A DNA stretch of 35,080 bases from a virus, in the IMG/VR virus record IMGVR_UViG_3300027839_000034, positions 1 through 35,080 of that record; one strand, 5' to 3'. Position numbers and translations under genes: made by a program. Positions 1 to 35,080 of this stretch are shown one piece after another; positions within the stretch are counted from its first letter, which is position 1, and each line of letters starts with the position of its first letter. The notes beneath the pieces are model-generated. The model made no database searches. It was given only the letters and a program-made list of their open reading frames with translations, and was not told the origin of the DNA.

Positions 1-102
1 CAAGTATTCAGGGGATTCGGCTTCCTCTTTCATGAATTCATGAATTTTCTCAGCTGCTTTTGCAGTAACTGTAACCATTTTTTGTGTTTGTTCAGTTGTC
101 AT
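1..102 (-). CDS. HesB/IscA-type Fe-S cluster carrier, N-terminal part (cut by window edge)
   Basis: Only the first 34 residues are inside the window. They read MTTEQTQKMVTVTAKAAEKI and continue with HEFMKEEAESPEYL. The order 'VTVTxKAAEKI' followed by a helix and 'PEYLRV' is the usual start of A-type Fe-S carriers (IscA/ErpA/SufA/HesB), which hold a nascent cluster on three cysteines and pass it to apo-proteins in the cytoplasm. Those cysteines would lie beyond the left edge, so they cannot be checked here. The ATG at 102 is supported by a TATA-like box centred near 127, which predicts a leaderless mRNA. It could be a host gene flanking a provirus or a viral auxiliary gene, since such carriers occur in both. 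The family call is fairly sure; the genomic setting is not. Confidence 0.7.
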   Translation of the reverse strand, partial: MTTEQTQKMVTVTAKAAEKIHEFMKEEAESPEYL

Positions 103-122
103 AATATAGATAAACATAAACA

Positions 123-131
123 TTATATAAA
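123..131 (-). promoter_or_regulatory. TATA-like box of the IscA-type gene
   Basis: On the minus strand the site reads TTTATATAA. Its centre is 25 bases before the ATG at 102, the spacing expected for an archaeal TBP site driving a leaderless transcript. Confidence 0.6.
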
Positions 132-137
132 TATATC

Positions 138-158
138 TAATAAAAATAAAAAGAAAGT
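138..158 (-). terminator. T-rich terminator after the exported coiled-coil gene
   Basis: Just downstream of the minus-strand stop at 163 the transcribed strand's RNA would carry CTTTCTTTTTATTTTTA. Archaeal RNA polymerase commonly stops on such U-rich tracts without a hairpin. It sits between this gene and the promoter of the next minus-strand gene. Confidence 0.5.
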
Positions 159-162
159 TAGG

Positions 163-945
163 TTAAAGTCCTAAGATATTAACCATGACTTTTAGTTGTT
201 CCATTGCAATACCATACCAATTCTCTGCCAATGTTTTCCATTGATCTCTATCATTTGTGATAGTAACTATGTCATTTGCTAGGTTGGTATTGTTTGCCTG
301 TAGTGCCAATACTTTGTTGTCCAGTTCTGTTGTGTCAACTGTTACAACTTGTTGTTGTACTTGCAACGAAGTTATGTTTGCGTTAAGCAACCCAATTTGC
401 GTTTTTTGCTCTGCTATCTTCTCAACTGATTTGTTAAAGTTTGCCGTAACATCTGCAAGTGCTATTTGTAAAGCAAGTGCGTCAACGTCCCCGTTGTATG
501 TTGCAACATTGTTGATACCAGAAACAGTTAGTTCCTCAGTAATTACGACCTCTAAAGGCTCCGCTACTACAGGTGCTACATATACTGGTTCAACGTACAC
601 TGGTGCGACATACACTGGTGGTTCTACATAAGGATCTACAGTATGAATAATACTATATTCCCCTGATGCCATATCTAAAATATGCCAACCATCTCTATTG
701 CTTGAATCTAAAATAGGAGATAAAACCAAATTAAATGGTTCTCCTGCTTTTACTTCAATAGTAGAAACATCACTTCTCAATGTACGATCAATGTCACTTG
801 TAATTATTACTGTACCTTCTTCTACCAATGTGATTTCAAAAGGAAAAGTATTCACTTCAACATTTGTAATGTCTTCTGCATAAGCAAATCCAATTAGAGT
901 TACAAAGATAACTAGCATAACTGCTATTGGTGCTATTGTTGTCAT
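163..945 (-). CDS. secreted or surface protein with proline-valine repeat and coiled coil
   Basis: I do not recognise a named family. From the ATG at 945 the protein has 260 residues. Residues 1-23 form a signal peptide (hydrophobic core IAVMLVIFVTLIGFAYA, likely cut after AYA). A beta-rich domain of about 80 residues follows, then a low-complexity stretch of PVYV(E/A)P repeats near residues 100-125, then a Gln/Asn-rich helical coiled coil (about 160-240). There is no C-terminal anchor. This layout suits an exported, extended surface or periplasm-like protein. The start at 945 is preferred over 954 because a TATA-like box is centred 25.5 bases upstream of 945 but only 16.5 from 954. The gene may belong to the host or be a viral surface factor. 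Confidence 0.75.
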   Translation of the reverse strand: MTTIAPIAVMLVIFVTLIGFAYAEDITNVEVNTFPFEITLVEEGTVIITSDIDRTLRSDVSTIEVKAGEPFNLVLSPILDSSNRDGWHILDMASGEYSIIHTVDPYVEPPVYVAPVYVEPVYVAPVVAEPLEVVITEELTVSGINNVATYNGDVDALALQIALADVTANFNKSVEKIAEQKTQIGLLNANITSLQVQQQVVTVDTTELDNKVLALQANNTNLANDIVTITNDRDQWKTLAENWYGIAMEQLKVMVNILGL

Positions 946-965
946 TCCTATCATTACATAGTATG

Positions 966-975
966 ATATATATAT
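966..975 (-). promoter_or_regulatory. TATA-like box deciding the start at 945
   Basis: An ATATATATAT run is centred at 970.5. The spacing fits a leaderless start at 945 and is too short for the in-frame ATG at 954. Confidence 0.5.
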
Positions 976-994
976 CTAATATAAACGTATCGGA

Positions 995-1213
995 TTAAAC
1001 ATGTATTGGAATGTCATATCTAATTGCTGAATTTTTCTTATTTTTTCTTGAAATCGTTTTTGGTCTACGTTTGCAGCAAGGACAGTTATCATTAACTAAA
1101 TATTTTTTCTCTATCCATTTATCACAACGTCTACATAATGCATGTGTTTTGTATGCGTTACCAAATGGTCTATTATCTGGTATTCTGTCACATAATCCTT
1201 TACAACCTTTCAT
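995..1213 (-). CDS. small zinc-ribbon protein, CKGxC...CPCC family (copy 1)
   Basis: A 72-residue basic protein with the pattern CKGLC near the N-terminus, CRRC in the middle and CPCC near residue 45, followed by a Lys/Arg-rich tail. The three cysteine clusters should bind zinc. The second copy at 1943-2140 has the same layout, so they are paralogues. From memory, many thaumarchaeal genomes carry several such proteins; their function is unknown to me, with nucleic-acid binding the obvious guess. The ATG at 1213 has a TATA-like TTTAATTAA (minus strand) centred 27 bases upstream. Confidence 0.75.
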   Translation of the reverse strand: MKGCKGLCDRIPDNRPFGNAYKTHALCRRCDKWIEKKYLVNDNCPCCKRRPKTISRKNKKNSAIRYDIPIHV

Positions 1214-1235
1214 AAAATATTATAATATAATAGCC

Positions 1236-1244
1236 TTAATTAAA
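1236..1244 (-). promoter_or_regulatory. TATA-like box of zinc-ribbon copy 1
   Basis: The minus strand reads TTTAATTAA, centred 27 bases before the ATG at 1213. It overlaps the start of the intergenic space after the membrane protein gene. Confidence 0.4.
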
Positions 1245-1249
1245 TGTTT

Positions 1250-1471
1250 CTAACGCATGTATTCCAACATTTCTTCATCATAGTCATTCATTTCATATTC
1301 TGAATCCATTTTATATTCTGATTTATTTTCATCTTTATATTTACATTGTCTTTCAACTTCTTCTGTTTTATTATTAAGTTTGAAAGATACAATCAATAAT
1401 ATTAATCCTACTGGTGTTAGGAAAAATGTAAAAGTTAAAAACAAACCTATAAAGAATAATGGTATATTCAT
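1250..1471 (-). CDS. small membrane protein with acidic cytoplasmic tail
   Basis: Read from the ATG at 1471 this is a 73-residue protein. Residues 1-32 form one long or two short membrane segments (MNIPLFFIGLFLTFTFFL then PVGLILLIVSF). A charged tail rich in Glu, Asp, Tyr and Met follows. The frame stays open upstream to an ATG at 1540, but the extra 23 residues are polar and unlike the rest. A TATA-like box (1492-1500) lies 25 bases before 1471, so the shorter start is better. No family is recognised. It could be a host-interaction or lysis-associated membrane protein, but nothing in the sequence shows this. Confidence 0.6.
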   Translation of the reverse strand: MNIPLFFIGLFLTFTFFLTPVGLILLIVSFKLNNKTEEVERQCKYKDENKSEYKMDSEYEMNDYDEEMLEYMR

Positions 1472-1491
1472 AATTGTGTTATGATTACACC

Positions 1492-1500
1492 CTATATTAA
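1492..1500 (-). promoter_or_regulatory. TATA-like box that moves the membrane gene's start to 1471
   Basis: The minus strand reads TTAATATAG, centred 25 bases before the ATG at 1471 and lying inside the longer reading that starts at 1540. Confidence 0.45.
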
Positions 1501-1510
1501 TCTTAGTATA

Positions 1511-1548
1511 GGTCGGGACAAATCTTACGTGTTTGTCCACTACCGACC
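1511..1548. other. strong bulged hairpin in an intergenic gap
   Basis: GGTCGG (1511-1516) pairs with CCGACC (1543-1548). Immediately inside, GACAAA (1517-1522) pairs with TTTGTC (1532-1537). This gives 12 perfect pairs with a 9-base loop and a 5-base bulge on one side. The hairpin lies just upstream of the membrane gene's promoter on its minus strand. It may be a terminator-like or RNA element, or a protein or replication site. Confidence 0.6.
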
Positions 1549-1617
1549 TGATAGAACGCTAGTTACCTAGTAATATATATACATCATACTACTATATAAA
1601 CTATACACTAACAATAA

Positions 1618-1708
1618 CCGTTCCCTTATCGAGTTATTATTAGGTGGTTTAAGAGGGATACCGTGACTTCGTGATGATTAACGCTTGAACGGGTAATCCC
1701 TGACAACC
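1618..1708. other. nested inverted repeats, possible structured RNA or replication site
   Basis: Several pairings compete or nest here. AGGGAT (1654-1659) matches ATCCCT (1696-1701), flanked outside by GGTT (1646-1649) with AACC (1705-1708) and inside by ACCGT with ACGGGT. Also CCGTTC (1618-1623) matches GAACGG (1687-1692). On the plus strand a TATATAAA run at 1593-1600 precedes it by about 25 bases, so an RNA starting near 1618-1622 is conceivable. I tried to fold it as a tRNA and could not. With 1511-1548 this fills most of the gene-free stretch 1472-1740. Confidence 0.4.
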
Positions 1709-1740
1709 AATTATATTAATACACTACCTTATTTATAGGT

Positions 1741-1920
1741 TTAACTCTCTTCTTCAGATTCATTTTCCCTTGCTTCTTTAACAGCATCTTCGCATAAAAA
1801 TGTAAGTTTCCAAAATGTTTTCTTATCATCAACAGATATTTTTGATTTAGGTAGTTTAGCAAATGCTAACTCAAACCATACTAATAGTGTTTTATAGTCA
1901 GTTAAACTAAAATCAACCAT
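1741..1920 (-). CDS. 59-residue acidic-tailed hypothetical protein
   Basis: A complete minus-strand frame starts MVDFSLTDYKTLLVWFELAF and ends in an acidic ENESEEES tail. The composition is that of a real helical protein with Trp and Phe at regular spacing, and the codons match the neighbours. A TTTAAA box (1942-1947) is centred about 25 bases before the ATG at 1920, so it should be leaderless. It lies between the zinc-ribbon gene at 1943 and the structured gap. No family is recognised. Short acidic helical proteins of this kind are common among viral regulators and inhibitors, but no function can be assigned. Confidence 0.65.
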   Translation of the reverse strand: MVDFSLTDYKTLLVWFELAFAKLPKSKISVDDKKTFWKLTFLCEDAVKEARENESEEES

Positions 1921-1942
1921 ATGATTTCTTTAAATAGGTAGT

Positions 1943-2140
1943 TTAAATTCTTTTGTATGTACACATTGGTATAGGTCTAGAACGAATTTTTACACGTAAT
2001 ACAGTTCCACAGCAAGGACAATGTACTCCTTCCCATTTTACAAATAATGCACATAAGGTACATCTCTTACCACCATGTAAATATGTTCTATTACCTTTAG
2101 GTGCTCTATATCTCTGACATACTCCTTTACAATGATGCAT
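1943..2140 (-). CDS. small zinc-ribbon protein, CKGxC...CPCCG family (copy 2)
   Basis: A 65-residue basic protein with CKGVCQRY at the start, CTLC in the middle and a CPCCG knuckle followed by the LRVKIRSRP tail. It is the closer of the two copies to the typical thaumarchaeal form as I remember it (CKGxCxRY..., KRCxxC, CPCCG, LRxxPR). The gene diverges from the small gene at 2177. The ATG at 2140 has a TATA-like CTTATATTA on the minus strand centred 25 bases upstream. It supports a thaumarchaeal host; its role is unknown. Confidence 0.8.
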   Translation of the reverse strand: MHHCKGVCQRYRAPKGNRTYLHGGKRCTLCALFVKWEGVHCPCCGTVLRVKIRSRPIPMCTYKRI

Positions 2141-2143
2141 AAT

Positions 2144-2169
2144 AAACTATATATCTGTCGTAATATAAG
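2144..2169. promoter_or_regulatory. overlapping divergent promoters for 2140 (-) and 2177 (+)
   Basis: A plus-strand AAACTATATAT box at 2144-2154 is centred about 27 bases before the ATG at 2177. A minus-strand CTTATATTA box at 2161-2169 is centred 25 bases before the ATG at 2140. The two core promoters interleave within 36 bases, so the two genes may compete or be co-regulated. Confidence 0.5.
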
Positions 2170-2176
2170 TGTTATA

Positions 2177-2296
2177 ATGGAAGAAAAGTCCTTAAAAGAG
2201 CCTAAAGAGATTAAAATTCAAGAAAAACCTGTTAAAAAATGCTTGTGTACCCCTGAAATTGGTAAACACCCAAAATGTCCTGAACATAGTCTATAA
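2177..2296 (+). CDS. 39-residue Lys/Glu-rich protein with C-terminal CxC...CxxH cluster
   Basis: This small frame reads MEEKSLKEPKEIKIQEKP and then CLCTPEIGKHPKCPEHSL. The second half is a compact Cys/His cluster (CxC, then CPEH) that could bind one zinc ion. The ATG sits about 27 bases after an AAACTATATAT box, giving a leaderless mRNA. The gene heads the plus-strand late block, 65 bases before the portal start. It belongs to no family I know. The call as a gene rests on the promoter and the Cys/His pattern. Confidence 0.55.
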   Translation: MEEKSLKEPKEIKIQEKPVKKCLCTPEIGKHPKCPEHSL

Positions 2297-2332
2297 CATA
2301 TTCTGACATAATTTTAACATTATTAGACAAAG

Positions 2333-2340
2333 TTTATTAA
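2333..2340 (+). promoter_or_regulatory. TATA-like box of the portal gene
   Basis: TTTATTAA is centred 25.5 bases before the portal ATG at 2362 and is the main promoter of the head module. Confidence 0.6.
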
Positions 2341-2361
2341 CTAACATATTGTTAAATCAGT

Positions 2362-4227
2362 ATGGGTATTAGAGATTCTCTTAGTGGATTAAGAAAAGCA
2401 TTAAGCCCAGTTAACAAAGGTTACACTGATGCTACGACTAGACCTAGTATAGCACAACCTTACATGAGTACCGATACAGGTGCTAAATTACCAATTTTCC
2501 CATTCCCACTCATTATGATCTATGAGTTGGCAGATAACATTGACGCTATTAGAATACCTATTGAAACTCTTAATCGTGAGATGTTTAAGAATGGTTTTGA
2601 GATAGTAGAAAGATTCAAATACAAATGCTTAAACTGTTCAAAAACTTTCCAATATGCACCAAATATTCACGAAGAAAGTGAAGATAAAATAGATATGGAT
2701 AAAGTACAATGTGATTCATGTATGAGTTATGATATGAAAAGACCTGTACCAACACATAGAAAGATTCTTGAGGATATTATGAGTAAACCTGTAAATGGAA
2801 ACATGCAAAACATGGAAGATCTTGCAAGACAATTAGAAAGAGATTTAGAGATTGCAGATAACGCTTACATGTTATTATTAAAGAATTATTTTATTGATGA
2901 TGTAACAGGAGAAATAGATCAACAGAAAACCGAAATTAAAGAACTTTTAAGAATTGATCCACCACAAGTTGCAATGATTGCTGATTCTGATGGTAGAATA
3001 GGTTATGATGATAAGAGACAAAAGATTTGGGTATGTCCTAGATTTGAACACAGAGATAAGAGACAATACACTGACAGATGTGATGTATGTAACGCTAAAT
3101 GTTTAAAAGCAATAATTGAAGTAAACTCTGTATACTCTATTGGTATACCACACCCAAAAAGAGTAATTTACGGTGAAGGTGAAGTTATTTGGAAAGCAGG
3201 TAAATACAAACCAAGTTTAATTTATGGTCTATCTCCTATATTCGCTATATGGAGTAAGGCAATGTCATTGTCACACATGGACGAATATATTAGAAAATAC
3301 TTTGATAAAATGCGTCCACCACGAGGATTACTTGTTGTTGCATCAAGAAACTATGAAACATTCAGAAAATCATGGGACGCTTTAGAACAAAAAGCAACAG
3401 AAGATCCATACATGATACACCCACTTATGGTTGAATCTGACAAAGGTGGAAAGAATATGGCTAACTGGATAGACTTTACTGGTTCATTACAAGAGTTACA
3501 ATTCATTGAAATAAGAAAAGAACTAAGACAAATCATTGGTGCAGTATATGGTGTACTTCCATTGTACTACGGAGAGATGGTAGGTGGTTGGTCACAAGAA
3601 GGATTACAAGTTACAATTACAAACAGAGCAGTTAAATGGGGACAAGATATTCTATTCAAATCTTTCTTTAAGAAATTTGCAGAAGTTATGGGAGTTGATG
3701 ATTGGGATCTTAAACTTGTAGCAGGAGAAGAAAATGATAAACTATCAGAACTACAAAGAGAAGGTGTAGAGATTGATAATATGGCAAAACTACAACAGAT
3801 GGGATTCAAGATAGAAAGAACCCATACTGGTGAATACAATATATCTAAAGAGGTTCAAGAACTTGAAAACGAAGAACTCAAAAACGGTAGAGGTAGATCA
3901 ACTGCTGCACCTGAAGAGGGAAGACAAAACGCACAAGGTGAACATGTTGAAAGTAGACCTTCTGACATGGGAGGAGTTGCACAAGGACACCCTTCATCTG
4001 GTAGTGGAACATCAATGTCACAAAAGAATTTCCCTGATGGTATAACACCTACTAACTTTGACGTAGTGAAGAAAACATTACAAACTGCAGTAGACTTTGG
4101 TTGGAAGAAAACTAAAACCGTAGAAGAGTTAAGAAAATATGCAGGTATGACAGTAAGAAATGCAAGAGATATAGTTAATAATGAGATAGGTATGACACAA
4201 AGGTGGGACGATGAACAAAATGACTAA
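2362..4227 (+). CDS. portal protein with two zinc-knuckle inserts
   Basis: A 621-residue protein read as the dodecameric portal at the DNA-packaging vertex. The evidence is its size, its place ahead of the protease and capsid genes, and portal-like stretches. Residues 45-85 resemble the first conserved portal block (alternating helices ending in IRIPIETLNREMFKNGFEI). Residues 385-440 hold GVLPLYYGEM and GLQVTITNRAVK, like the region before the portal stem. Two Cys clusters are inserted: C89, C92, C117, C120, and C225, C240, C243, C247. The last 120 residues are hydrophilic, then helical (VEELRKYAGMTVRNARDIVN). The next gene starts 17 bases before this stop. No terminase precedes it, unlike the common order. 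The main alternative would be an unknown large structural protein. Confidence 0.75.
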   Translation: MGIRDSLSGLRKALSPVNKGYTDATTRPSIAQPYMSTDTGAKLPIFPFPLIMIYELADNIDAIRIPIETLNREMFKNGFEIVERFKYKCLNCSKTFQYAPNIHEESEDKIDMDKVQCDSCMSYDMKRPVPTHRKILEDIMSKPVNGNMQNMEDLARQLERDLEIADNAYMLLLKNYFIDDVTGEIDQQKTEIKELLRIDPPQVAMIADSDGRIGYDDKRQKIWVCPRFEHRDKRQYTDRCDVCNAKCLKAIIEVNSVYSIGIPHPKRVIYGEGEVIWKAGKYKPSLIYGLSPIFAIWSKAMSLSHMDEYIRKYFDKMRPPRGLLVVASRNYETFRKSWDALEQKATEDPYMIHPLMVESDKGGKNMANWIDFTGSLQELQFIEIRKELRQIIGAVYGVLPLYYGEMVGGWSQEGLQVTITNRAVKWGQDILFKSFFKKFAEVMGVDDWDLKLVAGEENDKLSELQREGVEIDNMAKLQQMGFKIERTHTGEYNISKEVQELENEELKNGRGRSTAAPEEGRQNAQGEHVESRPSDMGGVAQGHPSSGSGTSMSQKNFPDGITPTNFDVVKKTLQTAVDFGWKKTKTVEELRKYAGMTVRNARDIVNNEIGMTQRWDDEQND

Positions 4228-4438
4228 AAAATTCCATAAATGTGACGACAGTTGTAAACATGCAGGACTATGGAAAGAAGAACCAAAGATTGTAAAAAAA
4301 GTTGTTAAACCTAAAAAATTAGATGAATGGGACAAATATATGGGTTACATTAATGACTTGTTAATAATTAAAAAAGATAACAGATCACTTGAAATATTAA
4401 TGAGATGTCTAAGAGATATGCAAAATAGAGATAAATAA
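4211..4438 (+). CDS. small basic hypothetical protein overlapping the portal gene
   Basis: A 75-residue Lys-rich protein (MNKMTKKFHKCDDSCKHAGL at the start) with one possible HxC...CxH metal site near residues 9-16, followed by a helical C-terminal half. It overlaps the portal stop by 17 bases and its own stop shares one base with the next start (TAATG), so it is translated from the portal mRNA. An internal ATG at 4220 is a possible alternative start. No homologous family is recognised; its position suggests a portal- or packaging-related small protein, which is only inference. Confidence 0.6.
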   Translation: MNKMTKKFHKCDDSCKHAGLWKEEPKIVKKVVKPKKLDEWDKYMGYINDLLIIKKDNRSLEILMRCLRDMQNRDK

Positions 4439-4884
4439 TGGCAGAGAAAGTTAAAATAGACTCTGGACAAACAAAAATTGGTAGTAAAATTATAGATATA
4501 CATCAATCAAATGAATACACAAAGGTAAATAGTTACAAAGAAGGTATGTGTTTTGGTTGTTTTGATCATGGTGTTCCAGTAGGAGCAGGTGTATCAGATA
4601 TATGTGGTGACTGTGCAGGTAAAAAAGGTAGGGAAACTATTCTAGTTCCAATTAAAGAGATTGTTTATGGCATGTGTCATTTCTGTGGAGAATATAAACA
4701 TGGTATGGAACAAATAAATGCAAGACTTTGTCAAAAATGTCACAGAAAGGTTTCAAACGTAATGAAAGCATATAATAACAAAGGTGGAATGTTTGAAGTT
4801 GATCCATTTTGGAAGAATATGAGAAGAAAACACGGTAAAGATTGGCAAATAATCATGTCTAAAAACTTAGGTAACAGACGTTAG
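4438..4884 (+). CDS. double zinc-ribbon protein
   Basis: A 148-residue protein with two four-cysteine sites: C38, C41, C56, C59 and C80, C83, C98, C101. Each is a CxxC pair 15-18 residues from a second CxxC, the normal zinc-ribbon spacing. The C-terminal third is basic and aromatic (PFWKNMRRKHGKDWQ), suggesting nucleic-acid contact. It starts by a one-base overlap with the previous stop and ends convergently, overlapping the minus-strand gene at 4881 by four bases. The role is unknown; regulation or packaging is possible. Confidence 0.65.
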   Translation: MAEKVKIDSGQTKIGSKIIDIHQSNEYTKVNSYKEGMCFGCFDHGVPVGAGVSDICGDCAGKKGRETILVPIKEIVYGMCHFCGEYKHGMEQINARLCQKCHRKVSNVMKAYNNKGGMFEVDPFWKNMRRKHGKDWQIIMSKNLGNRR

Positions 4885-5318
4885 TTTTTTAATACAAAAT
4901 TTATTCTATTATTCTCAAAATCATAGTATCTGTTGTCATAATTAACCATTCTAGTTTCCATATTGTTACCATCGTTAATATATTTGTCAACCCTCCATCT
5001 AAGTTCTGGTTTTCTTAAAAATCTTGGGAATATGTCAATTTTCATTTTTTTAGGGTTAAATTTTATCTTATCATGTAATATAAGCTTGGTTTCATCAGTT
5101 TTATACTCTTCTACAGTGGCATTTCTAAAATGAACCATTGATTTTTGTAAATATGGTTTTTCTATAAGGTCATTTGTGTCAGTTACCACCCATAATTTAG
5201 TTTTTTGATGTATATACATATCTATTATCTTAATAGTTTTGAACTTTTCATTGAAATTATCCTTGTTAAATGACTCAAATTCATCATAATTATTGTATAA
5301 ATATATTGAAGAAGCCAT
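4881..5318 (-). CDS. 145-residue hypothetical protein on the opposite strand
   Basis: I do not recognise this protein. It starts MASSIYLYNNYDEFESFNKD and is rich in Tyr, Asn, Asp and Lys, with short beta-like stretches and no signal peptide, membrane segment or cysteines. It is the only minus-strand gene inside the head module. Its ATG at 5318 has a TTTATAAAT box centred 26 bases upstream, back to back with the promoter of the plus-strand gene at 5389. It ends four bases into the zinc-ribbon gene. A separately controlled accessory gene (moron) is the simplest reading. Confidence 0.65.
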   Translation of the reverse strand: MASSIYLYNNYDEFESFNKDNFNEKFKTIKIIDMYIHQKTKLWVVTDTNDLIEKPYLQKSMVHFRNATVEEYKTDETKLILHDKIKFNPKKMKIDIFPRFLRKPELRWRVDKYINDGNNMETRMVNYDNRYYDFENNRINFVLKN

Positions 5319-5339
5319 AATATTAATATATATGACCTA

Positions 5340-5366
5340 TTTATAAATCAACCGATATAAATAAAA
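5340..5366. promoter_or_regulatory. back-to-back promoters for 5318 (-) and 5389 (+)
   Basis: TTTATAAAT at 5340-5348 serves the minus-strand gene (26 bases to its ATG). GATATAAATAAAA at 5354-5366 serves the plus-strand gene (about 29 bases). They lie almost side by side in a 70-base gap. Confidence 0.5.
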
Positions 5367-5388
5367 AGAATACCCGTTATTAATTATT

Positions 5389-5640
5389 ATGCTTGAATTA
5401 TTAGACTCAATATATGAAGAAGTAGTCATGGCTATTGCTCTTGGTACAGGGGCAGCAGTAGTTACATACTTTAAAAAAGTACAAAAAACACAGAAAAGTC
5501 TATGTGAAACAGTAGAAAGGTTACAAAAAACCATTATTATTTTGGCTAAAGCAGTTGATAGACAATCAAATAGATTACACCCAGAAGAATCAATACCATC
5601 AGATCTTGATGATTTAGTTAAAGAATTACTCGACAAATGA
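5389..5640 (+). CDS. small membrane-helix plus coiled-coil protein
   Basis: An 83-residue protein with an acidic N-terminus, one membrane segment at about residues 12-28 (VVMAIALGTGAAVVTYF) and then a Lys-rich amphipathic helix (KKVQKTQKSLCETVERLQKT) ending in an acidic tail. It forms a pair with the membrane gene that starts 20 bases downstream. This combination is seen in holin/spanin-like and in virion membrane-associated proteins of tailed viruses. No specific family is recognised and lysis remains a guess. Confidence 0.6.
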   Translation: MLELLDSIYEEVVMAIALGTGAAVVTYFKKVQKTQKSLCETVERLQKTIIILAKAVDRQSNRLHPEESIPSDLDDLVKELLDK

Positions 5641-5660
5641 GTAGCAATAGTTAAATATAG

Positions 5661-5945
5661 ATGGATTATCTTTCTCTTATGGTAGACCCATTACTCATAG
5701 TAGTAATAGCAACGGTATCTGGGGCAATATTAAACACCATAAGAGGATTTCTAGGTTCTGACAATTCCTATGATATTAAGAAATTCTTTGGTGCAGTAAT
5801 CGTGTCAGGATTCGCAGGTATTGCTATAGCACAAACAATAGGATTATCAGGCATAGACACATTAGGTCTAGCATTGATAGGACTAACAGCAGGTTTCTCT
5901 GTAGATTATGCTGTTTCAAAAGCCAAAAAACTAACAGAGGATTAG
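5661..5945 (+). CDS. small protein with three predicted membrane helices, holin-like by shape
   Basis: A 94-residue hydrophobic protein. Segments at about residues 9-26, 43-61 and 66-86 look membrane-spanning (PLLIVVIATVSGAIL; FGAVIVSGFAGIAIAQTIGL; LGLALIGLTAGFSVDYA). The C-terminus is short and charged (KAKKLTED), as in many holins. It follows the 83-residue membrane protein by 20 bases in one unit that ends at a T-rich terminator. Small size, helix count and pairing suit a holin, which would permeabilise the membrane at lysis. No lysin gene is adjacent, so another membrane role is possible. Confidence 0.6.
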   Translation: MDYLSLMVDPLLIVVIATVSGAILNTIRGFLGSDNSYDIKKFFGAVIVSGFAGIAIAQTIGLSGIDTLGLALIGLTAGFSVDYAVSKAKKLTED

Positions 5946-5952
5946 AAAAACC

Positions 5953-5972
5953 TCTATTTTTTACTTTTTTTA
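5953..5972 (+). terminator. T-rich terminator after the membrane gene pair
   Basis: CTCTATTTTTTACTTTTTTT follows the stop at 5945, just before the TATA box of the next gene (5981). This is a typical archaeal poly-U stop. Confidence 0.55.
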
Positions 5973-5980
5973 TCATAATA

Positions 5981-5988
5981 TTTATTAA
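5981..5988 (+). promoter_or_regulatory. TATA-like box of the protease-scaffold gene
   Basis: TTTATTAA is centred 26.5 bases before the ATG at 6011; the box follows directly on the preceding terminator. Confidence 0.55.
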
Positions 5989-6010
5989 CCTTGTCTAGTT
6001 TACTTTATAT

Positions 6011-8743
6011 ATGACAATATATGGTTTCCATAAACTTACAAGTACGTTAAAAAGCATGGAAGGTATAAATTCAGATGAAAGATACTTTGAAGGATTACTA
6101 ACAGTACAAATGAAAGATAAGCAAGGTGAAGTTACCATAGTTGATGAATTATACAAAGTATTACCTGTATGGATAGACAGAGGAGCACCAATCAGTGATA
6201 CTCATTCTAACAGAATTGTAGGTAAAGGTATCAATTATTCTAGAACAACTGTAAAAAATGGTGAAGGTCATGAATTACCTGCAATTAAAATAACTGGTAA
6301 AATTTTCAAGAATTATGAATTAGACAATGTTATTTGGAATAAAATTAAAAATAATGAATATAAGGGATTATCATTTGGTGGTGCAACGAGATCAGCAAGA
6401 TCCCCAATTAAAATGAAAGACGGAAGTACTGCTTATGCATTAAGTGATCTTGAACATTATGAAGTTGCTGTATGTGCAGATCCTGCAGTACCAATGGCTA
6501 TCATTACTGATTTTAACCAGATTGCTAAAGCAAATTTTAACTCATCTGTTAGAGATGATGGTAAGATGGTAATTCAATGTGACAAGATGGGTTGTTATGT
6601 TAACAAAATAGGTGGTGGTGGAATAGGTGGAGGAGATCTCTTAACTGTTATGGAAGGTGATAAACCAGAAAATTATAATGCAGTTGAAAATGGTAAAAAA
6701 CGTGGTCGACCTATTGATAAAACTGAACCAACAGGTATGACTGATAGAGAATTAAAATTATGGAGAGAAATACAGGAAGATGATAAAGAAGATTCTGATA
6801 ATCAATATTATACTAAAGGAAAAGGAGATTTCTGTCCTAACTGTGGAAAACATAAAAAAATGGAAATGGGCGATATGACATCTATGGGTGGTGCATGTCC
6901 TAACTGTGGTCATGGTTTTAAAGAAAAATTTATGGAGAAAAAAGAGATGTTGGACGCAACATTAGGTAACAAGGAAGAGAAACGCCCAACACAATCTAAA
7001 AGAGATATGAGAGAAACTGAAACATCAGGATATAAACCAGATCTAGAAAAGGCTATTGAAATTATTAATAAAGCAGGATATAAAGTTGATACAGAAGATA
7101 GAAATAACGGTACAGGAATTAATGATGTGGAAAGAGAAATACCTGCAAAGAAACTTCCAATAAAAGGATCACTATCACAAGAACTTCCAACTCAAATTCA
7201 ACAAGCAGATCTAAACGAATCACAAACATTTGAACAAAAGGTACAAGCATTGATGGCAGAAGGTAAATCAAGAGAATCAGCAGAGAAGATTGTTGGTTCA
7301 TTCGTACATAAGGTCGAAGCAAGTTCAGGTTCAGGTGGTGCAGGTATAGGAGATTCAAATAATAGTAACGGTGGAACTTTAACAACACAAACTGGTGGTG
7401 CAAATAACCCAATACATAATAGTAAATGTCAATGTGATAAATGTAGAAGTAAGGGATTAGATATTAGTAATACTGGTTCAGGTGGAACAACTGAAGGAGC
7501 ATTTAATCAAAATCCACCTAATGCACAAAGATTGAATAATAAATCAGATGATGTCAATAAAGACTCACTTATAAAAATAGAAGATGAAAAAGATGAGAAT
7601 ACAAAAGTAGAAGTTTTAGATGAATGGAAACATGAGAAACACCCAGATGCAAAAGAGAAGGCAGATGATGAAGAAATAGTAGAGGCACCAGAGGTTGAAG
7701 AAGAAGAAAGACCTGAATGGGCATGGTTAATGAATCATAAATCAAAGGCAACTAGAGAAGTAAACAAAGTACATGCTTTAATGAAATTAAATAATATTAG
7801 AAAAATTAAAAGAAATCCAACTGCTCCAAAATCCACACAAAATAGTATGGCAAATGATGTAAACAATTATAATAATTGGTCAAAGTTGCAAGCAGGAGTA
7901 CAAGGACATCGAGATATTGATTCACAAGAATATTCTAGAAGACTACAAATAAATGCAACAAGAGCAGGAAGAGGAATGACAGATAAATATCCAATGCCTC
8001 CACGAACTGGTTTAAAACAAACTAAAAGAACTGTAGGTGCTTCTCGTACATCACTAGGAGGAGGATCAGGAAAAGGTGATGGAGCCTTGGGAAAATCAAT
8101 AGGAGATGGTAAACAAGCAAAACCAAGATCACGAAATCCAAGTAGAGATGATGCTAAAAAACCACATGATAAACATGGTAAAGATGATGATCATGAAAAA
8201 CCACCAACTCCAAAGATACGTTACAGTAGAGGTGGTGGAGATAATACTCCAAGACAAATTAGACAATCATTAGATGAACTCAGAAAACTAAGTACTTTTA
8301 AAGCCCCACCAGAAAAACATAGGAAAAGAGTAACAGTTGAGGATATAATATCACATGGAAAAAAAGAAAGAGAGGAAGCAGAAAAAAGAGTCAGAGAACT
8401 AAAGATTGGTGCATTAGAAAAAGTTATGACATATCAAAACACACGAGGTAATGTGGAAATGAAATATCCAACAGAAGGTGAAGAAGTATGGGATTCAAAA
8501 CAACAAAAACGTGTTAAAGAAACCAAGACACCAAAAAGAACAATGGCATTAGAAAAAGCATTAGCTGAACTTAAAAAACTACAAATTTCAGGTGGTTTAG
8601 GCTCAAGAGGTCTAGGATCAGAACATGGATATACTCAAGGTCAACAAGAGAGTACTCAAGTTACATTAGTACAACCAAGACCTGAAGATGACAGGGTACA
8701 ATCAAAAAGAACTACAAAAGAACCTAAAAAACAACAGTTATAA
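6011..8743 (+). CDS. prohead protease fused to a long hydrophilic (scaffold-like) region
   Basis: A 910-residue protein. Residues 20-175 match the prohead serine protease pattern (HK97/XkdF-like): DTHSNRIVGKG with candidate catalytic H65, KGLSFGG with candidate nucleophile S121, and LEHYEVAVCADPA with E148/E151 as possible third member. This enzyme clears scaffold inside the procapsid. A zinc ribbon follows (C275, C278, C296, C299), after an RGRP stretch at 231-234 that resembles an AT-hook core. The remaining 600 residues are charged and Gly/Ser/Asn/Lys-rich with helical runs (about 760-850), as in a disordered scaffold. The fused length is far above the usual 200-250 residues of such proteases. 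The frame is continuous, so this is not a frameshift. A separate scaffold-like gene follows. Confidence 0.75.
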   Translation: MTIYGFHKLTSTLKSMEGINSDERYFEGLLTVQMKDKQGEVTIVDELYKVLPVWIDRGAPISDTHSNRIVGKGINYSRTTVKNGEGHELPAIKITGKIFKNYELDNVIWNKIKNNEYKGLSFGGATRSARSPIKMKDGSTAYALSDLEHYEVAVCADPAVPMAIITDFNQIAKANFNSSVRDDGKMVIQCDKMGCYVNKIGGGGIGGGDLLTVMEGDKPENYNAVENGKKRGRPIDKTEPTGMTDRELKLWREIQEDDKEDSDNQYYTKGKGDFCPNCGKHKKMEMGDMTSMGGACPNCGHGFKEKFMEKKEMLDATLGNKEEKRPTQSKRDMRETETSGYKPDLEKAIEIINKAGYKVDTEDRNNGTGINDVEREIPAKKLPIKGSLSQELPTQIQQADLNESQTFEQKVQALMAEGKSRESAEKIVGSFVHKVEASSGSGGAGIGDSNNSNGGTLTTQTGGANNPIHNSKCQCDKCRSKGLDISNTGSGGTTEGAFNQNPPNAQRLNNKSDDVNKDSLIKIEDEKDENTKVEVLDEWKHEKHPDAKEKADDEEIVEAPEVEEEERPEWAWLMNHKSKATREVNKVHALMKLNNIRKIKRNPTAPKSTQNSMANDVNNYNNWSKLQAGVQGHRDIDSQEYSRRLQINATRAGRGMTDKYPMPPRTGLKQTKRTVGASRTSLGGGSGKGDGALGKSIGDGKQAKPRSRNPSRDDAKKPHDKHGKDDDHEKPPTPKIRYSRGGGDNTPRQIRQSLDELRKLSTFKAPPEKHRKRVTVEDIISHGKKEREEAEKRVRELKIGALEKVMTYQNTRGNVEMKYPTEGEEVWDSKQQKRVKETKTPKRTMALEKALAELKKLQISGGLGSRGLGSEHGYTQGQQESTQVTLVQPRPEDDRVQSKRTTKEPKKQQL

Positions 8744-8757
8744 ATCTTCCCACAATC

Positions 8758-8765
8758 TTTATAAA
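8758..8765 (+). promoter_or_regulatory. TATA-like box of the scaffold-capsid unit
   Basis: TTTATAAA is centred about 29 bases before the ATG at 8791, allowing a leader of only a few bases. It probably drives both the 191-residue gene and the capsid gene. Confidence 0.5.
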
Positions 8766-8790
8766 CTGCTTATATGTTAATTTATTATAC

Positions 8791-9366
8791 ATGACTTTAG
8801 AAGAACTTAGAAAAGAAGATCATGAAGACGAGAAAGACGAAGAAGAAGATGAAAAGCATGAATCAAAAGAGAAATCCTTTGATGAAGCTTTAATTGAAAC
8901 TTTGTCTACTCTAACTGAGCACGTAAAAGCTCTGTCAGATTCTCAAGCAAATCTCGAAGCACGAGTTGAAAAAGCTCTCTTTGAAGAACCAAAAACACAG
9001 TTAAATATCAAACCAAAAGAATCAGATAATGAGGACATTGGTGCTGAAGTAACTGTACCAGATACATTACAATCCAATTCTGTGCAAGCAGGATTAGATG
9101 ACGATAAATCTGGTCAAGATAAACCTGAAGGTGATAAAGCAGGATTGGCTATGCAACAAAAAGCTAATTTCGACTTTACCACAGAAACACCAAGACCAAG
9201 TGCATCTGTTGAAAACATAAACAAATCTGCTAACGTAGAATTGAATATGGTTTTGAAAGACGCAAGAGCTCAAGGTTATGAAGGTCTATCCCATGTTGCA
9301 AAAAGAATCTTAGCAGGCGATTACGGAAGCCCAGATACGACACACGATAACGGAGGGTATTATTAA
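8791..9366 (+). CDS. acidic coiled-coil protein, probable capsid scaffold
   Basis: A 191-residue protein. The first 35 residues are almost all Glu, Asp and Lys. A heptad-like helix follows (about 38-68: LIETLSTLTEHVKALSDSQA), then a hydrophilic linker and a helical C-terminus (ELNMVLKDARAQGYEGLSHV). It ends one base before the capsid gene. Acidic, helical proteins directly before the major capsid gene commonly serve as assembly scaffold or delta domain. Codons in its second half become C-ending, like the capsid gene. It could instead be a minor capsid protein. Confidence 0.65.
   Translation: MTLEELRKEDHEDEKDEEEDEKHESKEKSFDEALIETLSTLTEHVKALSDSQANLEARVEKALFEEPKTQLNIKPKESDNEDIGAEVTVPDTLQSNSVQAGLDDDKSGQDKPEGDKAGLAMQQKANFDFTTETPRPSASVENINKSANVELNMVLKDARAQGYEGLSHVAKRILAGDYGSPDTTHDNGGYY
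9352..9357 (+). promoter_or_regulatory. Shine-Dalgarno site of the major capsid gene
   Basis: GGAGGG lies 10 bases before the ATG at 9368, inside the end of the previous gene. Most genes here appear leaderless, so this strong site marks the capsid gene as an internal, efficiently translated gene of its unit and fixes its start. Confidence 0.65.
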
Positions 9367-9367
9367 A

Positions 9368-10585
9368 ATGCCTAAAATCCAAACTATCGACGAACTAGAA
9401 GCACTCTATTATGGATATAATAGAAACCTCATCAGAAAAGCTGACGCTCCTATCACAACATCAACTGCAGGTACATTCAATGCAGTCTTTGGTGCTTATG
9501 CATGGGCTCAACTTAACTTAGAGGCAAACGCCTTCGGTATTCTACCAAAAGTCCCTTGGGACAAATCTGGTTGGAGGGTTATTACTGACAAAGCTGTCCT
9601 TAATACAACAAACTCTAATACAGTATTAGGTGGAACAGCAGAAGGTGGACTAATTGCTCAAACAACCAAACCTCAACTTAAAGAGATTGATGTAAAGCCA
9701 AAAACCGTTCAGTTGCCATTCAGTGCATCTGAAGTTATGGAATGGCTTGCAACACACTCTAAAGATGATATTTGGGGAGGCTTAGGTAGTCTTAGACTAT
9801 TTATGGCTGTACAGCATAAAGAGTTCCTTAACAGAATGCTTTTAGCAGATGTCGAAGTAGGTGCAGCAGGTGGTGGAGTCTATGCAGGCACACTTGACTT
9901 TGAATCACTAGACAGAATTATTTCTTCAAACGCTGAAGAAGCAGCTGTAGGTGGAGTAGGTTCAAAACACTACAATCCTTGGACTGTAAGTGCTGATATC
10001 AATAGAGATACCAACGCTATGTCAGAATTTGATTGTACTGTAGAATCAGCAAGTGGTACTTTAGGTACAGATGGTGTACTTACCGATGACACATTACGAA
10101 CTTTCCTTAGAAAGATCCGTATTGCTGCAGGTAAAGATCCAAACGTATTCCTAGGTAGTCACGAAGTTTATTCCGAAATCCAAGGCTTGTATATGCCTTC
10201 TGTAAGAGTTGCAAACCCTTACGGTGAGAGCTTAGTACAAATCGACGTAAACGGAATCCAAACTTTCAAAGGCACTGGAGTAGGTATTCACGTAGATTCT
10301 ATCTATGGAGTCCCATTCATTCCAACAAAAGATGCACCGTCATACGGTAACACAGAAATTGGAAGACTATTTGCATTAGATACATCTGATGCAGAAGGTT
10401 ATGGTTATCCAAGAATCGGAATCCAAGTAGCAATTCCTACCGAATATTACGAAGCAACCCGAAGAACTCCTGCATATCCATTTGTCAACAATGCATTTGT
10501 TGAGAAAGGTGTATACAGAACTATGGGTGAAACTGTATGTCGTCACTTCAAATCTCAAGGTAAGATCAGAGATATTAAACTCTAG
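9368..10585 (+). CDS. major capsid protein, HK97-fold type
   Basis: A 405-residue protein at the classic place after protease and scaffold. The N-terminal 20-30 residues are helical and polar. Then come a conserved-looking hydrophobic region (FGAYAWAQLNLEANAFGILP, about 40-60), strand-rich parts, a helix 'SASEVMEWLATHSKDD' fitting the long spine helix region, and a C-terminal part with VFLGSHEVYSEI and YGVPFIPTKD, as in the A-domain of HK97-like proteins. There are few Lys/Cys residues and many Gly/Ala. Codon choice leans to C-ending codons (ATC, TTC, AAC) unlike the AT-ending neighbours, as expected for the most expressed virion gene. A strong T-rich terminator follows. I cannot run a fold search, so the HK97 assignment rests on context and these patterns. 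Confidence 0.8.
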   Translation: MPKIQTIDELEALYYGYNRNLIRKADAPITTSTAGTFNAVFGAYAWAQLNLEANAFGILPKVPWDKSGWRVITDKAVLNTTNSNTVLGGTAEGGLIAQTTKPQLKEIDVKPKTVQLPFSASEVMEWLATHSKDDIWGGLGSLRLFMAVQHKEFLNRMLLADVEVGAAGGGVYAGTLDFESLDRIISSNAEEAAVGGVGSKHYNPWTVSADINRDTNAMSEFDCTVESASGTLGTDGVLTDDTLRTFLRKIRIAAGKDPNVFLGSHEVYSEIQGLYMPSVRVANPYGESLVQIDVNGIQTFKGTGVGIHVDSIYGVPFIPTKDAPSYGNTEIGRLFALDTSDAEGYGYPRIGIQVAIPTEYYEATRRTPAYPFVNNAFVEKGVYRTMGETVCRHFKSQGKIRDIKL

Positions 10586-10600
10586 TCAAACCAAAATCAA

Positions 10601-10616
10601 ATTTTTTATTTTTTTA
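10601..10616 (+). terminator. T-rich terminator after the capsid gene
   Basis: ATTTTTTATTTTTTTAG follows the capsid stop by about 15 bases, separating the capsid unit from the metalloprotease unit. Confidence 0.65.
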
Positions 10617-10650
10617 GATATATATCAAGTAACCCCCTAAACTAAGAATA

Positions 10651-10659
10651 TATTTATAG
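10651..10659 (+). promoter_or_regulatory. TATA-like box of the metalloprotease gene
   Basis: TATTTATAG is centred 25 bases before the ATG at 10680, giving this gene its own leaderless promoter between two terminators. Confidence 0.55.
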
Positions 10660-10679
10660 TATTATTTTAATATTTAAGT

Positions 10680-11468
10680 ATGAAATATATTGCTGTAATT
10701 CTTGTATTTATGGTTTTGTTCATGAATATACCTATATATGCTGAAAATGGGGAACAACATAGTAAATATGATACATTGAAATTAAAACATATTACTAATC
10801 CTAATGTTTGTTTGTTCGAGGTAAATCCTGAGTTGTATGATGATTGGGAGGGGTTGAGAAATATAACAATATCTGCAATAGAAGAATGGATAGTAAAATT
10901 AGAATATGCTTATCCTAATGGAGATTGGAATGTTCCTATAGAAACAATATCTTGGGAAGATCATAAAACTGCAAATTCATTAGATTATACTCAATGTAAT
11001 ATTATGATAAATTATGAAAAATCATCAAACAGTAAAACATTAGGAAATACAGGTTTAAATTTTAGTAATTCTTGGCATAAATTTATGTTCATTAATATAT
11101 TTTTAGAAAGTCAAAAAAACATAACTAAGATTGTTATAGGCGATAATATATCTAATTCTACAATTAACATGATGCAAAAAAATTATTCTTTATCAGAAAA
11201 TACAATAAAAAATATTGTAATGCATGAATTTGGACATGGTTTAGGTTTAGCACATTTTAATACAAATAGGTCAATGATAGATTATACACAATCTGTAATG
11301 ACACCAACAATAAAACCATTTGACGAAAATCAGATTTTATCTGTTACATATCTAGATTTAGTCATGATTGGTAAAATATATGGAGAAAACGGGTGGAATA
11401 TACCAACACCAGTATTTCATATTAAAGGGTGTTATATATCAGATAGTTACATTTTTAGATGTTATTAA
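10680..11468 (+). CDS. secreted metzincin-type zinc metalloprotease
   Basis: A 262-residue protein with a signal peptide at residues 1-21 (hydrophobic core IAVILVFMVLFMNIPIYA, likely cut after YA). The active site is the full metzincin motif HEFGHGLGLAH (H182, E183, H186, H192) with a Met-turn SVMTP about 15 residues later (M207), as in matrixins and related families. The motif predicts zinc-dependent peptide hydrolysis outside the cell. Four cysteines (C44, C106 and two near the C-terminus) could form disulfides. It has its own promoter and terminator in the middle of the capsid module and uses AT-ending codons unlike the capsid gene. It may cut the host S-layer at entry or exit, or another surface protein; the target is inference. 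The enzyme class itself is well supported. Confidence 0.85.
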   Translation: MKYIAVILVFMVLFMNIPIYAENGEQHSKYDTLKLKHITNPNVCLFEVNPELYDDWEGLRNITISAIEEWIVKLEYAYPNGDWNVPIETISWEDHKTANSLDYTQCNIMINYEKSSNSKTLGNTGLNFSNSWHKFMFINIFLESQKNITKIVIGDNISNSTINMMQKNYSLSENTIKNIVMHEFGHGLGLAHFNTNRSMIDYTQSVMTPTIKPFDENQILSVTYLDLVMIGKIYGENGWNIPTPVFHIKGCYISDSYIFRCY

Positions 11469-11470
11469 AA

Positions 11471-11480
11471 TATATATAAT
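11471..11480 (+). promoter_or_regulatory. TATA-like box fixing the start at 11501
   Basis: TATATATAAT is centred 25.5 bases before the ATG at 11501. It argues for this ATG rather than the in-frame TTG just before it. Confidence 0.5.
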
Positions 11481-11500
11481 AGTCCTTTTTATATAAGTTG

Positions 11501-11893
11501 ATGGCAATAACAATCGCACAAAATGCCTTACATAAAAGTCTTTCAGGCAAGACACTATCTATACAAAGTGAGCTGACATCAAAATTAAAATCAGTAGTCG
11601 TTGACATAACCTATGCAGCAGGAGATGCCTATGTAGTAGGTGGAAATGTCGTGGATCTTTCTTTAGGTAGTAGAATCGGTACTGTTATCGGAGCACAAAT
11701 CTTCGATGGCAATAAAGGTTTGGTTTTGCAATACGTTCCTTCTGCAACAAATGCAGCAGCAACAGGTAAGATTAGATGTTATGGTGAAAATCATGCTGCA
11801 AAAGGATCAGCACCAAGAGCACTATTAGAGTTAGAAGTAGGAAATACTGCAACTAATAGTATGACTTGTAAAATCCGAGTACTAGGTTTCTAG
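11501..11893 (+). CDS. small virion-like protein (capsid decoration or cement candidate)
   Basis: A 130-residue beta-rich protein (MAITIAQNALHKSLSGKTLS at the start) rich in Ala, Gly, Val and Thr, with no cysteine pairs or membrane segment. Such small beta-rich proteins just after the capsid gene are often decoration or cement proteins that bind the outer capsid. It has its own promoter and a strong T-rich terminator and uses somewhat capsid-like codons (ATC, GTC), so high expression is likely. No family is recognised from sequence alone, and a tail-related role cannot be excluded. Confidence 0.65.
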   Translation: MAITIAQNALHKSLSGKTLSIQSELTSKLKSVVVDITYAAGDAYVVGGNVVDLSLGSRIGTVIGAQIFDGNKGLVLQYVPSATNAAATGKIRCYGENHAAKGSAPRALLELEVGNTATNSMTCKIRVLGF

Positions 11894-11898
11894 TCTCA

Positions 11899-11914
11899 TT
11901 TTTTTATTTTTTAT
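11899..11914 (+). terminator. T-rich terminator after the decoration-like gene
   Basis: ATTTTTTTATTTTTTA lies a few bases after the stop at 11893 and just before the palindromic cluster. Confidence 0.65.
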
Positions 11915-11915
11915 A

Positions 11916-11970
11916 AAGTTAATTAACTTAATTAAGCTAAGTTAGCTAACTTTACATACGTTAGTTAACA
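11916..11970. repeat. cluster of perfect palindromes with a shared half-site
   Basis: Two 14-base perfect palindromes lie here: AAGTTAATTAACTT (11916-11929) and AAGTTAGCTAACTT (11939-11952). They differ only in the two central bases and their centres are 23 bases apart. Between them is CTTAATTAAG (11928-11937), itself a perfect palindrome. Degraded copies of the GTTA/TAAC half-site continue to about 11978. The cluster sits between a terminator and the promoter of the gene at 12036, as an operator would. Confidence 0.6.
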
Positions 11971-12006
11971 GTTAATTAATGCAATGTATTCCTATAGTTG
12001 ATAAAG

Positions 12007-12015
12007 TTTATATAA
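12007..12015 (+). promoter_or_regulatory. TATA-like box of the gene at 12036
   Basis: TTTATATAA is centred 25 bases before the ATG at 12036 and about 55 bases after the last full palindrome. Confidence 0.6.
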
Positions 12016-12035
12016 TTCCTCATATATGATATAGT

Positions 12036-12302
12036 ATGGGTACAGAGAATCATAATGTTGTTTCCTTCAATACTAATACTTTAGCAAAAGGAACTCACGG
12101 TGTAATAGTCGCTATATATTGTACTAAGGAACATGCAGGAGCAAAATTAGAGGTAATTAATGGGTTACTGGCAACAGATCCAGTAGAATTTACAGTATAC
12201 GGATCATCAATTCAATCAGTTTTTAACATAAATAGACGTTTAGAAAATGGTATTTACCTAAAAGTGACTAATGCAGCCGAATGGATAGCAGTTTTTAAAT
12301 AG
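12036..12302 (+). CDS. 88-residue beta-rich virion-like protein
   Basis: A small protein (MGTENHNVVSFNTNTLAKGT at the start) with alternating hydrophobic stretches (HGVIVAIYCT; EFTVYGSS; GIYLKVTNAAEWIAVF). This pattern predicts one compact beta domain. It lies between the decoration-like gene and the head-tail connector and has its own promoter. It may be a second decoration protein or a small head-completion protein. No family is recognised. Confidence 0.6.
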   Translation: MGTENHNVVSFNTNTLAKGTHGVIVAIYCTKEHAGAKLEVINGLLATDPVEFTVYGSSIQSVFNINRRLENGIYLKVTNAAEWIAVFK

Positions 12303-12306
12303 AAAA

Positions 12307-12314
12307 TTTAAATA
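12307..12314 (+). promoter_or_regulatory. TATA-like box of the connector unit
   Basis: TTTAAATA is centred 25.5 bases before the ATG at 12336. Confidence 0.55.
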
Positions 12315-12335
12315 CAAAGCAACCTTTATAAAACT

Positions 12336-12950
12336 ATGGTCACATACTGTACAGTAGCCGATGTTTCTGATTTTCTACGTGTTCCAATCACTGCTACTAC
12401 TACTCCAAATAAGGCTCAGGTCGAGAAAATTATTCTCAGGAAAGAACAAGAACTTGACAGAAGAATAGGACATCATTTTGGAGGAGTTATATCATCAGGT
12501 AAAGAAATTCATGATTTACCATTACTTTATTCGTATGGTTGGGGTTCACCAATATTTTTAAAACATAGACAGATTGCTGATCTTGATGCAACACTAGGAG
12601 ATAAAATAGAAATATGGAGTGGTGACAGTTATGTAGATCACACTTTAGATACAGGAGTTCATAATCTTGAAGGAGAATATGGTAAGATGTATTTTCGTGG
12701 TTATATATTTACAATTATGAGAAAGAACAGAATAAGAGTAACATATCGTTATGGCGATCCAACTGTTCCTTATGATATACAAGACACTTGTATTAAACTC
12801 ACAGCAATAGATTTGATCAACTCTAGTTTCAGAATGGATATTCTACCAACTGGTGCAAACGGTGTAGATATATCTGCATCTAAATCAGATTGGAGAGCTG
12901 ACATTGAAAACTGTATAGACAATCGACAAGAAATATTCTTTATACCTTAG
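12336..12950 (+). CDS. head-tail connector (adaptor) protein
   Basis: A 204-residue protein with the adaptor-type start 'YCTVADVSDFLRVP' followed by a helix 'KAQVEKIILRKEQELDRRIG'. It then has a beta-rich insert and a C-terminal helical part (PYDIQDTCIKLTAIDLINSS). This order (short helix, long helix carrying Asp-Arg, insert, 'vp.di..a...laa..l' helix) is typical of gp6/gp15-like head-tail adaptors that bind under the portal. It is the first gene of the neck block and is followed, one base after its stop, by the neck protein gene. The family is suggested by pattern and position. Confidence 0.7.
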   Translation: MVTYCTVADVSDFLRVPITATTTPNKAQVEKIILRKEQELDRRIGHHFGGVISSGKEIHDLPLLYSYGWGSPIFLKHRQIADLDATLGDKIEIWSGDSYVDHTLDTGVHNLEGEYGKMYFRGYIFTIMRKNRIRVTYRYGDPTVPYDIQDTCIKLTAIDLINSSFRMDILPTGANGVDISASKSDWRADIENCIDNRQEIFFIP

Positions 12951-12951
12951 T

Positions 12952-14442
12952 ATGGTAGTTACTTTTAGAACAGGGATTCGTATAAATCCTGCCAAACAAT
13001 ATAATGCATTAAAAAATAGATTGATTGATCAAACGATAAAACAAACAGTTATGAAAACCAATCAAGATATAATGGAATTGTTTAAATCATTAGGTATAGA
13101 TTATGTACCATTTTTATTATCATATCATCAGTCTAGGTCAAAAGGTAAATATCTTGATTATGATCCATCTATGACACCTTACAAAACTGGTAACGTTGGT
13201 GCAAATCTTGAAACAACAAGTCAAGGTGCAAGTGGAGGTGACTCTAGTGGACAACAAGGATCAGGTGATATAGCAGAAGAAGGTGATATTTGGAAATATC
13301 AAAAAAATATCAGTTTGGATATAGACCAAGATTTTCTTGCTTTTTATTTTAAAGATAAAGTAGATTATAATTTATGGCTTTCTAGAAAATATCCTGAATT
13401 ACAAAGAGAGTCTTGGTGGGCTCTCAGAAATAATAATGATCCTCCTAAGGAATACCAAGATAAACAAACGGAATATTATGATGAGATGGGAGATAAAGCA
13501 ATAAAACCTTTTGAAGGATCAAATATTGCCACAGGTAAAAATAAATATGGAACTTGGTCAAAAACTATTACTGGTAAATCAAATGTAGTTGGTTATATTC
13601 AATCAAGACCTACTGGAGAATTTAATTCTGCAATAAGAGGAGGGGATAGGTATGGTGCAAAAAATTGGAAATCATTTACTACAAAAGATGTTCAGAAATT
13701 TACAGAGAACGAAGGTTTTTTATTCAGAGGTAACTTACAAAGATTTTTATCAACAGCAGATGATAGAGTTGTAAAAGTATTAATGGACGTATTGACACAG
13801 TTTCAAGAAGAACTTTTGAATCTTGATTTAAATGATTTCGAGGTAGATGAAACTACTACATTAAAAGACAGGAAAATAGAACCTAAAGAATATGAAGGTA
13901 AAACCAACAGTGCTGAAGAATTAAGAAAAGGTATAGGTGAAAGACAGAAAAAGTTTTTACAGGAAACTGCAGATTTTAAAGGAATATGGAAACCAGAACC
14001 AAAGTTTCCAAATATTAGAAATATTAGAACTTGGTTTCTAAGAACGGGTATTTATAACTCTAATAGTTTTGATGAGTTTTTAACTAAAACACCAAAAGGA
14101 AAAGCTAACTGGATAGATAGATCTGTATTTTTAATAGCAAATGGTGTTTATGCCAAAGCATTAGGACAGAAGACTTCTCGTATGACAGCAGATTGGGATA
14201 GACCTACACCTTTCAAAAAAGGTATTCGTGCAGGTAAAGCAGCATATATATCCAAAGCAAGACGTTATAAAAGATTCGCCAAAGATAGAGCAGTCGCTAA
14301 TACTCAGAGACAGAAAGACTATGAAGTTTGGAAGGCAGAAAACTCTACTGCTGCCCGTGGGTGGAAGAATAGATATGATAATGGTAGGAGTAAAAAACCT
14401 AAAAAAGGCTCTCCGAGATATGACTGGCGTCTTGGTAAATGA
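12952..14442 (+). CDS. large neck protein candidate (HK97 gp10-like ends with a long insert)
   Basis: A 496-residue basic protein. The N-terminal 80 residues (helices, then MTPYKTGNVGANLETT) and the C-terminal part (IANGVYAKALGQ then WDRPTPFKKGIRA) resemble the two ends of HK97 gp10-like neck proteins, which are normally about 110-150 residues. The 350 residues between them are Trp-, Lys- and Asp-rich and look like an inserted domain. The last 60 residues are very basic. The gene follows the connector by one base and precedes the tail terminator, the expected place of a neck protein. The gp10 link is tentative; an unrelated head-closure protein remains possible. Confidence 0.5.
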   Translation: MVVTFRTGIRINPAKQYNALKNRLIDQTIKQTVMKTNQDIMELFKSLGIDYVPFLLSYHQSRSKGKYLDYDPSMTPYKTGNVGANLETTSQGASGGDSSGQQGSGDIAEEGDIWKYQKNISLDIDQDFLAFYFKDKVDYNLWLSRKYPELQRESWWALRNNNDPPKEYQDKQTEYYDEMGDKAIKPFEGSNIATGKNKYGTWSKTITGKSNVVGYIQSRPTGEFNSAIRGGDRYGAKNWKSFTTKDVQKFTENEGFLFRGNLQRFLSTADDRVVKVLMDVLTQFQEELLNLDLNDFEVDETTTLKDRKIEPKEYEGKTNSAEELRKGIGERQKKFLQETADFKGIWKPEPKFPNIRNIRTWFLRTGIYNSNSFDEFLTKTPKGKANWIDRSVFLIANGVYAKALGQKTSRMTADWDRPTPFKKGIRAGKAAYISKARRYKRFAKDRAVANTQRQKDYEVWKAENSTAARGWKNRYDNGRSKKPKKGSPRYDWRLGK

Positions 14443-14476
14443 TAAACTTAATAACTCTGTAGACTTTATATAAAGT

Positions 14477-14893
14477 ATGGGTAATTCCAACATGTATCAA
14501 AGTGCAGAAACTGCCAAGAATCTAATTAAAGATAACTGGACTTTATCATCTCAACCAGATATAACTTTCGTATGGGAAGAAAGAACCACTGGTTTTATGG
14601 ACGATAGACGTGATTTTATATTAGTGACTCCTACTAATGAACAACCTGAGTATTTTGGATTACATGGTGACGATTTTCTACATACTATTTATGTTAAAAT
14701 ACAGGTACATTCATTTCAAAATCTACAACATCATGAAAATTTGGTTGATGAAGTGTTTAGAATAGTAAAAGCAAATATACGGGGAACTGATTATGTTGAC
14801 TTGATGTTAATGTCATCTAACCACGAAAATGATTTATATAGGAATATTTATAGGCATACTGTCGTTATGAAGTACAGAAAACTTAATCCATAA
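14477..14893 (+). CDS. tail terminator / tail completion protein
   Basis: A 138-residue protein between the neck gene and the tail tube gene. It starts with a helix (SAETAKNLIKDNWTLSSQPDI) and then has strands such as DFILVTPTNE and HTIYVKIQVHS, a helix 'HHENLVDEVFRIVKANIRG' and a last strand 'YRHTVVMKYRKL'. This alpha-beta order with an RHT strand near the end is that of gpU/gp17-like terminators, which cap the tail tube and bind the head. The start is uncertain: TTAATA near 14450 fits 14477, while TTTATATAAA (14465-14474) is a stronger box nearer to an in-frame ATG at 14492. Confidence 0.65.
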   Translation: MGNSNMYQSAETAKNLIKDNWTLSSQPDITFVWEERTTGFMDDRRDFILVTPTNEQPEYFGLHGDDFLHTIYVKIQVHSFQNLQHHENLVDEVFRIVKANIRGTDYVDLMLMSSNHENDLYRNIYRHTVVMKYRKLNP

Positions 14894-14895
14894 TA

Positions 14896-14902
14896 TTTAT
14901 AA
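14896..14902 (+). promoter_or_regulatory. TATA-like box of the tail tube gene
   Basis: TTTATAA is centred 25 bases before the ATG at 14924. Confidence 0.6.
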
Positions 14903-14923
14903 GGTAATAGTTTAAATAATATC

Positions 14924-15895
14924 ATGGTACGAACTGGTGCTCATGTATATGTAAAATACGGCTGGGAAGGAACAACTTATGGTGTTCTAGGATCAGGTCT
15001 AACAGCAGATAAAAAGTTCGGTCTTCAAGACAAAATGTCTAGTCTTACACTCACAAATAATAAAGTTAATTTAGCTAAACTTAATCAAAATACAGTAGAT
15101 AAATTTGCATACGGTCAACAACAAGGAACTGCTTCAATGTCATTTACTCTTTCAAGCCCGTGGATAATTGGTTCAATTTTAGGAACTCCAACTAAAGCAG
15201 GTACAACACCATTTACATATACATATCCTCAAACTTCAGGACTACCTAAGACAGCAAGAACTATTCAAGTAGAAGTTGGTTATGATGGACTGGCAGCAGA
15301 TATAGTCAGAACATTAAAAGGTGGAATTGTAGGATCACTTTCCATAAGTGCTTCAGTAGGTGGATTAGTAGACTGTAGTGCAGATATTACTTACGGTGTA
15401 GAAACAGCACCATCAACAACCTTGACAGCAGCACCATCAAAACCAGCAGAAGAATTTCCATATACATTCGCTCATGCAGAGTTATATTTTGCAGGAGCAT
15501 TAGTTGCACAATGTCAAGATGCAAGTTTAAGTCTTGCACAAAATGCAGAACTGCTTTATGGTTTAGGTAGTCATTCAGGTGCAGCAGCATACAAACGAGT
15601 CTTGGATATAACTGGTTCATTTAAAGCATCATGGTTAAATCAAACTTTACTAGATGATTTACTTGCACAGATAGCAGCAACTCCTCAAGAAACAGTTGGT
15701 GGAGGAGCAACAGAATTTAGATTAACATTTGAAAAATCTTCTGCTGAAAAAATAGTAATAACATTGACAGGATTGGCAATAAATGATCATGGTGTCTCAG
15801 GTCTTGAACCAGTAGAACCAGTATTTGAAGATATTAGTTGGACAGCAAAGACCATATCTGTAGTAGCAACCTCTGCAGCAACAGCAGAACAATAA
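14924..15895 (+). CDS. major tail tube protein
   Basis: A 323-residue beta-rich protein poor in Cys and rich in Gly, Ala, Ser and Thr. It starts MVRTGAHVYVKYGWEGTTYG and has patterns such as TASMSFTLSSPWIIGSILG, TIQVEVGYDG and SLSISASVGGLVDCSADITYG. The near-repeat of 'G.....W.....L' features in the second half (KRVLDITGSFKASWLNQTLL) suggests two related tube-like subdomains. It lies directly before the chaperone and tape measure genes, exactly where tube proteins are found, and has its own promoter, as fits a high-copy protein. Proteins of this length are known for archaeal siphoviruses. Confidence 0.75.
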   Translation: MVRTGAHVYVKYGWEGTTYGVLGSGLTADKKFGLQDKMSSLTLTNNKVNLAKLNQNTVDKFAYGQQQGTASMSFTLSSPWIIGSILGTPTKAGTTPFTYTYPQTSGLPKTARTIQVEVGYDGLAADIVRTLKGGIVGSLSISASVGGLVDCSADITYGVETAPSTTLTAAPSKPAEEFPYTFAHAELYFAGALVAQCQDASLSLAQNAELLYGLGSHSGAAAYKRVLDITGSFKASWLNQTLLDDLLAQIAATPQETVGGGATEFRLTFEKSSAEKIVITLTGLAINDHGVSGLEPVEPVFEDISWTAKTISVVATSAATAEQ

Positions 15896-15898
15896 CAC

Positions 15899-15908
15899 TT
15901 TAATATAA
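15899..15908 (+). promoter_or_regulatory. TATA-like box of the tail chaperone gene
   Basis: TTTAATATAA is centred 23.5 bases before the ATG at 15927. Confidence 0.5.
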
Positions 15909-15926
15909 CAAATATACACAATATAT

Positions 15927-16337
15927 ATGATTAAATCGTTTGAGATCCCGTGGGACAATAATACAAAAGAAACTGTAGAATATGAAGATGATATTACATT
16001 TGGAGAATTAGAAGCAATTCTAAATCAATGTTTAGATATGACTCAGGTCAATGAACCTAAGGTTAATTTACCACTTTATAGACAGTTAATATTAACAGCA
16101 GTAATTACAAAAGCACCTTTTAAAGTAAAAGAAGTTGCTTCAATTAGAAACCTTAAATCAAGTGTAGCAAAAACCATAATGAAGGAGGTCATGAAGGACT
16201 ACCCTTTAGCGAAATATTTGGAAGAGTGGGTGGAGACTTTCGTGGGGCAGGATATAGTAGAGGCACAGGAAATATCTACTACTTCTTCGCAAGGGAATAC
16301 GGTTGGACGAAAGACCAAGTCGACTCGCAGCCGATAA
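15927..16337 (+). CDS. tail assembly chaperone, zero-frame product (gpG-like)
   Basis: A 136-residue protein between tube and tape measure, the position of lambda gpG. It starts with a strand-like part (MIKSFEIPWDNNTKETVEYE), then helices (ITFGELEAILNQCLDM; LPLYRQLILTAVITKAPFKV), and near residue 95 an amphipathic helix PLAKYLEEWVETFV. The last 30 residues are low-complexity and basic (KTKSTRSR), while the -1 frame over the same bases encodes a far more protein-like sequence. Such chaperones bind the tape measure during tail assembly, and their genes usually carry a programmed frameshift. Confidence 0.7.
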   Translation: MIKSFEIPWDNNTKETVEYEDDITFGELEAILNQCLDMTQVNEPKVNLPLYRQLILTAVITKAPFKVKEVASIRNLKSSVAKTIMKEVMKDYPLAKYLEEWVETFVGQDIVEAQEISTTSSQGNTVGRKTKSTRSR

Positions 16338-16405
16338 GCTATCTTAATACCATTATATCTGAATATAAAGACGAACAGCGTAAAGAACGTGTTAAATTTA
16401 AATAG
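16157..16405 (+). CDS. -1 frame extension of the tail chaperone (gpGT-like, programmed frameshift candidate)
   Basis: The -1 frame is open from 16157 to the TAG at 16403-16405 and has no ATG. It encodes GTGNIYYFFAREYGWTKDQV and then SQPISYLNTIISEYKDEQRK, which looks like the T-domain of tail chaperones (aromatic run, 'reyGWt.dqv', helix). A slip at the GGGG run (16244-16247, codons GTG GGG) would give 107 zero-frame plus 52 new residues (159 in all). The AAAAA run at 16169-16173 is an alternative site. The doubly read part (16179-16337) is about 47% G+C by hand count against about a third in neighbours, as expected for two-frame coding. An AAGGAGGT sequence lies at 16182-16189. Confidence 0.7.
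   Translation: MKCSKNHNEGGHEGLPFSEIFGRVGGDFRGAGYSRGTGNIYYFFAREYGWTKDQVDSQPISYLNTIISEYKDEQRKERVKFK
16397..16404 (+). promoter_or_regulatory. TATA-like box of the tape measure unit
   Basis: TTTAAATA is centred about 28 bases before the ATG at 16429, lying over the last codons of the -1 frame of the chaperone. Confidence 0.5.
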
Positions 16406-16428
16406 ATCTAGATAGTATAATATATATC

Positions 16429-18243
16429 ATGTCAGCAAATTCAGAAGGATTAATAGACATACCTAACCTTAAAGAGGCATTAAAAATTCAAAAAGAATTT
16501 TTGGAAGCATCAGTTAAAATTAGATCATCAGAACAAAGAGGTAATTTGGCAATGGATCATGCTTTGAAAGGTCAAAGAAAGGCTATGAATCTTATGACTA
16601 GACAATTCTCAGGTGGTGGAGTGCTTGGACAAGCAATGAATATGTTACAACAAGTAGGTGGAATGGGGTTACAAAACATGCAAGATAAATCTAATCTTCG
16701 TGATAAAGTAAAAAGTGGAAAAGCAACTGATGCAGAAAAATCACAATTTAGTATGTTATCACAATCAAAATCTACAGGTATATTTGAAAAATTAGATAAG
16801 ATATTTGATAAATCATTTGGTGGTAATTCTAGATGGAATAAGATGTTCGCAGGTAGAGGTAAAATGGCAGCAGGTGGAATGGCATTGGGTGCTGCAGGTG
16901 CAGGTGTGGGGTTAGCTTCTAAAATTATTGACTCATCTCCTTTAATGCAACAGATGATGAAATTACTTAACTTTGGTATTATGCTTATACTTAGACCTAT
17001 AGGTGACTTTTTCGGTATGCTCATGCGACCAATTTTAATAATGTTGTTACGAAAGTTTATCATACCATTCTATCAAACTGTATATCCTGTATTTCTTTCA
17101 TGGGCAAGAGATATTAATGAAATTACTGAAGCTATAACTGGAGGAAACGATAGTATTAATAAAACTATTATAGACACAGGTAAAGTAGCAGTAGCCACTA
17201 CTGGTACAGGATTAACTGCTATAACATCACTTCTCAAACCTAAAGAAATAGCTAAAATACCTGCATTAGCAGAGAATGTACTTAACCCAAGGAATTTACC
17301 AGCAGTTGCAGGTAAAACTCCACCTGAATTGGAAAAATTAAAAAACATTGCAAAAACTCTTGACCCCGTTATTAAAAAGAGTGATAAAATGGTTAACATT
17401 GCATTAAAAACAACTAAAGCAATTAATATGGTTGCAACAGCTCCAATCAAAATTGCAGAAAAAGCAATTACTAAAATGGCAATACCAGTAGCTAAAGCAG
17501 CAATAGATGTAAATAAAGGAATAATGAATCTTGCAACAGGAGGATTGAGTGGTAAAGTAGATAAAAGAGTAGGGAAAGTAAGTAATAAATTAGGTGGAGC
17601 AGCAAAAACTACATTAGGTAAAGCAACTAAACCTGTTACGGAAATTTTAGCAAGAGTAGGGGTTAAAACAGGAGCTAAAATTGCAGGAAAAACGGCTGCT
17701 AAATTTATACCTATTGTTGGACAGGCATTATTGGCAGTAGATGCAGCAGGATCTCTTATGAAACAATTTGCACCTGAACAATATGAAGGTGTGAGAAAAG
17801 GTGCACAAGGACTTGGTAGTATGTTAGGTGATAAAGATCATGTTTATACAGAAGGTATTTTAGACTTTTTAGGATTTGGTGAAAAATCAACTGCTGAACA
17901 AATTGTAGGAGGTGCAGGTTGGTTATCAGATAAGGTATCAGGTACAAACAGAGCTGAAGGAGAAGGAGCATTTGGTCAAGGTGGAGGTTGGTTTGGAATG
18001 GCTAATGGAGGAATGATTAGAGAACCAATTAAAGGTGTAGGTAAATCAGGTCAGAAATATAAGTTTGGTGAACGAGGTTCAGAAGCAGTAATTCCTATGG
18101 ATAGAATGAGAGGAGGTGGTTCAGGCGTAACAGTAAACGTAACAGTTAATGGTAGCATATACTCAGATAGAGATATGCTTCAATTCCAAAGAACAATAAT
18201 GAAAGCAATAGAGACAAGTAGTACGAGGAAGGCTAAACTATGA
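16429..18243 (+). CDS. tail tape measure protein
   Basis: A 604-residue protein. It has helical charged ends, a Gly/Met-rich hydrophobic stretch (about 60-80), and a strongly hydrophobic region (about 145-225: GMALGAAGAGVGLASKII, then LLNFGIMLILRPIGDFFGML). Lys/Ala-rich helices follow (280-400) and another Gly/Ala segment. The C-terminus has the typical tape measure ending: NGGMIREPIKGVGKSGQKY, FGERGSEAVIPM, then a Gly linker and VTVNVTVNG. The protein sets tail length; at about 0.15 nm per residue it predicts a tail near 90 nm. Its stop overlaps the next start (ATGA). Confidence 0.85.
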   Translation: MSANSEGLIDIPNLKEALKIQKEFLEASVKIRSSEQRGNLAMDHALKGQRKAMNLMTRQFSGGGVLGQAMNMLQQVGGMGLQNMQDKSNLRDKVKSGKATDAEKSQFSMLSQSKSTGIFEKLDKIFDKSFGGNSRWNKMFAGRGKMAAGGMALGAAGAGVGLASKIIDSSPLMQQMMKLLNFGIMLILRPIGDFFGMLMRPILIMLLRKFIIPFYQTVYPVFLSWARDINEITEAITGGNDSINKTIIDTGKVAVATTGTGLTAITSLLKPKEIAKIPALAENVLNPRNLPAVAGKTPPELEKLKNIAKTLDPVIKKSDKMVNIALKTTKAINMVATAPIKIAEKAITKMAIPVAKAAIDVNKGIMNLATGGLSGKVDKRVGKVSNKLGGAAKTTLGKATKPVTEILARVGVKTGAKIAGKTAAKFIPIVGQALLAVDAAGSLMKQFAPEQYEGVRKGAQGLGSMLGDKDHVYTEGILDFLGFGEKSTAEQIVGGAGWLSDKVSGTNRAEGEGAFGQGGGWFGMANGGMIREPIKGVGKSGQKYKFGERGSEAVIPMDRMRGGGSGVTVNVTVNGSIYSDRDMLQFQRTIMKAIETSSTRKAKL

Positions 18244-19193
18244 CTGGTATAGAAATACAGTTGTACAAAGTACACCCTGAATTATATACAAAAACAACTG
18301 ATGAAGCTGAAGATAAACATAGAATAGATAAATTTGTAGCCAAGACATTTGAGTCTATAGGAATAGATTTAAACACACCTATATCACCTATGCCTTTACC
18401 TGAAGATAGATCAACAGAAAACATATTGGTAAAAATGGAAGGTAACTCACAACAGGTAAGATTTAGTTGTAGGTTTGATGGTGATTTAGTTGAATTAAGT
18501 TATGTAGAAGATATAATTGAAGTATTAACACAGGCAGGACAATTAAATGTAGATAATAGATCTGCACTAGATATAACAGCAACACCATCGTTAGGATCAA
18601 CTTATACTTATATTCCAGAAACTACTACTACAGATAACATATCATTAGTACAATTATTTTTAAATAATTTTGAATCTAGATCCATAACTGATTCTTTTGT
18701 ATTGAGAATAGTTGATAAAGCAGCACTTCCAGCAAATGATAAGATTTTATTTACAGGTGAAGGATCAATTCAATCAATCAGCACATCTACAGATTCAGCC
18801 TCTCCTGTAGTTTGGAATGTTAATGTAGACTTTTTAATAGGAAAAGTAATATCAATTTATGATGCTGATGTTCCTGAAGAGGTAACAGGATTAGAAGTAA
18901 GTAGAGGAGATGCATCAGGAAAAATAATGTTTAGATGGAGTCCTCCTGCAAGAGAAGGTGGATCTGCAGTTATTAAATATACATTCGTTTGGCAAAAAAC
19001 ATTAGAAGGTGTATGGAATGGTGAAAATTCTATTTTAGCCTCAGCTTGTCCTGCCACTGTACCTTCAAATGAGACTAAATTTCTATATCAACTATCAGCT
19101 TTACCAACAGGTCAAGATTATAAAGTATATATGATTGCTGAAAACACTTCAGGTGCAGGTGCAATATCACAAGTTGTTAGGGTTACTTTATGA
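18240..19193 (+). CDS. distal tail / baseplate protein with C-terminal FN3 domain
   Basis: A 317-residue protein that starts inside the tape measure stop (ATGA). Residues 1-205 are an alpha-beta region (MTGIEIQLYKVHPELYTKTT at the start), likely the tail-binding part. Residues 211-317 form a fibronectin type III domain: VTGLEVSRGD, the W of FRWSPP, GGSAVIKYTF, the LPTGQDYKVYMIAENTSG loop-strand and a last TL strand. FN3 domains on tail tips help bind sugars or surface proteins. The position right after the tape measure fits a Dit-like adaptor, but the N-terminal domain shows no motif I can name. Confidence 0.65.
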   Translation: MTGIEIQLYKVHPELYTKTTDEAEDKHRIDKFVAKTFESIGIDLNTPISPMPLPEDRSTENILVKMEGNSQQVRFSCRFDGDLVELSYVEDIIEVLTQAGQLNVDNRSALDITATPSLGSTYTYIPETTTTDNISLVQLFLNNFESRSITDSFVLRIVDKAALPANDKILFTGEGSIQSISTSTDSASPVVWNVNVDFLIGKVISIYDADVPEEVTGLEVSRGDASGKIMFRWSPPAREGGSAVIKYTFVWQKTLEGVWNGENSILASACPATVPSNETKFLYQLSALPTGQDYKVYMIAENTSGAGAISQVVRVTL

Positions 19194-21112
19194 GATCCTT
19201 TGCTAAACTTTTAAAAGAAAATACTCAGGGTGTTGGTGCAGCAGCACGTCAAGTAACATCTGTTGTTCCTATGGATCATGCAGAAGTATCAAGAGATGGT
19301 TTAAGAGCCGTTGACTCTGGTGTATTCAAAGTTCCTTCAAGAATAGAATCAAACATAGGAGATGAATATAAATACATACAGGACGTAGCAGATGCAACAC
19401 ATTTGAGAGGTGCTTATTTGTTTCAAGGTTCATGTCTTGACGAAAGTGGATATAACAATGATCCTAGAGATCAAACAAGTACTTCTACAGGTGAGAGTGG
19501 ATTTACAGATTATGATGGATTGGATTACACTTTAAATACAACTGCAAATAATAAATTCAAAGGAATTTATGGTGCAACTGTAGCAAGTAATGCTAAAGGT
19601 GCTATTATTGAAAACAAGTTTCTTAAAGACGGCACTACAAATGTTTTTGATTTCTCAGGAGATTTTGATATATTTTGTTGGGTTACTGCACCTGCTTCAG
19701 GTGGTGCAGGTACTATATTTTCAAAAAGAAATAGTGCTACTGAGGGTATAGAAATATCATTAAGTAGAGATACTTCCACAAGCCCTGATTCGTTTAAAGC
19801 TATAGGATATTTCCATACTACTAATGCAGGTAACAGTGAATCATCTATCAATTCAGGTTCATCTAGAATTACTTATGGTGAATCAGCTCTTGTAAGATTT
19901 CAAAGAAAAGGTAAAACATTTAATTTATGGTTAGTCAATGGATCAGAATCTACTCCATTTGGAGGAGCACCTAATGGAACTTATACTGCACCTGCAGCAT
20001 ATCCAAAAACTACAGGATCTTTCTCAGTTCCGACTGACGCAGTTATAGGATCAAAAGCCCAATTATTTAGTGGCAACGAAGTCACTGCTACAACTAATGA
20101 CGTTGGAGGTTACATATACTCCATAAGAATATATTCTAATGTACTTGATAAACACAGTGCTAATCAAATATTTGCATCAAGACCTATACCTTTGATCATG
20201 AAACTTGCAGGATCATTATACAAGATGGAGTCTAGTATAGATCAAAAGAAACTATATGTAAAAGGATTTGGTAAAGTCATAATAGACTCAGTAATAAGTA
20301 ATATAATATTAGATGGTACTGTTGCTGATGGTGAATGGTATAACCCATCTACCCATACAAGATCTGGTGTAAATTTCACAAATTGTTCCTCTGTAGAAAT
20401 TATAAGAGCAATATTTGCTCACCTTAATCGAACACTTACAGATTCACCTACTTTTACATTGAGTGTAAGAGATCTAACTTCAACATCAAATTCAATAAAC
20501 TCTTACGCATCAACAGGTAATTTCTTAGAAATTATTGATCAGTTAATGACCATAGTAGATAAGTCATTTTATGTATCACCAAGAGGTAAATGTATTATAG
20601 AAGAACCTAACATTGATTTAACTTCTACATTGAAATTTGGTAAAATGTATGATATAAGTGCTGATGGATTTGATGACACTACAACTGTCAATGATTTGTA
20701 TGTGTCAACTAGAATAACAGGAACCTTTAATATAATACATAGAGTAGATACAGATTCTATTGATCTTATAGGACTATATTCAAAAAGAATATTTGTCCCA
20801 CAAATTACTGATGGGGCTGCAGCAGGTACATTTGGAACTAATTTTATTGCATTACATGCAGATATAAATTCTAGATATACCATAAAAGCACCATTTTTAA
20901 TAGATTTTATTAGAGAGAATTTCAGGGTAAAGGTAACAAATACCACTAAAAATCTTGATGTGAATACTACAATAAAATCAATAACTTGGACTTACCCAGA
21001 AGGTAAAACAACCATAGAGACAGGTGACTTCCTATTGGACGCATTTGATATTGAAAAGACTTCAGCAGAGGCAATCAGTAACTTAGTCACAGATACCAAT
21101 TTGAACCCATAA
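19190..21112 (+). CDS. tail hub-like protein with LamG (concanavalin-like) domain
   Basis: A 640-residue protein starting by ATGA overlap. Residues 70-330 form a LamG-like beta sandwich: LRGAYLFQGSCLDESGYNN, the strand FDFSGDFDIFCWV, GTIFSKRN and, at its end, YIYSIRIYSNVL. Such domains bind glycans. Residues 335-640 resemble a hub or Tal-like domain: KLYVKGFGKVIIDSVISN, SVEIIRAIFAHLN, SFYVSPRGKCIIEEP and a last part IKSITWTYPEGKTTIETGDF, which is the usual end of gpD/gp44-like hubs. It would sit at the tail tip and link recognition to membrane contact. No lytic domain is visible. It ends the tape measure unit. Confidence 0.65.
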   Translation: MRSFAKLLKENTQGVGAAARQVTSVVPMDHAEVSRDGLRAVDSGVFKVPSRIESNIGDEYKYIQDVADATHLRGAYLFQGSCLDESGYNNDPRDQTSTSTGESGFTDYDGLDYTLNTTANNKFKGIYGATVASNAKGAIIENKFLKDGTTNVFDFSGDFDIFCWVTAPASGGAGTIFSKRNSATEGIEISLSRDTSTSPDSFKAIGYFHTTNAGNSESSINSGSSRITYGESALVRFQRKGKTFNLWLVNGSESTPFGGAPNGTYTAPAAYPKTTGSFSVPTDAVIGSKAQLFSGNEVTATTNDVGGYIYSIRIYSNVLDKHSANQIFASRPIPLIMKLAGSLYKMESSIDQKKLYVKGFGKVIIDSVISNIILDGTVADGEWYNPSTHTRSGVNFTNCSSVEIIRAIFAHLNRTLTDSPTFTLSVRDLTSTSNSINSYASTGNFLEIIDQLMTIVDKSFYVSPRGKCIIEEPNIDLTSTLKFGKMYDISADGFDDTTTVNDLYVSTRITGTFNIIHRVDTDSIDLIGLYSKRIFVPQITDGAAAGTFGTNFIALHADINSRYTIKAPFLIDFIRENFRVKVTNTTKNLDVNTTIKSITWTYPEGKTTIETGDFLLDAFDIEKTSAEAISNLVTDTNLNP

Positions 21113-21143
21113 TAAAGATTACTGCCTTATTCATAGACAATAA

Positions 21144-21153
21144 TATTTAAATA
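21144..21153 (+). promoter_or_regulatory. TATA-like box of the fibre operon
   Basis: TATTTAAATA is centred 26.5 bases before the ATG at 21175. All later genes in the window follow with overlaps or gaps under 20 bases, so it may drive the whole host-recognition block. Confidence 0.6.
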
Positions 21154-21174
21154 CTTCAATATTAAACATATTAC

Positions 21175-21753
21175 ATGTTAATTCACGGTAACGGTAAAGA
21201 ACTTCCAACAGAAATAGATCCAAAAAATAATATTTGTTTAGTAGTCTCTCATCTAGACGGTTCAAAAGACTGGTGGTATGGAGCAAACTTAGTCACTAAT
21301 GACGGTGATATTTATTATGCTAAAAAAGCAGCAGGAGAAACACCAGCTTCTAATGAGGACTTTGGTGCTTCAGCATGTGTTTTACAAAACCCTTCAAGTG
21401 CAAACACAATAGCCAAGACTGATGCCTATGTTCAAGTAACTAATCCAATAGTTACATCAGGTGCAGTTAGAGGACTAACAGCAACTTATCCATTAACCAA
21501 TGATCAAGATTCCGATAACACAGGTGCTTCAGCAGATGCAATATCTTATAGATTTGATTGGGCAACCAACCAAATTGATACATCAGCAGGAAACCCAATT
21601 ACAGGTGGAGCAATTTATGATGTTGGACAAACATCACCAGTAGCAGCAACCAAAATCTTAACACACTGGAACTTTACATCACCTGCAACTTTCCATAAAA
21701 CAAGCACCGATACACTAAAACTCTTCGTAAATCATACATTTAACGGAGTATAA
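21175..21753 (+). CDS. small tail-tip or fibre protein, family unknown
   Basis: A 192-residue beta-rich protein (MLIHGNGKELPTEIDPKNNI at the start) rich in Thr, Ala, Asn and Asp. It has clear strands such as NNICLVVSHL and ILTHWNFTSPATFHKTS. It heads the fibre operon with its own promoter and is followed four bases later by the 54-residue gene. The composition and place suggest a tail-tip or collar protein. No domain is recognised. Confidence 0.6.
   Translation: MLIHGNGKELPTEIDPKNNICLVVSHLDGSKDWWYGANLVTNDGDIYYAKKAAGETPASNEDFGASACVLQNPSSANTIAKTDAYVQVTNPIVTSGAVRGLTATYPLTNDQDSDNTGASADAISYRFDWATNQIDTSAGNPITGGAIYDVGQTSPVAATKILTHWNFTSPATFHKTSTDTLKLFVNHTFNGV
21745..21748 (+). promoter_or_regulatory. 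GGAG ribosome site deciding a TTG start at 21758
   Basis: GGAG lies 9 bases before a TTG that follows the previous stop by four bases. It supports this start over the ATG at 21776. Confidence 0.4.
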
Positions 21754-21757
21754 CCCT

Positions 21758-21922
21758 TTGCCTAAAGGCTTATCTATGGCAGGTATATTTAATTTGTTAG
21801 AAAGAATTAGTATGAAGTTTCCAACAGCAACAGGTGGATTAGATGACAAAGTCAGATTTGATGAGAAGATTAATTTTGTATTAACAAAGGTTAATAACGA
21901 TGAGATACGAGGTAATAACTGA
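21758..21922 (+). CDS. 54-residue hypothetical protein between tail genes
   Basis: A short frame fills the gap between the 192-residue gene and the fibre gene. From a TTG at 21758 it gives 54 residues; from the ATG at 21776, 48 (MAGIFNLLERISMKFPTATG at the start). It has an amphipathic helix, a PTATGG turn, a Lys/Asp-rich second half and a C-terminal helix. Its stop overlaps the next ATG (TGATG), which suggests translational coupling. The sequence has normal amino-acid use, so it is probably real. It could be a small fibre chaperone or tail component; nothing shows which. Confidence 0.6.
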   Translation: MPKGLSMAGIFNLLERISMKFPTATGGLDDKVRFDEKINFVLTKVNNDEIRGNN

Positions 21923-23958
21923 TGGCACGTAAAGCAATCTATAAGCACGCAACAGAAGTCAATACATCTACTTATCCTGATGATGGTTCTTCTCCAGTAG
22001 GAACTACTGAATGGAATGAAGATCCAGCACAACAGGGAATGTATGGTAACACACCTACAACATCAACAGTAACAATAGCCACAGGTGTATTAACTGTAAC
22101 AGATTCAGTCACAGTGGCAGCAGCAGAAACAGGAACTTCAGATACTTTAGATAAATTAGCAATAACAAACACAAGTCAATATGATTTGATATATCTTTTT
22201 GCAGATACAGGAGATACAATTACATTAACAAATACTTCAAGTTTAGCAGCATCAGGACAGGTACAAACTATTAGTGGTGCAGATGAAGTATTATCTACAA
22301 CCAAACCTACAATCCTAATTAGAAAAGGAAGTTACTGGTATGGTTATGGTGGAGGAACTACAGCAGATGGATCAGTTACAAATATCAAACTTGCAGATAT
22401 GGCAGCAAATACAATTAAAGTTAGAGATTCAAGTTCAGCAGGAGTGCCATCAGATAAAGCAGTAGGAACTACTGAAATCCTTATAGGAGATGGAACAGGA
22501 TTTACAGCAGCAGCACTTTCTGGAGATGCTACAATGACCAATGCAGGTGTAGTTAGTGTAGCAACATTAAATCAAAATACAACAGGAAGTTCAGCAAGTT
22601 GTACAGGTAATTCTTCAACAGTAACAACCAATGCAAACTTAACAGGTGGAGTAACAAGTGTCGGTAATGCTGCCACAGTAGTAACCAACGCTAATCTTAC
22701 AGGAGATGTAACAAGTGTAGGTAATGCAACTACAACCGTAACCAATGCAAACTTAACAGGAATTGTAACTTCAACAGGTAATGCTACAGCTATAGCAAAC
22801 GGTGCTATCGCAACAGGTAAAATTTCAGGTTTTGATACTCAAGTACAAACAAGTAGACTAGATCAAATGGCTACAGCTACAGCAGATGTAGCATTAGGAT
22901 CACAAAAAATTACAGGATTAGCAGATGGTACAGCAGCACAGGACGCAGCAACTAAAAATCAAGTTGATGTAGCCCAAGCAGGATTAGACGCAAAAGATTC
23001 ATGTAGAGTAGCAACTACTGCAAATATTACATTAAGTGGAGAACAAACTATCGATGGAGTAACAACTACAACAGATAGAGTTTTAGTTAAAAATCAAACA
23101 ACAGGATCACAAAATGGTATATATGTTTCAGCAAGTGGAGCATGGGCAAGATCAACTGATGCAGATGCAAGTGTAGAAGTAACAGCAGGTTTATACACTT
23201 TAATCACAGAAGGTACAGTAGCAGGTGGTCAAGGATTTGTATTAACCACAGATGATCCAATTACAGTAGGCACTACAGCATTAACTTTCTCACAATTCTC
23301 AGGAGTAGGAGATCTTGTAGGAGGAACAGGAATTACAAAGACTGGAAATTCAATAGCAGTAGATGCAAGTCAAACACAGATCACATCAGTAGGAGCTCTT
23401 GGTACAGGTTCTATCACATCAGGATTTGGAGCTATCAATAATGGTTCATCAACAATTACAACCACTGGTGCAGTAGCAACAGGTGCATTAACCGTAACAG
23501 GTACAATCACAGGTGCTTTAACTGGTAACGTAACAGGAGATGTAACAGGCTCATCAGGCAGTACAACTGGTAACGCTGCAACAGCAACTACAGCAACTAC
23601 AGTAACAGATGATGCAATTACATTAGCAAAAATGGCATCAGGAACAGATGGTAATTTAATCACTTATGATACTAATGGAGATCCAGTAGCAGTAGCAACT
23701 GGAACAGCAACCCATGTATTAACTTCAAATGGAGCAGGAGCAGCACCAACATTCCAAGCAGCAGCAGGTGGATCAACATTAGCATATACTCCGTTTGCAA
23801 ATAATGCATCTACAACATACGCAGGAAATCAAACAGTATTCACTACAGTCGGTGTAGGAGAAAGAGATATTTACATTAAGAAAATAGATGCTAGTAATGA
23901 AGGTGTCTTTACAAAAATTTGGAAAAATGGATCTGCTACCGAGGTTCAAATTGCATAG
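21922..23958 (+). CDS. tail fibre protein with internal repeats
   Basis: A 678-residue Thr/Ala/Gly/Asn-rich protein typical of trimeric tail fibres. Residues 220-295 contain three copies of an about 20-residue unit with core TNANLTGxVTSVGNA. Around 310-450 lies a stretch common in phage fibres, QKITGLADGTAAQDAATKNQ, followed by the DRVLVKNQTTGSQNGIYVS block and the GTTALTFSQFSG end. The C-terminal part has more TGT/TGN-rich strands and a globular end. The role is probably to reach the host surface. It starts inside the stop of the 54-residue gene. Codons are strongly A-ending. Confidence 0.8.
   Translation: MARKAIYKHATEVNTSTYPDDGSSPVGTTEWNEDPAQQGMYGNTPTTSTVTIATGVLTVTDSVTVAAAETGTSDTLDKLAITNTSQYDLIYLFADTGDTITLTNTSSLAASGQVQTISGADEVLSTTKPTILIRKGSYWYGYGGGTTADGSVTNIKLADMAANTIKVRDSSSAGVPSDKAVGTTEILIGDGTGFTAAALSGDATMTNAGVVSVATLNQNTTGSSASCTGNSSTVTTNANLTGGVTSVGNAATVVTNANLTGDVTSVGNATTTVTNANLTGIVTSTGNATAIANGAIATGKISGFDTQVQTSRLDQMATATADVALGSQKITGLADGTAAQDAATKNQVDVAQAGLDAKDSCRVATTANITLSGEQTIDGVTTTTDRVLVKNQTTGSQNGIYVSASGAWARSTDADASVEVTAGLYTLITEGTVAGGQGFVLTTDDPITVGTTALTFSQFSGVGDLVGGTGITKTGNSIAVDASQTQITSVGALGTGSITSGFGAINNGSSTITTTGAVATGALTVTGTITGALTGNVTGDVTGSSGSTTGNAATATTATTVTDDAITLAKMASGTDGNLITYDTNGDPVAVATGTATHVLTSNGAGAAPTFQAAAGGSTLAYTPFANNASTTYAGNQTVFTTVGVGERDIYIKKIDASNEGVFTKIWKNGSATEVQIA
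22618..22800 (+). repeat. three tandem about 60-base repeats in the fibre gene
   Basis: The DNA for the TNANLTGxVTSVGNA units is repeated three times with a period of about 60 bases. Copies differ mainly at third codon positions, with different codons for Asn and Ala, so they are old or kept apart by selection. Confidence 0.6.
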
Positions 23959-23974
23959 GTGGGTTGATTGACTG

Positions 23975-25621
23975 ATGGCAATTACATATCACGCAGGTAG
24001 AAGAATACAAGGAACAAGTTCAGATGTAGCAGTAGTTGCTAGTCGTGGAACAATAGACACAACATCATCGCCAAATAATACAATAATTACATTTACAGGA
24101 GATGGAACATTTACACCTACATCATCATTCAATGTTCAATATTTAGTTCTTGGAGGTGGTGGAGGTTCAGGTTATGATAGAGGTGGAGCAGGAGGTGCAG
24201 GAGCATTTAGAACTGCTACAGGATTTGCAGTTACTGCTCAAGGTTATGATATTACAGTTGGATCTGGAGGAGCTGGTGGTAATGTTGGAAGTGCACCAAA
24301 TTGTGGTGTAGATGGAGATGCTTCAGTATTTGGAACTATCACAGCAGATGGAGGTGGTCATGGTGCAGCAAGTGATGGTGCAGCAAATGGTTATTCTGGT
24401 AATGGTTCAGGTGGTGGTGGAAATCTAGAAGCACAAGCATACGGTGTAGGTGGTACTTATGGTAATAGTGGTGGAGCTATGATTTGTGCTGGTGGGAACT
24501 CTCCTTATCAAGCTTCTGGTGGAGGAGGATCTGGTGCTGCTGGTGCAACAGGTTGTGATAATGGAGCTGGTGGAGCTGGTGGAGCTGGATCTGTAAATAC
24601 AATATCAGGAAGTACAATAGGAGAATCATCAGGTGGATCTTATTATCTTGGTGGGGGTGGAGCAGGAGGAGCAAATCAGGCTTATGCAACTCAAGGTGGT
24701 CTAGGTGGTGGAGGAGATAAGGGTATAACAGGTCACGTTAATGGTTATGATGGAGCTACAAATATGGGAGCTGGTGGAGGAGGAGGATACGGTGGTTCTG
24801 GATCATTAGGTGGTTCTGGTGGTAGTGGTGTTGTTATTATTAAATTTGTTACAAGTGGTAATACTTATGATACTGGTTCAGGTGGAAAACCAACTGATGT
24901 CCAAGCAGGAAGTAGATATGAAGAAACAGATACTACAAAGTTTTATAATTATAATGATCCATTAATCTTAGATGATAATTTTACTGCAAATGATTGGGGT
25001 AAAGATCCATCTAATTCACAGTTTTATGTAGGAAATAGTAAAATTAATTTCTTAGATAATACAAGTTCAACAGGGGATAGAACTTGGTTTGATTTAGGAA
25101 CAAATGTAAGTACAACTGCATGGATATTAAGATTCAGATTTAGATTTACTACATTGACAAGTGGTACATATTATTATGAATTTGATGCAGGTTTATCTGA
25201 TACTACTGTAGATAATAATACAAATCAAAACTATATTGGTGTTAGAGTTTTACCACCTAGTAGTTTAAATAAATGGAGACCAAGAACTTGTAATGGAAGT
25301 GAAGCACCAAGGTCAGGAGATGATGCAGATGAATCACAAACATACGCATTAAATACAGATTATTATGCAGAAGTCAAAAGAACCTCAGCAGATAATTGGT
25401 CAGTATCTTTATCTTCAACTAATGCTTATAATGGAAATTTACAAAATAATTCATTTACAACTGGAGGTGATGCAACAGGATTAAGATATTTCAAATTTGG
25501 AGATGCAGTTACCAACACAGGTACAGGATTTACTATGGAAGGATATGTAGATCAAGTTGAATTTTACAATAATGTAACAACTACAACAACAGGTAACATA
25601 TGGAGTGAGGAAGGAATATGA
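23975..25621 (+). CDS. glycine-rich fibre/spike protein with LamG-like C-terminal half
   Basis: A 548-residue protein. It opens with the motif YHAGRRIQGTS shared with the gene at 28774. Residues 30-290 are a glycine-rich domain: TIITFTGDGTFTPTSSFNVQ, VLGGGGGSG, many GGAGG runs and the closing GGSGGSGVVIIKF strand, as in Gly-rich domains of phage receptor proteins. Residues 305-325 hold the EETDTTKFY module. The rest is a LamG-like domain (LDDNFTANDWG, STTAWILRFRFRFTTL, MEGYVDQVEFYN). The start follows the previous stop by 16 bases, with AGGTGGG before it. A glycan- or surface-binding role is inferred. Confidence 0.75.
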   Translation: MAITYHAGRRIQGTSSDVAVVASRGTIDTTSSPNNTIITFTGDGTFTPTSSFNVQYLVLGGGGGSGYDRGGAGGAGAFRTATGFAVTAQGYDITVGSGGAGGNVGSAPNCGVDGDASVFGTITADGGGHGAASDGAANGYSGNGSGGGGNLEAQAYGVGGTYGNSGGAMICAGGNSPYQASGGGGSGAAGATGCDNGAGGAGGAGSVNTISGSTIGESSGGSYYLGGGGAGGANQAYATQGGLGGGGDKGITGHVNGYDGATNMGAGGGGGYGGSGSLGGSGGSGVVIIKFVTSGNTYDTGSGGKPTDVQAGSRYEETDTTKFYNYNDPLILDDNFTANDWGKDPSNSQFYVGNSKINFLDNTSSTGDRTWFDLGTNVSTTAWILRFRFRFTTLTSGTYYYEFDAGLSDTTVDNNTNQNYIGVRVLPPSSLNKWRPRTCNGSEAPRSGDDADESQTYALNTDYYAEVKRTSADNWSVSLSSTNAYNGNLQNNSFTTGGDATGLRYFKFGDAVTNTGTGFTMEGYVDQVEFYNNVTTTTTGNIWSEEGI

Positions 25622-27738
25622 CCATAGAATACAAAGATAGTAAACGAATTGTAAAATTATCAACTGATACACTCACATCAGCAACTAGAAGTGATTTTAC
25701 AGGAACATGGACATCAGGAGGAACTACAAATAAAATAGCTGCTTCAAATGGAACTATAACTGTCACAATAAATACTGATAATAATGTAGATGCAAGATTA
25801 ACTTATGATATGGGTGCAGGAAATGTATCAGATTCAATATGGATATTAAGAGCAAAATTAGTTTATACACATAATATATCTGCTAGTGGAGCTTGTACGA
25901 TACATTGGGGTATGGCAGATAATACAACAATAACAGGAGAAAATGCAGGTGGTGCAAATGATTTGGTAGGTGGTGTAGCACACTTACAAGATAATACTAA
26001 CAATACACAAAATGCGATAAATGGTTCAGGTGTAACTGGAAATAACAGGGATAATAGAATGTCTACTGGTAATACATATTACATTGAGTTAAAACGTGTA
26101 TCAGTAACATCAGTGACCATGAAAGTATTTAGTGATGTATCATATTCAACTCAAGTTGGTGCAACATCTAGTGCTACTTTAACTTCTGCACTTACAGGTG
26201 GCAGATATTTTTTCTTCCATCATTTTACTCAAACTGTAAATAGTGGAAGTGGAAGTCTTGTGTTCAGTGATATGAAATTTTATAACAGTATTTCAGAAAT
26301 AATATCTAAACCAACTGACGTACAAAACAATTCCATTCTAATAGAGAAAGATACTGCTAAGAGATATTGGTTTGATTCAGGAACAGATGAAGATATAACT
26401 TGGGATTCCTCAACTGCTGTTAATGTAAGTATATCAGGTAATACTGCAACTGCCACAGGTACTTTGGGGTGGGATAAAACAGTACGATCCACACAAACAT
26501 GGACACCAAGTGATACACCAACTTTAGAATTTACAATGACAACCCCCAGTACAATTAATCAAATGATGGGATTCGGTAAAGGTACGTTAGGTACTTCTTA
26601 TCAAAATATTGATTTTGCACTATATGCTTCATCAACATATTATTCAATTTATGAAAATGGAGTTGCTGGTCTTGTAACTTCCATATCTCCTTCTACATCT
26701 GATACATTAAAAGTTACAATGGATTCAAACGGATTAGTAAAATATTGGGTTAATGGTGTAGTATTTTACACAAGCACACAAATTGCAAGTGGTGAATATT
26801 ATGCACAGTATGCACCAAAGATAGTTGGTTCAACTACAACTGGTAAGTATAGTTTTGATACTTGGGCTTTGGCTTATGCTCGGTATGATGCTACTAGAGG
26901 CGTATCATGTGGTGGTTGGTCATCAGTAGGAGCAACAGATTCAATGGATTGGATCACGATAGCTACTATTGGAAACGCTGCTGACTTTGGTAATTTAACA
27001 GCAGCAAGAAGAAATTCGGCAGGGGTTAGTTCTCATACTAGAGGTTGTATGGGAGGTGGGATAGCTTCTAGTCGTACAAACACAATAGATTATATTACTA
27101 TAGCATCTACAGGAAACGCTACAGACTTTGGAGATTTATCCACAGCAACTGAATCAAATGATGGAGTTAATTCAGATGTAAGAGGTATATTTGGTGGTGG
27201 TCATACTGGAGCTGCTTCAAACACAATGGATTATATAACAATAGACACGACAGGAAATACCACAGACTTTGGAGATTTAACGGTGGCAAGGGCGAATATA
27301 AATGCAGTCATGTCAGAGGTAAGAGGTGTATATGGATCAGGAAGTGGAGCTTCAGTTAGTAACATGATGGATTACATAACCATAGCAACAACTGGAAATG
27401 CAACTGACTTTGGCGACTTATCAGTAGCTCGGTATGGTGGAGCTGGGCTTAATTCTGTTGTTAGAGGTGTATGGGCTGGTGGAGAAGCATCTGGGTTTTC
27501 AGCAGTTATGGATTATATCACAATAGCAACCACAGGTAATGCAACTGACTTTGGCGACCTAACAGTAGCACGAAATAGTATTCGAGGTGGAGTTTCTTCA
27601 GCTACTAGAGGTGTTGCGTGTGGTGGTCATACATTTTCTAACGTAATGGACTATATTACAATAGATACAACTGGAAACGCTACTGACTTTGGAGATTTAA
27701 TGTTTGCAAAATATGGTGTAACAGGAGTACAAGCATGA
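25618..27738 (+). CDS. LamG-like and kelch-like repeat tail protein
   Basis: A 706-residue protein starting by ATGA overlap. Residues 20-225 are a LamG-like domain (SIWILRAKLVYTHN; SLVFSDMKFYN) related to that of the preceding gene. Residues 228-260 carry the ETDTxKxY-like module (here IEKDTAKRYWF). A second beta-sandwich follows (about 265-415). The last 285 residues hold six units of about 47 residues with core MDYITIATTGNATDFGDLTV, then A-R, a variable part, and RGVxxGG. This resembles kelch-like units of marine phage fibres and could form a six-bladed propeller. The variable part of each blade would carry specificity. Confidence 0.75.
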   Translation: MTIEYKDSKRIVKLSTDTLTSATRSDFTGTWTSGGTTNKIAASNGTITVTINTDNNVDARLTYDMGAGNVSDSIWILRAKLVYTHNISASGACTIHWGMADNTTITGENAGGANDLVGGVAHLQDNTNNTQNAINGSGVTGNNRDNRMSTGNTYYIELKRVSVTSVTMKVFSDVSYSTQVGATSSATLTSALTGGRYFFFHHFTQTVNSGSGSLVFSDMKFYNSISEIISKPTDVQNNSILIEKDTAKRYWFDSGTDEDITWDSSTAVNVSISGNTATATGTLGWDKTVRSTQTWTPSDTPTLEFTMTTPSTINQMMGFGKGTLGTSYQNIDFALYASSTYYSIYENGVAGLVTSISPSTSDTLKVTMDSNGLVKYWVNGVVFYTSTQIASGEYYAQYAPKIVGSTTTGKYSFDTWALAYARYDATRGVSCGGWSSVGATDSMDWITIATIGNAADFGNLTAARRNSAGVSSHTRGCMGGGIASSRTNTIDYITIASTGNATDFGDLSTATESNDGVNSDVRGIFGGGHTGAASNTMDYITIDTTGNTTDFGDLTVARANINAVMSEVRGVYGSGSGASVSNMMDYITIATTGNATDFGDLSVARYGGAGLNSVVRGVWAGGEASGFSAVMDYITIATTGNATDFGDLTVARNSIRGGVSSATRGVACGGHTFSNVMDYITIDTTGNATDFGDLMFAKYGVTGVQA
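26880..27735 (+). repeat. six kelch-like repeats, about 140 bases each
   Basis: Six copies encode (M/I)D(W/Y)ITI(A/D)xxGN followed by DFG(D/N)L. The units keep the GN...DFG core at the protein level but vary between cores. Variation is concentrated in the stretch between DFGDL and the next RG(V/C/I). Confidence 0.75.
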
Positions 27739-28526
27739 CCGATATAGAAGTATTCAAACAAGTGACTGATATAGCCACTTTAGATAAGGCACAGATAGCA
27801 AAGATAACTGCAAGACTTCCAGAGTATAAACGTGGCAGTTCAATCATTGGTCATTCCACTAGCCAATCTAGTTATTCACTTCAAACAATGCAGATGATTA
27901 GTGATTCCCCATTATCAAGAATGAAACAATGTCTCGCACAGATAGATAAAAAATACAAGGCAATTCAAGAAGCATATTACTCTATTGAAAAGAAAAAACT
28001 AACAGTAGAAAAATTGAGAAAAGATACTAATGAACATTCCAGATTAACAGTAGAAGAATACACATCACAGATAGAATCTATTACAATGTTAATGAATACT
28101 TCTCTAAGGGAAATAGGTATGTTCCAAGATATGTATGATGCTATCAAAAAGAATAACAACATACCTGACAACTGGACTGAAAAGGATTATGAATCACAGG
28201 AAATATCTCACATGGTAAAAGCATCATTCAGATTAGCAGTACAAGATTTATCTTCAACAGGCAGGGTAGGAAAAGCAGTAGTAGAATATTGGGAGCAGTT
28301 AGGAATACACCCACAACTAGCAGAATCAAAAACAAGATCATACTTGGTATTAATACAGGAAAAGATTAACAGTTCAGCAAAGGTAACAATAAGAGATATG
28401 TATGATTTCCTAGATGATATGGCAGAGGAGTTTAAAGATTCATATCAAGATGCATTATCACGAATGGGATTAGATGAATTAGGTTCAGAAGAATTTATGG
28501 CACATGGAGCAACGAAACCACAATGA
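27735..28526 (+). CDS. coiled-coil protein in the fibre operon
   Basis: A 263-residue helical protein starting by ATGA overlap. The region SRMKQCLAQIDKKYKAIQEA and onwards to about residue 145 is a long charged coiled coil. The C-terminal part is a helical bundle with an acidic end. It has no signal peptide or membrane segment. Similar 'PLSRMKQCLxQI' proteins occur near fibre genes in marine phages, as far as I recall, with unknown function. In this position it may be a fibre-assembly chaperone or a helical stalk. Confidence 0.65.
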   Translation: MTDIEVFKQVTDIATLDKAQIAKITARLPEYKRGSSIIGHSTSQSSYSLQTMQMISDSPLSRMKQCLAQIDKKYKAIQEAYYSIEKKKLTVEKLRKDTNEHSRLTVEEYTSQIESITMLMNTSLREIGMFQDMYDAIKKNNNIPDNWTEKDYESQEISHMVKASFRLAVQDLSSTGRVGKAVVEYWEQLGIHPQLAESKTRSYLVLIQEKINSSAKVTIRDMYDFLDDMAEEFKDSYQDALSRMGLDELGSEEFMAHGATKPQ

Positions 28527-28780
28527 GCCAAGAGTTTAAAGATCATGTAGAACAGGGGGAAGAATATACTTGTGATAAATGTAATGAAACAAAACTTGAT
28601 GCTAATGAGTATGACCAATATATCATCATGCAATATCACTACTGTAAACCATGTTGGAACTATGTTCATTTAAAGAAAGGTACTTGTGATAAATGTAAAA
28701 GTACAATGACCAATAGAAGCGAATCAGAAACAATCTTTATAGACTGTGATTGTGGGAATAAGGTTGAGTTAAAATGGTAG
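28523..28780 (+). CDS. small zinc-ribbon protein in the fibre operon
   Basis: An 85-residue acidic protein with four cysteine pairs: C17/C20, C41/C44, C55/C58 and C75/C77. These make two four-cysteine zinc sites. It overlaps the previous gene by four bases and the next by seven, so it is clearly part of the operon. Zinc ribbons are unusual among fibre genes; a structural zinc protein, an assembly factor or a regulator are all possible. Confidence 0.65.
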   Translation: MSQEFKDHVEQGEEYTCDKCNETKLDANEYDQYIIMQYHYCKPCWNYVHLKKGTCDKCKSTMTNRSESETIFIDCDCGNKVELKW

Positions 28781-29880
28781 AATGGCTAGCTGGAAATCGT
28801 ATTCGTGGTACAAGTACAGAACGTACTACAGGTGCAGGATTTAATCCAGTTGATGCTATTTCAGGTGGCTGGAAAGAACTAGCAAGAACTACATTAGGAA
28901 GTACAGGAGATAGTATTAATGTTACATCATTACCTGATAAGAAATATTATATGTTTTTAGCTCATGGAATAACAGCAACTGGTAATATGAATTATAAATG
29001 GAGAGTAAATGGCGATACGAGTTCACATTATGCTGTTAGATATAATGATGGAGAAGGTGCAGGTAATGATAGCTCACAAGTAAATTATCCTCATAGTTTT
29101 CCAGCTGGTGCTGATGATAGTAGTTCAACAGGAACAAATTATTTTAATGTTGGTTATATTTCAAGTATAGAAGGAAAAAATAAATTATCTATTAGTCATG
29201 AGTTAAATGATAGAAATACAGGAGCAGGAACATTACCTCGTAGATTTGAATCAGTATGTAAATATTGTCCAACTGATTTAGATGATCCAATAAGTAGTAT
29301 TAATTTATATAATGATGGTACAGGAGATTATTCATCAGATTCAGAAGTTGTCGTATTAGGTTGGGATCCAGATGATACCCATACTGATAACTTTTGGGAA
29401 GAATTGGTTAGTGTAAATGCTAGTGGTTCAAGTACAACATTAGATACTGGAACGTTTACTGCCAAGAAATACCTGTGGGTTCAGATATATTTAGAAGGAG
29501 CATCAAATTTAACCACTCAATTATTTACATATAACAATGATTCAAATACACTTTATTGCCAAAAAGGAATAAGGAACGGTACAGCAAGTAGTAATGTAAG
29601 TATTAATCATGCAAACTTAAACGTAACAGGTGGAACTAATCAAAAAGGTGTATTCTTTAATGGATTCATAATTAATAGTTCATCTAAAGAAAAATTAGCA
29701 ACATTTACTGGTGTTGGACAAAATACAGCAGGATCTGCTGCCACCAATACCATTCCAGTAAGATTACAACAGGTTCACAAATATGCAAGTAACACACAGA
29801 TCACAAGCATGAAGATGGTTCAAAATGAATCAGTTAATTACGGTAGTAAATCAATTATCAAAGTATGGGGTAGTAACTAA
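28774..29880 (+). CDS. adhesin-like tail protein with two related beta domains
   Basis: A 368-residue protein with the N-terminal motif EWLAGNRIRGTS, matching the start of the gene at 23975. Residues 30-180 and 200-365 each form a beta-rich domain with the same opening (ARTTLGSTGDSINVTSLPDK; then SVNASGSSTTLDTGTFTAKK) and a similar end (LPRRFESVCKY; VRLQQVHKY). They therefore look like a tandem duplication. The gene overlaps the zinc-ribbon stop by seven bases and its own stop overlaps the next start. Receptor binding is the likely role, by context. Confidence 0.7.
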   Translation: MVEWLAGNRIRGTSTERTTGAGFNPVDAISGGWKELARTTLGSTGDSINVTSLPDKKYYMFLAHGITATGNMNYKWRVNGDTSSHYAVRYNDGEGAGNDSSQVNYPHSFPAGADDSSSTGTNYFNVGYISSIEGKNKLSISHELNDRNTGAGTLPRRFESVCKYCPTDLDDPISSINLYNDGTGDYSSDSEVVVLGWDPDDTHTDNFWEELVSVNASGSSTTLDTGTFTAKKYLWVQIYLEGASNLTTQLFTYNNDSNTLYCQKGIRNGTASSNVSINHANLNVTGGTNQKGVFFNGFIINSSSKEKLATFTGVGQNTAGSAATNTIPVRLQQVHKYASNTQITSMKMVQNESVNYGSKSIIKVWGSN

Positions 29881-30479
29881 TGGCTTGGGGTAATGCAGGT
29901 AGTACAACCTTGACAAGTACTGGAGATAATATTGCAGTTTCAAGTTTAACAAGTAATACATTCTTTCAAACCATGTCAAGTATAATAGATTCTGCATGGA
30001 CATTCCATGATGGTAGGCTTAATTCAGATACAGGTACTAATTATGGTTACAGATATAGAGATGATGCATCGTATGGAACTGATGGAACTGCTGCTGGAGC
30101 AAATAAAATACTATTTGGTACAGGAGGAGGGGAGACTCAAATATTCTCAGTTAGTTATATTGCAAATATATCAGGGGAAGAAAAATTAGTAATTACACCT
30201 AATTCAGTTAATCAAGCAGTAGAAGGAGCAGGTGGTGCATTATCTCGTAGAGAGTCAGTTTCAAAATGGACTGGAACTGCTGTAATCAATAGTATCACAG
30301 CATATAATAGTAATACTCCAACTGGAGGTTATGCTGTAGATTCAAATCTCACAATATTAGGAGATAATATTACAGCAGCAGCAGTAGTAGCAACAAAAGT
30401 TCAAGATGGAGCTGTATATTATGAAACTGATACTAATAAATCGTATGTACTTTCGTCAAGCGTTTGGACTGAACTGTAG
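29880..30479 (+). CDS. adhesin-like tail protein, single-domain paralogue
   Basis: A 199-residue protein with one copy of the domain seen twice in the previous gene: GSTTLTSTGDNIAVSSL at the start and LSRRESVSKW near residue 125. It ends with the module VQDGAVYYETDTNKSYVLSS. The start shares one base with the preceding stop (TAATG). It probably arose by duplication and capture of the ETDT module and may be part of the same adhesin complex. Confidence 0.7.
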   Translation: MAWGNAGSTTLTSTGDNIAVSSLTSNTFFQTMSSIIDSAWTFHDGRLNSDTGTNYGYRYRDDASYGTDGTAAGANKILFGTGGGETQIFSVSYIANISGEEKLVITPNSVNQAVEGAGGALSRRESVSKWTGTAVINSITAYNSNTPTGGYAVDSNLTILGDNITAAAVVATKVQDGAVYYETDTNKSYVLSSSVWTEL

Positions 30480-30489
30480 GTAATTACAC

Positions 30490-33400
30490 TTGGCAGTAAT
30501 TGCACAAGTATTCCAATCGAACATATTTCAGAACAGTGTATTCCAACAAGGATATGGTTCTCCTGCATTTCAAAAGAATGTATTCCAAAACAATGTATTT
30601 GATGTACCTACTACAGTAATCAAAGTTATTAATGAGACTATAAACACAGCAGAATCTAAAGCAAAATTACAATCATTAATAAGATCACTTGATGAGACAA
30701 TATCCATACAGTCATTTAGAAGTAGACTTAGAGCAATCCTTAAACTCGTATCAGATAACGTTCAAACCACAGAACAAAGAAATACACTAAGAGGTTTATC
30801 TAGGGCATTAAATGAAACTGTAAACACTCAGGAATCAATGACACAATATCTGACTATACTAAGATCTTTGATAGAGACTGAGCAAATATCAGAATCAAAG
30901 GTAAGACTACTTTCTATTAATAGAATTATAAATAAGACCGTACAGGTAGCAAGTTCAATAGTAAAATCAAGAGGAATTAGAAAGGTCATAAGTGAGATAG
31001 TAACTGTGGGTAAGGCAGTATTCCAATACAATGTGTTCCAGAATAATGTGTTCCAGTTATCTATAGATGAATCTATATTGTTAAGAGAAAGGATAAAGAC
31101 TGTAACAGAAACCATATCCATACAGTCATTCAGAGACAGGTCAAGGGTTATTAAAAGAGTAATAAGTGAGGGCATCAGTCTATCTGAATCCTTGTATAAA
31201 GGTTGGATAAAGAGAGTCAATAATACTGTAAATATTATCGCAGTAAACATGCCTGTATTTAGTATAACCAAAATCATATCAGAAGTATTGTCAATAGGCA
31301 AGGCAGTATTCCAGTCCAATGTATTCCAAAACAATGTGTTCCAGAACACTATTGATGAGACTATTGCATTATTAGGAAAGGTAAGAGTTGTATCTGAAAC
31401 AGTTCAGGCAAGTGATGCTTTCAAGATGTTACGAGGAATAAACAAAGTTGTAACATCAACCATACAGTTAGCAGAATCACAAATACATCTAAGTGTTGTA
31501 CGCAAAGTTATATCTGAGACAGTCAATATCCTAGCATTTAGAGATAGATTAAGAGCAATCAGAAAGATAGTTACTGACTCAGTACAGGTAGCAGAGGTTA
31601 AGAATTACTTCCAATCTATAATCATGTTAGTAAACAATACTGTTTCTATTAACATAGTAGGATTATTCCAGTCTAATATATTCCAGTCTAATGTATTCCA
31701 AAATGTCAATGTAGAGGCTATTGTAATAAGAGGATTGAATAGAATAATTAATAAGACTATAAGTGTATCTGACTCCTTCAATAGTCATAGAGTATTAAGA
31801 AGAATATTATCTAACACTGTAAGTGTATCACAGTCAGAGAATAGATTGATGATTATCAAGAGAGTATTTACTAACACTGTTCAAGTAGCAGAGTCAGCAA
31901 TACGATCATCTATAATGAAGAAAGTGTATAATGAGACTGTTAACATACTAGCATTTAGAACCAAGTTAGAACAGTTCACAAGAGTGATAAGTGAGACAGT
32001 TCAACACAGTGAAATTATTAATGACTTTAGAGGAATGGGTAGAATAATTAACAACACATTAAACATATTAGAGAATGAGGCTAGAGCACTTGGATTTGTA
32101 AAGGTTGCTAACAGTGTTGTGAATATAGCACACTCCTATGTAAGACTCACAGTGTTGAGAAGGATAATAGACAACACCATATCATTATCTGAATCGTTAT
32201 ACAAGGGTTGGATAAAGAGTGTAAACAGTATCATAAGTACATCTGAATCACAAATACATCTAAGTGTTGTACGCAAAGTTATATCTGAGACTGTAAATAT
32301 TTTGGCTTTCAGAGATAGGCTCAGAGCACTTAGAAAGATAATCAATAATTCTATCAGTATATCTGAAACTGTACCAAGACTTAGAGGAGTATTTAGAATT
32401 ATAACAGAGACAGTACAAACCTCAGATGCTTCCAAATGGTATAGAACTATCAATAGAGTAGTAACATCAACTGTTCAAGTAGCAGAGTCATTGTTAAGAC
32501 GTAACGTAATGTTAAGAGTAAGAAATGAAGTAGTTAGAATAGGCAAACCTTTATTCCAATCCGATATATTCCAAACCAATGTATTCCAACAAGTTTCAGA
32601 GGCAATAAGAATACGAGGAATGAGAAGAACAATTAATAATACATTAAGTATATCTGAATCAATATTAAAGTACAGAGTATTAACTAGAATAATTAATAGT
32701 ACCTTATCTGTATCTGAAAATATTTCAAGACTCAAAGACTTGATAAAACATGTAAATGAAACTGTAAGCATACTTGCATTTAGAGTAAGAAACAGATCAA
32801 TCACACGAATTATTACTGATGTGGTTCAGATGGCAGAGGCATTTAATAAGAAATGGTCAAGAGCATTTACTGAAAGTGTAAGTGTATCTGATGGAAGAGT
32901 AGTATTAAAAGAATTAAGAATAATAATAAACAAGAGTATATCTATAACTGAATCATTCTATAAGAGTTGGAGTAGATCATTCACTGAATCAGTCAATATA
33001 TCTACTACTAAACCAAGACTTAGAGATTTGATGAGAATCATTACAAAATCAGTAAGCGTATCTGAGACAGTATCAAGACTCAGAGGATTATCAAAGGTTG
33101 TATCTGAGACAATTAATATATCTGAGATAGTAACTAGATTAAAATCTCACACCAAACATGTAAACGAATCAATACAGATAGTAACTTCATTAACCCCACG
33201 AAGAGTATTACAAAGAGTATATAATGAGACAGTTAACATACTTGCTTTCAGAGATAGACTCAGAGTACTTACAAGAATTATCAATAATACCATATCCGTA
33301 TCTGAGAATATGTACAAGGGTTGGGCTAAGAGTATCAATGAAACAATTTCAATTAATGTATCAGGTGCATTCCAAAATATATTCCAGTCCAATGTGTTCC

Positions 33401-34749
33401 AAATAGTACACAAAGAAGCCATTGTATTACTTACAATGAGAAGAATATTGACTGAATCTATAAGCATATCTGAAACATTATCAAGAATACTTTCAATCAA
33501 GAGAGTAGTAACAAGCACCATGAATGTTGCAGAATCATTATTGCCTTACAGAGTATTAAGCAGAGTGATAACAAAATCAGTAAGCGTATCAGAATCAATC
33601 TCAAGACTAAAAGACATTAGAAAGATAATATCTGAGACTGTTAATATCCTAGCATTTAGAGATAGACTCAGAGCAATCAGAAGAATCATAACTGAATCAA
33701 TCAGTATATCTGAAACAAGAATAAGATCAAGAGGAGTGATAAAAACAATCACTGATACAGTACAAACCTCAGATGTCTATATATTATATAGAGAATTGAG
33801 TAGAATCTTATCTGACACAGTTAACGTAGCAGAAACTAGAGTTAGATTAAGAGGAATCATAAAGACATTATCTGATACAGTTAATATATCTATAGGATTA
33901 ATACCATTACGTTCACTAGGTAGAACAATAACTGACACTGTCAATGTATCTGAGACAGTCTCAAGACTCAAAGACTTAATCAAACATATCAATGAGACAA
34001 TATCCATACAGTCATTCAGAGACAGATCAAGAGGACTACTCAGAATCATAACTGAAAGTATATCTGCATCTGAATCATTTGCACAAGGTTGGTCAAGAGC
34101 ATTTACTGAGTCAATATCTATTAGTGATAGCAATGTCAAATTAAGAGGAATCATAAAGACATTTACTGATGCAGTAAGCGTATCAGAATCAATCTCAAGA
34201 CTAAAAGATTTGATAAAACATGTAAATGAAACCATATCTATACAATCATTCAGAGATAGATCAAGGGACTTACTTAGAATTATAAATGAAACTATACAAT
34301 TATCAGAAACCATTCCAAGACTCAGAGGATTATCAAAGATAGTATCTGACACAGTTAATATATCTGAATTAAAGAATACAATAATTGGTAGTATTAAGAA
34401 TGTAACTGAGACTGTTAATATCCTAGCATTTAGAAGTAGGAAGAAAGTAATATCTATAGTTATTAATAATACATTAAGTATATCTGAATCAATTTCAAGA
34501 CTATTCGTAATTACACAAATAATAACTGAGACTGTTCAGGTGGCAGAATCAATAATCAAAGACTTGAGAGATGGTCTAGTAAGGGTAAGAAGGACTATAA
34601 GAATCAATAAACGTGGTGGATCAGCTAGCCTAAAAGGTAGATCCAAGACTACTAGACTAAGCAGAAAGGGCTCTCAGGAAGTATATGATAGGAGTAAGAA
34701 TGCGAAAGTTAATAAACGAAGTCAGGATATAAAGGGTGAAGACACATGA
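30490..34749 (+). CDS. giant repeat protein of about 20-residue units with FQxNxFQ blocks
   Basis: A 1419-residue protein. From about residue 45 to 1360 it is built of some 60 units of 19-21 residues, with consensus R(I/V)I(T/S/N)(E/D/N)(T/S)(V/I)(S/N/Q)(I/V)(S/A)E(S/T) followed by a variable part and R(L/S)R. A frequent variant carries ILAFRDRLRAI. Six blocks of the type FQSNVFQNNVFQ interrupt the units. The last 55 residues are very basic. From memory, thaumarchaeal surface proteins have similar 'ESLSISDSVS' repeats, so an adhesive or spike role is plausible. The start is TTG (30490), 10 bases after the previous stop; no better ATG is near. There is no signal peptide, as expected for a virion protein. 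Units differ in DNA, so they are not recent copies overall. Confidence 0.7.
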   Translation: MAVIAQVFQSNIFQNSVFQQGYGSPAFQKNVFQNNVFDVPTTVIKVINETINTAESKAKLQSLIRSLDETISIQSFRSRLRAILKLVSDNVQTTEQRNTLRGLSRALNETVNTQESMTQYLTILRSLIETEQISESKVRLLSINRIINKTVQVASSIVKSRGIRKVISEIVTVGKAVFQYNVFQNNVFQLSIDESILLRERIKTVTETISIQSFRDRSRVIKRVISEGISLSESLYKGWIKRVNNTVNIIAVNMPVFSITKIISEVLSIGKAVFQSNVFQNNVFQNTIDETIALLGKVRVVSETVQASDAFKMLRGINKVVTSTIQLAESQIHLSVVRKVISETVNILAFRDRLRAIRKIVTDSVQVAEVKNYFQSIIMLVNNTVSINIVGLFQSNIFQSNVFQNVNVEAIVIRGLNRIINKTISVSDSFNSHRVLRRILSNTVSVSQSENRLMIIKRVFTNTVQVAESAIRSSIMKKVYNETVNILAFRTKLEQFTRVISETVQHSEIINDFRGMGRIINNTLNILENEARALGFVKVANSVVNIAHSYVRLTVLRRIIDNTISLSESLYKGWIKSVNSIISTSESQIHLSVVRKVISETVNILAFRDRLRALRKIINNSISISETVPRLRGVFRIITETVQTSDASKWYRTINRVVTSTVQVAESLLRRNVMLRVRNEVVRIGKPLFQSDIFQTNVFQQVSEAIRIRGMRRTINNTLSISESILKYRVLTRIINSTLSVSENISRLKDLIKHVNETVSILAFRVRNRSITRIITDVVQMAEAFNKKWSRAFTESVSVSDGRVVLKELRIIINKSISITESFYKSWSRSFTESVNISTTKPRLRDLMRIITKSVSVSETVSRLRGLSKVVSETINISEIVTRLKSHTKHVNESIQIVTSLTPRRVLQRVYNETVNILAFRDRLRVLTRIINNTISVSENMYKGWAKSINETISINVSGAFQNIFQSNVFQIVHKEAIVLLTMRRILTESISISETLSRILSIKRVVTSTMNVAESLLPYRVLSRVITKSVSVSESISRLKDIRKIISETVNILAFRDRLRAIRRIITESISISETRIRSRGVIKTITDTVQTSDVYILYRELSRILSDTVNVAETRVRLRGIIKTLSDTVNISIGLIPLRSLGRTITDTVNVSETVSRLKDLIKHINETISIQSFRDRSRGLLRIITESISASESFAQGWSRAFTESISISDSNVKLRGIIKTFTDAVSVSESISRLKDLIKHVNETISIQSFRDRSRDLLRIINETIQLSETIPRLRGLSKIVSDTVNISELKNTIIGSIKNVTETVNILAFRSRKKVISIVINNTLSISESISRLFVITQIITETVQVAESIIKDLRDGLVRVRRTIRINKRGGSASLKGRSKTTRLSRKGSQEVYDRSKNAKVNKRSQDIKGEDT
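30505..33402 (+). repeat. six FQxNxFQ-type blocks inside the giant repeat gene
   Basis: Blocks lie near 30505-30600, 31016-31057, 31305-31345, 31665-31706, 32550-32592 and 33367-33402. Each encodes two to four copies of (V/I)FQxN and is preceded by a short Gly-containing strand such as IGKAV. The DNA repeats GTATTCCA and GTGTTCCA many times. The spacing between blocks is irregular (about 290-885 bases). Confidence 0.7.
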
Positions 34750-35080
34750 GCATGGATATGACACCAAGATCAACATCTTTTACTATAAAGGTAGGCAGTA
34801 CTACTACACTTGAACTTACTATTAAGAACGCTGATGGTACAGCAAGAGATCTATCTAATACTACTACATTTTATTCAGGTAAATGGAAGGTATGGAAACC
34901 AGATGGCACTCTTTTAGTAGACAAATCCATTGTATATGGCACTAGATCCAGTGGAATAGTATCTGTAACATTTGGTAGTACAGAGATAACAGCAGCCAAA
35001 GCAGGTATTTGGGCAGGGGAAGTAGAGTTAAGAAACACATCTGATGTCATATCAGAACAAACGCAAACTTTTAATTTCAC
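34746..35080 (+). CDS. BppU-like baseplate/fibre protein, N-terminal part (cut by window edge)
   Basis: The ATG at 34746 overlaps the previous stop (ATGA) and the frame stays open to the window end, 111 residues visible. The order is SFTIKVGSTTTLELTIKNAD, DLSN, WKVWKPDGTLLVDKS, a strand 'SGIVSVTFGS', then AGIWAGEVEL and SEQTQTFNF. This matches the immunoglobulin-like N-terminal domain of BppU-type baseplate proteins, where 'W.kPDGT.l' and 'aG.w.gElel' are the main marks. That domain docks receptor-binding proteins to the tail tip. It continues the fibre operon. Confidence 0.6.
   Translation, partial: MSMDMTPRSTSFTIKVGSTTTLELTIKNADGTARDLSNTTTFYSGKWKVWKPDGTLLVDKSIVYGTRSSGIVSVTFGSTEITAAKAGIWAGEVELRNTSDVISEQTQTFNF

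Follow-up and report, generated by a model that had tools for sequence, protein, structure and literature searches.

Several tailed viruses are known to combine conserved attachment sequences with variable binding domains. In podoviruses and Klebsiella phages (K1-5, G7C, KP32/KP34-type), short conserved N-terminal peptides attach several receptor-binding proteins (RBPs; PMC6872550), and in the Ackermannviridae tail spikes with conserved N-termini are exchanged (PMC11414711). The adhesins of T-even phages recombine their specificity domains between conserved motifs (Tetart et al. 1998, as cited in PMC11414711). Glycine-rich adhesin domains occur both in T-even phages and in haloarchaeal hafunaviruses (PMC8651126), and HFTV1, an archaeal siphovirus solved whole, carries three trimeric fibres with putative carbohydrate-binding domains on a trimeric baseplate hub (PMC12494034).

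The fibre region described here lies 3' of the tape measure and tail-tip genes in a 35-kb tailed-virus record, of which the whole stretch of 35,080 nucleotides was analysed (the window). We consider it likely that this region encodes an array of receptor-binding proteins (tail fibres) in three slots, in which fixed slot-specific frames hold interchangeable cassettes, with recombination near the tags and modules that make up the frames and with a split form of the jelly-roll cassette.

Tags, modules and cassettes in the window

The region comprises slot A (23975-25621), slot B (25618-27738), two small genes (starting at 27735 and 28523) and slot C, which consists of two genes (28774-29880 and 29880-30479), all on the + strand. 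An earlier note had pointed to an N-terminal tag and an ETDT module shared among these fibre genes, joined to different C-terminal domains. We built tag and module profiles from the contigs of relatives only, leaving the window out, and searched the window in six frames. These hold-out profiles recovered all three tags (28-37 bits, 3/3) and all three modules (34-40 bits, 3/3; E 8.7e-12, 3.9e-11 and 5.9e-10) where the note had placed them, its coordinates being correct to within a few bases. No further tag or module match was found anywhere in the six frames of the window, and in 50 residue-shuffled windows the tag profile scored 11.4 bits at best and the module profile 8.0 bits. A 28-base DNA match at 7470-7494, short and near a glycine-rich stretch, was discarded.

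The tags are about 17 residues long: tag A (MAITYHAGRRIQGTSSDV) lies at 23975-24028 (E 8e-11), tag B (MTIEYKDSKRIVKLSTDT) at 25618-25671 (E 6.5e-8) and tag C (MVEWLAGNRIRGTSTER) at 28774-28824 (E 2.5e-9). What had been read as a weaker form of the tag in the protein at 25618 is instead the slot B version, which relatives keep as such. Module A (KPTDVQAGSRYEETDTTKFYNY) spans 24887-24952, module B (KPTDVQNNSILIEKDTAKRYWF, E 8.7e-12) 26308-26373 and module C (ATKVQDGAVYYETDTNKSYVLSSSVWTEL) 30390-30476, the core of the last (ATKVQDGAVYYETDTNKSYVL) occupying 30390-30452 and its hairpin extending to ..WTEL at 30476. The module is common to all three places, as the note had held, but the ETDT motif is not, module B reading EKDT instead. 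Module C was modelled as a three-stranded C-terminal hairpin (strands at aa 179-182, 187-192 and 195-198; pLDDT above 90) within a model of the 29880-30479 protein that was computed from a 74-sequence alignment (mean pLDDT 90); tag A, folded alone, gave a low model confidence of about 40. Since the module profile had no significant match among solved structures and only weak matches in PHROGs, the module is not tied to any named motif.

The arrangement of these elements is richer than a tag followed by swappable C-termini: there are three slot-specific sets of tag and module, and cassettes flank the module on both sides. The slot A gene (23975..25621, 548 aa) encodes tag A, a glycine-rich cassette, module A, a lectin-like cassette and the last strand of the module. 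Its cassette 1 (24101..24847) matches the Pfam family Gly_rich_2 (PF21722) with 65.3 bits at a cut-off of 24.3 (E 1.1e-17). Cassette 2 (24953..25597) is inserted into module A, after strand 2, which ends in ..KFYNY, and before strand 3, the last (25595..25618), which is ..IWSEEGI; such a W-x-E terminus is found in most slot A proteins bearing a lectin-like cassette 2. Structure comparison aligned 188 residues of the cassette 2 model (model residues 328-534) with ERGIC-53 (Z 17.0, rmsd 3.0), and by this prediction the cassette is an L-type (ERGIC-53/legume) lectin fold and a putative sugar binder.

The slot B gene (25618..27738, 706 aa) encodes tag B, a beta-sandwich cassette, module B, an insert and, as cassette 2, six kelch-like repeats of ~47 aa each (26887..27711). 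Here cassette 2 comes after the hairpin, with which the slot B protein of one relative (L091) itself terminates (..RRYWFTAPATWTLET); in slot C the module forms the C-terminus. The kelch-like cassette has a companion gene of 263 aa (27735..28526 in the window) that is found with it in whichever slot it occupies: of 10 slot groups with kelch, 9 have the companion downstream of the kelch gene, groups without kelch lack it, and distant homologues stand behind the kelch-like arrays of other, unrelated viral contigs. It may be an assembly helper. The second small gene (28523..28780, 85 aa) is Zn-ribbon-like and is often found upstream of slot C. Three other viral contigs (L046, L056 and L062) carry long tandem series of separate kelch-like genes, about 13 of them in L046, and the slot B protein of one relative (L012:2599-6855, 1419 aa) has four consecutive lectin-like domains ahead of its module.

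Immediately 3' of slot C, the window encodes a 1419-aa protein of degenerate repeats (30490-34749; ETVxISExxxRL..., FQSNVFQNNVFQ blocks), homologues of which, of widely varying length, also lie 3' of slot C in several relatives. A tail protein encoded at 18240-19193 has a fibronectin type III domain at its C-terminus.

The major capsid protein (MCP) of the window virus is 25% identical to that of Haloarcula tailed viruses (HVTV-1/HCTV) over 99% of its length (E 2e-23), and the portal is 24% identical to the HVTV-1/HCTV portal (E 1e-25); the sole further capsid match in the phage collection was the MCP of a Methanofastidiosa virus. Judged from these matches, the window virus is an archaeal tailed virus (Caudoviricetes), distantly related to the HVTV-1/HCTV type and belonging to another family. 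Its setting is presumably marine, to judge by how often relatives were recovered from metagenomes and by who authored the records. Searches of GTDB genomes for a host returned no match to the tag+module peptide, nor to a small zinc protein that was tried as a pointer to the host. A chaperonin, which we take to be a marker of magroviruses, was present in none of the 12 related records examined. In the annotated phage collection, the slot A protein, the tag+module peptide, the slot C protein and the 263-aa companion had no match, and the kelch part of slot B had only a 26% match to a cyanophage.

Slot specificity and cassette exchange among relatives

Six scans of viral contigs yielded 103 loci with a tag or module, which form 42 groups at 95% DNA identity; in 18 groups all three tagged genes lie on the stretch retrieved. 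The relatives follow a common plan of tag, cassette 1 and module, with a cassette 2 additionally in slots A and B. Slot order is usually A-B-C. The exceptions are L028/L096, with the order A-C-B, and L146, in which slot C lies ahead of slot B; in both cases tag and module retain their class despite slot C preceding slot B. One contig (L010/L126; IMGVR_UViG_3300010153_000003, 65,074 b) has slot A at its 3' end and slots B and C at its 5' end, and looks like a complete circularly permuted genome cut within the fibre region.

Tags and modules are specific for their slot. Identity among tags is 72% for the same slot versus 43% for different slots, that among modules 72% versus 45%, and 71 of 72 tags and 65 of 65 modules had their nearest relative in another contig within their own slot, the slot labels behind these two counts drawing on tag class and gene order jointly. 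With labels given by gene order alone, 46 of 54 tags still sort by slot, which none of 300 within-virus permutations equalled; six of the eight exceptions are tags of the A-C-B contig or slot C tags matching its slot C tag, and the tags of that contig fit their class. The cassettes carry no slot signal. Jelly rolls are 33% identical both within and between slots (nearest neighbour from the same slot in 33/72, 43% expected), and lectin-like domains 25% within and between (19/41, 46% expected).

The contents of each slot are mixed. Cassette 1 of slot A is glycine-rich, a jelly-roll trio, lectin-like, a lectin plus jelly rolls, of another type or missing; that of slot B is lectin-like, glycine-rich, a jelly-roll trio, of another type or missing; and that of slot C, to which L125 belongs by its tag, is a jelly-roll trio, glycine-rich, lectin-like or of another type. 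Taking both cassette positions together, the slots of relatives join the same tag and module to glycine-rich, L-type-lectin-like, jelly-roll or kelch-like cassettes or to none, in line with the swapping proposed in the earlier note. The relatives show neither a single fixed domain order nor a loss of the similarity on alignment. As tags and modules keep to their slot and all else moves, their contacts are most likely fixed by position. Of the note's picture of a docking tag with swappable receptor-binding domains, the swapping is directly visible; the slot-specific conservation of the tags suggests that they dock, and the predicted folds of the cassettes suggest that these bind receptors.

The tags and modules might instead be the inherited ends of three old paralogues, conserved as scaffold and lacking distinct docking sites, with cassettes acquired by illegitimate recombination and selection. 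Paralogy of the three tags is clear from their between-slot identity (0.43), they are not known to have a partner protein, and codon-level conservation is unremarkable, all of which suits such an origin. What makes it unlikely is that the tags hold their slot class while cassettes roam between slots, that tag and module classes shift jointly as sets in the A-C-B contig, and that the module retains its class even on a chain that has no tag.

Comparison of close relatives, which the earlier note had suggested as a check, revealed near-identical viruses that differ by entire cassettes, with junctions at modules. L003 and L004 are 99.8% identical across 12,352 nt, as far as module B, and carry unrelated cassettes beyond; the block of perfect identity stops at the first codons of module B, the alleles of which are mosaic. 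A second perfect run of ~45 nt covers the leader and the start of tag C, with differing flanks, after which the slot C cassette is unmatched and identity reappears, at a lower level, at module C. L012 and L083 run together, at 99.3% identity, across tag A and module A and diverge where module A ends, into a lectin-like cassette in the one and a glycine-rich one in the other. L102 and L105 differ in cassette 1, near-identity resuming in module A, at its start. The same pattern is seen at a greater distance between the window and L003: the tail genes are 81-90% identical at the DNA level, islands of 80-85% identity lie at tag A, module A, the end of slot A with tag B, module B and module C, and the cassettes between the islands are unmatched. 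Two further near-identical pairs (L011/L023 and L123/L131) differ outside the slots or inside a cassette, so that the modules are not the sole junctions. We infer that recombination is the cause of the cassette exchange.

These junctions, found at modules in three near-identical pairs, together with the ~45-nt run at the start of tag C, could also be taken to mean that the DNA of tags and modules serves mainly as recombination sites, the role of the encoded peptides being secondary. However, any exchange should leave its junctions where the last shared block ends, and amino-acid conservation of tags and modules is strong among divergent viruses. Codon identity in tags and modules (0.52-0.75) is near that of other tail genes (0.56-0.72), a conservation modestly higher, if at all, and as a sign of a DNA role we found it modest and unconvincing. 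We regard a primary role as recombination sites as improbable.

Still more improbable is an artefact of metagenome assembly, in which chimeras arising at the short repeated modules would have produced the junctions seen in near-identical pairs. The contigs are all metagenomic and the modules do recur within and between genomes, but the module B alleles of L003 and L004 differ every few bases, the same mix of slots and cassettes appears in about 40 contig groups, and the comparison of the window with L003, 81-90% identical around the region, shows the same pattern.

The split jelly-roll trio

In slot C of the window, tag and module are encoded by different genes. Chain 1 (28774..29880, 368 aa) consists of tag C and jelly rolls 1 and 2, then stops, and has no module; chain 2 (29880..30479, 199 aa) consists of jelly roll 3 and module C and has no tag. 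Stop and start overlap in TAATG (29878..29882). The same split is present in 31 of 31 distinct trio junctions, distributed over slots A, B and C, with the ATG at +2 (25 junctions) or +4 (6 junctions) relative to the stop. The first gene always ends after the second jelly roll (..WGSD/N) and the next opens directly with the third, and no ORF with all three jelly rolls was found. With the trio split over two genes, tag and module come to lie on different chains. The presence of the split in all three slots indicates that the trio moved between slots as one unit, split included.

The jelly rolls themselves form three position-specific groups (JR1, JR2 and JR3; nearest neighbour in the same group for 69 of 72). 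Their predicted fold is a jelly-roll sandwich. Among solved structures the best neighbours include TNF-like chains (Z 7.5 for Pgp3, 7.3 for BC2L-C, 7.2 for PLTL and 6.3 for EDA-A1), with galectins and GH32 sandwiches at 6.5-7.2, too close to separate; the jelly-roll profile had no significant match to PDB sequences. Most likely, the two chains, tag-JR1-JR2 and JR3-module, form one pseudo-trimeric head. The position-specific groups would make sense if two chains contributed three different domains to a pseudo-trimer.

That the split arises from faulty assembly, or from programmed frameshifting that yields a single fused chain, is hardly credible: frames that overlap directly, as in TAATG, may also accompany frameshifting, but the split recurs in all 31 junctions, in many contigs and in all three slots, every second frame has its own ATG right at the start of a jelly roll, and with this start at +2 or +4 no one frameshift direction would do.

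Proposed array and comparison with known systems

We propose that each fibre protein would probably be plugged by its N-terminal tag into its own site at the tail tip or baseplate, and that the beta-hairpin module would hold or cap the binding domains or serve as a second contact. The stretch from tag to module would house a cassette, and slots A and B would take a further one inside the module or behind it, the choices being a glycine-rich domain, an L-type-lectin-like domain, a jelly-roll trio, or kelch-like repeats with their companion gene. Recombination near the short stretches of tag and module DNA would swap cassettes from virus to virus and, on a longer time scale, from slot to slot, and incoming binding domains would be retained if tag and module stay correct. 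In the jelly-roll form, two chains, probably coupled in translation, would most likely assemble into one pseudo-trimeric head. More tentatively, and with less than even confidence, the array can be read as a two-ended frame with three addresses that accepts any cassette, the jelly-roll cassette being an obligate two-chain pseudo-trimer that joins tag and module.

The proposed array would provide a readable rule for receptor-binding change in little-known archaeal viruses, with fixed tags and modules, three addresses and free cassettes, by which binding parts could be changed without loss of the attachment points. Such a rule permits fibre genes of almost no common sequence to be recognised in metagenomes, and virus strains differing in one cassette only become nameable. 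The split form also offers a natural test of short N-terminal tags, because tag and module are on separate chains.

The window virus resembles the branched multi-RBP systems and the Ackermannviridae in having several RBPs with a short conserved N-terminus and exchanged variable domains: its fibre proteins have an N-terminal sequence in common that is kept in relatives, and their variable domains are exchanged. In those systems, too, the conserved ends have been proposed as recombination sites. Unlike there, the cassette has a second conserved boundary in the hairpin module, tag and module come in three slot-specific versions and can sit on two chains, and the virus is archaeal. Pfam and PHROGs scans of ten tail and fibre proteins detected no gp10-like adapter (T4 gp10-like domains), though a diverged adapter would escape them. 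With the adhesins of T-even phages and hafunaviruses the array shares the glycine-rich domain and the exchange of specificity domains between conserved motifs, but here the glycine-rich domain is one cassette of several and the frame of tag and module lies outside it. Like HFTV1, whose three fibres radiate from the tail tip, the window virus is an archaeal tailed virus with three predicted fibres and putative carbohydrate-binding domains; whereas HFTV1 carries three trimeric fibres, the window virus would have three different fibre types. A limited literature search, which included bacterial phages, found neither a two-ended slot-specific frame nor a split trio described. The parts of the array are known in kind; what looks new is the frame, two-ended and slot-specific, and the splitting of the trio.
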